Translations under genes and position numbers: made by a program
Notes under the pieces: generated by a model
Databases searched by the model: none
What the model was told of the DNA's origin: nothing
Seen by the model: the letters and a program-made list of their open reading frames with translations, nothing else
Source: Pseudanabaena yagii GIHE-NHR1
GTDB lineage: Bacteria > Cyanobacteriota > Cyanobacteriia > Pseudanabaenales > Pseudanabaenaceae
Reading direction: 5' to 3'
Length of the DNA: 64,000 bases
Assembly (NCBI RefSeq): GCF_012863495.1
Contig: NZ_JAAVJL010000003.1
Location: forward strand, 124,001-188,000
Shown here: positions 1-64,000 of the stretch, piece after piece
How the letters are laid out: each line of letters starts with the position of its first letter
Numbering within the stretch: position 1 is the first letter of the stretch

Positions 1-284
1 TCGGTGTAGATTTCTACATCGGACTTGGGATAGGAAACACAAAGAAGAACATAACCCTTTGCATCTAACTCTTCACCCATACCGCCAATCCCCATGCCTT
101 GGCTTTGATCAACTTCACCCTTCACAATTTGGGCAGCGCAAGTTGTACATACACCCGCATAACATGAGCAGGGCAAATCCACACCCGCAGCGATCGCGGC
201 ATCAAGAATAGCTTGGTCTTCGGGGACAGGCACAATATAGGTTTGTCCGTGATGATGAAGGGTAGCTGTAAAGGTCTGAGTCAT
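1..284 (-). CDS. Plant-type 2Fe-2S ferredoxin (3' end cut by window edge)
   Basis: This gene was read directly from the reverse strand, with ATG at 284-282. The N-terminal stretch MTQTFTATLHHHG is followed by a beta-grasp ferredoxin core. The cluster-binding loop LPCSCYAGVCTTC supplies three of the four cysteines (C-x4-C-x2-C), and the fourth lies in YVLLCVSYP. Proteins of this family carry one electron at low potential from photosystem I or NADPH to soluble acceptors. About 94 residues are visible; members usually have about 97-105, so only the last few residues lie outside the window. It is divergent from nusB, with 66 bp between the start codons. Which ferredoxin paralogue this is cannot be told from the sequence alone. 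Confidence 0.9.
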   Translation of the reverse strand, partial: MTQTFTATLHHHGQTYIVPVPEDQAILDAAIAAGVDLPCSCYAGVCTTCAAQIVKGEVDQSQGMGIGGMGEELDAKGYVLLCVSYPKSDVEIYT

Positions 285-350
285 TTTTATAAGTTTTAGT
301 GCGTAAAGTGAATGATAAGATATGCAATTGGCTTAATTTTATCTTCTCCT

Positions 351-992
351 ATGCAACCCCGCCACATCGCCCGCGAACTCGCACTATTTAGTATTAACCA
401 ATTACCTAGCCAATCCCAAAAGCTAGAGACGAAAACCCTTGATGACATCGTTACTGCGGTTGTGCGATCGCTGCATGATGAAACTAAAGAATTATTACAA
501 ACCGCTAGTGCTGAGTTACAACGCAGTCAAGAACGCATATCCTCTAGCGAAATCCGCACAGGTGACATCCGTCAAGATATTCAAGCAGTCGAAGGTATGG
601 TACGCGAGGCGATCGAGCTAACTAAAAATGCCATTAACAATATTGGCTCGGCGTTAGAGTTTCCCGTCACCCTAGTTTTGTCGCAAAGGGATGAGGTGCG
701 TAACTATGCGATCGATATTCTCAAGACTGTAAATACTAAGCGAACGCAGATTGATGAAACTATCAGTAGTGCCTTGGTTAATTGGCAAATTGATCGCCTT
801 GCCCAAGTAGATAAAGATATTTTGCGGATTGCCACTGCAGAAATGATGTTTTTGAATGTGGCAAGTAAAATCGCGATCGATGAAGCGGTGGAGCTAGCTA
901 AGCGCTATAGCAGTGAAGATGGCTATCGATTTATCAATGGTGTTTTACGCCGCATTGACGATCAACTTAAAGAATCCCGTAAATCAAAATAG
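351..992 (+). CDS. nusB: Transcription antitermination factor NusB
   Basis: The all-helical NusB fold is recognisable at the C-terminus: DRLAQVDKDILRIATAEM, then KIAIDEAVELAKRYS and a final FINGVLRRI. NusB joins NusE (ribosomal protein S10) on boxA RNA to promote antitermination and proper folding of rRNA transcripts. I chose the ATG at 351 (MQPRHIARELALFS) because family members begin there. The open frame extends 13 codons upstream to 312, but that part resembles nothing in NusB. The 213-residue length is longer than E. coli NusB (139) because of an inserted region between about residues 40 and 110, as is usual in cyanobacteria. It is monocistronic in this window, divergent from the ferredoxin gene. 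Confidence 0.93.
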   Translation: MQPRHIARELALFSINQLPSQSQKLETKTLDDIVTAVVRSLHDETKELLQTASAELQRSQERISSSEIRTGDIRQDIQAVEGMVREAIELTKNAINNIGSALEFPVTLVLSQRDEVRNYAIDILKTVNTKRTQIDETISSALVNWQIDRLAQVDKDILRIATAEMMFLNVASKIAIDEAVELAKRYSSEDGYRFINGVLRRIDDQLKESRKSK

Positions 993-1142
993 GCTATACA
1001 TTTTAGCCAAAATCAAGTCCCAAAATATGGCGTTTTTCACACAAGTGAAGTACAGAGAGTTTTTTCCACCGAAGGCTGCGAATCAACCTCATCCTTCACT
1101 CTTCACTAGACTGAAAAACGCTATATATTAGATTTTAGATTT

Positions 1143-1248
1143 TATAGATAATTCAAATAAGAACTACAGTTTCGACTTCGCTCAGCTAGCTTACACCGAT
1201 GGCTGAGCGGAGTCGAAGCCCCTCTGCAAATTATTTAAAACAACTATA
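1143..1248. repeat. 106-bp MITE-like element, copy A
   Basis: The element starts TATAGATAATTCAAATAA and ends with the imperfect inverse TTATTTAAAACAACTATA. Its centre is a long hairpin with arms of the type TTCGACTTCGCTCAGC. A second copy of exactly 106 bp lies inverted at 4598-5766 (split by an IS), and a third of 105 bp lies at 58062-58166. Terminal TA dinucleotides and imperfect terminal repeats suggest a non-autonomous element moved by an IS630/Tc1-type transposase. The transposase assignment is inference. It fills most of the nusB to anti-sigma gap. Confidence 0.75.
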
Positions 1249-1263
1249 TTTATATTTTAATTC

Positions 1264-1821
1264 CTACTCAAGGAAATTATCATCCAGTGATGTCTTCACA
1301 AAAAACATACAGCCTGCGATCGCAGTTGGTGCATGAATAGATCCAGCCTTGGAATAAAGATAGTCCCCTGCTTTGTAAGTAACGCCGCGATCGATTAACT
1401 CGCCTTGGAGCATAAAAATTTCTTCCCCCGTCGCATGGTGATGAGATGGATACTCAACATCTTGATCCGCACGGATTAAGGCTGATATCTCGCGTTTTTG
1501 GTGATCAATCTTTAACACAGTCATCATCAAACCTTTGACAGGATGAGGTTTCCACTTTAGTTCTCCCGATCGCAAAGCCACAAAATCTAAAACCTCTGTT
1601 TCCTGTTGGATGCGATTAAATAGTCTTTGTTTGAGACCAGCAGGAACATCTAAAGGAGTTTCAGTATAGGCTAGGGTCGCCGCAGTATTCTGGAGAGATC
1701 GCAGTTCTTGATCTATTTCTGGCGATGCGGCGGCAAGTTCTTCCACGGATTGGATTTCGTCAGGAGCGATCGCTGCAATGGCTGATAAGGCTAATAGATT
1801 TTGAAGTTCTTCTTGGTTCAT
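1264..1821 (-). CDS. Cupin-domain anti-sigma factor (RskA-like N-terminus, ChrR-like cupin)
   Basis: Residues 5-70 resemble the anti-sigma domain of RskA-type proteins (LALSAIAAIAPDE, then an acidic helix and VPAGLKQRLFNRI). Residues 85-180 form a cupin of the ChrR kind, with probable metal ligands HHH at 127-129, E133/E134 and H163. ChrR-type proteins hold an ECF sigma factor inactive until reactive oxygen, such as singlet oxygen, is sensed. The zinc-binding H-x3-C-x2-C motif of the ChrR N-terminus is absent. The gene lies 91 bp downstream of the ECF sigma gene on the same strand, so the two are very likely a sigma/anti-sigma pair. ATG at 1821 opens MNQEELQNLL. The trigger is unknown; an oxidative signal is inferred from the cupin. 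Confidence 0.8.
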   Translation of the reverse strand: MNQEELQNLLALSAIAAIAPDEIQSVEELAAASPEIDQELRSLQNTAATLAYTETPLDVPAGLKQRLFNRIQQETEVLDFVALRSGELKWKPHPVKGLMMTVLKIDHQKREISALIRADQDVEYPSHHHATGEEIFMLQGELIDRGVTYKAGDYLYSKAGSIHAPTAIAGCMFFVKTSLDDNFLE

Positions 1822-1912
1822 GCAGTTTAGATCCTGATTTTTGGCTGTTAGCTATTGGCTATTAGCTGTTAGCTTTGTTGATATTTGGGTTAGTGGTTAT
1901 GGTTAGCTTTCC

Positions 1913-2515
1913 CTAAAAGTTAAACCATTCGTCGCCGATCGCTTCGCGTAATTTTTTTAGTCCCAGACGAATACGGGTTTTTACCGTGCCGAGGGAAATA
2001 CCTGTTTTCGCAGCAATTTCACTATGGCTGAGTCCGCTAAAGTAGGCAAGTTCTAGAACTAAGCGCTGTTCTTGGGGGAGTTCGGCTAGACAAGCTTTAA
2101 TGTAGGAACTACGCTCTTGCAGTAAAACATCTTCTTCAGGGCTATCGGTGTGTGAGTGGATCTTGAGGACATCTTCAGAAGCTGCTACGGCTTTGTCAAA
2201 CCTTGCATGACTACGTAGCCGATCCAGAGCGCGACTGCGTGTGAGCATAAATAGCCATGTATCTACTCTACCCTTTTGGAAATTGTAGTTTTTGGCAATC
2301 CTCCATACTTGAGTAAATACGTCTAAAACGATCTCTTCGGATTCCTCTGAAGAATTAAGAATTTTATAGGCAATCGTATAAATCACTTTTGCATAGCGAT
2401 CGTAGAGTGCTGATAGGGCTGTCTGATCCTGTTCGGCAATGCGAATAATGAGCGCAACTTCATCTTGCTTGCTGTCACTATCTATTTTAAGAAATTTGCG
2501 ATCGCATGAATCCAA
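1913..2515 (-). CDS. ECF-family RNA polymerase sigma factor
   Basis: Region 2 is visible at about residues 35-100 (ALYDRYAKVIYTIAYKIL, then VDTWLFMLTRSRALDRLRS). Region 4 is at about 140-195 (LPQEQRLVLELAYFSG, then HSEIAAKTGISLGTVKTR). There are no regions 1 or 3, as expected for the ECF group, and 200 residues is a normal length. It directs RNA polymerase to a small stress regulon. No in-frame ATG is present near the N-terminus; TTG at 2515-2513 is preceded by AGAGGA at about 7 bases, which supports it as the start. The cupin anti-sigma gene follows on the same strand. The divergent ferritin-like gene is a plausible target (inference). Confidence 0.9.
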   Translation of the reverse strand: MDSCDRKFLKIDSDSKQDEVALIIRIAEQDQTALSALYDRYAKVIYTIAYKILNSSEESEEIVLDVFTQVWRIAKNYNFQKGRVDTWLFMLTRSRALDRLRSHARFDKAVAASEDVLKIHSHTDSPEEDVLLQERSSYIKACLAELPQEQRLVLELAYFSGLSHSEIAAKTGISLGTVKTRIRLGLKKLREAIGDEWFNF

Positions 2516-2568
2516 GATCAGATCCTCTTCGTATTCCTATTTGAATCAGCGATTTCAAAGATCTCTAG

Positions 2569-2603
2569 GAGTTTGCCTGTTGCACTAGGCAACAGGCAAA
2601 CTC
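2569..2603. repeat. Perfect 15-bp-arm palindrome in a divergent promoter region
   Basis: The arm GAGTTTGCCTGTTGC is repeated perfectly inverted after a five-base loop. It lies between the ECF sigma start (2515) and the ferritin-like gene (2663). This is an odd place for a terminator because no gene ends here. It could be an operator or a palindromic mobile remnant. Confidence 0.7.
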
Positions 2604-2662
2604 AAAACCCTCGCTGACCAGCCACAACTGATTTTTTAACTATATATTATCTGGTGAAAACC

Positions 2663-3310
2663 ATGTCTAGAACAGAAAGATCTTCTCGTTCCGCTTCGCG
2701 CCGCGAATTAATTAAAGCTGGGCTATTTGGAGCAATGGGAATTGCGGCTAGTACCGCAGTTGTTCCTGCGGTGATGGCACAGCCTAAGGGTGATGTGGTT
2801 AATGACATCAAGGTACTCAATAAGGCTCTATTTTATGAACATCAAGCAATTTGGGCCTATGGATTTGCCGCAGGTAAACTCACTGACAGCAATGTGGGTA
2901 AGGCAGTTTTGGCGATCGCTTTAGCGAACCAATCCGATCACAAAGCCCATCGTGACCTACTGGCGAGTGTCGTGAAGCAGCTAGGTGGTACACCTGTAAC
3001 TGCGAAGATGGAATATCTGAAAACCGTTACTCCCTATATTGAGAGAGGTGAAGGGAATTTAGATTCCGATGTGAATATTGCGAAGCTTGCCCTTGCGCTA
3101 GAGGTCGATGCCGCGATCGCCTATGGTCGCGAAGTGGCTACTCTCAAGAATCCTGAACTCATCACCGCAGGCGCAAGTATTGGTTCTACTGAAGCTTCCC
3201 ATGCCACGGTCATTCGCGCAGCATTTCAATCTCTAGGTGTTTCCCTGAATGTTGTTCCTGCTGCTTTTGTGAGCAAAGATACTCGCAATGATTGGATTCT
3301 CAAAGTTTAA
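2663..3310 (+). CDS. Tat-exported ferritin-like protein (DUF4439 type)
   Basis: The N-terminus has a twin-arginine signal: ASRRELIKAGLFGAMG, a hydrophobic stretch and a likely cleavage after VMA (about residue 39). The mature part is a helical bundle with the ferritin-like pattern ALFYEHQAIWAYGFAAG, then SDHKAHRDLL, LEVDAAIAYGREV and TEASHATVIRAAF. The E and H residues in each helix would suit a di-iron site. I chose ATG at 2663; an in-frame GTG at 2654 would add three residues. Proteins of this kind are periplasmic and poorly characterised. It is divergent from the ECF sigma gene, a layout that suggests control by that factor (inference). A strong hairpin terminator follows at 3317. Confidence 0.78.
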   Translation: MSRTERSSRSASRRELIKAGLFGAMGIAASTAVVPAVMAQPKGDVVNDIKVLNKALFYEHQAIWAYGFAAGKLTDSNVGKAVLAIALANQSDHKAHRDLLASVVKQLGGTPVTAKMEYLKTVTPYIERGEGNLDSDVNIAKLALALEVDAAIAYGREVATLKNPELITAGASIGSTEASHATVIRAAFQSLGVSLNVVPAAFVSKDTRNDWILKV

Positions 3311-3316
3311 ATAAAC

Positions 3317-3349
3317 TTTGGGAAGTATTGCTTTGCAATACTTCCCAAA
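3317..3349. terminator. Hairpin terminator after the ferritin-like gene
   Basis: The 15-bp arms TTTGGGAAGTATTGC and their inverse flank a TTT loop seven bases after the stop codon. The downstream run ATATTTT is T-rich. Confidence 0.8.
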
Positions 3350-3378
3350 TATTTTACTAATTATAAATATCGCGACTA

Positions 3379-4587
3379 ATGCTGCAAACTACTTCTTTCC
3401 CAAGTCCTCCGACTAAAATTCTTTGGCGACAAGTCTGGGGACTCTCAGTCCTATTAGCTGCAATTACCTTTAGCTGGATTGCTTACGGATTTTATCAGCC
3501 GAGAATTTTGGCAAAGATTGGATTTGTGGATTTAGCCGCATGGTTAGGCATTTTTCAGGGATTATTGGGGGCAGTTGTGGAACCAATTGTCGGCTGGTTT
3601 TCCGATCGCCTTCTCGGTCGATTTGGGAGTCGTCTACCACAGGTGGCGGTGGGCGTGACTCTCGCAGGACTCATTTTTGTAATTGTTTCTTGGCTGGTCG
3701 AAGCGCAACTTGCGGAGCAACTGCGGTGGATTGTGCCAGTAATGATGACAATTTGGGTAATCGCCATGATTATCTTTCGGGGACCTGCGATCGCTTTACT
3801 TCAGGGATTTGCACCAACGAGTCAACTACCTCAAGCTAATTCCGTTTTGGCTCTCGTTTTGGCAATTACTAGCGCGACTAGCCCCATACTGGGATTAATT
3901 CTCAAACAGATTGGTGCTTCCCTCACTTTTATTTTGGGAGCGATCGCGCTTTTAATTGGTTCAGTGTTGCTATGGTCATCCATGCCCAGACATTTAGCTA
4001 CAGCAACAAGCCCCGAACTTACCATCGCAAATTTAACGCCAAATTCGGCGATCGCCTACAGCTTGCCCTTTTTGGTCGGTCTAGGCTCAGGCTTAGAAAT
4101 TAATTTGTTGCTCCATATCCTCCCCCATCATCTTTTTGCAGCAATTGCTCATCTTCCAGTGGAATATTCTCAATCGGCAATTCTGTTAATTGCTGGTTTG
4201 GCGACATTACCTTTGCGATCGCTATTTGGTAGACAGAAAACAGCTTTTGGTATGGGCTGCGGATTAACCATAATTGCTGGTTGTCTTACGCTTTCATTAC
4301 TGAGCGAAAATGGAATTTATTTAATATTGATAAGTGCGATCGCTTCTATCGCGCTAGGTTTAGTTTTAACTAATACGATTCCCTTAGCCTTAGCGATGGT
4401 TCCGCCACATCAAGCTGGCTTTGGGACGGGATTATATTTCGGTGGCAGTGGTTTAGCAACAGCAATTTTTGCAAGTGGTGTTATTGCATTAGGAGAAATT
4501 CCTGTCATTTATGGAGCATTTTTGAGCGGATTTGCCTTAGCTATTTCTTTAATCTGTTTAAAGAAGTTCATAAACTCCACAGTGTAA
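3379..4587 (+). CDS. MFS transporter (PucC-like)
   Basis: This 402-residue protein has about twelve hydrophobic segments and almost no soluble domain. The loop after TM2 carries EPIVGWFSDRLLGRFGSR, the MFS signature G-x3-D-R-x-G-R-R/S region. The N-terminus LWRQVWGLSVLLAAITFSWIAYG resembles the PucC and sugar-cation symporter branch of the superfamily. PucC-like proteins in phototrophs assist assembly of pigment-protein complexes, but the substrate here cannot be inferred. ATG at 3379 has a weak ribosome binding site. The stop is followed by the MITE-like element split by an IS, so the gene is monocistronic in its present form. Confidence 0.75.
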   Translation: MLQTTSFPSPPTKILWRQVWGLSVLLAAITFSWIAYGFYQPRILAKIGFVDLAAWLGIFQGLLGAVVEPIVGWFSDRLLGRFGSRLPQVAVGVTLAGLIFVIVSWLVEAQLAEQLRWIVPVMMTIWVIAMIIFRGPAIALLQGFAPTSQLPQANSVLALVLAITSATSPILGLILKQIGASLTFILGAIALLIGSVLLWSSMPRHLATATSPELTIANLTPNSAIAYSLPFLVGLGSGLEINLLLHILPHHLFAAIAHLPVEYSQSAILLIAGLATLPLRSLFGRQKTAFGMGCGLTIIAGCLTLSLLSENGIYLILISAIASIALGLVLTNTIPLALAMVPPHQAGFGTGLYFGGSGLATAIFASGVIALGEIPVIYGAFLSGFALAISLICLKKFINSTV

Positions 4588-4610
4588 ACAACAAAATTAT
4601 AGTTGTTTTA

Positions 4611-5671
4611 CAGCAAATTCTGATCAAACCCGCCACAAAAGAAGCTACCTAAAAGGCTCAAAGCAGATGCCACAATGATGGAACCAATTAAGAGCATCTT
4701 CATCAGTAATAGTCTGAATAGACGAAGTAATTGCCGCATCAAGAGCCTCGATTGTACGAGCTTTAGCTGAACGAATAATTTCCTTTAACTTTGACCAACA
4801 CAACTCAATCGGTGATAAGTCAGGAGAATAAGGAGGGAGAAACTTGACCTTAGCCCCAACAGATTCAATTAAGATTTTCGCAATTTCTGCGTAATGTACT
4901 GGCAAATTGTCCATAGCAACAATTGCTCCAACCCATAATTGAGGCAATAATATTTTTTCAATAAAAACTAAAAAGCTTGCAGTATTTAAACTGCCCACAA
5001 AAGTCATTGCTGCTATCAACCCAGTATCACTCATTGCGCCGATTAAAGTAATGTTCTTGCCTTTGTTGCTTGGACGGTCGTCATATACTCTTGCTCCCCC
5101 TTCACATCTGCCATAGAACCTTGTCATCGCCAGATTTAGTCCTGTCTCATCAATGAATACAAGGTTTTTTACATCTATTGTATCGAGCCAACTCCGAAAC
5201 TCATAGCGCAATTTTTGGACTCTCTCTGTGGCTTGTTCACTGGCTACTAAAGTTTTTTTTTACGTCCTAAATCCAATCGCTTGAGAGTACGGCTTAAACT
5301 CGATACACTCACCTTAATTTCTTTGCTTTCTTGGAGTTTTTCTTTTATCTCTCGCAGATATATATCATTTTGTTCTCTAACAATTGCTTTCACTAATTCT
5401 TCATTCTTGCCTTTAATTTTGGATCGTCGATCTCCTCCTTGCGGTTTTGCGGCGATTTCACCTGTTTCTCGATACCGACGCAATAAATCTCGCACAAAAG
5501 ATAAACTTACTTTAAATCGTTTTGCCAAATCTCTCTGCGTATTTTCTTTGTTTTGCCATGCACTTAATATCTTTTCCCGTAAATAAGCGCGAATATGCTG
5601 CCATATTTTATTTCTATTTCGTGATGCTTCTAGATTACTCTTCCTGTGGCGGGTTTGATCGGAATTTGCTG
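4611..5671 (-). mobile_element. IS630-family insertion sequence, copy 1 (1061 bp)
   Basis: The ends are inverted repeats of about 27 bp (CAGCAAATTCTGATCAAACC at the left, matched by GGTTTGATCGGAATTTGCTG at the right, with one mismatch). It is flanked by TA at 4609-4610 and 5672-5673, the usual IS630 target duplication. The same element occurs at 43376-44436 and 61284-62344, also 1061 bp each. It is inserted in MITE copy B. Confidence 0.93.
4645..5528 (-). CDS. IS630 transposase, two frames joined by -1 frameshift (copy 1)
   Basis: The first frame (5528-5247) encodes the helix-turn-helix domain (MAKRFKVSLSFVRDLLRRY) and ends in RKKKL. The second (5211-4645) encodes the DDE nuclease domain, with FIDETGLNLAM holding the first Asp, VAMDNLPVHYA the second and LPPYSPDLSPIELCWSKLK the last acidic residue. 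A run of nine A at the junction allows a -1 shift that joins them as RKKKTLVASEQATERVQKLR. The open frame continues upstream of the TTG at 5528 through REKILSAWQNKENTQRDL, which belongs to the family N-terminus. No ATG, GTG or TTG is available there, so the true start is unclear. The protein is identical to that of copy 2. Confidence 0.9.
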
Positions 5672-5774
5672 TAAATAATTTGCAGAGGGGCTTCGACTTC
5701 GCTCAGCCATCGGTGTAAGCTAGCTGAGCGAAGTCGAAGCTGTAGTTCTTATTTGAATTATCTATAAAACCAAC

Positions 5775-5828
5775 AAAGTTTTGAGGGGTTCAATTTGCCT
5801 ATAGGCAAATTGAACCCCTCAAAACTTT
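5775..5828. terminator. 54-bp perfect palindrome after gvpJ
   Basis: Two 27-bp arms, beginning AAAGTTTTGAGGGGTTC, are perfectly inverted with no spacer. It lies 7 bp past the gvpJ stop on the gas vesicle strand and ends in a T-rich run, so it probably terminates that transcript. Confidence 0.8.
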
Positions 5829-5834
5829 ATGAAG

Positions 5835-6173
5835 CTACTTTTCTTGATTTCCCTCTAATTGCCTAACTGCGGCTAATTCTCTTTCTAATAAATTTACACG
5901 CTCTAATAATTGTTGGTTAGAAGCGAGTAATTCCTGCGTTCTCGAAGACAAATAGGGATCAGATTCCCACCAGTTAATCCCGATTTCCTTCGCTTTATCC
6001 ACCGAGGCTACTAGCAACCGAATTCTGATACTCAACAACTCCACACTGCCCACGGACACTGTGATATCACCCGCAATGACAATGCCCTTGTCTAATACTC
6101 TTTCCAGAATATCGGCAAGGGAAGAGCCAGTTGTACTAGTGTTTATTGCTTGAGATTTAATCGCTTGAGACAT
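5835..6173 (-). CDS. gvpJ: Gas vesicle protein GvpJ
   Basis: The 112-residue protein has a GvpA-like core: SLADILERVLDKGIVIAGD, then ITVSVGSVELLSIRIRLLVAS. After this comes a charged coiled-coil tail (LLASNQQLLERVNLLEREL) that GvpA lacks. GvpJ is a minor component thought to help start or cap vesicle growth. It begins on the last base of the gvpN stop codon (shared base 6173), a tight translational coupling. It is the last gas vesicle gene before a strong hairpin and the MITE/IS region. GvpK, GvpF/L, GvpG and GvpV/W genes, usual in cyanobacterial clusters, are not seen anywhere in the window. Confidence 0.9.
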   Translation of the reverse strand: MSQAIKSQAINTSTTGSSLADILERVLDKGIVIAGDITVSVGSVELLSIRIRLLVASVDKAKEIGINWWESDPYLSSRTQELLASNQQLLERVNLLERELAAVRQLEGNQEK

Positions 6174-7054
6174 TAAGGTATTTGATCCAATAATTTAGCG
6201 AGTCCAAGTTCCGACTCAGGCTCACCACTACCATAGCGAGAAATCAACACATCAAAGCACAGTGCGCGGAAGTCATCATCTTTGCCAGAGACAGGAATTT
6301 CATGCTCAACGCAAATCTTACCAATCAACAAACAGGCTCTCAAACTCGATGCTTTGCTACATTGCACTTGCCGACGATAACCACGAATCAAGTTGATCAA
6401 TTTCAGGGCTTGACTGCGATCTAAGCCTACGCGATTTACTAAGATTTGCTTTTCGGTTTCAACGTCCGCTTCACCAATGTTAATGGTGATCATGCGATCG
6501 AGTAGCGCGTCCTGTGTGGGATGTACCCCTGCATATTCCTCAGGATTAGAAGTAAAGATTGCTCGAAACAAGGGATGTACCCGCACATATTCCGATTGGG
6601 AACTGTCGGGAGGCAAGACGATGAGCTTCTCTTCGAGAGCGCTGAGCAATACGTTATTTACTTCAGGTCGCGATCGGTTAAACTCATCATAAATCAGCGT
6701 GAAGCCTTCCTTGGCTGCCAAAGTTAAACGCGAGTCTGTCCAATTTTGACGCAGATCGTCTTCAACTTTCAAAACTGAATGGATGTAGTTATCGACAACT
6801 TTTTTACGGGAATAGCCTGAGTTAGAACCAACCAATTGCGACGATCGCAAGTCTTCATCACCATAGATCAAAACCATTGGTCTACCGACTAAGCCTGCAA
6901 GGTGCATCGCTAAAGTAGTTTTGCCTGTACCAGCAGGCCCGCGCAAATGAATTGCAAAGCCCGATTGTAAATAGCGTAGCGCCCGACGGACAATTTGCTT
7001 AGTAAATTCCGTGCTGACAAATTGACGCGCATTGGCATGGAGAACTGTGGTCAT
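6173..7054 (-). CDS. gvpN: Gas vesicle AAA ATPase GvpN
   Basis: This 293-residue MoxR-type AAA protein has a Walker A motif GPAGTGKTT at 39-47 and a Walker B motif LIYDEFNRS near 137. A sensor-type stretch AIFTSNPEEYAGVHPTQDAL follows, along with the arginine-bearing LLDRMITINIG. GvpN is needed for vesicles to enlarge beyond small bicones, probably by acting on GvpC or GvpA. ATGA overlaps the gvpC stop by 4 bp, and gvpJ follows with a one-base overlap. Length and all motifs are normal, so the gene looks intact. Confidence 0.95.
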   Translation of the reverse strand: MTTVLHANARQFVSTEFTKQIVRRALRYLQSGFAIHLRGPAGTGKTTLAMHLAGLVGRPMVLIYGDEDLRSSQLVGSNSGYSRKKVVDNYIHSVLKVEDDLRQNWTDSRLTLAAKEGFTLIYDEFNRSRPEVNNVLLSALEEKLIVLPPDSSQSEYVRVHPLFRAIFTSNPEEYAGVHPTQDALLDRMITINIGEADVETEKQILVNRVGLDRSQALKLINLIRGYRRQVQCSKASSLRACLLIGKICVEHEIPVSGKDDDFRALCFDVLISRYGSGEPESELGLAKLLDQIP

Positions 7055-8187
7055 GTTGATGAGCCTTCTGCCATTTGTAGTAAGGTGTTCAGGATATCAG
7101 AAGGATCGACTTTGAGCGTGTTTGCACCTTGAGCCAGTAAATCTCTAACGGTGTCGCGATCATTAACGACTTCTAATAGGCTAGAGTTTGTCGATAGTTG
7201 AGCCACATAGTCAACCACAAATTGCTCGATTTTACCAGAAGACTTAGGAGCTTCCTTGGGAGTTTCTTTAGGAGTTTCCTTAACCTCAACTGGTTTGGTT
7301 GCTACTGGTGGTGCAACAGTTTCTGGTTCTTTAGCAGCTTTCTTCTTAGACTTAGCAGGGGTATCTGTGCGCTCAGGAATGGGGTTTGATACTACCTTGG
7401 TCACAGGCTGAGGCACTGCTAAGGAACGCGAGCCTGCCCAAACTGAGTTACTTAAATTGACTCGAAAAGCACTGAGTTGATTAGCTTGAGCCTCGGCTGT
7501 CGCAAGGCGATTAGCTTCGAGATGTGCTAGAGATTCTTTAACATTAGCGGCGCGATCGCTAAGTTCCTGATTTCTTGAGGCAGCATCTTGTTTGGCTTGA
7601 GCGAGTCTTTGCTCGCTCGTAGCCTGTATTTGAGCCGAAACCTCTGCTGTTCTTGCCTGAGTTTCCTGTGCCCTTTGCTGAGCCGCAGCTTTAGCATTAG
7701 CCAAACGCGCTTTGTTAATATCTTCGATTTGCATTTGAGTAAAGGCGGCTCGCTCTTGAGTTAGTTGTTGACGTTGAGCACGATCAGCTTGCCCTGTACG
7801 AATTCTTGCCTTGTGGATATGCTTTAACTGCGATCGCGTTTTAAAAGTGCGAGTTCTGACTTCTTGGGCACGTTCTTCGCTGTCTTCGGTAGCTTGCTGA
7901 GCACGATTTGAACTGAGATCTTGCAAATATTGAGATACCTGATTAGCACGATTTTGCAGTTCTTCCTGTCGAGATGCCAAAGCATTTTCAGCGATCGCTT
8001 GTCTACCTTGTTCCCATGCCAGACGAGTCTGCTCAGCATGAGCTAAGTAAGCAGCCGTAGCCTCTGACTGTGTTTGTAAAGCTTTTTCTCGCTCTTGTCG
8101 CGCTAACTGTTGCTCAGCTAAAAATTTTGCACGCTCCTGTAGCCGTTGTTGCCTTGCTTCTGCAAATCCTTGCATCAAAGAAGCCAT
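7051..8187 (-). CDS. gvpC: Gas vesicle outer protein GvpC with C-terminal extension
   Basis: Residues 1-252 are the GvpC part. The start MASLMQGFAEARQQRLQERA resembles known GvpC, then come several degenerate helical repeats rich in Q, A, E and R, and the typical end LSAFRVNLSNSVWAG. GvpC lies on the outside of the vesicle ribs and raises the collapse pressure. Known cyanobacterial GvpC proteins usually stop about here (Anabaena GvpC has 193 residues in five 33-residue repeats). This one continues for about 125 residues: a Pro/Lys/Glu-rich linker (253-317, with repeated KETPKE) and a folded-looking helical segment (318-378, IEQFVVDYVAQLS to ILNTLLQMAEG). The gene overlaps gvpN by 4 bp. It is separated from gvpA by a 491-bp gap. 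Confidence 0.88.
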   Translation of the reverse strand: MASLMQGFAEARQQRLQERAKFLAEQQLARQEREKALQTQSEATAAYLAHAEQTRLAWEQGRQAIAENALASRQEELQNRANQVSQYLQDLSSNRAQQATEDSEERAQEVRTRTFKTRSQLKHIHKARIRTGQADRAQRQQLTQERAAFTQMQIEDINKARLANAKAAAQQRAQETQARTAEVSAQIQATSEQRLAQAKQDAASRNQELSDRAANVKESLAHLEANRLATAEAQANQLSAFRVNLSNSVWAGSRSLAVPQPVTKVVSNPIPERTDTPAKSKKKAAKEPETVAPPVATKPVEVKETPKETPKEAPKSSGKIEQFVVDYVAQLSTNSSLLEVVNDRDTVRDLLAQGANTLKVDPSDILNTLLQMAEGSST

Positions 8188-8678
8188 AACGTTATCCTCA
8201 AATTTACTCTTTCAAATCAAATTTATCAAATCAACATAGATTCGACTCTATAAACAACCACCCGTGCAAAATGATCGCTCAACTTTGCTCGCCTAAACTG
8301 TTTCATCTATCAATAAACTGAGTCGAACCCCAAAATCAAAATATGAGAACTTATACCCCTCCTCACTACATCAATACCCTGCTAACAACTTGCTTGGTGT
8401 TGCATTATTTTCATGATGAAACTGTTAGGGACAACCCCCCGTGGTTGTCCAAAATATCATAGGGTAGGTACGGGGACGCTACTCCACGGGTAAATTCAGT
8501 AAATCACTACTATGTTTCGCAACGCCCAAGATTTACTGTTTTGTTAATAAAAAATCAACAACAATAAATTACAAAATCAACAAGATATTTATTAGTGAGA
8601 AGGGAGTAAAAAAGAATTCGGTAGGCTAATAGATCTATTGTTTAGTAACTTATGACTAGCATTGCTAGATATACTTTA
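8188..8678. other. 491-bp gvpA-gvpC intergenic region
   Basis: No convincing gene is present on either strand. It holds one clear hairpin (8429-8450) and a stretch around 8460-8500 of the GGTAGGTACGGGGACG kind, of which similar pieces occur elsewhere in the window. It is AT-rich near gvpA. The gap is long for consecutive gvp genes, and degraded repeat sequence is the likely cause. Confidence 0.5.
8429..8450 (-). terminator. Possible attenuator hairpin between gvpA and gvpC
   Basis: The 8-bp arms GGACAACC and GGTTGTCC are perfectly paired around a six-base C-rich loop. Placed between gvpA and gvpC on their strand, it could stop part of the transcripts and so favour gvpA. There is no strong T-run, so this is only possible. 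Confidence 0.4.
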
Positions 8679-8897
8679 CTAAGCAGCAGGTACTGCCGCC
8701 GAGGCTGTGAGACCAACTGCTTCAGCATATTTAAGATATGTTTCCACAGAGGCAATGACAACGCGAGCTTCAATTGATAGCAGTTCGATTCCCACCAATG
8801 AGACTCGTACCCATGCATCAATGACAATGCCCTTATCCAAAATACGATCAATAACTTCCGCTAGACTAGAGGAAGAGTTGACTTTTTCGACTGCCAT
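8679..8897 (-). CDS. gvpA: Major gas vesicle protein GvpA
   Basis: The 72-residue protein contains the highly conserved GvpA core: [39 protein letters not shown] and [16 protein letters not shown]. It polymerises into the ribs of the hydrophobic vesicle wall. Length and sequence are standard. A strong ribosome binding site, AAGGAGAAC, lies six bases upstream (8912-8904), in keeping with very high expression. It is the first gene of the minus-strand gas vesicle cluster. Only one gvpA copy is present in this window. Confidence 0.98.
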
Positions 8898-9234
8898 AGT
8901 AATGTTCTCCTTGAATTAACTATGTTCGGCATCTAAATTCTGCCTGTGTTACCCGTGCTACACAACAGCAAAATTACTTATACTGATTTTGTACTAATCA
9001 TCTTGATAAAATACCAAAACGATATGTTTTTAATCATATAGGATATAGAAAAAATTGATGATTAACTTTTTTTAAGGGAATACAATAATAACAGTATCAA
9101 TTTCTGATTAATTTGTCATGGCTATGAAGGTTGCTTTCTAAAATCAGCAATCTGACTATGTAGCCTGTATTACCTAGCTACTAAATATTCATCAACCATT
9201 TTTGAAATTTCGATAAATTATTGCAACTAAAATC
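8898..9234. promoter_or_regulatory. gvpA upstream region
   Basis: This 337-bp AT-rich stretch separates the divergent gvpA and DUF3285 genes. It must hold both promoters, but I could not fix a -35/-10 pair with confidence. The only firm element is the gvpA ribosome binding site at 8904-8912. No hairpin longer than a few base pairs is evident. Confidence 0.5.
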
Positions 9235-9459
9235 ATGAGCAACGATCTAAATCTTCAATCTAATTCTCCTAGCAACGATAGTGTCAATAACGACATTAAC
9301 AAGCATGATGTCAAAGCTAATGCTAAGCCACAAGATAGTTTCGTCAAACTTGCTATGCGTAATATGGTTAAGAAAGGTGGCACATCACTATTTCATTTTT
9401 CTCTAACCATTTTTGGTGTGATTGCCATCTTATTCGGTTTAGCGATCGCTTTTCATTAG
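9235..9459 (+). CDS. DUF3285 family small membrane protein
   Basis: The 74-residue protein has an N-terminal polar, Asn/Asp-rich part. It is followed by the conserved DUF3285 block SFVKLAMRNMVKKGGTSLFH and one C-terminal membrane helix (FSLTIFGVIAILFGLAIAF). The family is found in cyanobacteria and has no assigned function. Start ATG at 9235 gives the full family length. It is divergent from gvpA and followed after 267 bp by ybeY. Confidence 0.85.
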   Translation: MSNDLNLQSNSPSNDSVNNDINKHDVKANAKPQDSFVKLAMRNMVKKGGTSLFHFSLTIFGVIAILFGLAIAFH

Positions 9460-9726
9460 TAACTTGATGGTGAAATACTGTTATGTGATGATACAAATTT
9501 TTGGCATTTATGTTTAAAAGTCTATACCTAACAACAAGATAAGAATAATTATTAATTAGAAATACTTGAGCCAAGTACTTATTGAGATTCTTTTTTATCT
9601 AAACTGCTAGTAAGCTTTTGTATGTTTATGTCAGGTTTATACTTTTGTTGAAATGAGATTGTCTTTTAATTTCTATTAGACAGATTGGATTAATTTTAAT
9701 TTTTTGTTGATTGAGGTTATTGAGAG

Positions 9727-10215
9727 TTGAGCATTGATCTATATTGCGAAATCTATCCCGAAGTTATCGCTCAGCATCCAATCTCATTGGAGCAGTGGCA
9801 AGAATGGTTTTCTGTTTGGGAAAAGTATCTATTAGATGAACAGGAAATCGAAGAGGGAGAATACGAGCTATCCCTATCTATTACCAATGATGAGACGATT
9901 CAACAACTAAATTTGCAGTACCGTCAACAGGATCGACCAACGGATGTTCTATCCTTTGCTGCTTTAGAGTCGGAACTTCCAGAGATTCCCATAGATGACG
10001 ACTATGTTGAGCCAACTAATTTGGGTGATATTATCATTTCCCAAACGACAGCAATCCGTCAGGCAGAAGAAAGAGAACATTCACTAGTCTATGAACTTGC
10101 TTGGCTAGCAGCTCATGGAATACTGCATTTACTTGGATGGGATCATCCAGATGATGAAAGCTTAGAAGCGATGCTCAAACAACAAGATTTAATGCTAAGC
10201 CTAATTTCACTATAA
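9727..10215 (+). CDS. ybeY: Endoribonuclease / rRNA maturation factor YbeY
   Basis: The zinc-binding signature H130-x3-H134-x5-H140 is clear in AAHGILHLLGWDHPDD. The upstream block RQQDRPTDVLSF is also typical. YbeY is a single-strand RNA endonuclease needed for 16S rRNA 3'-end processing and ribosome quality control. The start appears to be TTG at 9727 (MSIDLYCEIYPEV); no in-frame ATG exists before the conserved region. The 162-residue length is normal. dgkA follows 155 bp downstream, a neighbourhood shared by many cyanobacteria. Confidence 0.95.
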   Translation: MSIDLYCEIYPEVIAQHPISLEQWQEWFSVWEKYLLDEQEIEEGEYELSLSITNDETIQQLNLQYRQQDRPTDVLSFAALESELPEIPIDDDYVEPTNLGDIIISQTTAIRQAEEREHSLVYELAWLAAHGILHLLGWDHPDDESLEAMLKQQDLMLSLISL

Positions 10216-10370
10216 ATCAAGATGATATCAACAATTGCAAAGAATAACTTAATATATGGTGATTTTTTGGGCTGATATTTGAAAATAGCTATGATTGAGG
10301 GCATAAGTTGGGTAAACTATTGGGCAGAATCTTGACAATTGCTTGGCAAAATCTAATTGGAAAATGATCC

Positions 10371-10874
10371 ATGAATATTGATTTACCGCTCTCAAGAATA
10401 TTTGTAATCAAATCGCCCCAATCGCCTTTTTTATCTGAGCAAATGACGCAGATCGACGAGTTTGAAGAATCTGAAGAGATAGCAAGCCAGCGCATTAATT
10501 CTTTTCAAATTGCCACAAATTTATTTCTTAGTTTTAAATATGCTGGACAAGGCGTGAGCTATGCTTTTCGTACTCAGAGGAATTTTCGGATTCATGTAAT
10601 CATCGGGTCGATCGCTTTATCCCTCAGTATTTATTTCAAGCTGTCGGCTGTAGCTTGCTCGATTATTAGCTTGACGATCGCCTTAGTTTTGGTACTGGAA
10701 TTACTAAACACAGCTTTAGAAGCGGTAGTAGATTTGACCGTGGGTCGTGAGTTTCATCAGTTAGCCAAAATTGCTAAGGACTGTGCCGCAGGAGCCGTGT
10801 TAATTGCGGCGATCGCGGCTCTAATCATTGCTGGGGTATTGTTATTGCCCCATATTTTGCTTGCTTTTGCCTAA
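10371..10874 (+). CDS. dgkA: Diacylglycerol kinase family protein (DgkA-like)
   Basis: The small integral membrane kinase core starts at about residue 50 (SFKYAGQGVSYAFRTQRNFRIH). It continues through three membrane helices with the active-site signature ELLNTALEAVVDL and KDCAAGAVLIAAIAA. In Gram-positive bacteria and cyanobacteria such proteins phosphorylate undecaprenol or diacylglycerol to recycle lipid carriers. The extra N-terminal 45 residues are polar and variable; ATG at 10371 or 10443 could both serve as start. Gene order ybeY-dgkA supports the assignment. Confidence 0.88.
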   Translation: MNIDLPLSRIFVIKSPQSPFLSEQMTQIDEFEESEEIASQRINSFQIATNLFLSFKYAGQGVSYAFRTQRNFRIHVIIGSIALSLSIYFKLSAVACSIISLTIALVLVLELLNTALEAVVDLTVGREFHQLAKIAKDCAAGAVLIAAIAALIIAGVLLLPHILLAFA

Positions 10875-11202
10875 ACTTCCAAAAGTTGGGTAGTGAGTAT
10901 TTCTGCCACTCTCCACGCGATCGCTCAAAACTGAAAATTACAGCCTATTTAGGGTTTGTGTAGTACAGATAAATTTTGAAAAAGCTTGCGAAGCAAGCTT
11001 TTTCAAAATTTATCTGTTTTTTGAGAAAACGCAAAGCGCTGTAGCCGTATGTCCCAACAGATGCAGTAAGGTTTGTCATAGAATATACTTGGCTAGGATG
11101 GGCGATGCTTGGCAATGCCTATCCTAGCTCAGTATTAATTAAAATATTTCAGCAGTCAGTGGCTAGATCTATTGCTTAACTCTTCATTCTTACATCTCAG
11201 CC
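10875..11202. other. dgkA-RND pump intergenic region
   Basis: This 328-bp region contains a 53-bp near-ideal hairpin (10965-11017) and no coding potential that I can see. The last 150 bp probably hold the promoter of the RND gene. An inverted pair GGCTAGGATGGGC / GCCTATCCTAGC near 11091-11127 is also present. Confidence 0.5.
10965..11017. terminator. 25-bp-arm hairpin with GAA loop
   Basis: The arms start ACAGATAAATTTTG and close with CTTGC-GAA-GCAAG; all 25 pairs match. The 3' side ends in TTTTTT, so it can terminate dgkA transcription. It is one of several such long GAA-loop palindromes in the window. Confidence 0.8.
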
Positions 11203-14200
11203 ATGCTGCTATCCATATCTGACTTTTTTATCAGACGACCTGTGTTTGCGACAGTTTGTTCTGTCATCATCACATTATTGGGAACAGCCTGTATCTTTAT
11301 CTTACCTGTCGCTCAATATCCTGAAATTACGCCACCTAAGGTAACGGTTACGGCAAACTATGTCGGTGCAAATGCCGAAGTTGTGGAATCTACAGTTACC
11401 AATATTCTCGAAAGAGAATTGAATGGGATTGAGGGAGTTCGCTACATCACTTCCACCAGTGCCAATAATGGAACTAGTTCTGTCAATCTAGTTTTTGACC
11501 TAGGCAAAAACAAAGATATTGCTGCCGTGGATGTGCAAAACCGTGTCTCCAGTGTGCAATCACAGCTACCTGCTCCAGTCCAACAAACGGGAGTCAGAGT
11601 TAGTAAAGAGTCTTCAGGGTTTCTCTTTGCGATCGGTGTGTATGCCGAGAAGGGAGAATATGACGATCTATATTTGAGTAATTACGCTGATCTCTACATT
11701 GTCGATGCGATTAAGAAAGTCAAAGGCGTTGGTAATGTGATCATCTTTGGTGAGCGCAAGTATGCCATGCGGGTATGGCTTGATCCTAATCGTCTCTCGG
11801 CAAGAGGTTTAACGGCTCAGGATGTCGTAGCTGCCATTCAGCAACAAAACTTGCAGGTGGGTGTCGGACAAATTGGACAGCAACCCAATCTCCCCGATCA
11901 ACAATATCAACTATCAATTTCCGCTACAGGGCGTTTAAAAACCACTGAAGAATTCTCGGATATTGTGATTAAAACTGCGAGTGATGGCTCCCTGATCAAG
12001 CTCCGTGATGTCGGACGGGTAGAGCTAGGTGCAGAAAACTATGGATCAGCTCTGAGGTTTAATGGTACTCGTGGGATTGGTTTAGGTGTATCGCAATTAC
12101 CCGATGCCAATGCCTTAGATGTAGCGAAAGCGGTAAAACATGTTTTAGAAGAGTTGAAACCAACTTTTCCCCCTGGGTTAAATTATGAAGTTGCTTTTGA
12201 CACTACTAGTTTCATTGAAGCGGGAACTGAGGAAGTCATTATTTCACTCATAATTGCGATCGCTCTCGTCATCGTCATTATTTATCTGTTCCTGCAAAAT
12301 TGGCGCTCTACTTTAATTCCCGCGATCGCTATTCCCGTTTCCTTGATTGGGACATTCATTTTCATCAAGCTGCTGAATTTTAATATCAATACTCTGACCC
12401 TATTTGGCTTGACCCTTGCCACAGGTCTGGTCGTTGATGATGCGATCGTGGTTGTAGAGGACGTGACGCGCCGCATTCAAGAAAAAGGAGAAACCCCTGT
12501 TAAAGCTGCGATCGCGGCGATGAATGAATTGCAGGGCGCGGTCATTGCTAGCTCGATGGTACTGATTGCGGTGTTTGTCCCTGTTGCATTTTTCCCTGGA
12601 ACAACGGGGCAATTGTATAAACAGTTTGCATTAACGATCGCCTTTTCGATCGCTGTTTCTACTTTTAACGCCTTGACCCTTTCCCCAACCTTAGCGGCTT
12701 TCTTATTAAAACAGGAAGCACCACGTAGCAATTGGTTCTTTGATCGGGTGAATTGGGTGATTGATGGTATCCGCCATAACTATAACTGGGTACTAGTCAG
12801 GGCAACCAAGCTCAAAGGAATCATGATGATTCTATTTGTAGCATCCCTATTCCTGACCTATTGGGTCTATACGGTTGTGCCAAAAGGCTTTTTGCCTCAG
12901 GAAGATCAGGGCTATTTCATTACGATTGTCCAAGCTCCCGAAGGTGTATCGCTTAATTACACGGAAAAGGTATTGGAAAATATCGAAGGCATCATGCGGC
13001 GTAAGGATGAAAAGGGAGAACCTGTTTATCCTGAAATCTCAAATATTTTCGCGATCGCAGGATTTAGCTTTAGTGGCAATACGCCCAACAATGGCATTGT
13101 GTTTACCACGCTGAAGCCTTGGAAAGAAAGATCGCGCTCGGCAGCAGATATTATTGGTGGATTTACGCCCAAGCCATTCGGTTTACTACCTTCCCTCATT
13201 TCCATTAAAGATGCCTTTGTGGTTCCCTTTCCACCACCAGCAATTCAAGGCTTGAGCAACTACGGTGGTTTTGAATATCAATTACAGGACAAGGCGAACC
13301 AAGGTTTCCCCGTCATCGAGCAGACAATGGGAGCTTTATTAGGCAAGGCAAGTACCTACCCTGATCCCAATCACCCAATGCTGGCGGGGCTACGTCCAAG
13401 CTTTAATGGCAACACGCCACAGTTAACCGTTGATGTCGATCGCGTTAAGGCGAATGCGCTGCAAGTATCTTTGCAAGATATTTACAACACCTTGCAGACT
13501 TTGCTCGGTTCCCAATATGTCAATGATTTCAATACTTTTGGGCGTACCTATCGCGTCTATGTCCAAGCCGATGCTCAATTCCGTGCTAACCCTGACGATA
13601 TTAATAAGCTTTATGTGCGATCGCGGACAGGACAATTGATTCCCCTCAGCAATTTAGTTAAAGTCACCCAAACCGTGGGTCCTTCGATTATTAATCACTA
13701 TAATCTCTTCCGATCTGTACAAATTACAGGTAATACCGCGCCGGGAGTCAGTTCAGGACAAGCGATCGACATTATGAACAAGATTTCTAAGGAAGTTCTG
13801 CCCAAGAGCTTTAGCTATGAATGGTCGGGCTTATCTTTAGAAGAAATTGGTTCGGGTAGTAGTGCCTTCTTTATCTTTGGTTTAGGACTTGTCTTTGTAT
13901 TTTTAGTACTGGCGGCTCAATACGAAAACTACATCGATCCCACGATCATTATGCTCACTGTGCCCCTTGCCGTACTGGGCGCACTTTTAGCGGTAATGTT
14001 CCGTGGATTATCGAGTCCCAATTTTGCTAATGATGTTTATACCCAAATCGGTTTAGTAATGTTGATCGGGATGGCAAGTAAGAACGCCATTCTGATTGTG
14101 GAATTTGCTAATCAATTGCATGAAAGAGGTTTGAGTATTACCAAAGCCGTACTCGAAGCATCGAGACAACGTTTGCGCCCCATTTTGATGACTGCCTTTG

Positions 14201-14595
14201 CGACAGTGATCGGTATTGTGCCTCTGGTGATTGCCACAGGTGCGGGTGCAGCGGCTCGTCAGTCGATTGGGACTGCGGTGATGGGTGGTATGTGTGTGGC
14301 AACCTTATTAAGCCTCTTCATCGTTCCGATTCTATATATTGTCGTGAAGACGATTGAGAAACGGATGCGATTAGATGTCCATGATCCTAAAGCTGTCAGT
14401 ATTGTTGAATCTGCACTAGTTGCTGAGTATGGCAATCATGACCATCGCTTTCATGATATTCATGGTGATTCCAGAAATGGCGATCGCCTGAATCATGATC
14501 ACTTAAACGGCAATCATGACACCGCCCATAACAACTCAAATGACAATCATAGCGATTCTTCGGAAAAGTCACAGGAAGACAACAAACCTGTATAA
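11203..14595 (+). CDS. RND (HAE1 family) multidrug efflux transporter, AcrB-like
   Basis: The 1130-residue protein opens with FFIRRPVFATVCSVIITLLG and has twelve membrane helices and two large periplasmic loops, as in AcrB. The proton-relay aspartates are in TLATGLVVDDAIVVVEDV (TM4). TM10-12 end in FATVIGIVPLVIATGAG. It exports hydrophobic compounds using the proton gradient and needs a membrane fusion protein and an outer membrane channel; neither is encoded next to it. The last 55 residues (from 1076) are an unusual tail with nine His among many Asp and Asn (YGNHDHRFHDIHGD, LNHDHLNGNHD). A bidirectional terminator separates it from the convergent pdxJ. Confidence 0.93.
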   Translation: MLLSISDFFIRRPVFATVCSVIITLLGTACIFILPVAQYPEITPPKVTVTANYVGANAEVVESTVTNILERELNGIEGVRYITSTSANNGTSSVNLVFDLGKNKDIAAVDVQNRVSSVQSQLPAPVQQTGVRVSKESSGFLFAIGVYAEKGEYDDLYLSNYADLYIVDAIKKVKGVGNVIIFGERKYAMRVWLDPNRLSARGLTAQDVVAAIQQQNLQVGVGQIGQQPNLPDQQYQLSISATGRLKTTEEFSDIVIKTASDGSLIKLRDVGRVELGAENYGSALRFNGTRGIGLGVSQLPDANALDVAKAVKHVLEELKPTFPPGLNYEVAFDTTSFIEAGTEEVIISLIIAIALVIVIIYLFLQNWRSTLIPAIAIPVSLIGTFIFIKLLNFNINTLTLFGLTLATGLVVDDAIVVVEDVTRRIQEKGETPVKAAIAAMNELQGAVIASSMVLIAVFVPVAFFPGTTGQLYKQFALTIAFSIAVSTFNALTLSPTLAAFLLKQEAPRSNWFFDRVNWVIDGIRHNYNWVLVRATKLKGIMMILFVASLFLTYWVYTVVPKGFLPQEDQGYFITIVQAPEGVSLNYTEKVLENIEGIMRRKDEKGEPVYPEISNIFAIAGFSFSGNTPNNGIVFTTLKPWKERSRSAADIIGGFTPKPFGLLPSLISIKDAFVVPFPPPAIQGLSNYGGFEYQLQDKANQGFPVIEQTMGALLGKASTYPDPNHPMLAGLRPSFNGNTPQLTVDVDRVKANALQVSLQDIYNTLQTLLGSQYVNDFNTFGRTYRVYVQADAQFRANPDDINKLYVRSRTGQLIPLSNLVKVTQTVGPSIINHYNLFRSVQITGNTAPGVSSGQAIDIMNKISKEVLPKSFSYEWSGLSLEEIGSGSSAFFIFGLGLVFVFLVLAAQYENYIDPTIIMLTVPLAVLGALLAVMFRGLSSPNFANDVYTQIGLVMLIGMASKNAILIVEFANQLHERGLSITKAVLEASRQRLRPILMTAFATVIGIVPLVIATGAGAAARQSIGTAVMGGMCVATLLSLFIVPILYIVVKTIEKRMRLDVHDPKAVSIVESALVAEYGNHDHRFHDIHGDSRNGDRLNHDHLNGNHDTAHNNSNDNHSDSSEKSQEDNKPV

Positions 14596-14597
14596 AT

Positions 14598-14629
14598 AAA
14601 GAAGAGGGTGCTTTAGCACCCTCTTCTTT
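14598..14629. terminator. Bidirectional terminator between RND gene and pdxJ
   Basis: The arms AAAGAAGAGGGTGCT and inverse flank TT; A- and T-runs occur on both sides. It sits exactly between the two convergent stop codons. Confidence 0.88.
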
Positions 14630-15345
14630 TATGAATTTATAAGCTCTTTCATTTCCCGAATCGCCTTATCTAAGCCAACTAACACGGCACGGCTAATAAT
14701 GCTATGTCCAATGTTTAACTCCTCCATTCCCTTTATTTGTGCCACAGGACGAGTATTCCAATAGGTTAAGCCATGCCCTGAATTCAGTCTTAGTCCTAAG
14801 CTAATTGCTAATTCTCCACCTTTAGTCAATAGTTCTAGCTCACGGGTATGCTCTTCTTCATTTTTGGCGTTGGCATAAGTACCTGTATGTAATTCCACAA
14901 ATTTTGCGCCAGTTCTTGCGGAAGCTTGCAATTGCTCTGGCTCAGCATCAACGAACAGACTCACAGGTATACCTGCACCTTGCAATTGATGCACAAATTT
15001 ACCCAAGCGATCGCATTGTGCCTTTACATTTAAACCACCCTCTGTCGTGATTTCTTCGCGCCGTTCAGGTACGAGGGTAATATAGTCAGGCTTGACATCA
15101 AGGGCGATCGCGACCATTTCAGGGGTTGCTGCCATTTCGAGGTTGAGTCTAGTACGGATAGTTTGTCTGAGTAATCGGACATCTCGCTCTTGAATATGAC
15201 GACGATCTTCACGTAAATGGACAGTTATCCCATCCGCACCTGCTAATTCGGCGATTACTGCTGCCGCGACGGGATCGGGTTCGACACCTCGGCGAGCTTG
15301 ACGAATCGTCGCAATATGATCGATGTTTACTCCCAACGTAGGCAA
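14629..15345 (-). CDS. pdxJ: Pyridoxine 5'-phosphate synthase PdxJ
   Basis: PdxJ condenses 1-deoxy-xylulose 5-phosphate with 3-amino-2-oxopropyl phosphate, the last ring-forming step of the DXP-dependent vitamin B6 pathway. The N-terminal [17 protein letters not shown] is the family signature. [23 protein letters not shown]-type [20 protein letters not shown] and [11 protein letters not shown] follow in order. The 238-residue length is typical and ATG at 15345 fits. A PLP-dependent enzyme is encoded 1.6 kb away, but an IS now separates them. Confidence 0.96.
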
Positions 15346-15462
15346 AGCTTTTCCCTCAAAAATTTGAAAAATTTGTCATATCTCTATACTTTACGACAGC
15401 AATCGTCATAATGCTTAGAACAAATTACAGGGCTTTGCTAACAAACCTAAAAAGTCAAAAGT

Positions 15463-16880
15463 CAGCAATTCTCATTATGAACGAAGGCTAGTCAAACCGT
15501 TGATATAGGGATATTGTAAATAACATGATGATTGATTTAGGGGAAGAGCTTTGAAAGCACAAGGCTCATTCGACAGAATTGTAGAAATTTTCCGACAACA
15601 ACTAGAATCATTGCCAGACAAGCGGACAGGCAAAAATAGTCGCTATGGCATGGAAGATGCAGCCATGAGTGCATTCAGTGTATTTTTCACTCAAAGTCCA
15701 TCATTCTTGTCTTACCAGCGGACAATGGAGCAGACAAAAGGGCGAAGCAACGCCCAAAGTTTATTTGGGGTGCATAAAATACCAACGGATAACCATATCC
15801 GAGACTTGCTAGACCCAGTGCAACCTAAAGAAATGTTTCCAGTGTTCGAGACAATCTTGGAGACGATAGAGCAAAAGGGGAAACTGCAAAGATTTCGAGG
15901 ATTCGCCAACAATCTATTAATGGCGCTAGATGGGACAGAGTACTTTAGTTCAAAACAAATACACTGTCACCATTGTTCGAGTAGGAAAATGAAATCAGGA
16001 GAAATTCATTATTTTCATAGCGTAGTTACGCCAGTTATCGTCAGTCCACATCAATCGCAAGTGATTCCCCTAGTACCAGAATTTATTGTGCCGCAGGATG
16101 GAAATGACAAGCAAGACTGTGAGAATACAGCCGCCAAAAGATGGTTGTTACAACATGGCAGTAAGTACAGTGCATTCAAGGTAACTGTTTTGGGTGATGA
16201 CCTTTATTCTCGCCAACCCCTCTGCCAAATGCTATTAGAGCAACAGTTCAACTTCATCTTAGTCTGCCGCCCCGAATCTCACCCCACTATCTATGAGCAT
16301 ATAGAAGGGATTGCTTTGCCAACGGTGGTTGTCAATAAGTGGACAGGGAAAGTTCAAGAGACCTATACCTACCAATATGTCAATGGGCTACCTATCAAAG
16401 ATGGTGACGATGCTTTGCTGGTTAACTGGTGTGAACTAACTGTGACTAGACCTGATGGCAAGGTAGTTTACAAAAACTCTTTTGCCACCAATCACCTGAT
16501 TACTGAGCAAACAGTGGTGGAAATCGTGCTGGCTGGTCGTACTCGTTGGAAAGTGGAAAATGAGAATAACAATACTCTCAAAACTAAGGGCTACAACCTA
16601 GAACACAACTTTGGACATGGCAAGGAGCATCTTGCTTCATTCCTAGCCACCCTCAATATTTTGTCCCTACTATTTCACACGTTATTGGAATTGGTCGATG
16701 ACAAGTACCAGTTATTGCGCTCTCATTTGCCAACCCGCAAAACCTTTTTTAACGATTTACGCGCCTTGACTCGATATCTTGTTTTTGATAGTTGGGATCA
16801 TCTTTTGACTTTTATGATTCAAGGTTTGGAGTTAGATCTCCCTCCCAACAGTAGTTAATTTTTCATAATGAGAATTGCTG
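15463..16880 (+). mobile_element. ISNCY-like insertion sequence (1418 bp) with 9-bp target duplication
   Basis: The ends are inverted: CAGCAATTCTCATTATGAA on the left and TTCATAATGAGAATTGCTG on the right (19 matching bases). The 9-bp direct repeat GTCAAAAGT flanks it at 15454-15462 and 16881-16889. One intact transposase gene lies inside. The exact duplication suggests a recent insertion. Family assignment rests on the transposase type and is less certain than the boundaries. Confidence 0.93.
15551..16858 (+). CDS. Transposase of the ISNCY-like element
   Basis: This 435-residue protein has a predicted DDE nuclease fold. LLMALDGTEYF supplies the first Asp, VTVLGDDLYSRQPLC a second, and TRWKVENENNNTLKTKGYNLEH the downstream Glu within a W-x2-E-N-like motif. 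Cysteines in HCHHCSSRK suggest a small metal site. The N-terminal DKRTGKNSRYGMEDAAMSAF is typical of cyanobacterial ISNCY/ISAs1-like transposases. The start is TTG at 15551 preceded by GGGGAAGAG. The frame is complete and undamaged. It is contained within the terminal repeats at 15463 and 16880. Confidence 0.85.
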   Translation: MKAQGSFDRIVEIFRQQLESLPDKRTGKNSRYGMEDAAMSAFSVFFTQSPSFLSYQRTMEQTKGRSNAQSLFGVHKIPTDNHIRDLLDPVQPKEMFPVFETILETIEQKGKLQRFRGFANNLLMALDGTEYFSSKQIHCHHCSSRKMKSGEIHYFHSVVTPVIVSPHQSQVIPLVPEFIVPQDGNDKQDCENTAAKRWLLQHGSKYSAFKVTVLGDDLYSRQPLCQMLLEQQFNFILVCRPESHPTIYEHIEGIALPTVVVNKWTGKVQETYTYQYVNGLPIKDGDDALLVNWCELTVTRPDGKVVYKNSFATNHLITEQTVVEIVLAGRTRWKVENENNNTLKTKGYNLEHNFGHGKEHLASFLATLNILSLLFHTLLELVDDKYQLLRSHLPTRKTFFNDLRALTRYLVFDSWDHLLTFMIQGLELDLPPNSS

Positions 16881-16957
16881 GTCAAAAGTATATTGACTAG
16901 ACAAAATCAATCAAATTCACGTAGGATCATAAGCCGCCAAAAAAATCCCACAGACTA

Positions 16958-18211
16958 ATGACCTCTGACAAGATGAAGCTGCTAGTTGACGAAGCAGTTA
17001 CAGCCCTCGCACCTACTTTCACTAAAATCGATCTTCATGTAAAAACAAATCTCGAAAGAGTTTTACAAGCTTTTCGCGATCGCCGTGTGGGCGCACATCA
17101 TTTTGCCAGTGTGTCAGGCTATGGACATGGGGACATGGGGCGTGATGTATTGGATGAAGTTTTTGCACAGGTCATGGGCGCAGAGTCCGCCGCCGTGCGT
17201 GTGCAGTTTGTCTCAGGAACCCATGCGATCGCCTGTTGTCTATTCGGGATTTTGCGTCCCCTTGATGAGCTTTTATCTGTAGTCGGCGCACCCTACGACA
17301 CTCTTGAAGAAGTCATTGGCTATCCCCTCACCTCCGATAGTACAGGTGCTAACTATGCAGGTTCGCTCAAAGATTTTGGGATTACCTATCGTCAAGTGGA
17401 ACTCACCCCTGAAGGTGGCGTAAATTGGGAAGCTCTAGCAAAAGCCGTTAAACCCCAAACGCGGATGGTCTTAATCCAGCGCTCCTGCGGCTATGCGTGG
17501 CGGCAGAGTTTATCGATTGAAGATATCGAAAGAATTATTCAATTGGTTAAACAGCAAAATCCAAATACTGTCTGTTTTGTCGATAACTGCTATGGCGAAT
17601 TTATTAGCGATCGCGAACCCACGGCAGTAGGTGCTGACCTCATGGCAGGTTCCCTGATCAAAAATCCGGGGGGAACGATCGCTACCGCAGGTGGCTATGT
17701 GGCGGGCAAAGCCGAATATGTCGAACTCGCCGCCCAAAGGCTCACTGCCCCCGGAATTGGACGAGAAGGCGGCGCAACCTTTGACCTCAATCGACTTCTA
17801 TTTCAAGGTTTATTTCTTGCACCGCAGATGGTCGGCGAAGCGATGAAAAGCAGTCATCTTGCGGCTTACGTCTTTGACAAATTGGGCTATCAAGTCAAGC
17901 CCCTACCCTACGAGCCTCGACGTGATATTATTCAAGCGATTCAATTGGGTGATCCGAAAAAATTAATTGAATTCTGTCGTAATCTTCAGCGCTTTTCTCC
18001 TATTGATTCCTATGTCGATCCTGTCCCTGGAGAAATGCCAGGCTACGTTAGCCAGTTAGTCATGGCAGGGGGAACCTTCATTGATGGCAGTACCCTAGAG
18101 CTTTCCGCAGATGGCCCCCTGCGTGAACCCTATACCGTATTTCTCCAAGGTGGAACCCATTGGACGCATGTTGCGATCGCCCTTGAGAATTTCCAGATTG
18201 ATGATCTATAG
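16958..18211 (+). CDS. PLP-dependent methionine gamma-lyase family / aluminium resistance protein
   Basis: The 417-residue fold-type I PLP enzyme has a phosphate-binding region VQFVSGTHAIACCLFGIL and a substrate stretch GAPYDTLEEVIGY. CFVDNCYGEFI holds the Asp that contacts the pyridine ring. The Schiff-base lysine is in LMAGSLIKNPGGTIA. Family members (Alum_res, YnbB) are annotated as methionine gamma-lyase-like or aluminium resistance proteins, but the true substrate is not established. The ATG lies only 77 bp after the ISNCY-like element, so the original promoter has probably been separated from the gene. Confidence 0.85.
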   Translation: MTSDKMKLLVDEAVTALAPTFTKIDLHVKTNLERVLQAFRDRRVGAHHFASVSGYGHGDMGRDVLDEVFAQVMGAESAAVRVQFVSGTHAIACCLFGILRPLDELLSVVGAPYDTLEEVIGYPLTSDSTGANYAGSLKDFGITYRQVELTPEGGVNWEALAKAVKPQTRMVLIQRSCGYAWRQSLSIEDIERIIQLVKQQNPNTVCFVDNCYGEFISDREPTAVGADLMAGSLIKNPGGTIATAGGYVAGKAEYVELAAQRLTAPGIGREGGATFDLNRLLFQGLFLAPQMVGEAMKSSHLAAYVFDKLGYQVKPLPYEPRRDIIQAIQLGDPKKLIEFCRNLQRFSPIDSYVDPVPGEMPGYVSQLVMAGGTFIDGSTLELSADGPLREPYTVFLQGGTHWTHVAIALENFQIDDL

Positions 18212-18870
18212 ATTTAGAGAGCCGCGCAGGAAAATCAGTTCCTTAACATTAATACTTTAATAATCTTGTCTGGTAGTCTTTTTAGCTTTTCTCACTCAAT
18301 TACTGATGTTACGTGGAAGGAATTCCTGCGATGTTGAAGGCTCGGGGCTGGCACGGAGGCACAGCACCTACCAAAAATTTAAATATTCAGGTAGGGGCAA
18401 TCCCCCCGTGGTTGCCCTGCTCTGCTAGCAGCAAGAAATTCATACCCTGAGTTCCACGTAACATCAGTCAATTAGAATTTGCTCGTCGAGATAATTCTTA
18501 ATCACTTCAAGAATGGAGAATTGTTATCCTGTGCCGCTCAAATAAGTGCTGCTCTAATGGCTTATTTATGATGAGCAGCACCCGCAGGCGTTTGAATGCT
18601 CTGACCTATATAATCGAACAAAAAATTAACACCAACTGTATGATTTAGAGCTTTATCTAAAACTACTAGATTGATAAGTATGACTTTATCAGATGCAATT
18701 GCCTAATTTATTGTTAAAAACGATAAATTTAGTTGTGCTAAAAATATAGTAACTAAATAAACAAAAAATATTTCAAGGCTTTTGTTTATATTGAATTTAT
18801 CCAAAACGTCAAAATCAATATCTTTTAATATTTCTTAAATTAGAGAAATTCTCAAAATATCTACAATAAC
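18212..18870. other. 659-bp non-coding region with a small mobile element
   Basis: The only clear feature is the 165-bp element at 18303-18467. The remainder, especially 18600-18870, is very AT-rich. I see no open frame with coding character and no RNA gene. Confidence 0.5.
18303..18467. repeat. 165-bp MITE-like element with 16-bp perfect terminal repeats
   Basis: The left end CTGATGTTACGTGGAA is perfectly inverted at the right end (18452-18467). The 7-bp direct repeat TCAATTA flanks the element at 18296-18302 and 18468-18474. The interior carries a GGGGCAATCCCCCCGTGG hairpin block of a kind also seen near 8430. It has no coding capacity, so it is non-autonomous. The transposase family that mobilises it is not in the window. 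Confidence 0.85.
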
Positions 18871-19428
18871 TCAAGATTTTTCCTCAAAGGCTGGGGCGTA
18901 GGCTTGAAGTAAGTTACTCAGTTGAGAAAGGACAGAGTCTTTATTGACTGAACCGAAGGTGGAGCGATCAGGGAAGAACTCAGGGCGATCAAGGTTGCGA
19001 TCAATCGCTTCTTTGACTTGCTGAGCAATTAGGTGTTGCAAATCCGCTAGCGCCCTTTCTCTTTGATAATTTGCACCCTGTTCAGTGGTGGCATATAGCG
19101 GCGGTAAACGGTTGAGCGCGTAGGCAGCAATGTCCCCCAAATCCAAAACCTTATTACTATTTGCCTCAATCTCAGCAACCCGTGCTACAGCCTCACTTAG
19201 CACCAATTCTTCCATCACATTAATAAATTGCTTTCGTGGGACAGCGACCACTTCCCCTGTTAGCAAAGCACCCATCAGGCGATCGAGTGCCATGTATTCT
19301 TCTACCGAGAGTTCAAACGCGCTATCACAGATTCGTCCAACTTCGGCTTCCATTGCTGGAGTAAGGTAGCGATCTTGCAAAGCTTGCTCGACAATCGACT
19401 CAATGCTGGTCTTTTCTAGCTTTTCCAC
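18871..19428 (-). CDS. ComFB domain protein
   Basis: The 185-residue protein carries the late-competence ComFB domain at about residues 65-145. It includes FINVMEELVLSEAVARVA, then VLDLGDIAAYALNRLPPLYA and a charged helix YQRERALADLQHLIAQQV. ComFB-domain proteins of cyanobacteria have been described as c-di-GMP receptors. The N-terminal part (IVEQALQDRYLTPAMEAEV, ALDRLMGALLTGEVV) is a separate helical region common in cyanobacterial homologues. GH57 is encoded just upstream on the same strand (24 bp), so they may share a transcript. Confidence 0.85.
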   Translation of the reverse strand: MEKLEKTSIESIVEQALQDRYLTPAMEAEVGRICDSAFELSVEEYMALDRLMGALLTGEVVAVPRKQFINVMEELVLSEAVARVAEIEANSNKVLDLGDIAAYALNRLPPLYATTEQGANYQRERALADLQHLIAQQVKEAIDRNLDRPEFFPDRSTFGSVNKDSVLSQLSNLLQAYAPAFEEKS

Positions 19429-19452
19429 TGTTATCTCTTTAATAACGCAACA

Positions 19453-21672
19453 CTAAGGTACTTCAATGGGAATAATCGTATACTCTGGTAGGGATATCTG
19501 AAAATGCTCTTTTTGGCTGAGCATAATCACCAATCTTGCAACGGATTGAGGCTTAACTGCCAAATCACTCCAAGGTATGGCAATCTCTAGACATTGCTCT
19601 AAACCTATTTTCGTATGAGTCGCTATGGTTTCCCACTGAAATTTTTCTAAAGATTCTTGAAGCTGGACTGACTTATCCGCAAAATTGATCGCTAGGTGAT
19701 GGCGAAACAAATAATTTAGCGGTGATACATCAGGCATATCAAGAAGTTTTACAGGACTATTGGGGTGAATCCGACTTGGATAAAACCACAACAGATGTAA
19801 TTTACTTTGAGAAACGTTCTCTAGATTACTAAATTCTAGACGCAAGTAGCAATAAAAATGATCGTATCCGTACCATAGACGTTTGACAGGTGCATTTTGG
19901 TGCATTGCTCCTCTCGCCCCACTAATTTCTATTTTACCTGCACCTTGCCAATCATCGTTTTCAAATCTGCCATTAATTATGGGATGGATTAAGTTGGTAG
20001 GTCGATCGCTAGTAGAAACATCATGGGGTTCAAGGGGATAGAGCAAGGCATGGGGAACTGGCTCATTGAGGGCGCGATAAATTACCTGTAAATGTTCGCG
20101 AAATAGGCGATCGAACATGGCATCGTCATTGGAGCTATGCCCTTCCCCAAACCACCAAAACCAGTCGGAGCCTTCGGCTGCCATCAGGCTTTCCCATGCT
20201 TCAGGATTATTTTCAGGAGTGGCTTCAGGATGTTGCGCTAAAACTTGGCGTGCCTCGGCAAGTAATTCCCATGCCCGATTTTTGACTGGATCGCCAATCC
20301 ATGTCATAAAGCTGGAATCAATCCATGAGCCACTATGCAATTGATGGGGCGGAATTTTTTCAATGGTTGAGTATTTAGCTAAATATTCAGAAGGTGTAAC
20401 TAGCTTCAGGTTGTGATTATTGGAAAGATTTTCATATAGGGTCTGCAAAAATGGGTTGCCATCTTGGGGATAAAATTCCCAGCAGTTTTCACCATCAAGG
20501 GCGATCGTCACAAGCCAAGGTTGACCATCGGGATGTTCGGCTAAATATTCATTTTGTTGTTTTTGAATTGTCATCAAGCGATCGCATAGGTCGTCACTAG
20601 CAGCTTGAGGTAGGAGTGCCCCATAGCTAAAGCCAATTAAATCTGAAAGCAGGCGATCGCGGAAAATAATAGCTAAGTCCCCATGTACGGTTTCAAGGCG
20701 ATAGGGTTGGTATAGCAAATGGGGGGCATCGATCGCACCACGTTCATCACGGCGGAAATAATGTCCCAGACTCCAACCCAATACGCCCTCATCGGAGCAT
20801 AACCATGAGAAGCCTTGCTTAGAGATATGGGGCAAGATGGCAGGGCTAACTGATTGCTCTGAGGGCCATAGACCTTTAGGGTCACAACCAAAATGTTGAC
20901 GGTAAAGTTCTTTAGCTTTTTCTAAATGCAGATTGATGTCTGTCTCCCAGCGAAACCTTGTATTGGGTAGATACATTTGGGGCACGGCAATGCGTCCAGA
21001 CTGTGTATCGGCAAGGAGGGGCATGATCGGATGGTTATAGGGGGTAGTCGTAATTTCTAACTGCCCATGTTTTTGCATTTGCCGATGTTGGGGCAGGATG
21101 CGACTGATGATTTCGCGTTGTTTGCTGTAAATTCTTTGGCGATCGGCGAGGGTGAAATCTCTGCCACGCTCGTACCATTCACCAATTTCAGGATCGGCTT
21201 CACGGAAGAGGGGATCAATCCATGCCAAGTTATGCCAAGCAAGTAAATCGCTAAAGTCGGGTGCTTGCCAATGATTCACACACCACTCGATGCCGTAGGC
21301 TTGCCGTTGCGCTAAGAGATCGGCATAGCGATGGTATGGCTCGATCATCGTCTGATGATTGGCATCAAAGAAATGCTCAACGATGAAATGCTTTTGCGAT
21401 CGCGTGAGATTATCAACGGGCGTTAAGGTCAATGACAAATAGGGATCAAACGCTTTCCCCTCCACATAGTCTTGCAGTTGTAGAATTAGAGATGGTACAA
21501 GATTGATCGTTTGATGTAACTTTGGGTATCTTGACAACATCAATGCGAGATCCAAATAATCTTTTACGCCATGCAGCCTCACCCAAGGCAAATGATACTT
21601 GCCCGCGATCGCGCTTTTATAGAGAGGTTGATGTTGGTGCCAGATAAATGCGACATGTAGAGGAAAAGACAT
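19453..21672 (-). CDS. Glycoside hydrolase family 57 protein
   Basis: The GH57 signature HQHQPLYK follows the start MSFPLHVAFIW. Other family blocks are GLWPSEQSVSPAILPHIS (region of the catalytic Glu), WLCSDEGVLGWSLG and TIALDGENCWEFYPQDG. GH57 enzymes act on alpha-glucans such as starch or glycogen, as amylases, branching enzymes or pullulanases; the exact activity cannot be fixed. The last 150 residues look like a beta-sandwich accessory domain. I start at ATG 21672; the open frame runs 26 codons further, but those would overlap the divergent DUF192 gene and have no family similarity. Length from this start is 739 residues. Confidence 0.88.
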   Translation of the reverse strand: MSFPLHVAFIWHQHQPLYKSAIAGKYHLPWVRLHGVKDYLDLALMLSRYPKLHQTINLVPSLILQLQDYVEGKAFDPYLSLTLTPVDNLTRSQKHFIVEHFFDANHQTMIEPYHRYADLLAQRQAYGIEWCVNHWQAPDFSDLLAWHNLAWIDPLFREADPEIGEWYERGRDFTLADRQRIYSKQREIISRILPQHRQMQKHGQLEITTTPYNHPIMPLLADTQSGRIAVPQMYLPNTRFRWETDINLHLEKAKELYRQHFGCDPKGLWPSEQSVSPAILPHISKQGFSWLCSDEGVLGWSLGHYFRRDERGAIDAPHLLYQPYRLETVHGDLAIIFRDRLLSDLIGFSYGALLPQAASDDLCDRLMTIQKQQNEYLAEHPDGQPWLVTIALDGENCWEFYPQDGNPFLQTLYENLSNNHNLKLVTPSEYLAKYSTIEKIPPHQLHSGSWIDSSFMTWIGDPVKNRAWELLAEARQVLAQHPEATPENNPEAWESLMAAEGSDWFWWFGEGHSSNDDAMFDRLFREHLQVIYRALNEPVPHALLYPLEPHDVSTSDRPTNLIHPIINGRFENDDWQGAGKIEISGARGAMHQNAPVKRLWYGYDHFYCYLRLEFSNLENVSQSKLHLLWFYPSRIHPNSPVKLLDMPDVSPLNYLFRHHLAINFADKSVQLQESLEKFQWETIATHTKIGLEQCLEIAIPWSDLAVKPQSVARLVIMLSQKEHFQISLPEYTIIPIEVP

Positions 21673-21675
21673 AGG

Positions 21676-22329
21676 ATGACTGGCAATATGACTGGCGATA
21701 CTTCTAGAAATTGTGACACACCTGTTCATAGTTCGATCCAAATCCTCCAAAGAGTTTGTATAAAGCTATGTACGATTAGCCTGAGCCTGTCGATGATCGC
21801 TTGTAGTTCTCCTGCGGTGTCTGACAATGCTAAACCATCGACAAACCCATCAATTCCCGTTACAACTTCACCACAAACTGCGTCACCGCAGCTAACTCCT
21901 CAAACTAAACCTAGACCAGTTTCCGAACTAGGACAATATTTGCCAATTACTGCCATTGCCACCATCGCAGGACGCGAGATTCAGCTAGAGGTTGCCAATA
22001 CCCCTAAGGAACAAGAAAAAGGATTAATGTTTCGTCCTCCCTTAACTGATGATCGCGGGATGTTATTTCCCTTTATCCCTGCGCGTCCTGTTGCCTTTTG
22101 GATGAAAAATACGCCTTCACCCTTAGATATTATCTTCTTGCTTGATGGCAAGGTCGTAGCGATCGCTCGTAATGCGACTACTTGTAAAGGTGACCCCTGC
22201 CCGATTTATCCAGAAAATGGAGTTGTGGCAGATAACGTCATCGAAGTAAGGTCTGGACTCACGACAGAACTAGGTTTGCAAGAAGGCGATCAAATTACCG
22301 TTAAATTATTGTTGCCAAAAAATCAATGA
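21676..22329 (+). CDS. DUF192 family lipoprotein
   Basis: The C-terminal 115 residues are a DUF192 domain: EVANTPKEQEKGLMFRPPL, GMLFPFIPARPVAFWMKNT, PLDIIFLLDGKVVAI and the metal-like cysteine cluster TTCKGDPCPIYP. The N-terminal LCTISLSLSMIAC is a lipobox, so the protein is probably anchored in a membrane facing the periplasm. The ATG at 21676 leaves an unusually long n-region; ATG at 21688 is an alternative. The start is divergent from GH57 with only three bases between start codons, so the 5' regions overlap. The function of DUF192 is unknown. Confidence 0.8.
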   Translation: MTGNMTGDTSRNCDTPVHSSIQILQRVCIKLCTISLSLSMIACSSPAVSDNAKPSTNPSIPVTTSPQTASPQLTPQTKPRPVSELGQYLPITAIATIAGREIQLEVANTPKEQEKGLMFRPPLTDDRGMLFPFIPARPVAFWMKNTPSPLDIIFLLDGKVVAIARNATTCKGDPCPIYPENGVVADNVIEVRSGLTTELGLQEGDQITVKLLLPKNQ

Positions 22330-22495
22330 CCACTATAATTCTAGGGTTAGAAATTATCCATGATTTACTTTGAGTGAATCTCGAAGTAAATATTTGGTAA
22401 GAAATTCCAAAATGTTCAAAAAACACTTGGTAATTTCGGCATGAAGGTGCTACAAGTAGCAGTGGTGAATCTTGAGTGAGAGAAGAGTTAAGAAA

Positions 22496-23011
22496 ATGAC
22501 AGCTAGCAGAGCGAGAATGCCTGAACCACAACGATCTCCACAGCCTCTGGATCGTCAGAGTAAACGCCTGCCTGCGAGTCGCAAATCCTTAACCAACAAG
22601 ACATCCCCTAACAAGAACGTTAAGCGTCTTCCTCGTGCTAACGTTTTTCCCTTGCCTCTGTGGTTACGACTGCTGATGTCCACCCAGAAGCTCTCTATTG
22701 TAGTGACAGTTTTACTAACTGTTTCTGTGTTTGCGATTTATGGCTGGACGGTCTATGCCCAAGAGCAGTGGAACCAACAGTATAAAAAGCTAGAACAGCT
22801 TAAACGCCAAGAGCGACAATTGACTGCTGCTGAGGGTTCTTTTAATAATGAATTGATGCGATCGGCAGAAAAAAATCCTGGGGAATTAGTACGTGAGCGT
22901 CCTGAGCAATCAATTTTTTTACAAGCTGCGCCTCTCCGCCCCAAGCGTGATGTTCCTGCTACTGTCTCCGAGCTTCCTAAAAACAAGAAGAATGAAAGCT
23001 TGGGCTATTAA
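22496..23011 (+). CDS. Single-pass membrane protein with coiled coil (FtsL-like)
   Basis: I do not recognise the family with certainty. The N-terminal 60 residues are basic and disordered, rich in S, R and K. One membrane helix follows (LSIVVTVLLTVSVFAIYGWTV), then an extracytoplasmic coiled coil (QQYKKLEQLKRQERQLTAAE) and a proline-rich end. This topology matches FtsL/DivIC-type divisome proteins, and cyanobacteria encode such a protein. I chose ATG at 22496; the in-frame TTG at 22472 would add eight residues. A hairpin terminator follows directly. Confidence 0.55.
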   Translation: MTASRARMPEPQRSPQPLDRQSKRLPASRKSLTNKTSPNKNVKRLPRANVFPLPLWLRLLMSTQKLSIVVTVLLTVSVFAIYGWTVYAQEQWNQQYKKLEQLKRQERQLTAAEGSFNNELMRSAEKNPGELVRERPEQSIFLQAAPLRPKRDVPATVSELPKNKKNESLGY

Positions 23012-23054
23012 CCAAAAACAGAGGTGAAAGGGAAATACTCATCTCTGTTTTTAT
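23012..23054 (+). terminator. Terminator after the FtsL-like gene
   Basis: The arm AAAACAGAGGTGA pairs with TCATCTCTGTTTT (one G-T pair) around an 11-base loop. A T-run follows. Confidence 0.75.
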
Positions 23055-23144
23055 ATCTGTGTGCATGATTACAAATGCTATATGCCACATAGATTTAAAG
23101 TTTTAGGCGTTGAGAATTTAAGTTATCTGTCTAAAACAAAATTT

Positions 23145-23591
23145 ATGTCAGTGGAATTTCCTGCATTTACATATACATTACTAGCTGCTAAGAAGGCAAA
23201 AGGATTAACCTTTGCGGATCTTGAAACATTGCTAGGACATGATGAAGTATGGATTGCTTCACTTTTTTATGGTCAAAATAGTACCTCTGTAGAAGAAGCG
23301 CAGAAAATTGCTGATGCTCTAGGTCTTGGTGAGGATATCGTTGCAGCTTTGAGTTCTTATCCCAGTAAAGGTTTAGGTCCAGTTGTTCCCACCGATCCAT
23401 TGATCTACCGTTTTTATGAAATCATGCAGGTCTATGGATATCCGATGAAGGAAATTATCCATGAGAAGTTTGGGGACGGTATTATGAGCGCGATCGACTT
23501 TACCCTCGATATTGAGAAGGTAGAAGATCCTAAAGGCGATCGCGTCAAAGTGACAATGAACGGTAAATTCTTACCCTATAAAAAATGGTAA
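23145..23591 (+). CDS. cynS: Cyanate hydratase (cyanase)
   Basis: Cyanase converts cyanate and bicarbonate to carbamate, which decays to ammonia and CO2. Counting from ATG 23145 ([17 protein letters not shown]) the protein has 148 residues, as usual. The catalytic triad of the E. coli enzyme corresponds to R89 and E92 in [13 protein letters not shown] and S115 in [12 protein letters not shown]. The N-terminal half is the helical DNA-binding-like domain typical of cyanase. The open frame extends upstream to 23061, but without similarity. No nitrate or cyanate transport genes adjoin it. Confidence 0.95.
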
Positions 23592-23596
23592 ATTCC

Positions 23597-23623
23597 AAGG
23601 CTGCTTGCTTTGCAAGCAGCCTT
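23597..23623. terminator. Hairpin between convergent cynS and glyoxalase genes
   Basis: AAGGCTGCTTGC and its inverse enclose a TTT loop. It lies between the convergent stops and just touches the glyoxalase stop codon. There is no long T-run. Confidence 0.7.
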
Positions 23624-24015
23624 CATAAAGGCTGCATTAACTCAATCGGTAAACCGTCAGGATCGGCAATAAAGGCTACTTGATACGTGTGATCGCCAAT
23701 ACTTTGTTCTCTTGGTGGCAAAAGTAATTTGACCTTGCCTAATTTATTTACAAGCTCCTGTAAAAAAGCTTCAAGATTGTCCACATGAAAAGATAGGTGA
23801 TAGTAGCCTACATAATGCTCATCACCAAAGGGATCGGGAATATGCTTTGGTTCAGGTACTTGGAGTAGTTCTAAGTTTGTCCCTGCTCCCTGCATCCAGC
23901 AGGCAAGGGTGATCCCCGCTGTAAAGCGCTCCGTCACCTCAAAACCTAGTGCTTCATAAAAGGCGATCGCCCGAAAGATATCCGATGTCCGAATCGAAGT
24001 ATGGTGATGTTTCAT
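23623..24015 (-). CDS. Glyoxalase/lactoylglutathione lyase family protein
   Basis: The protein from ATG 24015 has 130 residues with two beta-alpha-beta-beta-beta modules of the VOC fold. The start MKHHHTSIRTSDI gives a candidate metal His; FYEALGFEVTERF, NLELLQVPEP, YYHLSFHVDNLEAF and IADPDGLPIELMQPL complete the pattern, with the last Glu a likely ligand. It may detoxify methylglyoxal, but VOC proteins vary in function. The open frame extends 51 codons upstream into the WecG-type gene and the terminator between them, so that part is not coding here. Confidence 0.85.
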   Translation of the reverse strand: MKHHHTSIRTSDIFRAIAFYEALGFEVTERFTAGITLACWMQGAGTNLELLQVPEPKHIPDPFGDEHYVGYYHLSFHVDNLEAFLQELVNKLGKVKLLLPPREQSIGDHTYQVAFIADPDGLPIELMQPL

Positions 24016-24031
24016 GCTTCTATTAAAACTC

Positions 24032-24070
24032 AAAAATAAAAAGCGGCGCGATGCGCCGCTTTTTATTTTT
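24032..24070. terminator. Terminator downstream of the WecG-type gene
   Basis: The 18-bp arms contain AAAAAGCGGCGC and inverse around GAT. Long A/T tails occur on both sides, so it can work in both directions. It overlaps the 3' end of the gene at 24063. Confidence 0.88.
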
Positions 24071-24788
24071 TGGGTTTTAAAGAATCGATGGTGACACACC
24101 AGACAAAATGCGGTAGAGAAAGCATTCTCTTCCAGCGCCAAGGCTCTTGATAGAGGCGATACAACCACTCTAGATGATTTTTGCTAAACCATTCAGGGGC
24201 ACGAGTTTTTAATTCAGACCAGATATCAAAACTGCCACCTACGCCAATCCAAACTGCATTAGGACAAAGATAACGGTATTTCTGAATCCATAGCTCTTGT
24301 CGCGGAACTCCTAATCCTACCAAAATCAAGTTTGGCTGAGAACTCTGTAACTGTTCACAAATTTGCTGTTCGATCGCTGCGTCAAAATAGCCATGATGCA
24401 TTCCCGCGATTGCAATATCTGTCCATTTATTACGCCAAATTTCCGCCACTGTATCGACTACTTTGGGCGCACCCCCAATCAAAAAAATCCGCCATTGTTT
24501 CTCCGCTGCAATTTGCACAATCTGTTCCGATAGCTCAATGCCCGGACAGCGATCAATCTTTTCGCCTTGCGATCGTAGATAAAGCACAATCCCCGAACCA
24601 TCTGGTACAACTAATTCAGCCTGCTTAATTACGTTTGCCAGAGCAGGATTTTTTCGCGCTTGCATTGTCATTTCTGCGTTGATGGTGACTACATGCGTAC
24701 CTTGATTGGTTTGCAATCTTTGAGCAAGCCAATCACGATAATTTTCATGAATATGCACGGGCAGACCAAGCACACTAAACTGACGCAA
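24063..24788 (-). CDS. WecG/TagA/CpsF family glycosyltransferase
   Basis: This GT26 protein (241 residues) probably adds N-acetylmannosamine or a similar sugar to an undecaprenyl-linked precursor. Family motifs are TINAEMTMQARKNPAL, PDGSGIVLYLR, RIFLIGGAPKVVDTVA, VGLGVPRQELWIQKY, GVGGSFDIWSELKTRAPEW and EWLYRLYQEPWRWKRM. TTG at 24788 is the likely start, with GGAGAG upstream and no in-frame ATG. The product would serve cell-surface polysaccharide or teichoic-acid-like synthesis. It is not next to the large glycan operon at 33000-41760. Confidence 0.92.
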   Translation of the reverse strand: MRQFSVLGLPVHIHENYRDWLAQRLQTNQGTHVVTINAEMTMQARKNPALANVIKQAELVVPDGSGIVLYLRSQGEKIDRCPGIELSEQIVQIAAEKQWRIFLIGGAPKVVDTVAEIWRNKWTDIAIAGMHHGYFDAAIEQQICEQLQSSQPNLILVGLGVPRQELWIQKYRYLCPNAVWIGVGGSFDIWSELKTRAPEWFSKNHLEWLYRLYQEPWRWKRMLSLPHFVWCVTIDSLKPKK

Positions 24789-24907
24789 GGGATCTTCTCT
24801 CCAGAGGTATCTACTATTTTGAATGGATATGATTAAAGGTTTATCCTCATATCCCTAACCTATTTGGCTATATTACCTAATTTTGAGACTTGCTGAAAAT
24901 GATAAAT

Positions 24908-25621
24908 TTATAATTTATTAGCGAGTTTAGTTTTGCGCCATTCTAAAAACCAAATAGCAGCTTGGCAGAAAGGTCTATATTTACAATTTTTTTGATTTTT
25001 CCATTCTTCAATCTCTCTCTCAATTTGCTTAAGTGTCCAGTTTCCAGTTGGGTATTTATCTATTAAAAGTTTTTTCGCTAAATCTATTGCTTCTTTACGA
25101 TACTCTTTTAACTTTTCATCATTCAAATTTAGAATAATATCTAAATCTTCAGTGATTTTATTTTGTAATTCTGTATCTTTTACATTTGCAAAAATCTCAC
25201 CAGACAAGGAATAGGTAATAACTTTTTCTGACTTATTAATCTCTAGTGGGTTCAATATATTCAGCTTAACTTCTCCATTTGCTTTACCCTTGACAAATAC
25301 ACCTTCACTACTGGTTTTACCTTTACTTTTATCACAATGTGTTTCCAAGCCAGTATCCCCATTACAAACACCTATCATATTTTCCCATCTTAAACTTAGA
25401 TCGGGATATAATTTTCTTGATAGATAATGTTCAATTTCAATAGAAGGTTTACCGCTTTTACGATCTAAACTAATACGTCTCATACAGTATGCACAAAGAT
25501 GACCTTGTTCCTTAAGTAGATCTTCCTGCCAGTCTTTTTGAGCACATTCATAGATCGCCCCTTCAGTATTACGTTTATCTGTTAAAGTCTGAGGCTCTTT
25601 CCCCTTTTTTATATATTTCAT
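24908..25621 (-). CDS. ptuB: HNH endonuclease PtuB-like (TIGR02646 type), Septu locus 1
   Basis: The 237-residue protein has an HNH/zinc-finger core: HLCAYCMRRISLD with CxxC, then SIEIEHYLSRKLYPDLSL, NMIGVCNGDTGLETHCDKSKG. This is the TIGR02646 arrangement in which the HNH nuclease is paired with an AAA ATPase. PtuB of Septu defence is thought to cut DNA or RNA when released from the ATPase. The start codon overlaps the ATPase stop as ATGA (25618-25621), so translation is coupled. Codon use is AT-rich with few HIP1 sites, suggesting acquisition. Phage defence is inferred from family and gene order. Confidence 0.85.
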   Translation of the reverse strand: MKYIKKGKEPQTLTDKRNTEGAIYECAQKDWQEDLLKEQGHLCAYCMRRISLDRKSGKPSIEIEHYLSRKLYPDLSLRWENMIGVCNGDTGLETHCDKSKGKTSSEGVFVKGKANGEVKLNILNPLEINKSEKVITYSLSGEIFANVKDTELQNKITEDLDIILNLNDEKLKEYRKEAIDLAKKLLIDKYPTGNWTLKQIEREIEEWKNQKNCKYRPFCQAAIWFLEWRKTKLANKL

Positions 25622-26922
25622 AGGAGATCAATATATGACTGCATACGCATTATTTCAAGATCATTTTCACCACGTTTTTCTTTGAGCTTTTCTAGTAATT
25701 CTTGGGCATTTTTACCATCGTATTTATCGATTAAATGATATATCTCATTAAGCTCTTTTTCGTATTCTTTCTCATACTTAGGCACATGAAAAGCGTCTTG
25801 TAGAATGGAATTACTATCACGACCTTCTGTATAAATCTCCCGATCGCTAATTTTATTGTCTTCTAGTAAAAAGACACTTTCTCTAGGTAAATGACTTAAA
25901 ACCTGTGGTGAATGTGTCGTAACAATAAATTGAATATTTGGGAAGGTATGTGTGAGTGCTGGTAGAAGCTTACGTTGCCATTGTGGATGTAAATGTAGAT
26001 CAACTTCATCAATTAATACGATGCCTTCACCTTCCAGTTTGTTATCTAAGCTTGGATTTGCGATCGCTAATCTCCGCGCAATATCTACAACCAAAGACAG
26101 CATCATTTTTTCGCCAGATGAAAGCTGTGAAAACTCAAACCTTTCTCCATCTTTATCAATAACTAGACTTGTAGTATATTGAAACTTAACAGGTGTAAAA
26201 TTATGATGACTTGGAGATCTTTCGACTCTTAAATTAACAAATCTAGCAAATCCAAATTTGTTCAGGAATGTATTAATAGCCAATCTAATGACTTCTAATT
26301 TTTCGTTTCGATATTTAAAATCTTGTAGATTCCTTTGGTTTTGATTTTCTAAATCTTCCTCTTCACGGAACCATTTAGTAAATTCATTAAATGAGTCAAT
26401 ACTACTATTAAAGGAATTTTCATATGTTAGCAATTGCTCTCTTTGATATTTGGGAATATATCCATACTTAGGACTATAAGTTTTAGTATTGTTACCAACA
26501 ACAGTTCGATTAATTGAATAACAAATAAGTATTGGCAAATTAAATAGTTCATTTCCAACAAGAGCTAGTTTTGTTTTGCTAATAAAATCATTGTAGTTCC
26601 CATCTATTAGCAATCTATAAGTTATTGAAATTTGGTAATTTTTATCATTTTCATGAGAGAAGCTCATTTGAAGTTTGTACTTTTCTGCTTTTAGGTGTAT
26701 ATCGCTATTAGTTAGTTCTTTATACGATAATGCTGATGTCTTTTTTGAATTGCAAATATCTTTAACTAATACATTCAACAAAATACTAATTGCATCTAAA
26801 ATAGCAGATTTACCTGCTCCATTTATGCCAATAAATACAACAATATTAGAGCTTTTAGGAAAAGTAATTTCACAATCTCTAAATCCGCGAAAATCTTTAA
26901 GTGTCAGCCAATTTATTTTCAT
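25618..26922 (-). CDS. ptuA: AAA ATPase PtuA-like, Septu locus 1
   Basis: The 434-residue ATPase has a Walker A motif GINGAGKS at 32-39 after the start KINWLTLKDFRGFRDCEI. The ABC-type signature is FSQLSSGEKMMLSLV, the Walker B EGIVLIDEVDLHLHPQWQ and the switch FIVTTHSPQVL. It is an SMC/RecF-like, OLD-related ATPase of the kind found with HNH nucleases in Septu. The last 60 residues, KELNEIYHLIDKYDGKNAQE and onward, form a helical C-terminus. No reverse transcriptase or retron RNA is adjacent. The HNH gene follows with a 4-bp overlap. A second, divergent pair lies at 49045-51014. Confidence 0.85.
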   Translation of the reverse strand: MKINWLTLKDFRGFRDCEITFPKSSNIVVFIGINGAGKSAILDAISILLNVLVKDICNSKKTSALSYKELTNSDIHLKAEKYKLQMSFSHENDKNYQISITYRLLIDGNYNDFISKTKLALVGNELFNLPILICYSINRTVVGNNTKTYSPKYGYIPKYQREQLLTYENSFNSSIDSFNEFTKWFREEEDLENQNQRNLQDFKYRNEKLEVIRLAINTFLNKFGFARFVNLRVERSPSHHNFTPVKFQYTTSLVIDKDGERFEFSQLSSGEKMMLSLVVDIARRLAIANPSLDNKLEGEGIVLIDEVDLHLHPQWQRKLLPALTHTFPNIQFIVTTHSPQVLSHLPRESVFLLEDNKISDREIYTEGRDSNSILQDAFHVPKYEKEYEKELNEIYHLIDKYDGKNAQELLEKLKEKRGENDLEIMRMQSYIDLL

Positions 26923-27013
26923 TTTTTTGTAATACAGATTTACTCAGTGATATTTACCCTAAGTATCACTGAGTAATTATAAAGGTTTGAGAATATTCTA
27001 AACGATCGCAACT

Positions 27014-28417
27014 TTAAGGTGTAGTCGTAACTGTCAAAACTTGAGGTGGTGTCGCATCCGCAGGATAGAGAAAATCAAACTGGACAACACGGCGATCGCT
27101 TGGGGGCATCTTTAAAGTAACTAAAGGTTTGCCACGCTCACCACGCCGCATCATCAGATGTACATAGCGAGTTTGCGCTAAGCCCCTGTCATCACGAAAT
27201 CTGACCCTTACTGAACCTCGGAAAAATACATCATCGGGTAATGGCTCAAAAAACTGCAAACCACCAACGGGCTTATCGTATTTGATCGGATTCTGGAAAG
27301 AGAGAACCACTGTTTGCGGCTCACTAGTTGGATTGTGCAGAGGCATCGTCAGGTTATACTGCACACCGTAATTGCCATGAGCCGAATATGCCGTGTCAGG
27401 ATAGCGAACCTTGAGAGGGGCAGTTTGTACTTGCCCTGTTCCCATCGTGCCGTATTGAAGCAAGCTCAATCCATAGGAATAGGATTCTCCGCGTTTAGGA
27501 ATTGCAAGATTATTACTATCCTTATCGGTTAGGTTCCCGAACCATTGCGAACCAAGTTGAACACCAGCCACACGGCTATATTCAAAGAATCCTTCCTTTA
27601 AATCTGGTGGCGTAGGTACAACATCGCGAGGCTTCGCAAGTTCACCAGTTTTGAGAATGTTTTCCCATTCGGCAAGATTGGGAGCGCGTTCGGTTCCATC
27701 AGGATTGAGACGGGCATAGAGAGAGAGCGTCGCTACATAAACTTTGCCATCGCTTCGCAATCGCGACAAACCCGATCGCCCATTTAAGGGAGGATCTAAT
27801 TCCTTAACGGGAATTGGCACATTCATCAACATGCGGCTTTGCTTGGGCGGAATCATGATTTGAGCAGGAAAGATGTCCTGACGACGACCGCGCAAAATAT
27901 CGAGCATGGCACGATCGCCAGGACCGCGATAAGTTTCACCGTTATTATTCAAGGAATAGTTGGGAGCATCATAAAAGGGCGCATCAGGCTGACTGAGATA
28001 ACTTGCCCCCTGCAACACATCAATGGTTACAGGTTTATCGTTGGGGTTATAGGCGATCGCGCCAATATATAGAGTTCTTAAATCCTTAGGTGGTGGTGCT
28101 TTGGAAATATGGTGGGTGAAGACATCAAAGCGACCTTCAAAGGGAAAGTTTAAATGCGCCTTGGGATACGCCATCCCTTCAGGGGGAAAAGCGGATAGCA
28201 AAATCCCTTCCGTTTGCACAATTTCGGGACTATTGCTATTAAACATAGGCACTTCGTCAAGACTGCCCATTAGAGGGCGCATTTCTTGGCGATCCAAAAT
28301 AATTTGGCGTTGGTTTGGGGCTTGAGCGATTTTGGTTGTATTAACTGAATTAGTTTCTACAGCGCTATGTAGCCCTGCGGGATTAGTCAATAACGATATT
28401 AAAAAAGCTGTCAACAT
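27014..28417 (-). CDS. DUF3370 family secreted protein
   Basis: The 467-residue protein has a signal-like N-terminus (MLTAFLISLLTNPAGLHSA). Its body begins ILDRQEMRPLMGSLDEVPMF and continues with SPEIVQTEGILLSAFPP and HLNFPFEGRFDVFTHH. This block structure matches DUF3370 proteins of cyanobacteria, which are probably periplasmic and of unknown function. Later motifs such as GNYGVQYNLTMPLHNPTSEP and VQFDFLYPADATPPQV look like beta-sandwich strands. The start at 28417 gives the full signal sequence. The neighbour upstream is a membrane protein on the same strand, 26 bp away. Confidence 0.8.
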   Translation of the reverse strand: MLTAFLISLLTNPAGLHSAVETNSVNTTKIAQAPNQRQIILDRQEMRPLMGSLDEVPMFNSNSPEIVQTEGILLSAFPPEGMAYPKAHLNFPFEGRFDVFTHHISKAPPPKDLRTLYIGAIAYNPNDKPVTIDVLQGASYLSQPDAPFYDAPNYSLNNNGETYRGPGDRAMLDILRGRRQDIFPAQIMIPPKQSRMLMNVPIPVKELDPPLNGRSGLSRLRSDGKVYVATLSLYARLNPDGTERAPNLAEWENILKTGELAKPRDVVPTPPDLKEGFFEYSRVAGVQLGSQWFGNLTDKDSNNLAIPKRGESYSYGLSLLQYGTMGTGQVQTAPLKVRYPDTAYSAHGNYGVQYNLTMPLHNPTSEPQTVVLSFQNPIKYDKPVGGLQFFEPLPDDVFFRGSVRVRFRDDRGLAQTRYVHLMMRRGERGKPLVTLKMPPSDRRVVQFDFLYPADATPPQVLTVTTTP

Positions 28418-28443
28418 AGGCTATTGATCCAACTCAGACGATC

Positions 28444-28938
28444 TTACTTACCTGATACTGCCATGAAAAAAGCATCAGTAGTCGCAAAAGTTGCGATCGC
28501 AATGCCAATTCCCAGAGAAATCATTGCCTTCCGCAAAAAAACGGTGCGGGCTTCTTTATAGGCTTGCAGGTCACTAATTTGCTGCATCCATGTTGTTGTA
28601 ATTGCTGTTTGCAAGCTGTCGTTCTTTTGCATTAAGACTTCAGGGGAAAGTCCAGTAGTCGCGACTTTACGTGGATAGAGTCCTAATACGGCAAAGGCGA
28701 TCGCGATCGCAAGGGCAACGCAAGCTGAAAGTTTTAATGTCAAATAAAGAAAATATAAATGAGCTTGTTCGGGCTTGACATAAATCTGAAAAGTGGAAGT
28801 AACTCGCAAGCCGAGCAATAACAAAGCACTGATTTCCATGACACCAGAGAGCTTAGTGCCCAAAGTGTCAACTCCATGCTGAGCCTGCTCTAGACAAAAC
28901 TTTGTGTATTCGTAAAGAAAACTTTGCTGATCTTCCAT
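28444..28938 (-). CDS. Hypothetical membrane protein
   Basis: I do not recognise this family. Three hydrophobic stretches are visible: GVMEISALLLLGLRV, ACVALAIAIAFAVLGLYP and MISLGIGIAIATFATTDAF. The N-terminal helix QQSFLYEYTKFCLEQAQHG is polar. I chose ATG at 28938 (MEDQQSFLYEYTK); the open frame reaches a TTG at 28959. It starts 26 bp after the ATP-binding protein gene ends (28964) and precedes the DUF3370 gene, so the three genes may be one operon. No catalytic motif is evident. Confidence 0.6.
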   Translation of the reverse strand: MEDQQSFLYEYTKFCLEQAQHGVDTLGTKLSGVMEISALLLLGLRVTSTFQIYVKPEQAHLYFLYLTLKLSACVALAIAIAFAVLGLYPRKVATTGLSPEVLMQKNDSLQTAITTTWMQQISDLQAYKEARTVFLRKAMISLGIGIAIATFATTDAFFMAVSGK

Positions 28939-28963
28939 ACTTTTCCCACTTTTGATCAAAAGT

Positions 28964-29647
28964 TCAACTACGGTCTAGCAATACTTGTTTTAAACGCATC
29001 GGATCGCCTTTATCAATGACTTGACCACGCTCTAATAAAAATGCTCCATCAGCATAGTCAAGTTCATTTAAGCGATGCGTTACCCAGAGAGCCGTGAGAT
29101 TCTTTTGCTTGACTAATTCACGCACAGAGGCAACCAGATCCGTTTGATTCTCGCCATCTAACAGAGCTGTTGGTTCATCTAGTAATAAAACTTCTGCATG
29201 ACGTGCGATCGCACCTGCGATCGCAACCCTTTGTTTTTGACCACCACTGAGCGCATAGATGGGGCGGCGCAGCATTTGTGAGAGATTGACAGCACTGAGA
29301 GATTCTTTGACTCGATGTAGAGTTTCGATATAGGAAAGTTTCTCAGATACTAAGCCGAAGGCAATATCTGCACCGACTGTGGGCATGACTAATTGATGAT
29401 CGGGATTTTGAAAGACAAACCCAACGCGATCGCTAATTTCAATATCCCCCGACTTTGGTTTCAGCAATCCCGCTAATAGCCTCAGCAACGTTGACTTGCC
29501 ACTGCCATTAGTCCCTAATAGCATCCAAAATTCCCCCTTAGGAACGGACAAAGTACAACGATCAAGAACGGTTTCGCCCGATGCCCACGCAAAGGAAAGT
29601 TCGCGAACACTTATGGCAGCAGTGGTAACGGATTGGTCAATGGGCAT
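28964..29647 (-). CDS. Energy-coupling factor (ECF-type) ABC transporter ATP-binding protein
   Basis: The 227-residue ATPase has a Walker A GTNGSGKST, a signature YALSGGQKQRVAIAGAIA and a Walker B VLLLDEPTALLD. The H-loop sits in LTALWVTHRLNEL. The Q-loop sequence GFVFQNPDHQLVMPTV is characteristic of EcfA/CbiO proteins that power uptake of vitamins or of Ni/Co. No EcfT or substrate-binding S protein is encoded next to it in the window, so the substrate remains open. It is upstream of a hypothetical membrane protein and DUF3370. Confidence 0.85.
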   Translation of the reverse strand: MPIDQSVTTAAISVRELSFAWASGETVLDRCTLSVPKGEFWMLLGTNGSGKSTLLRLLAGLLKPKSGDIEISDRVGFVFQNPDHQLVMPTVGADIAFGLVSEKLSYIETLHRVKESLSAVNLSQMLRRPIYALSGGQKQRVAIAGAIARHAEVLLLDEPTALLDGENQTDLVASVRELVKQKNLTALWVTHRLNELDYADGAFLLERGQVIDKGDPMRLKQVLLDRS

Positions 29648-29735
29648 TGGTTAAATTGCTGATAGTGCAACAAATATGCAAATTTAAAGAAATATTTATA
29701 GAGGGAGTGCAAAGCATCCCCCTCTAGTTTAAAGG

Positions 29736-29993
29736 CTAGCCGCGTACAAAACCTGCACCGAGATTTGCCGAAGAGCCTGATTTTTCGGAAACCTGTACGG
29801 CTGAGATCTCGCTCACAAGTACCGATACCTTTTTGCCTTCTTGTTTTTCGCAGGTTAATTCCAAAACCTTGGGATGACCATTGGCGATCGCATTGGTAAT
29901 ATCACGATAAAGTGACTCGGCGTTTTCTTGCTCCTTGCGCTGTACGGACAAAGCGATCGGATTATTTTTGAGGGTGATTTCAACTGTGTACAT
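29736..29993 (-). CDS. UPF0367 family protein
   Basis: The 85-residue protein starts MYTVEITLKNNPIALSVQRK at ATG 29993. It matches the UPF0367 pattern with NGHPKVLELTCEKQEGKKV and VSVLVSEISAVQVSEKSG. The family is conserved in cyanobacteria and some plastids and has no known function. The short size and lack of membrane segments suggest a soluble protein. An open frame of two extra residues starting at 29999 is possible. Confidence 0.88.
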   Translation of the reverse strand: MYTVEITLKNNPIALSVQRKEQENAESLYRDITNAIANGHPKVLELTCEKQEGKKVSVLVSEISAVQVSEKSGSSANLGAGFVRG

Positions 29994-30392
29994 CAGCATT
30001 AATAAGGTTTCCTGCCTAGAAATAAAAAGAGATCAAAATAAATGCTTGTCTTTTCTCAGTATGCCATTGCATCGGCAATCAAGGTGATGTTTGTGGTAGG
30101 GCATCCCGTATAGTCCCCTACTAAGTAGCTGGTGGGCATAATTAAAAACCAGAGTCAAAAGCTGTGGCGCACGCGCAGTGTGCGCCACAGCTTTTTGGGT
30201 TTTATATTTGCGCCTAGCTACTTATCATTACCCCGTATACGAATCATTTGCTGCAACATATAAATCTAATGTATGCGATAGAAATATTTCTATATCATGA
30301 TTTGTATATTTATTTTAGTTTTTGAGTTCTACGATACTAAACATTATTTAACAAGAGCGATAAATTAATGAGTGCTGGGATGAGATAAAAGA
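29994..30392. other. 399-bp intergenic region with a hairpin
   Basis: It contains one strong hairpin at 30157-30195 (16-bp arms AAAAGCTGTGGCGCAC) and AT-rich sequence. The promoter of UPF0367 and that of the small gene at 30393 must lie here. No other gene is seen. Confidence 0.55.
30157..30195. repeat. 16-bp-arm palindrome
   Basis: The arms AAAAGCTGTGGCGCAC and its inverse enclose a seven-base loop GCGCAGT. It is about 160 bp from the nearest start codon. A terminator or mobile remnant would explain it. Confidence 0.65.
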
Positions 30393-30566
30393 ATGACGCA
30401 ATATAATCTCCAAAAAGTTAGAACCCTCCGCCAACAAATTATTGCTGAAACTAGCCATGGCTTTGCCGACTGGAACTTAGTGCAAAAGTTATTAGATGAA
30501 TTAATGGAAAATCATCATCAATACAAGCAGTTTGCTCTCAAAGAAAATCTTAGTCTCTATAAATGA
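30393..30566 (+). CDS. Small 57-residue protein, unknown
   Basis: ATG at 30393 opens MTQYNLQKVRTLRQQIIAE and continues through TSHGFADWNLVQKLLDELME to a stop at 30564-30566. The composition is helical and polar (Q, L, H and K), with no membrane segment. GAGATAAAAG upstream is a weak ribosome binding site. The frame is intact and its codon use resembles the neighbours. It is convergent with nadA, with a shared hairpin between. It could be one of the small cyanobacterial proteins without a name; the case is plausible, not proved. Confidence 0.5.
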   Translation: MTQYNLQKVRTLRQQIIAETSHGFADWNLVQKLLDELMENHHQYKQFALKENLSLYK

Positions 30567-30582
30567 GAGCCTTTCTAGACAG

Positions 30583-30603
30583 AATCCTCACATTGCGAGG
30601 ATT
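30583..30603. terminator. Terminator between the small gene and nadA
   Basis: AATCCTC and GAGGATT enclose a seven-base loop. It lies between the convergent stop codons and probably serves nadA. Confidence 0.6.
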
Positions 30604-30609
30604 TCTTGC

Positions 30610-31584
30610 TTAAATCGACATTTCTAACATTCGTTGCATGGGTTTTAGTGCAGCTTGACGAATAGTTTCATCGAGAATGATTTCGGGAGAACGGTTTTTC
30701 ATGGTGAGATATACCTTTTCTAGGGTATTGAGACGCATATAGGGGCATTCATTGCACGCACAATTACTAGTTGGTGGGGCTGGAATAAATTTTTTAAAAG
30801 GAGTTGCCTTTTGCATTTGGTGAATTACACCAGATTCTGTGACTACGATAAATTCTTCACGATCGCTTTTCTGAACATATTTCAATAATCCCGTAGTAGA
30901 ACCAATGAAATCTGCATGGCGTAATACATTTGCTTCACATTCAGGATGGGCAATGATATCTGCTTGGGGATGACTCAGTTTGAGTTCTACCAACTTACGC
31001 TCCGAGAAGATTTCATGCACCATGCAAGCTCCATCCCATAGCAATAGCTCGCGTCCTGTTTGTTCGCTGACATAACGCCCCAGATTGCGATCGGGCGCAA
31101 AAATAATTGGTTGCTCCTTAGGAATTTGATTAACGATCGCGACAGCATTGGAGCTAGTGCAGATAATATCGCTCAGGGCTTTAATTTCTGCTGAGCAGTT
31201 TATGTAGGAAATCACCAAATGGTTAGGATGTTCAGCTTTAAAAGCTGCAAAGCGATCGGGAGGACAACTATCGGCAAGTGAGCAGCCTGCATCGAGATCG
31301 GGTAGCAAAACTAACTTGTTAGGATTCAAAATCTTGGCGGTTTCTGCCATGAAATGCACACCCAGAAATACAATCACATCTGCTTGACAATTGACCGCAG
31401 CTTGAGATAACCCGAGAGAATCGCCAATATAGTCTGCAATATCTTGTAGATCAGGATCTTGGTAATAATGTGCCAAAATGACTGCGTTCAGTTCCTTTTT
31501 GAGATCAGCGATCGCCGCAAATAGGTCTTGAGGAATTGCTTCATGGGAAAGTTTTTGGTCTGCTGGAGGAGCGGTAAGAAACAT
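30610..31584 (-). CDS. nadA: Quinolinate synthase NadA
   Basis: NadA joins iminoaspartate with dihydroxyacetone phosphate to give quinolinate for NAD, using a [4Fe-4S] cluster. Family blocks are [72 protein letters not shown] and the C-terminal [20 protein letters not shown]. The cysteines in DAGCSL and NECPYM are the expected cluster ligands. The 324-residue length is usual for cyanobacteria. ATG 31584 is clear. NadB is not encoded nearby. Confidence 0.96.
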
Positions 31585-31969
31585 AGTTTGCAGTTTTATA
31601 GTAAAAACTATTTATTTAATATATTTAATTATAGTAGAAACTACCAAAAATATTTATTCATACCTATTGTATTTTCCTGTCTAGGTCTGTTTCCCTGTCG
31701 AAGACAGGGAAACAGACCTATGAATACTTTGCTTGCCAAGCTCTATAAGTACTAATATTCTGGCAACTTTTTGCAACTTTTTCTATCGCTTTCCCGTCAT
31801 TGCCCTGTAATACATAGATAATAAAATCTAAGCTGTATTTTTTTTGATAATTCTCAGTCTAGTAACTCTAAATTTTTTGTGACTTGGATCTGGTGATGGG
31901 GATATATCCTGAATATTGTATATACATTGAGCGAATATAAGCCAGTAAAAAGATGAGGTAACTGTAAAT
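31585..31969. other. 385-bp intergenic region between nadA and M48 protease gene
   Basis: The region is AT-rich and contains one strong hairpin (31682-31720). Promoters for the two divergent genes must lie on either side of it. No further gene is seen. Confidence 0.5.
31682..31720. repeat. 18-bp-arm palindrome with GAA loop
   Basis: The arm TAGGTCTGTTTCCCTGTC is perfectly inverted around GAA. It stands between two divergent genes, so it is not the terminator of either. It belongs to the window-wide group of GAA-loop hairpins. Confidence 0.75.
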
Positions 31970-32848
31970 ATGAAAATATCAATCTCCCAATTATCAAAAT
32001 TAATTAGCCAAAATTTTCAGCACTACTGGAAATTGGTTATCGCTTCGCTGATATCTCTAATTTTGGCAGTTACTCTCAATCCCTTTGTAGTTAGTGCCTT
32101 CGATCTATCTGACCTATTTCGTGTTTTGCCATCAGCTATTCAGATTATTCAGCTTTCTAGTATTGGCGATAATGATGAAATTGCCCTAGGCAAACAAATT
32201 GATGCTCAAGTTCAACAAGAAGTGAGAATAAGTCGTGATCCTGCGGCGAATGCTCTAGTTAATCGTTTAGGACAGTTCCTCGTACCAAAGAGCGATCGCC
32301 CAAATATTCCTTATACCTTTCGTGTAGTAGATGATAATAATCTCAACGCATTCGCAACTATGGGGGGCTTTGTTTATATCAATACAGGGACGATCGCGGC
32401 TTCCGACAACGTAGCTCAACTAGCCAGTGTCATCGGTCATGAAATGGGGCATATTGCGGGCCGCCATTCCCTAGAGCAAATGAAGCAAATGGCGATCGCT
32501 CAAGGTATTGCCACAATTGCTGGAGTTGCTGATGATCGCTTAGTTGGTATTGGTGTAGATTTAGCACTGCGCTTACCCAATAGCCGAGAAGCTGAATTTG
32601 ATGCTGACCGCAGAGGTTTGATCAATATCACCAGAGCAGGCTTTGCGGCAAGAGCGATGCCCGCCTTCATGCAGAAACTTGCTAGTGCTAGCAATGGTGG
32701 TAATGCTCCTGCATTTTTGAGTACTCACCCTGCAACAGGCGATCGCATTAATGCCCTTAATGAAGCAATCCAAGCCAACAACCTTAATACTTCAGGTGGT
32801 TTGAATGATACCGAATATCAAAGAATTTGGCGATCGCGTTTCCGCTAA
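31970..32848 (+). CDS. M48 family metalloprotease
   Basis: The zinc protease motif HEMGH is at 157-161, within VIGHEMGHIAGRH. The third ligand is the Glu in SREAEFDADRRG. The N-terminal membrane or signal segment spans about residues 20-43 (KLVIASLISLILAVTLNPF), so the enzyme faces the periplasm. Related BepA/LoiP-like proteases clear misfolded envelope proteins. The C-terminal PAFLSTHPATGDRINALNEA is also conserved in the family. 292 residues is usual. A hairpin terminator follows at 32908. Confidence 0.92.
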   Translation: MKISISQLSKLISQNFQHYWKLVIASLISLILAVTLNPFVVSAFDLSDLFRVLPSAIQIIQLSSIGDNDEIALGKQIDAQVQQEVRISRDPAANALVNRLGQFLVPKSDRPNIPYTFRVVDDNNLNAFATMGGFVYINTGTIAASDNVAQLASVIGHEMGHIAGRHSLEQMKQMAIAQGIATIAGVADDRLVGIGVDLALRLPNSREAEFDADRRGLINITRAGFAARAMPAFMQKLASASNGGNAPAFLSTHPATGDRINALNEAIQANNLNTSGGLNDTEYQRIWRSRFR

Positions 32849-32907
32849 CGGATTCATAACTTAACGTTAGTTTGGGTTAAACTTGCAAATTTTGTATTAC
32901 CAACAAT

Positions 32908-32960
32908 ACATATAAATATTAAGAAGTGGTGTTTTGCACCACTTCTTAATATTTATATGT
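32908..32960. terminator. 24-bp-arm hairpin after the M48 gene
   Basis: The arms begin ACATATAAATATTAAG and are perfectly paired around TTTTG. It ends the M48 unit and precedes the glycan operon. Confidence 0.8.
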
Positions 32961-33002
32961 ATATTTAGTTTAGCTATATAAGTTTCTGTATACAGATTAA
33001 AC

Positions 33003-33968
33003 ATGAATGATGTAACTCTTCAAATAAATCTTTCACCTGGTGATATTAACTACGTTAATCTGACTGTACCTTATCTAGTCAAATCACATCGTGAAAATGT
33101 ACATGAAGTATTAGCAGTAATTGATTGTTGTCGTCCCCAAAAAACTAAAATCGTTGATCCAGATCAAAGGTTTCCTGAGACTGAATTCAGAAAAAAAGTA
33201 GAAAAAATATCATCAATCGCTGAAGAATTAAAATCTCAAGGTTATCTTGATAGAATTATTTATCTATATCCTAACAACAGCTTACAGTCAATTATTTCTA
33301 AGAAATATTTGGGTAATTTGATAAGAGAAACTCATGATTATGGTGGTTGTGCTCTTATGTCTTATTTAGCTGCATTTGAAGTAATAAATACACGCTATAT
33401 TATTCATTATGATGCTGATATGCTCCTATATCAAGCACCAAATTATGACTGGTCAATTGAAGCAAAGAATATTATTAACAAATATCCAAAAGCAGTTGCT
33501 GCTAGCCCAAGGATTAGTCCACCTTTTAATAAATATAGAAATACAGTCGATGCACCAAGTATGCATGAGGGAAGACAATTTTCAAGTGTAGAGGGAGGTT
33601 GGCGTAATGATTGGTTTAGTACTCGTTGTTTCTTGATGGATGTAGAGAAATTACATAGTTACTTACCACTTATTCAAGGCGGTCAAATAATTGAAACTCT
33701 AGCAATAAAATATTTAAATCGAGGTTATCCTAGATCTCCAGAAATTATGCTCTTTGAGAGATTAAGTAAGGCTGGTGGCTGGCGACTCAACCTAAAATCG
33801 CAGAAGGCATGGCTATTGCATCCTTCAACTAAGCCATCTCGCTATATAGAATTATTACCGCAAATAATCAATTCTGTTCAGGAGGGGAAAATCCCAGAGC
33901 CACAACAAGGCTATGCTGATATTAATTTAGCCGCATGGGAAAATTTTTTCTATTCAATAAAAAGCTAA
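33003..33968 (+). CDS. Putative GT-A type glycosyltransferase (first gene of glycan operon)
   Basis: I do not recognise the exact family. The D-x-D motif at 137-139 in RYIIHYDADMLLYQ is the metal/nucleotide-sugar site of GT-A enzymes. The N-terminal strand VTLQINLSPGDINYVNLTVP with later VLAVIDCCRP fits the start of such a fold. The middle of the protein, RNDWFSTRCFLMDVEKL, is typical of acceptor binding regions in GT2-like proteins. There is no membrane helix, so it is cytoplasmic. ATG at 33003 follows the M48 terminator. The next gene starts 40 bp later. Confidence 0.65.
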   Translation: MNDVTLQINLSPGDINYVNLTVPYLVKSHRENVHEVLAVIDCCRPQKTKIVDPDQRFPETEFRKKVEKISSIAEELKSQGYLDRIIYLYPNNSLQSIISKKYLGNLIRETHDYGGCALMSYLAAFEVINTRYIIHYDADMLLYQAPNYDWSIEAKNIINKYPKAVAASPRISPPFNKYRNTVDAPSMHEGRQFSSVEGGWRNDWFSTRCFLMDVEKLHSYLPLIQGGQIIETLAIKYLNRGYPRSPEIMLFERLSKAGGWRLNLKSQKAWLLHPSTKPSRYIELLPQIINSVQEGKIPEPQQGYADINLAAWENFFYSIKS

Positions 33969-34008
33969 TTTAATATTTGTTCAAACTTTTAAATTTAAAG
34001 GATTTGCA

Positions 34009-34827
34009 ATGGAAATGCTAGCTCAGGGCATGAGATCTTTACGTCACGGAGTATTATCTCAAATCCCAAAACCTCTTTATGTATTTGCTAGACAGTTGTC
34101 TTTGTTAACTTTAAATGCGATTTCCCTTGGTAAAGGTCGTAGTGTTAAGGTTGCAGGTATTTATCCTCTTCAAGTAGAGTGGGAAAGAAGCTCGGTTGAC
34201 TTTACAACTTGGGAAGCTGAGTTTATTAAGGAATTTGGTAAGACCCTACAAACTAAAAGAGTTGTTTTTGATGTAGGAGCTAGTATTGGTGAATGGAGCG
34301 CTTTAGCTTCAACTTTAGTAGGTTCTGAAAATGTTCATGTGTTTGAACCAGATCTACCATCATTTAAAAACATTGAGATTGTTTTTAAGCTAAATAATTT
34401 ATCTGCCCCTGCGGGCATTTTCTCTGGATTTTTAGCTAATCAAGATTCCTTTGAAGAAGATATTTGGCAGCAAGTTTCTTCTCATCAATTTCCACCTAAA
34501 GTAAATGGACAAGCAGGATTTCAAAGTATTAAGTACCCTCAGGATTTACCGATCGCAAAACTTGATACTTACTGCTTAAAAACAAAAGTTATCCCAGAAG
34601 TAATTAAGATTGATGTTGAAGGTGCTGAAGGTGAAGTATTGCGTGGAGGGGAATATGTTTTGCAAAATTACCATCCAATTATCTTTCTAAGTCTTCATCC
34701 TTGGGCATTACAAGATTTTGGGGATACTAAATCCGATCTACTTAATTGGATAGAACAGAAAGGCTATGTCTGTCGTTTATTGGCAATAGATCATGAAGAA
34801 CATTGGATTTGTGAGCCTAAAATTTAA
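34009..34827 (+). CDS. FkbM family SAM-dependent methyltransferase
   Basis: The SAM-binding motif VVFDVGASIGEWSALAS is at about residues 84-100. The later FkbM block VIKIDVEGAEGEVLRGG is at about 198-214. FkbM proteins O-methylate sugars or polyketides. Here the acceptor is probably a residue of the exported glycan, judged by context. The N-terminal 60 residues are partly hydrophobic. It lies 9 bp before a GT4 glycosyltransferase gene, so the two are co-transcribed. A second FkbM gene is at 36940. Confidence 0.88.
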   Translation: MEMLAQGMRSLRHGVLSQIPKPLYVFARQLSLLTLNAISLGKGRSVKVAGIYPLQVEWERSSVDFTTWEAEFIKEFGKTLQTKRVVFDVGASIGEWSALASTLVGSENVHVFEPDLPSFKNIEIVFKLNNLSAPAGIFSGFLANQDSFEEDIWQQVSSHQFPPKVNGQAGFQSIKYPQDLPIAKLDTYCLKTKVIPEVIKIDVEGAEGEVLRGGEYVLQNYHPIIFLSLHPWALQDFGDTKSDLLNWIEQKGYVCRLLAIDHEEHWICEPKI

Positions 34828-34836
34828 ATTTAACCC

Positions 34837-35853
34837 ATGCGTATCTTAATTACTGCAGATCCTGAATTACCAGTTCCTCCACAACTTTATGGTGGTATTG
34901 AGCGCATTATTGATTTATTGGTGATGGGATTGCAGGATCGCGGTCATCAGGTAGCGCTCGTTGCACATCCTGAATCAACATCACCTGCACAACTTTTTCC
35001 GTGGCGAGGGAAGCGATCGCAAAGTAAGCTCGATACCTTACAAAATATGTTTACGCTATGGTCAGCAGTACGGGAATTTCAACCTGATGTTGTGCATAGC
35101 TTTTCGCGCATTTTCTATATGTTGCCAATTTTGCGATCGCCTATTCCCAAGATCATGTCTTATCAGCGCAAACCTAGTGATCACACTGTTAAGCTAGCAT
35201 CGCAAATTGCAGGTAATTCGCTCACTTTTACAGGCTGTAGTGACCACATTTGCCAAATAGGGCGTAAGGCTGGAGGAACTTGGCAAACTATTTATAATTG
35301 TGTCGATCTTGAGAAATATACATTTCAAGCAAATGTAAATCATGATGCCACTCTCGTCTTTTTGAGTCGGATTGAGAGGATTAAAGGGGCACATACAGCG
35401 ATCGAGATCGCGCAAAAAACTGGTAAAAGACTAAGAATTGCTGGCAATCATAGTGAGACAGGCGAAGAAGGGAAATATTGGCGAGAACAAATAGTTCCAC
35501 ATCTTGATAACGGGCAAATTGAATATATTGGTACAGTTAATGATGAACAAAAAAATAATTTATTAGGTCAAGCCTTAGCAATGGTTGTACCTATTGAGTG
35601 GGAAGAGCCATTTGGTATAGTTTTTGCAGAAGCTTTAGCCTGTGGTACTCCCGTAATATCTTGTCCGAGAGGTGCTTTACCTGAAATCATTCGTCAAGAA
35701 ATTGATGGTTATCTAATTGAAACAATTGATGAAGCTTGTCTAGCTGTTCATAATATTTCTAAAATTAATCGTCATAATTGTCGCCAAAGGGTTGAAAATA
35801 AATTCTCAAATTCAATAATTACGAAGCAATATGAGCAAATTTATAAAATGTGA
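34837..35853 (+). CDS. GT4 family glycosyltransferase
   Basis: This is a GT-B enzyme of 338 residues with the N-terminal start MRILITADPELPVPPQLYGG and the glycine-rich acceptor loop GGIERIIDLLVMGLQDRGH. The C-terminal donor domain contains ATLVFLSRIERIKGAHTAIE and the E-x7-E-type block EWEEPFGIVFAEALACGTPV. It probably transfers a sugar from a nucleotide donor during lipid-linked repeat-unit assembly. It is part of the 33003-41761 operon; the acceptor is unknown. Confidence 0.9.
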   Translation: MRILITADPELPVPPQLYGGIERIIDLLVMGLQDRGHQVALVAHPESTSPAQLFPWRGKRSQSKLDTLQNMFTLWSAVREFQPDVVHSFSRIFYMLPILRSPIPKIMSYQRKPSDHTVKLASQIAGNSLTFTGCSDHICQIGRKAGGTWQTIYNCVDLEKYTFQANVNHDATLVFLSRIERIKGAHTAIEIAQKTGKRLRIAGNHSETGEEGKYWREQIVPHLDNGQIEYIGTVNDEQKNNLLGQALAMVVPIEWEEPFGIVFAEALACGTPVISCPRGALPEIIRQEIDGYLIETIDEACLAVHNISKINRHNCRQRVENKFSNSIITKQYEQIYKM

Positions 35854-35923
35854 TCTTAGCATACACCAAATCTACTCATTGTGTAACTTCCAAATGATTT
35901 AAAAAACGTTCAATATTTCTGTA

Positions 35924-36943
35924 ATGCTAAATTCTATACATCAATCTGTCCCAGTAAATTCAAACGCAATTCAATGTCCAGTCTGTCACACAGTTTGCGA
36001 TAGTCCGCCACTGTATAGCTACACAGCCTCACAAGCGGCTGCTTACTTTTGTCCTGAAATGCGTGATCCAGAGCGATACCAACGGCTTAAAAATTGCATT
36101 CAAAGATTATGGCAAAGTGATAGTTTGGTAATTTTACAATGTCAAAATTGTGGCTTTGGTTTTGGTTATCCATTTATAGGTGGAGACGAAGAGTTTTACC
36201 AGATTCTCCATGAACAGAAGGGATATCCTGCTTGGCGGTGGGATTATGATGTTGCACTTCAAGAAGTCTTAGAACCGACGCAAACAGGGAAATTGCTAGA
36301 AATCGGTGCAGGTGCGGGAATTTTCTTAAAAAAAGTAAGACAATCATGGAATTGTTATGCCACAGAAGGTAGTGAATCAACTAGAAAAGATTTAAAGTCA
36401 TTGGGAATTCAAGTTTTCTCTGATCTCGATTTAACGATAGAGTCTCATCAACAATCTTTTGATGTTGTTGTATTATTCCAAGTTTTAGAACATATCTCTG
36501 ATTTCCACTCTATTCTTGATAACTGTCGAAAACTCTTGCGTGTTGGCGGCAAGATTGTGATTACTGTACCTGATGGAGAAGCAATGATCCTCCAAGAAAA
36601 AATTACTGGCTGTCCTGATATGCCTCCAAATCATATTAATAAATGGACTCCTAATAGTCTCTCTATTGCCCTACAGCAACATGGTTTTGAGACTCAAACG
36701 GCTATATTTGAACCATCTTCGTGGAAAAATTTTAGAGGCTACTTACATCTCAAAATAATTGCCGAGGCAACAAATCCGCGATCGCTAGCTTCCCAAATTT
36801 ATCGCATTAAAAATAAAAAAATTAGAGTACCTTTACTCGCTGTTTTAGGAATTTCAGCAATGTTTAAAATGCTTCCTTATTTTCGGGATTTGCGGAAAGG
36901 AGGAGCTTTTGCCATGATTGGGAGCTTAAAGGACAAACAGTGA
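35924..36943 (+). CDS. Class I SAM methyltransferase with N-terminal zinc ribbon
   Basis: The N-terminus carries cysteine pairs, CPVCHTVC near 19-26 and ILQCQNCGFGFGY near 66-78, which suggest a zinc ribbon. The methyltransferase core follows with KLLEIGAGAGIFLKKV, FDVVVLFQVLEHISD and GGKIVITVPDGEAM. This pattern is common among sugar C- or O-methyltransferases in polysaccharide loci. The stop overlaps the next FkbM gene start by 4 bp. The C-terminal 60 residues have a hydrophobic segment (VPLLAVLGISAMFKMLPYF). Confidence 0.87.
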   Translation: MLNSIHQSVPVNSNAIQCPVCHTVCDSPPLYSYTASQAAAYFCPEMRDPERYQRLKNCIQRLWQSDSLVILQCQNCGFGFGYPFIGGDEEFYQILHEQKGYPAWRWDYDVALQEVLEPTQTGKLLEIGAGAGIFLKKVRQSWNCYATEGSESTRKDLKSLGIQVFSDLDLTIESHQQSFDVVVLFQVLEHISDFHSILDNCRKLLRVGGKIVITVPDGEAMILQEKITGCPDMPPNHINKWTPNSLSIALQQHGFETQTAIFEPSSWKNFRGYLHLKIIAEATNPRSLASQIYRIKNKKIRVPLLAVLGISAMFKMLPYFRDLRKGGAFAMIGSLKDKQ

Positions 36944-37803
36944 TTACATCTTTTTTAAGAACTTGGAGATTTATTTATTCCCATCCTCTTGCATCGCGGA
37001 ATTTGCCATACGCAATCAAGCAGTGGTTCAAATGGCAAATTGCCTCGCGCATTCTTAAGATGCCAGTAGTGGTTCCATTTATCGGTGAAGCTTATTTAGT
37101 TGCTGAGTTAGGTATGACTGGAGCAACAGGCAATATTTATACGGGACTCCATGAGTTTGTAGACATGGCTTTCTGTTTACACCTTCTGCGTGCTGGAGAT
37201 CTCTTTGTAGATGTAGGAGCAAATATAGGTTCTTATACAGTGCTTGCGTCAAAAGTAGTTGGAGCGAATAGCTTTACGATCGAGCCAGTGCCAAAAACCT
37301 TTGGTTATTTGCATCGTAATATAAATCTGAATGAAATATCTTCTCTTGTGGATAGTCGATGTTGTGCTGTAGGACGGAATCATGGCTTGCTTAAATTCTC
37401 ATCGGATCTCGATACCACGAATAGAGTAGTTGATGGCAGCTATTCTGGAAGTTCGATTGAGGTTCCTGTGCAAACTCTAGATCGCATGATGGAGCAATTA
37501 CAACCGACCTTAATTAAGATTGATGTTGAAGGATTTGAATTTGAAGTCATAGCAGGTGCACTGAAAACACTCTCATATAGTTCATTACTCGCAATTTTGA
37601 TAGAAACAGTTGAACCAAATACTAGGAAAATTCTTGAAGAATATGGCTTTGAGCCTGCAATTTATCATCCATTTCAAAGGGATTTACAAGTTTCAGAGAA
37701 CAATCATTTAAGTAGTAATTATTTGTGGATAAGGAATAGATCTGAAATTATCAGAAGATGTAAGTCTGCGCCGATTTACCAATCACTAGGAGTTGATTTT
37801 TAA
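36940..37803 (+). CDS. FkbM family SAM-dependent methyltransferase
   Basis: This is the second FkbM enzyme of the operon. The SAM motif is LFVDVGANIGSYTVLAS and the FkbM block is LIKIDVEGFEFEVIAGA. The start is GTG at 36940, inside the previous stop (GTGA overlap). The end, TAATG, is shared with the start of the following glycosyltransferase (one base). Such tight packing points to translational coupling. It differs greatly from the FkbM at 34009, so they are likely to methylate different positions. Confidence 0.88.
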   Translation: MITSFLRTWRFIYSHPLASRNLPYAIKQWFKWQIASRILKMPVVVPFIGEAYLVAELGMTGATGNIYTGLHEFVDMAFCLHLLRAGDLFVDVGANIGSYTVLASKVVGANSFTIEPVPKTFGYLHRNINLNEISSLVDSRCCAVGRNHGLLKFSSDLDTTNRVVDGSYSGSSIEVPVQTLDRMMEQLQPTLIKIDVEGFEFEVIAGALKTLSYSSLLAILIETVEPNTRKILEEYGFEPAIYHPFQRDLQVSENNHLSSNYLWIRNRSEIIRRCKSAPIYQSLGVDF

Positions 37804-39113
37804 TGCAGAGACGAGTTCTGATTATTAGCCCTAACTTCCCGCCCATGAATGCAGCCGATCATCAAAGGATTAGAATGTCATTGCCCTATTTTAATGAATT
37901 TAGATGGGAGCCAGTTGTCTTATGCATTAATCCCAATTTTGTGGAAGGTGTTGTCGATCCTAATTTAGATTTAACAGTTCCTTTAAATATAGAAATTATT
38001 AAGTGTAATGCTATCCCTCAGCAAATTTCTCGCAAGTTTCTGATCGGTAATTTAGCCTTAAGAGCAATGCCTTATTTAATGAGAGCAGTTTCCAAGTATT
38101 TAGAAAAAAATACAATTGATTTAATATATTTCTCTACAACCATATTTCCAGTTATGGTTTTGGGACGCTACTGGTTAAAGCGATATAACATTCCTTATGT
38201 TCTAGATTTTCAAGATCCTTGGTTAAATGACTATTACGATCGCACTAATAGCCCACCACCTGGAGGTAAAGTAAAATATCAAATATCTCAGTCACTTGCT
38301 AAAACTTTAGAGCCATTTGCCCTGAAGAAGGCTAGTCATATCATTAGTGTTTCTCCAGAATATTCCAAAATACTAATGCAGAGATATGCATGGCTAGATC
38401 AAGAAAAATTTACGATTCTGCCATTTGGTGCACCTGAAAAAGATTTTGAAATATTGCCTAGATTAAATATCAACCACAAAATCTTCGATCCCAATGATGG
38501 TTATAAGCATTGGGTCTATGTCGGTAGAGGAGGAGATGATATGGCTTTTAGCATTAAGTCTCTATTTATGGCAATTCAAGCACATCGACATCAAGTTCCT
38601 GAAGCATGGCAAAACATCAAAATACACTTTGTGGGAACGAAATATTCAATCTTTGATAATAAGAAAGAAATAGAGTCTATCGCAAAATTTTATGAGCTTG
38701 ATGACTTAGTAACGGAATATCCGCAACGCATCCCTTATTTTGAAGCATTAAAAGTATTAACAGATAGTCACGGTATTTTAATCATTGGATCTGATGATCA
38801 AGGATATTCTGCTTCTAAGATTTATCCATGTATTCTTGCACATAAGCCAATATTAGCTATCCTGCATGAGCAAAGCCTTGTAGTGAATGTCCTACAAAAC
38901 TGCAAGGCTGGACAAATAGTGAAATTTAACCGCACAGAATCGAGCACGGAATCCATCAATGAACTAGATTTGGTAATAGCCAAAATTGAATGGTTATTAT
39001 CCCAATCACAGAATTATACTTCTCATACAGACTGGCAGGCTTTTCAATCGTATACAGCTAGAGAAATGACTCGTCAGCAATGTGCTATTTTTAATCGATG
39101 TATATCTTCTTGA
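37803..39113 (+). CDS. Glycosyltransferase (GT4-like, GT-B fold)
   Basis: The 436-residue protein opens RVLIISPNFPPMNAADHQRI, a GT4-like N-terminus. The domain boundary sequence IPYVLDFQDPWLNDYYDRT and HIISVSPEYSKILMQRY are typical of such enzymes. The C-terminal domain has YKHWVYVGRGGDDM and ILIIGSDDQGYSASKIYPCI in place of the usual E-x7-E region. The missing canonical donor glutamates make the exact activity uncertain. It sits between the second FkbM and the polymerase genes. Confidence 0.78.
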   Translation: MQRRVLIISPNFPPMNAADHQRIRMSLPYFNEFRWEPVVLCINPNFVEGVVDPNLDLTVPLNIEIIKCNAIPQQISRKFLIGNLALRAMPYLMRAVSKYLEKNTIDLIYFSTTIFPVMVLGRYWLKRYNIPYVLDFQDPWLNDYYDRTNSPPPGGKVKYQISQSLAKTLEPFALKKASHIISVSPEYSKILMQRYAWLDQEKFTILPFGAPEKDFEILPRLNINHKIFDPNDGYKHWVYVGRGGDDMAFSIKSLFMAIQAHRHQVPEAWQNIKIHFVGTKYSIFDNKKEIESIAKFYELDDLVTEYPQRIPYFEALKVLTDSHGILIIGSDDQGYSASKIYPCILAHKPILAILHEQSLVVNVLQNCKAGQIVKFNRTESSTESINELDLVIAKIEWLLSQSQNYTSHTDWQAFQSYTAREMTRQQCAIFNRCISS

Positions 39114-39119
39114 AGATCT

Positions 39120-40589
39120 ATGCTTAAGCATTTACCAGCACCAACCCAAGATACTCAACAAGCAAAGATAAATAACCGTAATGGTCAACGTCAGCTACTA
39201 CCATTTTTCTGGTTTTTATTAGGAGCTTATGCTGTTTTTGCGATTACTAAAGTATATTCTAGCCAAGTAATTTTTGCAGAAGATATATTTGGGGCTTTTA
39301 CAATTTCTGTAGCGTCTTTACTTTCTGTATATCTTTGGTGTTCAGGTAAAGCTTTTGGTATTCCTATTTTTCCGCTATTTTCAATTACTTATGTATGGAC
39401 TTGTGCGATTCCATTAATTTCAGCAAATCCTTCAGTATTTAGTTATAGTAATTCTGAAAGATTTTTTGCCAGCATGACAGTTACAGGATTTCTTTTACTT
39501 TCAACATCAATATGGTATCAGTTTGTTAATAGATTTCCACATCCTAGAAATCACTATAGAACTCTCGATATCCAGAAAGGCGATCCTATTTTTTTAGGGG
39601 TTTTGTTTTTAGGAAATATATATACAATATTTAGTCTAGCTGGTTGGTTATCCTTAGATTCAGGCTCATTTTCTCTAGTTCGAGCTGCAATTTTAGGGCT
39701 ATCAGCGATCGCGACATTTTCTATGTCCTATAGATATGGTGCTGGCAAGTTATCTACAAGTAATAATGCTTTGTATTTAACTTTAATCACTACAAATATA
39801 ATTACTAATTCTGTATCTCTTTTATTAATTAGTTCATTAACTTTATTTTTGATTACAGTTGTTGGCTACTCTCTAGGCAAAAGGAAATTTCCTTGGATCT
39901 CGACAATATTAATGTTGAGCTTATTTGCATTGCTCCATGCAGGCAAAGCCCCGATGCGGGAATTATACTGGCAACAACCAGTTGAACCTTGGCAATATCC
40001 ATCTAGATGTATTGAATGGATTGATTTTGGTATTAAGTCCTTATCATCTAAGGAAGTAGAAAGTGGAGAATCTGAACAATCAATTATTGAAAGAGCTAGC
40101 GTTTTTCAACAGCTTTTATTAACGCAATCTTTAACAGAAAAGGGAATGCCACTACTTGATGGTTACACCTATGCAATTATTCCCCAATTGCTTCTTCCTC
40201 GAATTTTTAATCCTGATAAAATCACTAGTCATGAAGGCACATCTATTTTAAATATTTATTATGGTAGACAGACTCGTAAGGATACACAAACGACAACGAT
40301 TGGTTGGGGATTATTAGCGGAAGCTTATGCTAACTATGGTCTATGGGGATGTGGTTTATTGGCTTTCCTTTGCGGGGCTGGTTATGGATATGTGTCACTC
40401 ATGAGTATTAATGCACCAGCATTTAGCGATCGCTATTTATTTGCAATTTTAGTGATGAGCTATGCTTTCCAGACAGAATATACGGCGGGTGTGTATGTAG
40501 CAGCATTATTTCAATCATCAGTAACATTATTAGTATTCATATTCTTATTGATGAAAGTAAAAAAATTAGAAGATATAGAAGTTTCGTGA
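39120..40589 (+). CDS. Wzy-like polysaccharide polymerase (O-antigen polymerase type)
   Basis: The 489-residue protein has about ten or more hydrophobic segments, including FFWFLLGAYAVFAITKVYS, TISVASLLSVYLWCSG and LLISSLTLFLITVVGYSLG. A large loop between about residues 280 and 380 (MRELYWQQPVEPWQYPSRC and the rest) faces the periplasm, as in Wzy proteins. No sequence motif defines Wzy, so the call rests on topology and context. Such enzymes join lipid-linked repeats into a chain. No Wzx flippase is seen in the window. The following GT starts inside this stop (GTGA overlap). Confidence 0.68.
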   Translation: MLKHLPAPTQDTQQAKINNRNGQRQLLPFFWFLLGAYAVFAITKVYSSQVIFAEDIFGAFTISVASLLSVYLWCSGKAFGIPIFPLFSITYVWTCAIPLISANPSVFSYSNSERFFASMTVTGFLLLSTSIWYQFVNRFPHPRNHYRTLDIQKGDPIFLGVLFLGNIYTIFSLAGWLSLDSGSFSLVRAAILGLSAIATFSMSYRYGAGKLSTSNNALYLTLITTNIITNSVSLLLISSLTLFLITVVGYSLGKRKFPWISTILMLSLFALLHAGKAPMRELYWQQPVEPWQYPSRCIEWIDFGIKSLSSKEVESGESEQSIIERASVFQQLLLTQSLTEKGMPLLDGYTYAIIPQLLLPRIFNPDKITSHEGTSILNIYYGRQTRKDTQTTTIGWGLLAEAYANYGLWGCGLLAFLCGAGYGYVSLMSINAPAFSDRYLFAILVMSYAFQTEYTAGVYVAALFQSSVTLLVFIFLLMKVKKLEDIEVS

Positions 40590-41761
40590 TTAATTTAGCA
40601 ATAGTTGCATCACATCCGATCCAATACTACGCGCCACTGTTTCAACGTATTATTCAGGAATCTGATCTCAAAATCAAAGTATTTTATCTATGGGATTTTG
40701 GAATTACTAATCAGATTGATCGAGGTTTTCAGCAATCCTTAAAATGGGATATTTCCTTGCTAGATGGCTATGAGTTTGAGTTTGTATCTAATACTAGTAA
40801 AGATAAAGGAACTCATCATCTATTTGGATTGCAAAATCCGACTCTCACGAATCAAGTATTAGGGTTTAATCCAGATGCAATATTACTCACTGTTTCCTAT
40901 AACTATGCAAGTATTTATAAATTTCTTTGGGAGCTAAGAAATCATAATATACCGATTATATTTCGGGGTGATTCCCACCGAATTTTGGCTAAGCAAGATC
41001 TAAAAAGTAAAATTAAGAGATTGATTATTGCTAAGATCTTTCAAAACTTTGCAGCTTGTCTATATGTTGGTAAAGCTAATTACGATTATTTTCGATACCA
41101 CCATGTTCCAGAGCATCAGCTATTTTTTACACCTCATGCGATTGATAACCAGCGCTTCTCAGATGCAAATATTAATTTGCAGGAAAAAGTTAAACTTTGG
41201 AAACAGGAATTAGGTATTCCGCTAGATAGTCAAGTCATTCTTTTTGCAGGGAAATTTGAAGAAAAAAAGTGTCCTTTAGATTTAATTCAAGCTTTTATCC
41301 ACGCTCAGTTACCTTCAGTCTCATTTCTATTAGTTGGATCTGGTGTTTTAGAGTCAGCAATACAGGATTTTGCTGTGCAAAATCAGCATATTTATCTTGC
41401 ACCTTTTCAAAATCAATCACTGATGCCGCTTACTTACGCTATGGGGGATATTTTTGTTTTACCTAGTTATGGTGCTAGTGAGACATGGGGACTCGCGATT
41501 AATGAAGCGATGTGTATGGGTAAGCCTGTAATTGTGAGTAACCATGTGGGCTGTGCGGCGGATTTGGTTAAGCCCTTTGAGAATGGTTTGATTTTTGAGG
41601 CGGGGAATGTGGATGCGTTGACGGATTGCTTACGGGAGGCAATGAGCGATCGCAATCGCCTCAAACGCTGGGGCGAGGAAAGCAAAAAAATTATCGCTAA
41701 TTATTCATACGATCACGTAATTGCAGGATTAAAACAAGCTTTGAAAGCAGTCTTAAAATAA
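40586..41761 (+). CDS. GT4 family glycosyltransferase (last gene of glycan operon)
   Basis: The 391-residue GT-B protein starts at GTG 40586 (INLAIVASHPIQYYAPLFQ). The donor domain carries VILFAGKFEEKKCPLDLIQAF and the motif PSYGASETWGLAINEAMCMG with the E-x7-E-type glutamates. The upstream part contains IPIIFRGDSHRILAKQDLK. The gene ends just before a strong bidirectional terminator, which closes the operon opened at 33003. The sugar donor and acceptor are unknown. HIP1 sites are somewhat scarcer over the operon than in flanking genes. Confidence 0.9.
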   Translation: MINLAIVASHPIQYYAPLFQRIIQESDLKIKVFYLWDFGITNQIDRGFQQSLKWDISLLDGYEFEFVSNTSKDKGTHHLFGLQNPTLTNQVLGFNPDAILLTVSYNYASIYKFLWELRNHNIPIIFRGDSHRILAKQDLKSKIKRLIIAKIFQNFAACLYVGKANYDYFRYHHVPEHQLFFTPHAIDNQRFSDANINLQEKVKLWKQELGIPLDSQVILFAGKFEEKKCPLDLIQAFIHAQLPSVSFLLVGSGVLESAIQDFAVQNQHIYLAPFQNQSLMPLTYAMGDIFVLPSYGASETWGLAINEAMCMGKPVIVSNHVGCAADLVKPFENGLIFEAGNVDALTDCLREAMSDRNRLKRWGEESKKIIANYSYDHVIAGLKQALKAVLK

Positions 41762-41787
41762 AAAAGCCTCGCATTGCGAGGCTTTTT
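41761..41787. terminator. Bidirectional terminator between glycan operon and ispG
   Basis: AAAAAGCCTCGC and its inverse enclose ATT, with A and T tails on either side. The two stop codons flank it directly. Confidence 0.9.
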
Positions 41788-41788
41788 A

Positions 41789-43033
41789 TTAAGGATCGAC
41801 CCAGCGATCGTCGGATTTGATGAGGGCAATTAATTGTTCTACCCCTTCGGCTTCAGGAACGCGCTTAATTTCTTCTTTGCCGCGATAGAGTGAGATTGTG
41901 CCAGGGGTTTTGCCGACATAGCCGTAGTCTGCATCTGCCATTTCCCCAGGTCCATTGACGATACAACCCATGACGGCAATGTCGAGACCGACGAGGTGCT
42001 TAGTTGCTTCGCGGACTTTGTGGAGGACTTCTTCGAGGTTAAATAGGGTGCGTCCACAGGATGGACAGGCGACATACTCCACCATTGTTTTGCGGAGTCC
42101 GAGGGATTGGAGAATGCTGTAGCAAACGGGGATTTCCTTTTCGGGAGCTTCGGTGAGGGATACGCGGATGGTGTCACCGATGCCTTGGGCAAGTAATGTG
42201 GCTATGCCTGCGGTGGACTTGATCCGTCCATATTCACCATCACCTGCTTCGGTTACACCGAGGTGTAAGGGGTAATCCATCCCCAATTGATCCATGCGCT
42301 TGACCATCAATTGATAGGCGGCGATCATCACAGGGACGCGGGAAGCCTTCATGGAGATGACAATATTTCTAAAGTCGAGGTCTTCACAGATGCGGATAAA
42401 CTCGATCGCCGATTCGACCATGCCCTGAGGAGTGTCACCGTAGGTAAAGAGCATCCGTTCGGCGAGGGAACCGTGATTTACGCCGATCCGCATCGCTTTG
42501 CCCTGTTCTTTGAGGGATAGAACTAAGGGCTTGAGGGTATCACGGACTTTTTCGGCGATTTCGTCAAATTCTGATTGGGTGTATTCAGTGCGATCGGCTT
42601 TGGGCTTCTCGAATACATAGAGACCGGGATTGATGCGAACTTTGTGAATATGCTTAGCGACTTCGAGGGCAATTTTCATGCCGTTGTGGTGGACATCGGC
42701 GACTAGAGGCACGTCAAGGTAAGTACGCTGGAGCTTTTGGCGGATTTCTGAGAGGGCGGCGGCATGAGCCATGCTGGGGACGGTGACGCGCACAATTTCA
42801 CAACCAATTTCATGCAGGCGGCGAATTGCAGCGACGGAGCCATCGATATCGAGAGTATCTTCGTTAATCATCGACTGCACAACTACGGGCGCACCACCAC
42901 CGATGGTGATGTTGCCTACTTGCACGGGTCGGGTTTTGCGTCTGACGATTACACCGAGATTTTCACTGCCATCGATGATTGGCTCAACTTTACCATTTTG
43001 GGTGCTGGGTCTATTCTCAGAAACAGTCGTCAT
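41789..43033 (-). CDS. ispG: 4-hydroxy-3-methylbut-2-enyl diphosphate synthase IspG (GcpE)
   Basis: IspG converts methylerythritol cyclodiphosphate to HMBPP in the MEP isoprenoid pathway, using a [4Fe-4S] cluster and ferredoxin in cyanobacteria. Conserved blocks are [58 protein letters not shown] and [18 protein letters not shown] with [19 protein letters not shown]. The Cys residues of CPSC and GCIVNGPG are the cluster ligands. I use ATG 43033 ([14 protein letters not shown]); a TTG at 43054 would add seven residues. The 414-residue length is normal. Confidence 0.96.
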
Positions 43034-43157
43034 AACACTTTTCGTTGCTTTCAACTATTTAGTGTATCTGAAGTGGCACATCGTGAAAATCATTTTTTCT
43101 GGTCAATATCCTATGGTTTACAAAAGATTGAACCTATACAGCGCTTTGCGCTGACTT

Positions 43158-43220
43158 GAAACCCAGAGAAATTTTTGCAAGCTCGGCGAAGCCGAGCTTG
43201 CAAAAATTTCTCTGGGTTTC
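43158..43220. repeat. 30-bp-arm perfect palindrome with GAA loop
   Basis: The arms begin GAAACCCAGAGAAATTT and close with CTCGGC-GAA-GCCGAG. All 30 pairs match. It lies upstream of ispG and is the longest of this type in the window. Confidence 0.8.
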
Positions 43221-43225
43221 TTATT

Positions 43226-43349
43226 CGTAGGATGCGTTAGTGCAACGTGACGCATCAAGTTAAGCGGGAAGGCTAATTATTTGTAGGCAAAATATGATGC
43301 ATAAAGTGGTTAAAAATGATGGGTTACGCGATCGCTAACCCATCCTACG
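43226..43349. repeat. Inverted-repeat unit of the CGTAGGATG type
   Basis: CGTAGGATGCGTTAG at the left end is matched by CTAACCCATCCTACG at the right, with one mismatch. Sequences of this kind are widespread in cyanobacterial genomes. No target duplication is evident, so mobility is uncertain. Confidence 0.45.
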
Positions 43350-43375
43350 TTTAGTTGTCATAGACACATTTCTTA

Positions 43376-44436
43376 CAGCAAATTCCGATCAAACCCGCCA
43401 CAGGAAGAGTAATCTAGAAGCATCACGAAATAGAAATAAAATATGGCAGCATATTCGCGCTTATTTACGGGAAAAGATATTAAGTGCATGGCAAAACAAA
43501 GAAAATACGCAGAGAGATTTGGCAAAACGATTTAAAGTAAGTTTATCTTTTGTGCGAGATTTATTGCGTCGGTATCGAGAAACAGGTGAAATCGCCGCAA
43601 AACCGCAAGGAGGAGATCGACGATCCAAAATTAAAGGCAAGAATGAAGAATTAGTGAAAGCAATTGTTAGAGAACAAAATGATATATATCTGCGAGAGAT
43701 AAAAGAAAAACTCCAAGAAAGCAAAGAAATTAAGGTGAGTGTATCGAGTTTAAGCCGTACTCTCAAGCGATTGGATTTAGGACGTAAAAAAAAACTTTAG
43801 TAGCCAGTGAACAAGCCACAGAGAGAGTCCAAAAATTGCGCTATGAGTTTCGGAGTTGGCTCGATACAATAGATGTAAAAAACCTTGTATTCATTGATGA
43901 GACAGGACTAAATCTGGCGATGACAAGGTTCTATGGCAGATGTGAAGGGGGAGCAAGAGTATATGACGACCGTCCAAGCAACAAAGGCAAGAACATTACT
44001 TTAATCGGCGCAATGAGTGATACTGGGTTGATAGCAGCAATGACTTTTGTGGGCAGTTTAAATACTGCAAGCTTTTTAGTTTTTATTGAAAAAATATTAT
44101 TGCCTCAATTATGGGTTGGAGCAATTGTTGCTATGGACAATTTGCCAGTACATTACGCAGAAATTGCGAAAATCTTAATTGAATCTGTTGGGGCTAAGGT
44201 CAAGTTTCTCCCTCCTTATTCTCCTGACTTATCACCGATTGAGTTGTGTTGGTCAAAGTTAAAGGAAATTATTCGTTCAGCTAAAGCTCGTACAATCGAG
44301 GCTCTTGATGCGGCAATTACTTCGTCTATTCAGACTATTACTGATGAAGATGCTCTTAATTGGTTCCATCATTGTGGCATCTGCTTTGAGCCTTTTAGGT
44401 AGCTTCTTTTGTGGCGGGTTTGATCAGAATTTGCTG
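43376..44436 (+). mobile_element. IS630-family insertion sequence, copy 2 (1061 bp)
   Basis: Same ends and size as copy 1, in the opposite orientation, with TA at 43374-43375 and 44437-44438. It lies between ispG and mntC, only 75 bp upstream of the first mntC ATG. The transposase is identical in sequence to that of copy 1. Confidence 0.93.
43519..44402 (+). CDS. IS630 transposase, two frames joined by -1 frameshift (copy 2)
   Basis: Frame one (43519-43800) encodes the helix-turn-helix region ending GRKKKL. Frame two (43836-44402) encodes the DDE domain from MRYEFRSWLDTIDVKNLVF to ICFEPFR. A run of nine A (43786-43794) precedes the first stop and allows a -1 slip that reads on as KKKTLVASEQATERVQKL. 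In-frame sequence upstream of the TTG at 43519 encodes WQHIRAYLREKILSAWQ, typical of the family. No standard start codon is available there. Both frames are intact. Confidence 0.9.
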
Positions 44437-44452
44437 TAAAATTAGGATAGCT

Positions 44453-44517
44453 TTTCATAATCGTTTCATTTTCTTGTCTTTCTATGCTATATTTCAAAAA
44501 GTGAAACGATTATGAAA
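44453..44517 (+). promoter_or_regulatory. Inverted repeat in the mntC leader covering a start codon
   Basis: TTTCATAATCGTTTCA (44453-44468) is perfectly inverted as TGAAACGATTATGAAA (44502-44517), 33 bases apart. The right arm contains the ATG at 44512. As DNA it could be a pair of regulator sites; as RNA it could form a 16-bp stem hiding that ATG. Neither can be decided from sequence. Confidence 0.6.
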
Positions 44518-45516
44518 GTAATCATGAAGTCCCAAATCATTAGCAAATCAAGCTTAAAGGCACTAACTAAATATTTAGTGAAGTATGCAGTTGTGATACC
44601 TAGCTGCGTATTGATGATTGGGCTGAGTGGATGCACGAACTCGGCAAGTCAGCGTGAAGTTACCAACAACAATGCCATTCGCCAAAATCCTCAAGGTAAG
44701 AAGGTGATTTTGACAACGTTTACAGTGCTGGCGGATATGGCGCAAAACGTGGCGGGGGATAAAGCAATCGTCGAGTCAATCACTAAGGTGGGGGCAGAAA
44801 TTCATGGATATGAGCCGACACCAAGTGATTTACAGCGTGGGCAAGGCGTGGATCTGATTTTAGATAATGGTCTAAATCTAGAGCGTTGGGCAGATCGTTT
44901 TTATAACAGTATTCCGAAGGTAGAGCGATTAACCTTATCGGAGGGTGTGCAACCAGTAAATATTGCCGAAGATGCTTATCAAGGTAAGCCCAATCCTCAC
45001 GCTTGGATGTCGCCACAGAATGCCTTGATCTATGTGGATAATATTCGGAAAGCATTAGTCAAGCTCGATCCTGTAAATGCTGCGACCTATGAGGCAAATG
45101 CTAAAGCCTATAGCCAAAAGATTAAAGATATTGATGCCAAACTCAAACAGGCGATCGCGGTAATTCCTCCTGATAAACGCTATATCGTCAGTTGTGAAGG
45201 CGCTTTTTCCTATCTAGCGCGTGATTATGGCTTGAAGGAAATATATATCTGGCCAGTGAATGCGGAGCAGCAAGCCACACCGAAGCAAGTCCAAAAAGTA
45301 ATTGATGCCGTTAGAGCTAAGCAGATTCCGACGGTGTTTTGTGAGAGTACGGTGAGTAATGCGGCGCAGATGCAGGTGGTGAAAGAGACAGGAGCGAAGT
45401 ATGGAGGAGTGTTTTATGTGGATTCGCTATCTCCTCCCGATGGCGTGACACCAACCTATCTGAAGTTATTGGAATACAACGTCAATACATTAATTAAGGG
45501 ATTGAGTCCCACATAA
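44512..45516 (+). CDS. mntC: Manganese/zinc ABC transporter substrate-binding lipoprotein MntC
   Basis: This cluster A-I metal-binding protein has a lipoprotein signal ending CVLMIGLSGC. Conserved blocks are VILTTFTVLADMAQNVAGDK, AEIHGYEPTPSDLQRGQGVD (first His ligand), KPNPHAWMSPQNALIYVDN (second His), YIVSCEGAFSYLARDYGL (Glu ligand) and FYVDSLSPPDGVTPTYLKL (Asp ligand). The His-His-Glu-Asp set suits Mn(II). Together with mntA and mntB it forms a high-affinity manganese importer. ATG 44512 or 44524 could be the start, neither with a clear ribosome binding site. An IS630 copy ends 75 bp upstream. Confidence 0.93.
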   Translation: MKVIMKSQIISKSSLKALTKYLVKYAVVIPSCVLMIGLSGCTNSASQREVTNNNAIRQNPQGKKVILTTFTVLADMAQNVAGDKAIVESITKVGAEIHGYEPTPSDLQRGQGVDLILDNGLNLERWADRFYNSIPKVERLTLSEGVQPVNIAEDAYQGKPNPHAWMSPQNALIYVDNIRKALVKLDPVNAATYEANAKAYSQKIKDIDAKLKQAIAVIPPDKRYIVSCEGAFSYLARDYGLKEIYIWPVNAEQQATPKQVQKVIDAVRAKQIPTVFCESTVSNAAQMQVVKETGAKYGGVFYVDSLSPPDGVTPTYLKLLEYNVNTLIKGLSPT

Positions 45517-45555
45517 AGATATTTTGAGAACGCGAAGCGTTCTCAAAATATCTTT
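45515..45555. terminator. GAA-loop hairpin between mntC and mntA
   Basis: Arms of 19 bp beginning AAAGATATTTTGAGAACGC flank GAA. It starts at the mntC stop and precedes mntA, so it may attenuate downstream transcription or protect the 3' end of mntC mRNA. Confidence 0.7.
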
Positions 45556-45587
45556 CCAACACTTAGAGATTTTAAAAGGATAAAACT

Positions 45588-46319
45588 ATGGATACGATTA
45601 GCATTGATATTGAGAATGTGACGGTTGCCTATCATGGAAAGGTTGCTCTGCATAGCGCTAACTTACAACTGAAAGCAGGCACGATCTGCGGTCTGGTAGG
45701 AATGAATGGTGCAGGTAAGTCAACTCTCTTTAAGTCAGTGATGGGTTTTGTCAAGCCGATGAGCGGTCGAGTCTTAATTAATGGCTTACCAATTCGGATT
45801 GTTCAAAAAAAGAGCTTAGTTGCCTATGTGCCACAAACAGAAGAAGTAGATTGGAACTTCCCTGTGAGTGTTCATGATGTGGTGATGATGGGACGTTATG
45901 GCTATATGAATTTCCTACGGATGCCAAAAGCGCTCGATCGCCAAGTGGTACGTGAGAGCTTAGAGCGTGTGGAAATGTGGGAAATGCGCGATCGCCAAAT
46001 TGGTGAATTATCGGGTGGTCAAAAGAAACGTGCCTTTTTCGCAAGGGCTTTGGCGCAACAGGGGAAGGTGTTGCTTCTCGATGAGCCATTTGCAGGTGTG
46101 GATGTGAAGACTGAGAAGATGATGATTAATCTGCTAATGGAATTGCGTGATGCAGGTTATACGGTACTAGTTTCTACTCACGATCTGGAATCGATTAATA
46201 CTTTTTGCGATCAGGTGGTGTTAATCAATCGCACGATTCTTGCCTATGGTCAGACTTCAGAGGTATTTACCGAAGAAAATATTTCACGGACTTTTGGCGG
46301 CTCGTTTAAGTTTGCCTAG
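45588..46319 (+). CDS. mntA: Manganese ABC transporter ATP-binding protein MntA
   Basis: The 243-residue ATPase has a Walker [10 protein letters not shown], signature [18 protein letters not shown] and Walker [13 protein letters not shown]. The metal-transport subfamily is indicated by [21 protein letters not shown] and [19 protein letters not shown]. It powers the importer formed with MntC and MntB. ATG at 45588 is preceded by AAAAGGA. The gap to mntC is 71 bp and contains a strong hairpin. In Synechocystis the homologous operon responds to Mn through ManS/ManR; control here is not visible. Confidence 0.94.
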
Positions 46320-46337
46320 TGTATTAACCACCTTTAA

Positions 46338-46358
46338 TTCCCCCTTGGGAAGGGGGAA
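46338..46358. repeat. Hairpin in the mntA-mntB gap
   Basis: TTCCCCCTT and AAGGGGGAA flank GGG; a related pair CCCTCCC / GGGAGGG follows at about 46374-46396. Such C/G-rich blocks are common repeats in cyanobacteria. They separate mntA from mntB by 123 bp. Confidence 0.6.
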
Positions 46359-46442
46359 GACAAAAATATTATTCCCTCCCATTTACAAGGGGAGGGTTAG
46401 GGAAGAGTACATTTCCTCAAAAAAGAATTTAGGAATTAAAGA

Positions 46443-47297
46443 ATGGACATTATTCATTGGTTTACAGCACCGTTGCAATACGGGTTTATGGTGAAGGCGA
46501 TTTGGGTGAGTGCCCTTGTGGGGATTGTTTGCTCAGCTTTATCTTGCTTCATGATTTTGAAAGGATGGGCGTTGATGGGCGATGCAGTATCCCATGCGGT
46601 ACTTCCGGGGGTGGTACTTGCCTATGTGATTAATATTCCCTTTGCGATCGGGGCTTTTGTGTTTGGTGTAGGTTCCGTGATTGCGATCGGCTTTATCAAA
46701 GCGAATACAAGAATTAAAGAAGATACAGTAATTGGCTTGGTCTTTACGGGGCTATTTGCTTTGGGAATTGTGCTGGTATCGAAGATCAAGAGTACCGTCG
46801 ATTTAGGACATATTCTGTTTGGGAATGTGTTGGGAATTGCCGATAGTGATATCATCCAAACCGTGATTATCAGCGTGATTACATTGGTAACGCTCGCGAT
46901 TTTGCGAAAGGATTTGATTCTCTTTTGCTTTGATGCGACCCATGCCCGTTCAATTGGTATGAATACCACATTTCTCTATTACGTGTTGCTGTCGTTGTTG
47001 TCGCTCACGGCAGTAGCAGGGTTGCAAACGGTAGGAATTATCCTCGTTGTGGCGATGTTGATTACCCCCGGAGCAACTGCCTATTTATTGAGCGATCGCT
47101 TTGACCATATGATGTTAATTGCGATGGCTTCGGGGATGTTTGCCAGTGTGATGGGGACTTACATCAGTTATCACATTGATGGCTCGACGGGGGGCTGTAT
47201 TGTGGTTTTACAAACATTGTTATTTTTGGCGGCGATGATTTTTGCACCGAAGCATGGGATGCTAGCGCGATCGCGTCAACAAGTTTCTGAATCCTAA
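46443..47297 (+). CDS. mntB: Manganese ABC transporter permease MntB
   Basis: The 284-residue ABC-3 type permease has about eight hydrophobic segments. Family signatures are SALSCFMILKGWALMGDAVS followed by HAVLPGVVLAYVINIPF, plus VGIILVVAMLITPGATAYLL. It forms the membrane channel of the mntCAB importer. The end overlaps the convergent pentapeptide-repeat gene by 4 bp. ATG at 46443 is preceded by an A-rich leader rather than a clear Shine-Dalgarno sequence. Confidence 0.93.
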   Translation: MDIIHWFTAPLQYGFMVKAIWVSALVGIVCSALSCFMILKGWALMGDAVSHAVLPGVVLAYVINIPFAIGAFVFGVGSVIAIGFIKANTRIKEDTVIGLVFTGLFALGIVLVSKIKSTVDLGHILFGNVLGIADSDIIQTVIISVITLVTLAILRKDLILFCFDATHARSIGMNTTFLYYVLLSLLSLTAVAGLQTVGIILVVAMLITPGATAYLLSDRFDHMMLIAMASGMFASVMGTYISYHIDGSTGGCIVVLQTLLFLAAMIFAPKHGMLARSRQQVSES

Positions 47298-47809
47298 TCA
47301 ATTCGCATCCCTTCTGTAACAGGATCAAAATTTGTTGGTAGTTTGGTACTAAGGCTATATTTTGCACCTGTAAACTTAGCTTCAGTAAATACGGCTTCAG
47401 ATAGGTCAGCACTACTGAGATTTGCTTCACTGAAGTCTGCTTCTCGGAGTCTTGATTGGCTTAAGTTGGCATTCAATAAAATTGCTCCGTTTAAGGAAGC
47501 CTTAAGTAATATTGATTTGATTAGGGTTGCACCTGTCATTAACGAGCGACTTAGGTTTGCACCTGTGAGATTGGCGCGACTTAATTCAACTCGATTGAGA
47601 ATGGCAGTTGATAGATCTGCTTGAAACAAAAGCGCAGAGCTAAGATCAGTCCCTGTCAGATCTGCTTTTCTGAGGCTTGCCCGACTTAGATTAATCTCTT
47701 TTAATACCAAGCCGCTTAAGTTAGCACCATCTAATTCGGAGCCTTCAAAGTTACGCTCTCCTTGATTATATTGGGTTAATAATTGTTCAGCACTACTTAC
47801 TTTTGCCAT
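47294..47809 (-). CDS. Pentapeptide repeat protein
   Basis: The 171-residue protein consists largely of A(D/N)LSx repeats, such as LDGANLSGLVLKEINLSRAS and ANLTGANLSRSLMTGATLIK, which fold into a right-handed quadrilateral beta-helix. The first 25 residues (AKVSSAEQLLTQYNQGERNF) are a helical cap. Cyanobacteria encode many such proteins, mostly of unknown function. The gene is convergent with mntB and overlaps its last four bases. ATG 47809 is clear. Confidence 0.88.
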   Translation of the reverse strand: MAKVSSAEQLLTQYNQGERNFEGSELDGANLSGLVLKEINLSRASLRKADLTGTDLSSALLFQADLSTAILNRVELSRANLTGANLSRSLMTGATLIKSILLKASLNGAILLNANLSQSRLREADFSEANLSSADLSEAVFTEAKFTGAKYSLSTKLPTNFDPVTEGMRID

Positions 47810-47865
47810 GCATCTATACCTGTTATGTACTTTTCTGGATTCTAGAATAACCTAAAGGTTAATTT

Positions 47866-48690
47866 TTATTTACCTGCGCTTAAGAGTGGAGCATACATCA
47901 TCAGAGCATGATTTTCGGCGATCAATTCTTCATCGAGAAGTTGGTTTGTATGGCGATCGCAAATTTTACGAAAAAGCTGATTTTGACGCATATATTTTCC
48001 TGCGACGGGGCCACTAATAAGGTGATTCTTTTCCACGATTTCATATCTATAATGACTTTCCATATCAGAATGGATCGCTCCGCATAGATGCTCATCGGTT
48101 AGCCATAGACAAAGCTGATACTGATGTGGTGTTTTGTTCTCAATTTGCAGGTCGATGTAGTTGTAGGAGACAGTTGCGCCACTGCCAAAGGGTAATGTGC
48201 GATTGACATCTGGGAAAACGTCATAGCCATGTCGCCAGCGTTCTCTGACCGATAGCGGTGAATGTATTGTCATCCAATAGATGAGGTTGGCGAGTTGACA
48301 TAAGCCGCCGCCATAGCCAGTGCTGACTTTACCATTGTCTAAAACCATGCCTAGTTTAAATCCCTTCTGTTTGGTGGGATTGCCGACTAAATACCAAAAG
48401 GAAAAGACTTGGTTGGGCTGAATCACTAATCCATCAATCTGCGCGATCGCTAGTCGTAGGTTTTCGATTTTGTTATATTGCAGCCACATTTCTACGTCTT
48501 TGAGTTGGCGCAGTAGGATCGACTGATGGGTAAAGATTTGAACGGGTAGGCGATCGCGTTTAAGTTCAGTGGCAAATTTGCGATCGCTAAAAATCCACTC
48601 AAGGCGACGTTTGAGAATGTAGAAGTAGCGCCCTAACCATAATCTCAATTTACTTCGTTTGATTGTCTGTTGAAGATTATGGTTTTGCAT
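47866..48690 (-). CDS. VanW family protein
   Basis: The 274-residue protein has the VanW core at about residues 65-200: NLRLAIAQIDGLVIQPNQVF, SFWYLVGNPTKQKGFKLGM and the conserved VSTGYGGGLCQLANLIYWM, followed by PFGSGATVSYNYIDLQI. VanW proteins are linked to vancomycin resistance clusters and cell-wall or spore functions, but no biochemical role is settled. There is no signal peptide; the N-terminus is basic (IKRSKLRLWLGRYFYILKRR). A small predicted gene lies 24 bp upstream on the same strand. Confidence 0.88.
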   Translation of the reverse strand: MQNHNLQQTIKRSKLRLWLGRYFYILKRRLEWIFSDRKFATELKRDRLPVQIFTHQSILLRQLKDVEMWLQYNKIENLRLAIAQIDGLVIQPNQVFSFWYLVGNPTKQKGFKLGMVLDNGKVSTGYGGGLCQLANLIYWMTIHSPLSVRERWRHGYDVFPDVNRTLPFGSGATVSYNYIDLQIENKTPHQYQLCLWLTDEHLCGAIHSDMESHYRYEIVEKNHLISGPVAGKYMRQNQLFRKICDRHTNQLLDEELIAENHALMMYAPLLSAGK

Positions 48691-48714
48691 GGTTTTCTCA
48701 AGGGTGAGATTAGG

Positions 48715-48858
48715 TCAGGCTTGCCAAATACTAAGAATTGCATCGGCAATTTTCTTGACGGGTTCGATGAGGCTAGCTGCTTTGCTAATTAAGCCTGTGA
48801 AGGCATCGAGCAAAATCGGGAGCATTCCCTTTTTTTGTGACGGATCTTTTGCCGACAT
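48715..48858 (-). CDS. Predicted 47-residue protein upstream of the VanW gene
   Basis: ATG at 48858-48856 opens MSAKDPSQKKGMLPILLDAF and continues TGLISKAASLIEPVKKIADA to a stop at 48717-48715. The predicted product is an amphipathic or membrane-seeking helix with a basic N-terminus. It lies 24 bp before the VanW start on the same strand. I see no clear ribosome binding site. It could be a small membrane peptide; its reality needs support from homologues. Confidence 0.4.
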   Translation of the reverse strand: MSAKDPSQKKGMLPILLDAFTGLISKAASLIEPVKKIADAILSIWQA

Positions 48859-49044
48859 GTTGCCAATGTTGAATAAAAAATGAGAATGGATTTTACGATG
48901 TGTATTGCCAGTCTAGACTTTTTTATCTCAAACTACAGTTATAGGTTGATCTCCTTCTAAAATATAAAGAAGGGGGGTTAGTCTAATTTTTCTCGGATGT
49001 CGCTACAATAAATAGAAAATCAAGTTTATTGGTGTAAAGCAGCT

Positions 49045-50388
49045 ATGCATATAGAAAAGTTGCGGATGCAAAACTTTAGGGGCTTTAAAGATGTCACCAT
49101 AGATTTTCCATCAAATCTTGCTGTTTTTATTGGTGTGAATGGCTCAGGTAAATCAAGCATCATTGACTGTTGTGCTTTGTTCTTATCTTTACTAGTTACC
49201 TCAGTTAGGATGTTTCGCGATTTTCATGATTCTGAACCTCCAAGCATTTCAGAGAGTGATATTACAATTGGTTATGATGAAACTCAAAATCAAATAGATG
49301 TTTTATTGGATTTAAAAAGACTAAGCTTTCCACTTATATTGACGAGAAAATCATCTCGTGAGATGAATCTTTTCACAAGAATAAATACATCGGAATCTAT
49401 TAAAGAAGGGGAAAAAGTTATATTTCATAATGAAAGCTACTATGGATTAGATTCAGTTTTTTCAGAAGTTGTGAATGATTTTTATCAGATTTTAACTAAT
49501 AAGCTTAGTGATGAGAATATTTACGATGGATTCCCAATATTAGTTCATTATTCAACTGATAGAGCAGTAAATGAAATTGTTTTAGATAGTGATCAAAAAA
49601 ATCTTAATATTCCAGCATTAGCTTATGATTATGCGATCACAAAAAAAGTTGATTTCACTGATTTCTTTGTTTGGTATAGAAATCAAGAAGACTTAGAAAA
49701 TGAAGTCAGACTAAGTGACAATCCCAATTATGTAGATCACAAGCTAAAAACCATCAGAAGTGCTATTCCTCTTTTCTTACCAAAACTATCTAACTTACGA
49801 GTAAAGCGCTCCATGCCTATACGTATGACAATGATGAAGGATGGTGATGAATTAAATATTAAGCAACTTTCTAGTGGTGAGAAAAACTTGTTGGTAATGG
49901 TTGCGGATATAGCGAGAAGATTGGCGATCGCTAATCCAGATCCTACAAAAAATGCATTAGAGGGCGAAGGAATTATTTTAATTGATGAAATAGAACTACA
50001 TTTGCATCCTCAATGGCAGCGTGATATTATTCCACGTCTTACCAGTACTTTCCCAAACTGCCAGTTTATTGTGACAACACACTCCCCTCAAGTTCTTAGC
50101 AACGTCAAAAAAGAGAACGTATTTGTTGTTGAAGATTTTCAAGTGTATCCTGCTGATGCCTATACGTTTGGGCGTGATAGTAACTCGATTTTATCTGAGC
50201 TAATGGGAGTTACTGAAAGACCAGTAGAAATTCAAAACAAACTAACCGAATGTCTATATAAGATCGATGATGGTCAAATCGAAGAAGCCAAAATATTACT
50301 TCGTGAATTGTCAGATTTGCTTGGTCATAATGACTCAGAAATTGTTAAGGCAAATACTCTGATTAGTTTTCTATCTAAGGTGAAATGA
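49045..50388 (+). CDS. ptuA: AAA ATPase PtuA-like, Septu locus 2
   Basis: The 447-residue ATPase has the start MHIEKLRMQNFRGFKDVTI and Walker A GVNGSGKSS at 30-38. Downstream are IKQLSSGEKNLLVMVADIAR, Walker B EGIILIDEIELHLHPQWQ and FIVTTHSPQVLSNVKKENVF with GRDSNSIL near the end. It shares all these blocks with the ATPase at 25618-26922 but the central 250 residues are very different, so this is not a recent duplication. The HNH gene follows with an ATGA overlap at 50385. The flanks are a VanW unit and a pentapeptide-repeat gene. Confidence 0.85.
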   Translation: MHIEKLRMQNFRGFKDVTIDFPSNLAVFIGVNGSGKSSIIDCCALFLSLLVTSVRMFRDFHDSEPPSISESDITIGYDETQNQIDVLLDLKRLSFPLILTRKSSREMNLFTRINTSESIKEGEKVIFHNESYYGLDSVFSEVVNDFYQILTNKLSDENIYDGFPILVHYSTDRAVNEIVLDSDQKNLNIPALAYDYAITKKVDFTDFFVWYRNQEDLENEVRLSDNPNYVDHKLKTIRSAIPLFLPKLSNLRVKRSMPIRMTMMKDGDELNIKQLSSGEKNLLVMVADIARRLAIANPDPTKNALEGEGIILIDEIELHLHPQWQRDIIPRLTSTFPNCQFIVTTHSPQVLSNVKKENVFVVEDFQVYPADAYTFGRDSNSILSELMGVTERPVEIQNKLTECLYKIDDGQIEEAKILLRELSDLLGHNDSEIVKANTLISFLSKVK

Positions 50389-51014
50389 AAAAGATTATTA
50401 AACAATCAGAGCCAAGATCTCTTGTAGAACATCGATCACAAGCTAATGCTAACTATGATAACTATCCAGAAAAAGATGATCTACGAAAATCATTGCTAAA
50501 AGAGCAAGGATATATTTGTTGCTACTGTATGAGCCGCATCAAATTAGATGAGATGAAGATAGAACATTGGCAACCCCAAACCAAATACATATCTCGACAA
50601 CTCGACTATAAAAATTTGCTTGGCGCTTGTATGGGGAATCAAGGAGCACGTCCTCAAAACCAACATTGCGACACTAGAAAAGGAGATAGTGAAATTACGA
50701 TCAATCCCATTGAAGGTGATAAAAATTGTGAAAAATTAATCAAATATCGTCCTGACGGTAAAATTTACTCTGATGATTTATCTGTTAATAACGATTTGAA
50801 TGAGACTTTAAATTTAAACCTTGGTTTTTTGAAGAAAAATCGTAAAGATGCTCTTGATGTCGTAATTCGCAAACTTAATGAGAAATTCTCAAATAAAACT
50901 TGGGCTAAAATCACCGTGCAGAAGGAATTAGACAAATTGAATACAAAAGATGAAAACGGATTTTACGATGTGTATTGTCAGTTTATAGTTTCGTATCTCA
51001 AATCAAAGTTATAG
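50385..51014 (+). CDS. ptuB: HNH endonuclease PtuB-like (TIGR02646 type), Septu locus 2
   Basis: The 209-residue protein has an HNH core: GYICCYCMSRIKLDEMKIEH with CxxC, then NLLGACMGNQGARPQNQHCD followed by TRKGD. The arrangement is the same as in the shorter-range match at 24908-25621 but sequences differ widely. Start codon and ATPase stop overlap by 4 bp (ATGA), so the pair is co-translated. In Septu defence the nuclease is assumed to act after phage infection is sensed by the ATPase. No other defence gene is directly attached. Confidence 0.85.
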   Translation: MKKIIKQSEPRSLVEHRSQANANYDNYPEKDDLRKSLLKEQGYICCYCMSRIKLDEMKIEHWQPQTKYISRQLDYKNLLGACMGNQGARPQNQHCDTRKGDSEITINPIEGDKNCEKLIKYRPDGKIYSDDLSVNNDLNETLNLNLGFLKKNRKDALDVVIRKLNEKFSNKTWAKITVQKELDKLNTKDENGFYDVYCQFIVSYLKSKL

Positions 51015-51191
51015 AGCGATCGCGTAAATCCTGATTAGAAAAATCTAGAGGCTGAGTCATATATTTAGGACATTTGCCCGAAATCAAAACAGCGACAAAC
51101 ATCTAAAATATTAATAGCAAATCTCAAGATCGGCAAAACTATTGCATTTTGCTAAGTTTCGCTGACGAGTTTCGGTAAATAGGAGGCAAAA

Positions 51192-51926
51192 ATGGCTGAC
51201 ATCCAACAACTACGACTACTCGAAGAAGGAGTCGATGTTTGGAATCGGTGGCGCGATCAGCATCCAGATATCGAGATCGACTTCCAAGAAGCCCAATTAA
51301 ACATTGCAAATTTACGCTATGCCAACCTAAGCAAAGCCAATCTCGCAGACGCAGATCTCTATCATGCAAACTTGATAGAGGCGAACTTGCAATATGCAAA
51401 CTTAACGCGAGCAGTTTTAAATGGAGCGATCGCCACAGGTTCTCTCAGCCATGCCAACCTTAGTGAAGCGAACCTTTACAGTTCCATTTTTAACTTTGCC
51501 GACATGAGCTATGTGAACCTACAAAATGCCACAGCGATCGCTGCAAATTTCAATAGTGTCAATCTTCAAGGAGCGAACTTGCAAAATATCAATGCTAGTC
51601 ATGCAATCTTCTGGCAAACAAACTTGCTCGAAACGAACTTGAATAAAGCAGTTTTTTGGGGAGCAAAATTTTACTGCGCTAACTTAAGGCGATCGCTATT
51701 ACAAGAAACCGATCTTAGCGGTGCAGACCTGAGTGGAGCCGATTTGCGCGAAGCCGATCTCAGTGGAGCCGATTTGCGCGAGGCAAATTTAAGTCGAGTT
51801 AACCTAGAGGGCGCAAACTTAGAGGGGATTCGGTGGGGCAAGGATGTACGCGGGCGCGATACCAATTGGCAGAATGCGATCGGGCTTCAGTCAGCACTAA
51901 ACGTTCCTAAAGCACTCTTACGATAG
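51192..51926 (+). CDS. Pentapeptide repeat protein
   Basis: The 244-residue protein starts MADIQQLRLLEEGVDVWNRW after a strong ribosome binding site AGGAGG. From about residue 30 it is made of A(N/D)Lxx repeats, such as LRYANLSKANLADADLYHAN and, near the end, DLSGADLSGADLREADLSGA. Two almost identical 30-bp blocks around 51715-51780 show recent repeat duplication. The closing segment WGKDVRGRDTNWQNAIGLQS is a helical cap. Function is unknown. It lies 177 bp after the second Septu-like pair. Confidence 0.88.
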   Translation: MADIQQLRLLEEGVDVWNRWRDQHPDIEIDFQEAQLNIANLRYANLSKANLADADLYHANLIEANLQYANLTRAVLNGAIATGSLSHANLSEANLYSSIFNFADMSYVNLQNATAIAANFNSVNLQGANLQNINASHAIFWQTNLLETNLNKAVFWGAKFYCANLRRSLLQETDLSGADLSGADLREADLSGADLREANLSRVNLEGANLEGIRWGKDVRGRDTNWQNAIGLQSALNVPKALLR

Positions 51927-51961
51927 GATAGACATTCTATTAGTGCATTGCGTAAAAAAAT

Positions 51962-52006
51962 AGAAATTTTGGAAAGCGTGGCTTAGCTACGCTTTCCAAA
52001 ATTTCT
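51962..52006. terminator. 21-bp-arm hairpin with TTA loop
   Basis: AGAAATTTTGGAAAGCGT on the left pairs with its inverse on the right, with one G-T wobble near the loop. It ends the pentapeptide-repeat gene. The outer bases TAGTGCA and TGCACTA extend the symmetry beyond an A-run. Confidence 0.75.
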
Positions 52007-52061
52007 CTGCACTAAATTGCTATGTTAAAATCATCAAGCAACAAAACTAACTGGATTCATT

Positions 52062-52763
52062 ATGACTATTACGGTTAGCGCAAAGGTAAACGATCCAAAA
52101 GAGATTGTAGAAGTCAAGCCAGAAATTGTTTCTGATGTTTGGGTAAGAGCCTCTTGGGAAGAATTTCTAGCTCTTGCTGAAGAACCAAGCTTAGACAAGG
52201 CTAAATTTTACTATGACCAGCATCTAATGAGGATTGAAATGTCACCCATTGGACCAATTCATGCCCATGAGAATTCAATTGTTTCTAACGTCATTCGCCT
52301 ATTTGCTACTCTCGCGAATATTGTTATCTATGAGTATACCAACTGTAGTTTCAGGAAAAAGAACAACGCAGAATTTCAGCCAGATATAGCTTTTTTCTTG
52401 GGAACTGGATTGAAGATTCCACCCAGAAATAATGCTCCTGTTGATCTAAATGAGTTCGATTTACCGACCCTAGTTGTAGAAATTTCAGCAACTACTATTC
52501 AAGATGATTTAAGTTACAAACGATTGCTCTATGAGCGTTTAGGCATTCAAGAGTATTGGGCAGTGAACGCCAATACCTCAGAAGTATTTGCCTTTGCGAT
52601 CGCTGAAGGTCATAGTGGCAGAATTAGTGCATCAAGAGTTCTCGAAGGATTAGAAATTAGTATCGTCGAAGAAGCCTTAAAACGTAGTCAAGCGGATGAA
52701 GATGATGGCGCGATCGCAAGATGGTTATTACAGACTTTCGCGAAATCTCCGACCGAATCCTGA
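52062..52763 (+). CDS. Uma2 family endonuclease-like protein (DUF820)
   Basis: The 233-residue protein has the Uma2 restriction-endonuclease-like fold. NAEFQPDIAFFLGTG holds the first acidic residue, LPTLVVEISATTIQDDLSYK the E-x-S core with the following Lys, and LYERLGIQEYWAVN a later motif. The family is greatly expanded in cyanobacteria and its role is unknown. It starts at 52062 and ends 16 bp before recQ, so the two may share a transcript. Confidence 0.87.
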   Translation: MTITVSAKVNDPKEIVEVKPEIVSDVWVRASWEEFLALAEEPSLDKAKFYYDQHLMRIEMSPIGPIHAHENSIVSNVIRLFATLANIVIYEYTNCSFRKKNNAEFQPDIAFFLGTGLKIPPRNNAPVDLNEFDLPTLVVEISATTIQDDLSYKRLLYERLGIQEYWAVNANTSEVFAFAIAEGHSGRISASRVLEGLEISIVEEALKRSQADEDDGAIARWLLQTFAKSPTES

Positions 52764-52779
52764 TCCCGAATCCTAATCT

Positions 52780-55002
52780 ATGACAAGCAATCCTTTACAG
52801 CAAGCACTGAAACAATACTTTGGTTATGACTCCTTTCGTGCTGGTCAGCGTGAGATTATCGAAGCCCATCTTGCGGGGCGTGACACCTTGGCGATTATGC
52901 CCACAGGGGGCGGAAAATCCATTTGCTTTCAGTTACCAGCCTTATTAAAAACTGGTGTAACTATCGTTGTATCGCCTTTGATCGCCTTGATGCAGGATCA
53001 AGTTACAGCGCTTAAAGAGAATGGCATTGGCGCAACTTTTTTAAACAGTACTTTGTCAGGTCGAGAAACTCATCTGCGATCGCAAGCAATTTTAAATGGA
53101 GCGATTAAACTCATTTATGTTGCACCTGAACGCTTATTTGCCGAGCAGTTTATCGAATTTCTGAATATCGTTAAAAACAAAATTGGCATTGCAGGATTTG
53201 CGATCGATGAAGCCCATTGCGTCTCAGAATGGGGGCATGATTTTCGTCCTGAATATCGTCAATTGAGCCGTCTGCGACAGTTCTATCCCGATGTCCCCGT
53301 CATTGGCTTGACGGCTACGGCAACAGAACGAGTTAGAGAAGATATCATTCAACAATTGCAGTTGCAACAGCCCTACGTTCATGTTGCTAGCTTCAATCGC
53401 AATAATCTCTATTATGAAGTTGTTCCCAAACAAGGAACTGAACAATCCTATGTGGATTTGTTAAGGCAAATCAAGAGAATGCAAGGTTCAGGAATTGTCT
53501 ATTGCCTCAGTCGTAAGCGTGTCAATGAAATCGCAGAACGTTTGCGAGAGGATGGGATTGTGGCGATCCCCTATCATGCGGGTTTGAGTGCTAAGGAACG
53601 GGAAGAAAATCAGACTCGATGGATTCGGGATGATGTGCAAGTGATGGTAGCCACGATCGCTTTCGGAATGGGAATTAATAAGCCCGATGTGCGGTTTGTA
53701 ATTCATTATGACTTGCCCAAAAATATTGAAGGCTATTATCAAGAATCAGGTCGGGCTGGGCGGGATGGCGAGGATTCCCACTGTACATTATTTTTAGGCT
53801 ATGGGGATTTAGAAACGATCAAATATCTCATTGCCCAAAAGGTCGATCCACATACCAATGAGCCATTGGAAGCGGAACAAAGAATTGCTCAACAGCAATT
53901 GCGCCAAGTCGTTGACTATGCCGAAGGTGTCGCCTGTCGTCGCACCATTCTCTTACGCTATTTTGGCGAACATTTTCATGGCGATTGCGCCAATTGCGAT
54001 AACTGCCTCACGCCGAAGCCAATGGAAGATTGGACAGTGGAGGCTCAGAAATTCTTATCCTGCGTGGCAAGGGTCAAGGAACGATTTGGAGCAGGTCATG
54101 TAATTGATATTTTGCGAGGTTCAATGAATAAAAAGATTTTGCAGCATGGGCATGAAAGTCTTTCTACTCATGGCATCGGTAAAGATCGGAGTCTCGATGA
54201 ATGGCGACAACTTTCGCGATCGCTAATTCATCAAGGTTATTTAACCCAAACTACTGATGGTTATGCAATTCTCAAACTCAATGATCGCAGTTGGGAAGTG
54301 ATGCGTGGTCAGCGTAATGTGCTATTGCCGATTGAACGGGATACGGAACCTGTAACTGTTACAGAGCGCGAAACGAGCGAAAGACCTGTTGATGTGGAAA
54401 TTCTCTTTGAGAGACTTCGCCTACTACGCAAAAATCTCGCCGATGAGCAGGAAGTTCCGCCCTACGTGATTTTTAGCAATGCTACTCTCAATCAAATGGC
54501 TGAACAGCAACCCACAAGTCGCAAAGAATTTGCGAAATTATCGGGCGTTGGCGCAAAGAAATTAGAGCAGTATGCCGATGATTTTATCGCCATCATTCTC
54601 GAACATCATCTCAAATATCCACCTGCGGAACCTGAAGAATCAACAACTTCTAGGGTTAAGCAAGAATCGGTCACGCCTAAATCCAAGCTATCTAAAGCAA
54701 GTACCCAGCGTGAAACCTTGGCGATGTATGAGAATGGTCTAGATATTGATGAAATTGCTCGCGATCGCGGACTCAAACCTGCAACAGTCTGGACACATCT
54801 CGTACAACTAATTGAGGCGGGCTATGCGATTAATTGCGATCGCCTTGTAACGCCAGAACGCCAAAATGTCATTTATGAAGCTCTCGAAGCGATCGGTGGT
54901 GATTCCCTTCGTAATCTCTTCGATCATCTCCGAGAGGAATACACCTATGACGAGATTAAAATTGTGCGTGCCATCTGGCAAAACGAAAAGGAACCGCTAT
55001 AG
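52780..55002 (+). CDS. recQ: ATP-dependent DNA helicase RecQ
   Basis: The 740-residue protein has the RecQ helicase core with Walker A MPTGGGKSICFQLP and DEAH box GFAIDEAHCVSEWGHDFRP. The GMGINKPDVRFVIHYDLPK and QESGRAGRDG motifs follow. A zinc site appears in ACRRTILLRYFGEHFHGDCA and NCDNCLTPK, then an RQC domain and an HRDC domain near 540-610. An extra C-terminal HTH (ETLAMYENGLDIDEIARDRG) may bind DNA. RecQ unwinds structures during recombination and repair. It ends 5 bp before the convergent chrA stop. Confidence 0.95.
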   Translation: MTSNPLQQALKQYFGYDSFRAGQREIIEAHLAGRDTLAIMPTGGGKSICFQLPALLKTGVTIVVSPLIALMQDQVTALKENGIGATFLNSTLSGRETHLRSQAILNGAIKLIYVAPERLFAEQFIEFLNIVKNKIGIAGFAIDEAHCVSEWGHDFRPEYRQLSRLRQFYPDVPVIGLTATATERVREDIIQQLQLQQPYVHVASFNRNNLYYEVVPKQGTEQSYVDLLRQIKRMQGSGIVYCLSRKRVNEIAERLREDGIVAIPYHAGLSAKEREENQTRWIRDDVQVMVATIAFGMGINKPDVRFVIHYDLPKNIEGYYQESGRAGRDGEDSHCTLFLGYGDLETIKYLIAQKVDPHTNEPLEAEQRIAQQQLRQVVDYAEGVACRRTILLRYFGEHFHGDCANCDNCLTPKPMEDWTVEAQKFLSCVARVKERFGAGHVIDILRGSMNKKILQHGHESLSTHGIGKDRSLDEWRQLSRSLIHQGYLTQTTDGYAILKLNDRSWEVMRGQRNVLLPIERDTEPVTVTERETSERPVDVEILFERLRLLRKNLADEQEVPPYVIFSNATLNQMAEQQPTSRKEFAKLSGVGAKKLEQYADDFIAIILEHHLKYPPAEPEESTTSRVKQESVTPKSKLSKASTQRETLAMYENGLDIDEIARDRGLKPATVWTHLVQLIEAGYAINCDRLVTPERQNVIYEALEAIGGDSLRNLFDHLREEYTYDEIKIVRAIWQNEKEPL

Positions 55003-55007
55003 TGACC

Positions 55008-56243
55008 TTAGACAAATAACTTAAGCAACCAACCGATCGCACCTCCAGCGATTATTAACCAAGCGGAATTGACCTTGGGAAATTTGAGCAAGATTGTGAG
55101 ACTAGCGATCGCCACTGCAACTGTCCAGATATCAATGAAAGTACTCTTTCCTAATTCCCATGCTACGGCTGCCATTAATCCAATGGAAGCAGCATTTACC
55201 CCATCGAGAAAACCTGCTGTCCAAGGAGATTTGCGTAAATTAGACACAAAAGGATTGATCGCCAGTACTAGGATAAACGCTGGTAAAAAAATGCCAACCG
55301 TAGCTGCGATCGCCCCCAAATTTCCTGCTAAGAGATAGCCAATAAAGGTAGCCGTAGTTAACACAGGTCCGGGGGTAAATTGCCCGATCGCTACAGCATC
55401 TAACAATTGCTGTGAGGTTAGCCAATGAGTGCGATCGACAAATTCCTGTTGCACAAAGGCAAGCAAAACATAGCCACTACCATAAAGCACAGACCCAATT
55501 TTTAAAAAACTGAGAAATACGGTGTGCCAAGGCTTCGGTGTGATAGTAGGTGTGATATTTGTGGCGATCGCTCCTAGAGGTAAGGGAACAAAGGAAAAAG
55601 GAAAAAACAAAACTGAGAGGGATTTAGAATTTTTCAAGGATACTAAATTGCGAACAAGGCTTACTACCACACCTGCACCTAGCATTAAGGCAACTTCGTT
55701 AATTTGGAGAAAGTACAGTGCTAAAACTACAAGCCCTGCGCTCCAAGTGGGAATATTTTTTAATGCTGATTTCCCTAGTTTCCAGAGAGATTGGGAAATA
55801 ATCGCAATGATTACGGGCTTAACTCCATACAGCAACCAACCCACCGCAGGAAGCGTTTGATATTCCACATAAACGATCGCCAATCCCCAAACCAACAACA
55901 TCGCAGGCAAGATAAAACAAGCTCCTGCCACGATTACGCCCTGCCATCCCGCTTGCTCCAAACCGACATGAATTGCTAACTCCGTTGAGTTAGGTCCAGG
56001 AATGAGATTGCTGATACTTAACAAATCCAATAACTTTTCGCGACTGAGCCAGCGCCGATTTTGCACTACTTCTAATTCAATCTGGGCAATATGAGCCGCA
56101 GGCCCCCCAAAGGCGATCGCACCTAGCTTTCCGAAAACTAATGCTAACTCCCACAATGGAGTTTTGGATTTTGGCTGAGGCTCTGGGAATGAATCATTTG
56201 ATAAAATTTCTGACTTTGGATCTGGTTTGGTATACTCAGGCAT
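55008..56243 (-). CDS. chrA: Chromate efflux transporter ChrA
   Basis: The 411-residue protein contains two CHR domains with about ten membrane helices. The N-terminal domain carries the signature LGAIAFGGPAAHIAQIELEV and LLSISNLIPGPNSTELAIHV. The C-terminal one has LKIGSVLYGSGYVLLAFVQQ and AIGQFTPGPVLTTATFIGYL. ChrA exports chromate, or sulfate-like anions, using the proton gradient. No ChrB regulator is encoded nearby. ATG 56243 opens MPEYTKPDPKSEILSNDSF. Confidence 0.92.
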   Translation of the reverse strand: MPEYTKPDPKSEILSNDSFPEPQPKSKTPLWELALVFGKLGAIAFGGPAAHIAQIELEVVQNRRWLSREKLLDLLSISNLIPGPNSTELAIHVGLEQAGWQGVIVAGACFILPAMLLVWGLAIVYVEYQTLPAVGWLLYGVKPVIIAIISQSLWKLGKSALKNIPTWSAGLVVLALYFLQINEVALMLGAGVVVSLVRNLVSLKNSKSLSVLFFPFSFVPLPLGAIATNITPTITPKPWHTVFLSFLKIGSVLYGSGYVLLAFVQQEFVDRTHWLTSQQLLDAVAIGQFTPGPVLTTATFIGYLLAGNLGAIAATVGIFLPAFILVLAINPFVSNLRKSPWTAGFLDGVNAASIGLMAAVAWELGKSTFIDIWTVAVAIASLTILLKFPKVNSAWLIIAGGAIGWLLKLFV

Positions 56244-56422
56244 ATTTTTTTGGAATTATCTGCGACATACTCTGTTAAATAAATCCCAACCAGATTTAAG
56301 TTATGAATAGAGTCTCTAGCCAAAAAACTCTTGTAATAGTTGACTCTGTTGAGCATACACAAAGCTCTATACTTTTTGTAAGTATCCCAGAATACTAAAT
56401 AGTTTTTGCCAAAGATATTGTC

Positions 56423-57004
56423 ATGGTAGACCTACTCAAATCCCTGAAAACACAGCAGTTGCCCAATCCTGAAAGCTCCGATCAAGGATGTGGTCATTCA
56501 TCTGAGCCGATGTTTTACTACTTTGCGTATGGCTCCTGTATGTGTCCTGTGGATTTAAAGCGATCGCTAGGTGAGTCTGCCCATCAATATGTTGTTGGTG
56601 TCGCCCGTTTAAATGGTTATAAGCTAGGATTTTATTACCGTTCACCTCACCGTGGTTGTGGTTGCTTAGATATTGTCAAAGATCCTAATACCTATGTAGA
56701 AGGAGTCCTATATTGCTTACCTCTACGCCTTAGCGATCGCTTAGATATTCGTGAAGATGTCTCAAAAGGCGGCTATCAGCATGAATTGATCACAGTCACG
56801 GTTGATCAAAAGGTTTATACCAATGTCAGAACCTATAGTGTTGTCAACAAGCTAGCCCGCGAACTCGCTCCTAATGATTGGTATTCCAATGTGGTATTAC
56901 GCGGCGCATCTACCTGTGGTTTAACCGAAAAGTATTTCTGGCAATTGTTCTATCACATTTACAAATTGCAGTCCTACAACTACAACTATCAAGAATGTGG
57001 CTAA
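56423..57004 (+). CDS. Gamma-glutamylcyclotransferase-like (AIG2 family) protein
   Basis: The GGCT/AIG2 fold is indicated by FYYFAYGSCMCPVDLKRSLG (the YGS nucleotide-like loop) and VEGVLYCLPLRLSDRLDIRE, which holds the catalytic glutamate region. The product may cyclise gamma-glutamyl dipeptides or cleave glutathione-related amides. The N-terminal 30 residues are a variable extension. Cys and Tyr are frequent in the rest (HRGCGCLDIVKD, LQSYNYNYQECG). It is divergent from chrA. A hairpin terminator follows at once. Confidence 0.82.
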   Translation: MVDLLKSLKTQQLPNPESSDQGCGHSSEPMFYYFAYGSCMCPVDLKRSLGESAHQYVVGVARLNGYKLGFYYRSPHRGCGCLDIVKDPNTYVEGVLYCLPLRLSDRLDIREDVSKGGYQHELITVTVDQKVYTNVRTYSVVNKLARELAPNDWYSNVVLRGASTCGLTEKYFWQLFYHIYKLQSYNYNYQECG

Positions 57005-57007
57005 AGT

Positions 57008-57040
57008 AAAGAAGTGCGGTACAAAGTACCGCACTTCTTT
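57008..57040 (+). terminator. Terminator after the GGCT-like gene
   Basis: AAAGAAGTGCGGTAC and its inverse enclose AAA, followed by a T-run. Confidence 0.88.
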
Positions 57041-57113
57041 TTTAATTAACAGAGATTGGGAAACGCGATAGTAATTTTCATCTTGCTGTAGACAAAACGA
57101 AAACTACTATAAT

Positions 57114-57156
57114 AAATAGTTGAAAAGTACTGCCAATTAAAGCTTTTCAACTATTT
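57114..57156 (+). promoter_or_regulatory. 14-bp inverted repeat in the leader of the MpaB-like gene
   Basis: AAATAGTTGAAAAG (57114-57127) is perfectly inverted as CTTTTCAACTATTT (57143-57156), 12 bases before the ATG. In RNA it would form a stem next to the ribosome binding region. A regulator site is the alternative. Confidence 0.55.
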
Positions 57157-57168
57157 ACTTAGAATGCG

Positions 57169-58023
57169 ATGAGAAAGCCAATTACAGAGCGTATTGCCCA
57201 GCTAGATCCACAGCAGGATTGTCAAGAAATTATCTTTTTGCTCACATATCATGTTTTTCCTTGGGATATTGAGCGGGCTTTAGAATTTGCCCTATTTCGC
57301 ACCTATGCCATTCCTGCCATCTCTAGCCTCTTAGCGAAAACAGGAGAATTTATTAAGCGACCCCGTAAGCGTTACGACGATACGGAACTAATCATGTCAG
57401 AAATTGTTGAACATGGCTATGATAGCGATCGCGGTCAAAGGGCATTGCGGCGCATGAACCAAATGCATGGACGATTTCCAATTAGCAACGAAGACTTTCT
57501 CTATGTCCTCAGCACCTTCATTTACGAACCAATTCGTTGGTTAGACCGCTACGGATGGCGATCGCTAACGCGCAATGAGCAACTGGCTTGTTTTTACTTT
57601 TATCGAGAGGTGGGCTTACGGATGAATATTCGTGATATCCCTGAAGATTTCGATCAATTTGAGCAGTTTAACCGCAATTACGAGCAAAACAATTTTGTTC
57701 TAGCTACTTCAAATCGAATCATCGCTAAAGTTACGGTAAATTTATTTTTAAGTTTTTATTTACCACGATTACTATGGTCACTAGGAAGACCTCTTATTTA
57801 CGCTGCACTTGACGATCCTTTAATGGCAGCACTTTCTCTTCCTTGTCCACCTGCTTTTTTACGCAAAATGGTTACAGGTACTTTGAAATTACGCGGCAAA
57901 CTTGTAGGATTCCTTCCTGAACGTCGCGAACCTTTGCTAGGCACTAATCGCAAGCGCCCATCTTATCCTGAAGGTTACAAAATTGAAGAGCTAGGTACAT
58001 TCTCTAAGGATGGCTATCGGTGA
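57169..58023 (+). CDS. MpaB-like oxygenase family protein (DUF2236)
   Basis: The 284-residue protein fits the oxygenase MpaB/DUF2236 family. The evidence is DIERALEFALFRTYAIPAIS, then MSEIVEHGYDSDRGQRALRR, MNQMHGRFPISNEDFLYVLS and TFIYEPIRWLDRYGWR. The His in MHGRF and the surrounding acidic residues are likely ligands of the haem or metal centre known in related latex and rubber oxygenases. The substrate here is unknown. No membrane helix is strong, though segment VNLFLSFYLPRLLWSLG is hydrophobic. A MITE-like element begins 38 bp after the stop. Confidence 0.72.
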   Translation: MRKPITERIAQLDPQQDCQEIIFLLTYHVFPWDIERALEFALFRTYAIPAISSLLAKTGEFIKRPRKRYDDTELIMSEIVEHGYDSDRGQRALRRMNQMHGRFPISNEDFLYVLSTFIYEPIRWLDRYGWRSLTRNEQLACFYFYREVGLRMNIRDIPEDFDQFEQFNRNYEQNNFVLATSNRIIAKVTVNLFLSFYLPRLLWSLGRPLIYAALDDPLMAALSLPCPPAFLRKMVTGTLKLRGKLVGFLPERREPLLGTNRKRPSYPEGYKIEELGTFSKDGYR

Positions 58024-58061
58024 CAGACATCGTTTTGCACCCTCATTTTGGGAAATCTACA

Positions 58062-58166
58062 TATAGATAATTCAAATAAAAAATAGGGCTTCGACTCCGC
58101 TCAGCCAACGTATGTAGATGGCTGAGCGGAGTCGAAGCCTCTTTTAACCTATTTAGAACTGCTATA
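58062..58166. repeat. 105-bp MITE-like element, copy C
   Basis: It begins TATAGATAATTCAAATAA, as copy A does, and ends CTATTTAGAACTGCTATA. The central hairpin has arms GGCTTCGACTCCGCTCAG and its inverse. It is more diverged from copies A and B than those are from each other. Confidence 0.75.
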
Positions 58167-58237
58167 CCCTTTGTAGTGATGAGATAGTTTATGGATAAGC
58201 GATTAGAGGAATTTTATAAGGTTGATGCAACTAGACA

Positions 58238-58603
58238 CTACAAACGTCCTGCACTGACATTTTTATTACGGCGTAATGATTCTAGTTGTTTTAGTTGTTG
58301 AGACTGTTCTTGCAAACGTAGCGATAGGCGATCTCCTACCAGTTCACATAAATCAAAAATAAATGGTTCCACAATTTCGTAATACACACTCACACCTTGG
58401 GGAGTCCGCGATACAATTCCTGCCTGCGCTAAAATCTTCAGGTGCTTGGAGACATTTGCCTGCCCCAGCCCCGTTTCTTCCATAATTTCAGTAACATTTT
58501 TTGAGCCTGACTTAAGAGAACACAATACTTGCAAGCGACTCAGTTCTGATAATACTTTGAAGTAATCAGCAACCTGTGTGAGAGCAGAGGGAGATAGAGT
58601 CAT
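58238..58603 (-). CDS. ArsR-family transcriptional regulator
   Basis: The winged-helix core is visible in DYFKVLSELSRLQVLCSLKS, then KNVTEIMEETGLGQANVSKH (recognition helix) and LKILAQAGIVSRTPQGVSVY. The metal-binding ELCVCDL motif of ArsR/SmtB alpha-3 is not present; SELSRLQVL stands in its place. It is thus unlikely to sense As or Zn at that site. Its single Cys in LCSLKSG and one in FDLCELVG may matter for redox sensing. I chose ATG 58603 (MTLSPSALTQVADYF); ATG 58645 or 58666 could lengthen the N-terminus by up to 21 residues. A YHYH gene lies upstream on the same strand. Confidence 0.85.
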   Translation of the reverse strand: MTLSPSALTQVADYFKVLSELSRLQVLCSLKSGSKNVTEIMEETGLGQANVSKHLKILAQAGIVSRTPQGVSVYYEIVEPFIFDLCELVGDRLSLRLQEQSQQLKQLESLRRNKNVSAGRL

Positions 58604-58708
58604 AATATCGCTAGAAAGCCTTGAATATTTGTGTTTTGCTTTCATTATTATATAGTTGTATAGCATGATTGACTATGCTTCCTATCAATATAGCAATGAA
58701 AAAGATTA

Positions 58709-59869
58709 CTAGGGCACTCCTAATGCATCACGCAATGTCTGCTCACTGATTCCTAAACGCTCTGCGGAAATTTCTAGATTAGGAGGGGGCGCACCAAGAG
58801 CATCGCGCAGCTTTTGTTCGCTAATTCCTAACTTCTGTGCGGCAATTGCCAAATTAGGACGACGTGGAGGAGCATTCCCAAAATCTTGGGGAGGAAAACC
58901 CTCTCTCCTTCTTGGTCTGGGACCACTAATTGTCATCACATCGCTCATTTTATAGGAACCACGCATACAACCAACCGTATAGGGAAAATCCCAAGTTGCA
59001 TGGTAGTGATACATAGAAATTTGCTTGCCATCCCAATTAATCTGATGAGTATGTCCATGACAAACATCTAAATCGGCACTCTTTAACACCTTGCCACTTT
59101 CTCCATGCCGACCGAAAATGCCAAAGCCATCGAGACTATAGCCCATCAATGTTGAATGGCCATCCTTCGTTGTCTGATCAGGTAAACAGGTAGTAGCACT
59201 GTGATAGTGATAAACCCCTGCCTCCTGTGGATGTCCCTGACAGACATCTTGGGTTTCATGGGCTACTGCATCACGTCCTAGTGCATCAAGGGCATTAAAC
59301 AAAACTGTACCCGTCAACAAAATACCAACTGCCCCCGATGCACAGCTTGGCTGGCTTGCTAGTTGGGGATTCGCAGGCAACTCTACCTGCATATTCTGAG
59401 GGGCGATACGATTGGGATTGCGATCATAGAGAAAGGCTTCGCTATTGGGAGCAATGGGATATATCCCTGTCGGATGGTTCGGCAAATCATTGGTGCTAAA
59501 AATACGCTTATTGCCTTGACGTGACATTTTAAAGCGGTAATCCCAATTAACCTTCCCTTGCACAATCGGTTTCGCGGTGAAATCGTAAGTACCATCTGAT
59601 TTAATCCAATTCCCATCTCGAAAAGCGCCACCAGCATTGGGATCGATGCGACATGCCCAGATCCAGCCAACTTTTGGGCTATTAGATATTTTGCCATCAC
59701 CTAAAGGTAATCGCTTCAGATCGACTGGATTCGCTTGAGATATCACGTTGGCAATTGTGAGATTTGGCGATCGCTCAGGCTTAGTTGCCGAGTTGACTAT
59801 CCCCACTTTTTGGAAGAGTGTAATGAGCAGAATTATTAAACAAGTGAGGCTAATAAAATATTTATTCAT
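58709..59869 (-). CDS. YHYH domain secreted protein
   Basis: The protein from ATG 59869 has a signal peptide (NKYFISLTCLIILLITLFQK). Two YHYH motifs occur: AGVYHYHSATTCLPDQT and ISMYHYHATWDFPYTVGCMR. Also present is SLDGFGIFGRHGESGKVL. The many His, Cys and Asp residues suggest metal binding in the periplasm. Near the C-terminus are two tandem helical repeats, AAQKLGISEQKLRDALG and SAERLGISEQTLRDALG. The family has no known function. An open frame up to 59911 would touch the stop of the GGDEF gene upstream, which is on the same strand. Confidence 0.85.
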   Translation of the reverse strand: MNKYFISLTCLIILLITLFQKVGIVNSATKPERSPNLTIANVISQANPVDLKRLPLGDGKISNSPKVGWIWACRIDPNAGGAFRDGNWIKSDGTYDFTAKPIVQGKVNWDYRFKMSRQGNKRIFSTNDLPNHPTGIYPIAPNSEAFLYDRNPNRIAPQNMQVELPANPQLASQPSCASGAVGILLTGTVLFNALDALGRDAVAHETQDVCQGHPQEAGVYHYHSATTCLPDQTTKDGHSTLMGYSLDGFGIFGRHGESGKVLKSADLDVCHGHTHQINWDGKQISMYHYHATWDFPYTVGCMRGSYKMSDVMTISGPRPRRREGFPPQDFGNAPPRRPNLAIAAQKLGISEQKLRDALGAPPPNLEISAERLGISEQTLRDALGVP

Positions 59870-61283
59870 TATTTCTACATGATTGGCGGTGGCTTGAGAG
59901 ATGGATATCAATCAACTTAATGCTGGCAGTTTATTGATATTTGCAAGGTTTGTCGCAACACGGTTTCTACCTTCTGATTTTGCTTGATAGAGATATTCAT
60001 CAGCCTGTGCGATTAAATCTCGATCAGACAAGTGCTCTTGAGGAATCAAACTACAAACACCAATACTCAAGGTGACGAGATCGCTTGCCTTAGAACTGGC
60101 GTGGGGAAGATTTAAGTTGAAAACAGATATCCGTATTTGCTCGGCAATGTCAACGGCTTTACTGACGGGCATATTAAATAGGACTGCGGCAAATTCTTCG
60201 CCACCATAACGGGCAATGATCGCATTAGGTTCACGTTCTACAACATCAGCCATTGCTTTAGCGACTTTCTGCAAACAGAGATCACCTGCGAGATGCCCAT
60301 AGGTATCGTTATACAGTTTGAAAAAGTCAACATCGCAAAGGAGCAGCGATAGAGGTTGTGATGATTGCAATGCGGCTTGCCAAATTTTGTCCAGATGCAT
60401 TTGAAAGAAGCGACGATTCATCACCTTAGTTAATCCATCGGTACAGGCTAAACGCTCTAATTCCTGATTAGCTGCTTCTATTTCTGCTTTCGCTAGGCGC
60501 AAGCTTTCTTGATAGCGTTCCTGTTCTTGTAACATCAAGTTAATATCAGAGGCAAGTTCGCTTAGTTCATCATTTCCTGCTAGCGATACCTCTGTAGAGT
60601 GGCTAAAATCTGCTTTCACTTCCTTAAGTTGTTTACTCAAATGGGAAATTCGCGATAGAACCCAGCGATCAAGAAGTAAGTTGGAAGTTATGCCAAATAC
60701 CAGAACCGTTAACCATACAAATAGTAGGAGAATCTTTACGCCTTCTTCTCCCTGTGTGGCAAAGGGCTTAGGAGAAATTGACTGAAGCACTGCGATCGGT
60801 TCGCCTTTTATATCCCGTAAAAGTATATAGCCAGCTTGAAATTTGGTCTCTTCAGATGGAAATATATTCTTACCAGCCGTTCCATCTAGTTTAGGTTGTA
60901 AATCTGGTTTGGGAGTGTAGTCTTTAATGGAGCGTAAATTACCTAACTGTGGTGATTTCAACTCTTCAGGAACTTCTGGATCTTTGATGGAGAGAAGACG
61001 TAATCTTAAAAGTGATCGCTCTCCAAAGCTTTTGAGCCGACTAGGAGTTAGCCATTGCCCAATCAGTAGTCGTAGTTGCTCGCGATCGCTAATCTGTGGA
61101 CGCTCTGTTAGTAATAGTAAGCCTTCAGGTGTTTGAACAAATCCCGCTTGAATACCTTTTGGGAAATTAATTGCCTCACTAGTGGGAAGGCTTGTCCATT
61201 GTGGGGGGAGATTGCCTAGGATGGTTTCTAGAGATGAGGAAGGAGGCTTAATTTCTTTGAGTCCATCTCCTAAGCCACTCTTA

Positions 61284-62344
61284 CAGCAAATTCCGATCAA
61301 ACCCGCCACAGGAAGAGTAATCTAGAAGGATCACGAAATAGAAATAAAATATGGCAGCATATTCGCGCTTATTTACGGGAAAAGATATTAAGTGCATGGC
61401 AAAACAAAGAAAATACGCAGAGAGATTTGGCAAAACGATTTAAAGTAAGTCTGTCTTTTGTGCGAGATTTTTTGCGTCGGTATCGAGAAACAGATGAAAT
61501 CGCAGCAAAACCGCAAGGAGGAGATCGACGATCCAAAATTAAAGGCAAGAATGAAGAATTAGTGAAAGCAATTGTTAGAGAACAAAATGATATATATCTG
61601 CGAGAGATAAAAGAAAAACTCCAAGAAACCAAAGAAATTAAGGTGAGTGTATCGAGTTTAAGCCGTACTCTCAAGCGATTGGATTTAGGGCGTAAAAAAA
61701 AACTTTAGTAGCCAGTGAACAAGCCACAGAGAGAGTCCAAAAATTGCGCTATGAGTTTCGGAGTTGGCTCGATACAATAGATGTAAAAAACCTTGTATTC
61801 ATTGATGAGACAGGACTAAATCTGGCGATGACAAGGTTCTATGGCAGATGTGAAGGGGGAGCAAGAGTATATGACGACCGTCCAAGCAACAAAGGTAAGA
61901 ACATTACTTTAATTGGCGCAATGAGTGATACTGGGTTGATAGCAGCAATGACTTTTGTAGGGAGTTTAAACACTGCAAGCTTCTTAGTTTTTATTGAAAA
62001 AATATTATTGCCTCAATTATGGGTTGGAGCAATTGTTGCTATGGACAATTTGCCAGTACATTACGCAGAAATTGCGAAAATCTTAATTGAATCTGTTGGG
62101 GCTAAGGTCAAGTTTCTCCCTCCTTATTCTCCAGACTTATCACCGATTGAGTTATGTTGGTCAAAGTTAAAGGAAATTATTCGTTCAGCTAAAGCTCGTA
62201 CAATCGAGGCTCTTGATGCGGCAATTACTTCGTCTATTCAGACTATTACTGATGAAGATGCTCTTAATTGGTTCCATCATTGTGGCATCTGCTTTGAGCC
62301 TTTTAGGTAGCTTCTTTTGTGGCGGGTTTGATCAGAATTTGCTG
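61284..62344 (+). mobile_element. IS630-family insertion sequence, copy 3 (1061 bp)
   Basis: It has the same ends as copies 1 and 2, with TA at 61282-61283 and 62345-62346. It differs from the other two at several bases (for example GACTTTTTG in place of GACTTATTG-type sequence, and D for G in YRETDEIA). It interrupts the diguanylate cyclase gene. Confidence 0.93.
61427..62310 (+). CDS. IS630 transposase, two frames joined by -1 frameshift (copy 3)
   Basis: Frame one (61427-61708) and frame two (61744-62310) have the same organisation as in copies 1 and 2. Amino-acid changes in the first frame include FLRRYRETDEIAAKPQ and LQETKEIKV. The DDE frame is unchanged. The A-run at the junction is conserved, so a -1 shift remains possible. 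Confidence 0.9.
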
Positions 62345-62423
62345 TAAGGGATTTGCCAGAGCGATCAAAGGCGATCGCAATATCGATCTTGGAGTTAATC
62401 TTTTCTAGAGATTCCTTGCTATA

Positions 62424-63536
62424 CCTTGACAGGGGGTAGACTTTATTTTTTATAAGAGTAAAGATGGAAGAAACGTTAACTTTTCTCCAAGATGCTCCGA
62501 ATAACATTTACCAAAGAAGAAATAGATGCGCTACATTACGAAAGATTCCATCACCCGCATCCACGAGTGCAGAGAAAAATGGAAGCACTATACCTAAAAA
62601 GCCAGAAATACCCACACAAGGAAATTACGAAACTGCTAAGAATCAGTGAACCGACACTGTTGAACTATTTACGAGATTATAAAGAAGGTGGGATAAGCAA
62701 ACTGAAAGAACTGACCTTTAATCGCCCCCAGAGTGAACTAAAAAAGCATCAAGAAAGTTTAGAGATATATTTTCGAGAACATCCACCTAAAACGCTGGCT
62801 CATGCAGCAGCAAAAATTACTGAGTTGACAGGGATTGTCCGTAGTCGAGAACAGGTGCGTCATTTCCTGAAATCGATGGGAATGAGTTGTCGTCGAGTGG
62901 GGCTAATACCTGCAAAGGCTGACCCAGCAGCACAAGAGGAATTTCTTAAAAAAAACTAGAACCGCGCTTAGAGGAAGCTAAATCTGGACAAAGAGCCGTT
63001 TTCTTTGTTGATGCTGCTCACTTTGTCCTTGGAGCCTATTTAGGCTTTTTGTGGTGTTTTGAACGCTTGTTTCTTAAATCTGGGACGGGAAGACAGCGTT
63101 TTAATGTCCTCGGTGCACTTAATGCTGTTACTCATGAGTTGATTACTGTGACTAATGATTCTTACATCAATGCTCAAAGTGTTTGTGACTTACTCCACAA
63201 ACTTGCGGCTTTGGGTTTGACTATACCCATTACTCTTGTCTTGGATAATGCTCGTTATCAAAAGTGTGTTTTAGTTTTTGAGTTGGCTCAGTCATTAAAT
63301 ATCGAGCTTCTTTATTTGACTACTTACTCTCCAAACTTAAACTTGATTGAGCGTCTTTGGAAATTTGTGAAGAAACAGTGTCTCTACTCCGTCTATTACC
63401 CTGATTTTGATTCTTTCAAGTTTGCTATTGCTTCTTGCCTTGAGAATTCCCGCACTACTCATAAAGCAGCTTTGGATTCTTTATTGACTTTGCGCTTTCA
63501 GTCTTTTGATAATGTTAAGTCTATTCCCTGTTAAGG
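62424..63536 (+). mobile_element. Second IS630-type insertion sequence (1113 bp)
   Basis: Its ends CCTTGACAGGGGGTAGACTT and AAGTCTATTCCCTGTTAAGG are imperfect inverted repeats. TATA flanks both sides. The transposase is unrelated in detail to the 1061-bp element. It is inserted only 80 bp from IS copy 3 in the same host gene. Confidence 0.88.
62492..63534 (+). CDS. IS630-type transposase, two frames joined by -1 frameshift
   Basis: Frame one (62492-62959) encodes an N-terminal HTH (KEITKLLRISEPTLLNYLRD). It ends FLKKN after a run of eight A. Frame two enters as KKKLEPRLEEAKSGQRAVFF and then VDAAHFVLGAYLGFLWCFE, with ITLVLDNARYQKCVLVFELA and LTTYSPNLNLIERLWKFVKK as the DDE motifs. The two frames are joined by a -1 slip in the A-run at about 62948-62955. 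The last codon ends next to the right terminal repeat. Confidence 0.88.
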
Positions 63537-63798
63537 TATATCTGGAGATAATGGCTGATTAGGATTAGATGATATTCCCAAATCATCGATGAGAGACTTA
63601 AGCATTCGATCAAGCCGACGGTGCATTGTCGTGGACTCGATCAAGGCAATCTTCTGCAAAATCAAATAGGACAACCCGACTGACAACCCCACTACCAGAA
63701 ATATAGTAGTAATGCTGCTAGCCAGCAATGTCCTTAGTCGCAGATTCATAGGATATGGCTTGTTGGTCTAAGGAAAAACTTTTAGGTCTCTGCGATTT

Positions 63799-63862
63799 AA
63801 TGAGGAACCAATTTTTGGTGATGCAGCGAAGTCGCTGCATCATCAAAAATTGGTTCCTCATT
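63799..63862. repeat. 30-bp-arm palindrome at the window's end
   Basis: Arms starting AATGAGGAACCAATTTTTG pair with one G-T mismatch around AAGT. It lies upstream of the broken diguanylate cyclase gene, which reads away from it. The remaining 138 bp to the window end show no gene. Confidence 0.75.
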
Positions 63863-64000
63863 TTACGGCGAAGAACTCCCATGATTATACCTAGGTATAT
63901 CGCAATCCTAAAACGAGCTGTAAAGTTTTGCAAAAGATAGTAAATTTTAAGCATTTAGTAAAATAATATACAGAAATATAAAAAGTTTTCCTTTCGGTTT

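Follow-up and report, generated by a model that had tools for sequence, protein, structure and literature searches.

The window, meaning the whole 64,000-nt stretch of DNA that was analysed, lies in genome G000 of the genus Pseudanabaena, which is represented in our comparisons by 26 genomes. It carries two Septu type I pairs, locus A and locus B, ~22.1 kb apart (Table 1). The second had been described in an earlier note on this DNA as a divergent Septu-like pair close to the first, and this is confirmed. Locus B lies on an insert of ~2.1 kb (48873-51014), and both loci are AT-rich, with GC contents of 33.6% and 31.2% compared to 41.2% for the window.

Table 1. Coordinates of the two Septu loci and of the features around locus B
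Feature	Position	Strand	Description
ptuB (locus A)	24908..25621	-	PADLOC PtuB1
ptuA (locus A, first Septu pair)	25618..26922	-	PADLOC PtuA1; different clade from locus B
Pentapeptide-repeat gene, truncated 3' end	48689..48872	-	ORFs, Pfam
Decayed clade-B ptuB 3' tail	48870..48945	+	~76 nt; direct repeat D3; just upstream of ptuA
Spacer, relic stop to cassette	48946..48977		32 nt; short CTTCT...AGAAG inverted repeat
Promoter-side segment of cassette	48978..49044	+	67 nt before ATG; conserved TACAAT
ptuA (locus B)	49045..50388	+	447 aa; ABC/OLD-like ATPase
PtuA (locus B) motifs			Walker A GVNGSGKSS, signature LSSGEK, Walker B IILIDEIELH, H-loop TTHSPQ
PtuA hypervariable centre	49171..49689	+	Codons 43-215; windowed identity, codon comparison
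ptuB (locus B)	50385..51014	+	209 aa; HNH nuclease; 4-nt overlap with ptuA
Right junction	51014..51046		33 nt, perfect match to L082 11196-11228, right after ptuB stop; starts at HIP1 GCGATCGC

Locus B combines a motif-intact PtuA ATPase, an adjoining PtuB HNH nuclease and the PtuA fold, as expected of Septu type I, and both genes are full-length with all motifs and catalytic residues kept. The best PADLOC matches are PtuA1 (1.1e-135) and PtuB1 (8.2e-78); PtuB additionally scores 66.3 bits with TIGR02646, above the cut-off of 52.15, and is matched by the E. coli PtuB 8ee7 at 1.8e-7. An AlphaFold2 model of PtuA (mean pLDDT 76) aligns with the E. coli Septu PtuA 8ee4 at Z 37.9 and rmsd 2.4 over 359 residues, and with the PtuA chains of type I-A retrons at Z up to 38.6. 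The NCBIfam equivalog for the PtuA of retron Ec78 yields 299 bits, below its cut-off of 500. We considered and rejected a retron at this site, since no reverse transcriptase gene occurs among the ORFs and scanned neighbors of locus B, and Rfam, in which not every retron RNA (msr-msd) has a model, gives no match of any kind in the window at gathering threshold. The pair thus stands alone; judged by its sequence, it is an intact Septu type I system with a predicted anti-phage role.

The insertion site can be read against genome G023. Homology to this genome (L082) extends from the left across VanW as far as 48872 (94% DNA identity) and resumes at 51014. In the interval, G023 has the greater part of a full-length, 594-aa pentapeptide-repeat gene (L082 9311-11095), so that the insert has taken the place of most of this gene. 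The gene that follows in G023, tkt, sits at C3:395485 in G000, which implies a further rearrangement near 51047. The earlier note had proposed that the flanking genes make 47294-55002 an accessory island. That proposal is not supported: VanW and its left neighbors show 91-94% DNA identity to the relatives' chromosomes, RecQ is found in 25 of the 26 genus genomes, and Uma2 adjoins RecQ in many. The position downstream of VanW is a variable junction, occupied by Septu in G000, by the pentapeptide-repeat gene in G023, and by a DarT plus macro-domain gene and a DUF433 gene in G015 (L083:9752-11559). A second pentapeptide-repeat gene, at 51192-51926 between the Septu insert and Uma2, is absent beside RecQ in the relatives examined and has a 70% relative elsewhere in G012 (L081).

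Just inside the left junction stands a relic of a clade-B ptuB 3' end, which retains the in-frame ending NGFYDVYCQ...L* apart from two 1-nt deletions. In pairwise alignments its identity to the nearest clade-B ptuB tails is 84-86%, and its tail pattern has a chance expectation of 0.02, which means that another copy, earlier or tandem, once stood at this place. A comparable scar is, from sequence comparison, the ptuB 3' remnant of E. coli. There, 653 genomes match one E. coli ptuAB, and 180 of the 653 cover at least 80% of it; from entry H52 on, all 29 listed genomes match only ~234-272 nt around the ptuB 3' end, a remnant with no annotated gene. E. coli Septu occupies a fixed site between smrB and yfcO (L166, L167), many genomes having the remnant alone, and in strain TCM3e1 a deletion truncates ptuA.

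Other clade-B copies have a different address. Seven of them (G001, G004, G010, G013, G016, G020, and G025) lie 0.05-2.1 kb upstream of chlG, with a shuffled set of small toxin-antitoxin-type genes (PemK/MazF, ParE-like, DUF433, and DUF5615) as left neighbors, and the G003 pair sits at a contig end. The G000 pair is away from chlG, and chlG itself is cut in G000 by the start of contig C4. In the chlG-upstream copies the ptuB stop codon runs into HIP1 (TATAGCGATCGC; CGTAGCGATCGC in G025). HIP1 is common in the window (89 in 64 kb), so its position at these junctions may or may not matter. Remnants also occur upstream of chlG, as a ptuB-like end directly upstream of the gene in G019 (L149) and as a very short AAGTTATAGCG in G006 and G007 (L153 and L154); they suggest repeated gain and loss at a chlG hotspot.

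Locus A is an insert that is either present or absent at a single fixed site. Its flanks lie next to each other, 80-213 nt apart, in G023, G007, G017, G005, and G012, which have clean empty sites; the site is filled in G015 and G001, and in G004 the left flank and most of the pair are matched by a contig that then breaks off. Just upstream of locus A ptuA, at window 26930-26990, a 13-14 bp inverted repeat keeps its pairing while its sequence changes between alleles (WIN, L123, and L124), making it a candidate operator, upstream-gene terminator or RNA hairpin.

The two loci belong to separate lineages. The earlier note had remarked that the ATPases share their ends and differ in the middle and that the nucleases differ widely, and both observations hold: the PtuA proteins of A and B, 37% identical, agree at their ends and align with gaps in between, and the PtuB proteins are 32% identical. 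At least one PtuA relative is present in 21 of the 26 genomes, several of which have three. In a tree of 34 PtuA from the genus, locus A falls in a clade of 4 genomes with G015, G001, and G004 (support 100/100), and locus B in one of 8 copies, itself included (support 100/99); in a 66-sequence cyanobacterial tree A and B remain in different supported clades and are not sisters. Both loci occur in G000, G001, and G004, only A in G015, and only B in G003, G010, G013, G016, G020, and G025, and there are genomes with neither. Because these well-supported clades have members in other Pseudanabaena genomes, A and B are separate acquisitions rather than a recent duplicate, in agreement with the independent gain that the note had suggested and with the empty A sites of the five relatives. 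Its further suggestion of incompatibility control is not supported, as the three of 26 genomes that carry both are, if anything, above chance. G000 also has a third Septu-like pair at C3:348905-350505 (L093), of clade C, in which PtuB is mostly kept and PtuA centres are at best 31-55% identical.

Two other accounts of the origin of locus B deserve weighing. It might be a diverged duplicate of locus A made within the present lineage, as membership of the same family, the 22-kb spacing (three random loci in G000 fall so near in only 2.4% of draws) and a deep join of the A and B clades, which is weak in the PtuA genus tree (81/48) and moderate in the PtuB one (93/91), could indicate. We think this very improbable: copies in other genomes are nearer (PtuA 74%, PtuB up to 94%) than A and B are to each other, G001 and G004 likewise carry both types, and the wider cyanobacterial tree lacks an A+B sisterhood, which refutes duplication as a recent event; the two may still share a very old common origin. 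There is similarly little to recommend the view that locus B is a relic without function, or an artefact of assembly across a rearrangement breakpoint. The flanks are indeed apart in relatives, a ptuB relic lies upstream and chlG is cut by a contig end, but both genes are intact with all motifs, and both junctions, including the perfect 33-nt match, fit a replacement relative to G023.

Variation is unevenly spread over the PtuA of locus B and its relatives. In the comparison with relatives, DNA identity is 88-95% at 48978-49171, a stretch made up of the promoter-side segment and the opening 127 nt of ptuA, and is high again, at 86-90%, from 49859 on; between them, 49172-49858 is unalignable, with blastn breaks at 49171 and 49859 in six clade-B relatives (not G004). 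Across clades A-D, mean amino acid identity is 0.1-0.6 at residues 41-160 as against 0.84-1.0 at residues 281-360, the low N-terminal identity of clade A being due to a truncated contig. The same pattern recurs in other cyanobacterial genera (g14 type 1, 8 copies; g21, 3 copies). The centre is kept in g29, g59, g14 type 2, and clade E (0.84-0.95 aa, dN 0.02-0.09), and three of these (clade E, g14 type 2, and g59) exhibit the reverse mode, in which residues 353-447 fall to 0.53-0.77 and mean PtuB identity to 42-66%. The PtuB of L187 (g59) is nearer to one from another genus (71%) than to those of its g59 sisters, for which the lowest value in that set is 52%. The two E. coli copies compared share one allele and so carry no information on how variable the centre is.

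Median synonymous divergence in clades B-D is ~1.2 in the centre as compared to 0.4-0.7 at the ends, a difference that alignment uncertainty may inflate; this would fit exchange better than selection alone. Recombination is the putative source of the variation, although topology tests do not prove it: the AU test on clade-B ends did not reject a grouping of WIN with L106 (p 0.41), and for L113 the clade-D centre gave p 0.066. A diversity-generating retroelement was set aside by argument, the variable block being ~500 nt and not a short adenine-directed repeat. A literature search, with most subscription journals outside its reach, returned no description of a variable PtuA centre.

Taken together, the two modes suggest that PtuA varies as two modules, a diversifying centre that reads the trigger and an end that couples to PtuB. 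The fuller proposal, a modular immune receptor in which the trigger centre is swapped while the PtuB-coupling half is kept, and in which elsewhere the C-terminus is swapped along with PtuB, is tentative, and we put it at somewhat short of even odds. A plainer account holds that the centre varies merely through low constraint, as a passive linker or loop that reads no phage signal. The lowest-confidence part of the AlphaFold2 model does lie in the centre, which also has many indels; yet the centre includes secondary structure matched by solved PtuA chains, and in g59, g29, clade E, and g14 type 2 it is kept almost as well as the ends, so that it cannot drift freely. We consider low constraint unlikely. 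Less likely again is co-adaptation of the centre to a host partner such as a host tRNA or host protein in place of phage triggers, for which one can cite that PtuAB relatives cut host tRNA (PMC13096335 and PMC11555353) and that the host lineages differ. Against it, centres diverge inside a single genus with a RecQ identity of 84-98%, and substrate choice would be expected in PtuB, the better-conserved protein of these clades. As to the idea that A and B respond to different triggers, it is plausible because the centre is the variable part of PtuA, and we grade it no higher.

Our preferred reading, to which we assign a probability of about 0.6, is that locus B is a standalone Septu type I system gained apart from locus A as a compact cassette, with a sensor centre and a PtuB-coupling C-terminus in PtuA. 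Two points count against a sensor centre: part of the variable region sits within the ABC core fold rather than in a domain of its own, and the centre holds the least confident part of the model. The cassette would have moved into the site as a promoter-ptuA-ptuB unit that carries no mobility gene. If it works like the PtuAB systems already solved and tested, its PtuA would form an ATP-dependent oligomer controlling PtuB, and a phage signal, probably read by the centre (residues ~43-215), would activate the HNH nuclease PtuB, which would cut a nucleic acid, putatively its target, and so stop the infection. The C-terminus would couple PtuA to PtuB; lineages may thus change trigger via the centre, and effector via the C-terminus together with PtuB. 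If the modular reading is true, new sensors and new effectors arise in Septu independently of each other, at chromosomal sites that stay fixed. Septu itself is already known, and the useful part is the modular variation pattern. The Septu trigger is listed as unclear (PMC12198126), and the natural panel of PtuAB pairs, with near-identical PtuA ends and one differing block of ~170 residues, hints at where that trigger may be sensed and allows a test by block swap.

Searches for mobile carriers of PtuAB relatives turned up a single distant match, in a phage record without annotation, and no relative on a viral contig, and plasmid searches gave only distant relatives (<=36%). A PtuA/PtuB-like pair on an Enterobacter plasmid (NZ_CP072963.1; L165) is embedded in a type I restriction-modification operon, with hsdS on one side and hsdR on the other.

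Among known systems, E. coli Septu type I (8ee4/8ee7/8eea) shares with locus B the two-gene operon, the ATPase fold, the HNH partner and the lack of a reverse transcriptase neighbor, and a PtuA hexamer with PtuB has been described (Li et al. 2024, as cited in PMC12198126). PtuA identity between the two is only ~27% over the structural alignment, locus B belonging to a cyanobacterial clade, and it is in the clade of locus B, as opposed to the E. coli system, that the hypervariable PtuA centre is documented. Septu EcB88 likewise consists of PtuA and PtuB without retron genes; it cuts tRNA-Tyr in the variable loop (PMC13096335). For another E. coli Septu, phage DNA is reported as the target, as cited in PMC11555353. 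Type I-A retrons (Eco7/Ec78 and Ec83) employ PtuAB effectors homologous to locus B, and Eco7 cuts tRNA-Tyr (PMC11555353). The Ec83 PtuA is the best sequence match to locus B PtuA among solved structures, but retron PtuA proteins are ~542-552 aa with an N-terminal extension and an insert, and the 447-aa locus B PtuA has neither. PARIS AriA has a related ABC-ATPase fold, and the title of 8v49 calls it a sensory subunit; its match to locus B PtuA is weaker (Z ~18.8), and its effector differs.
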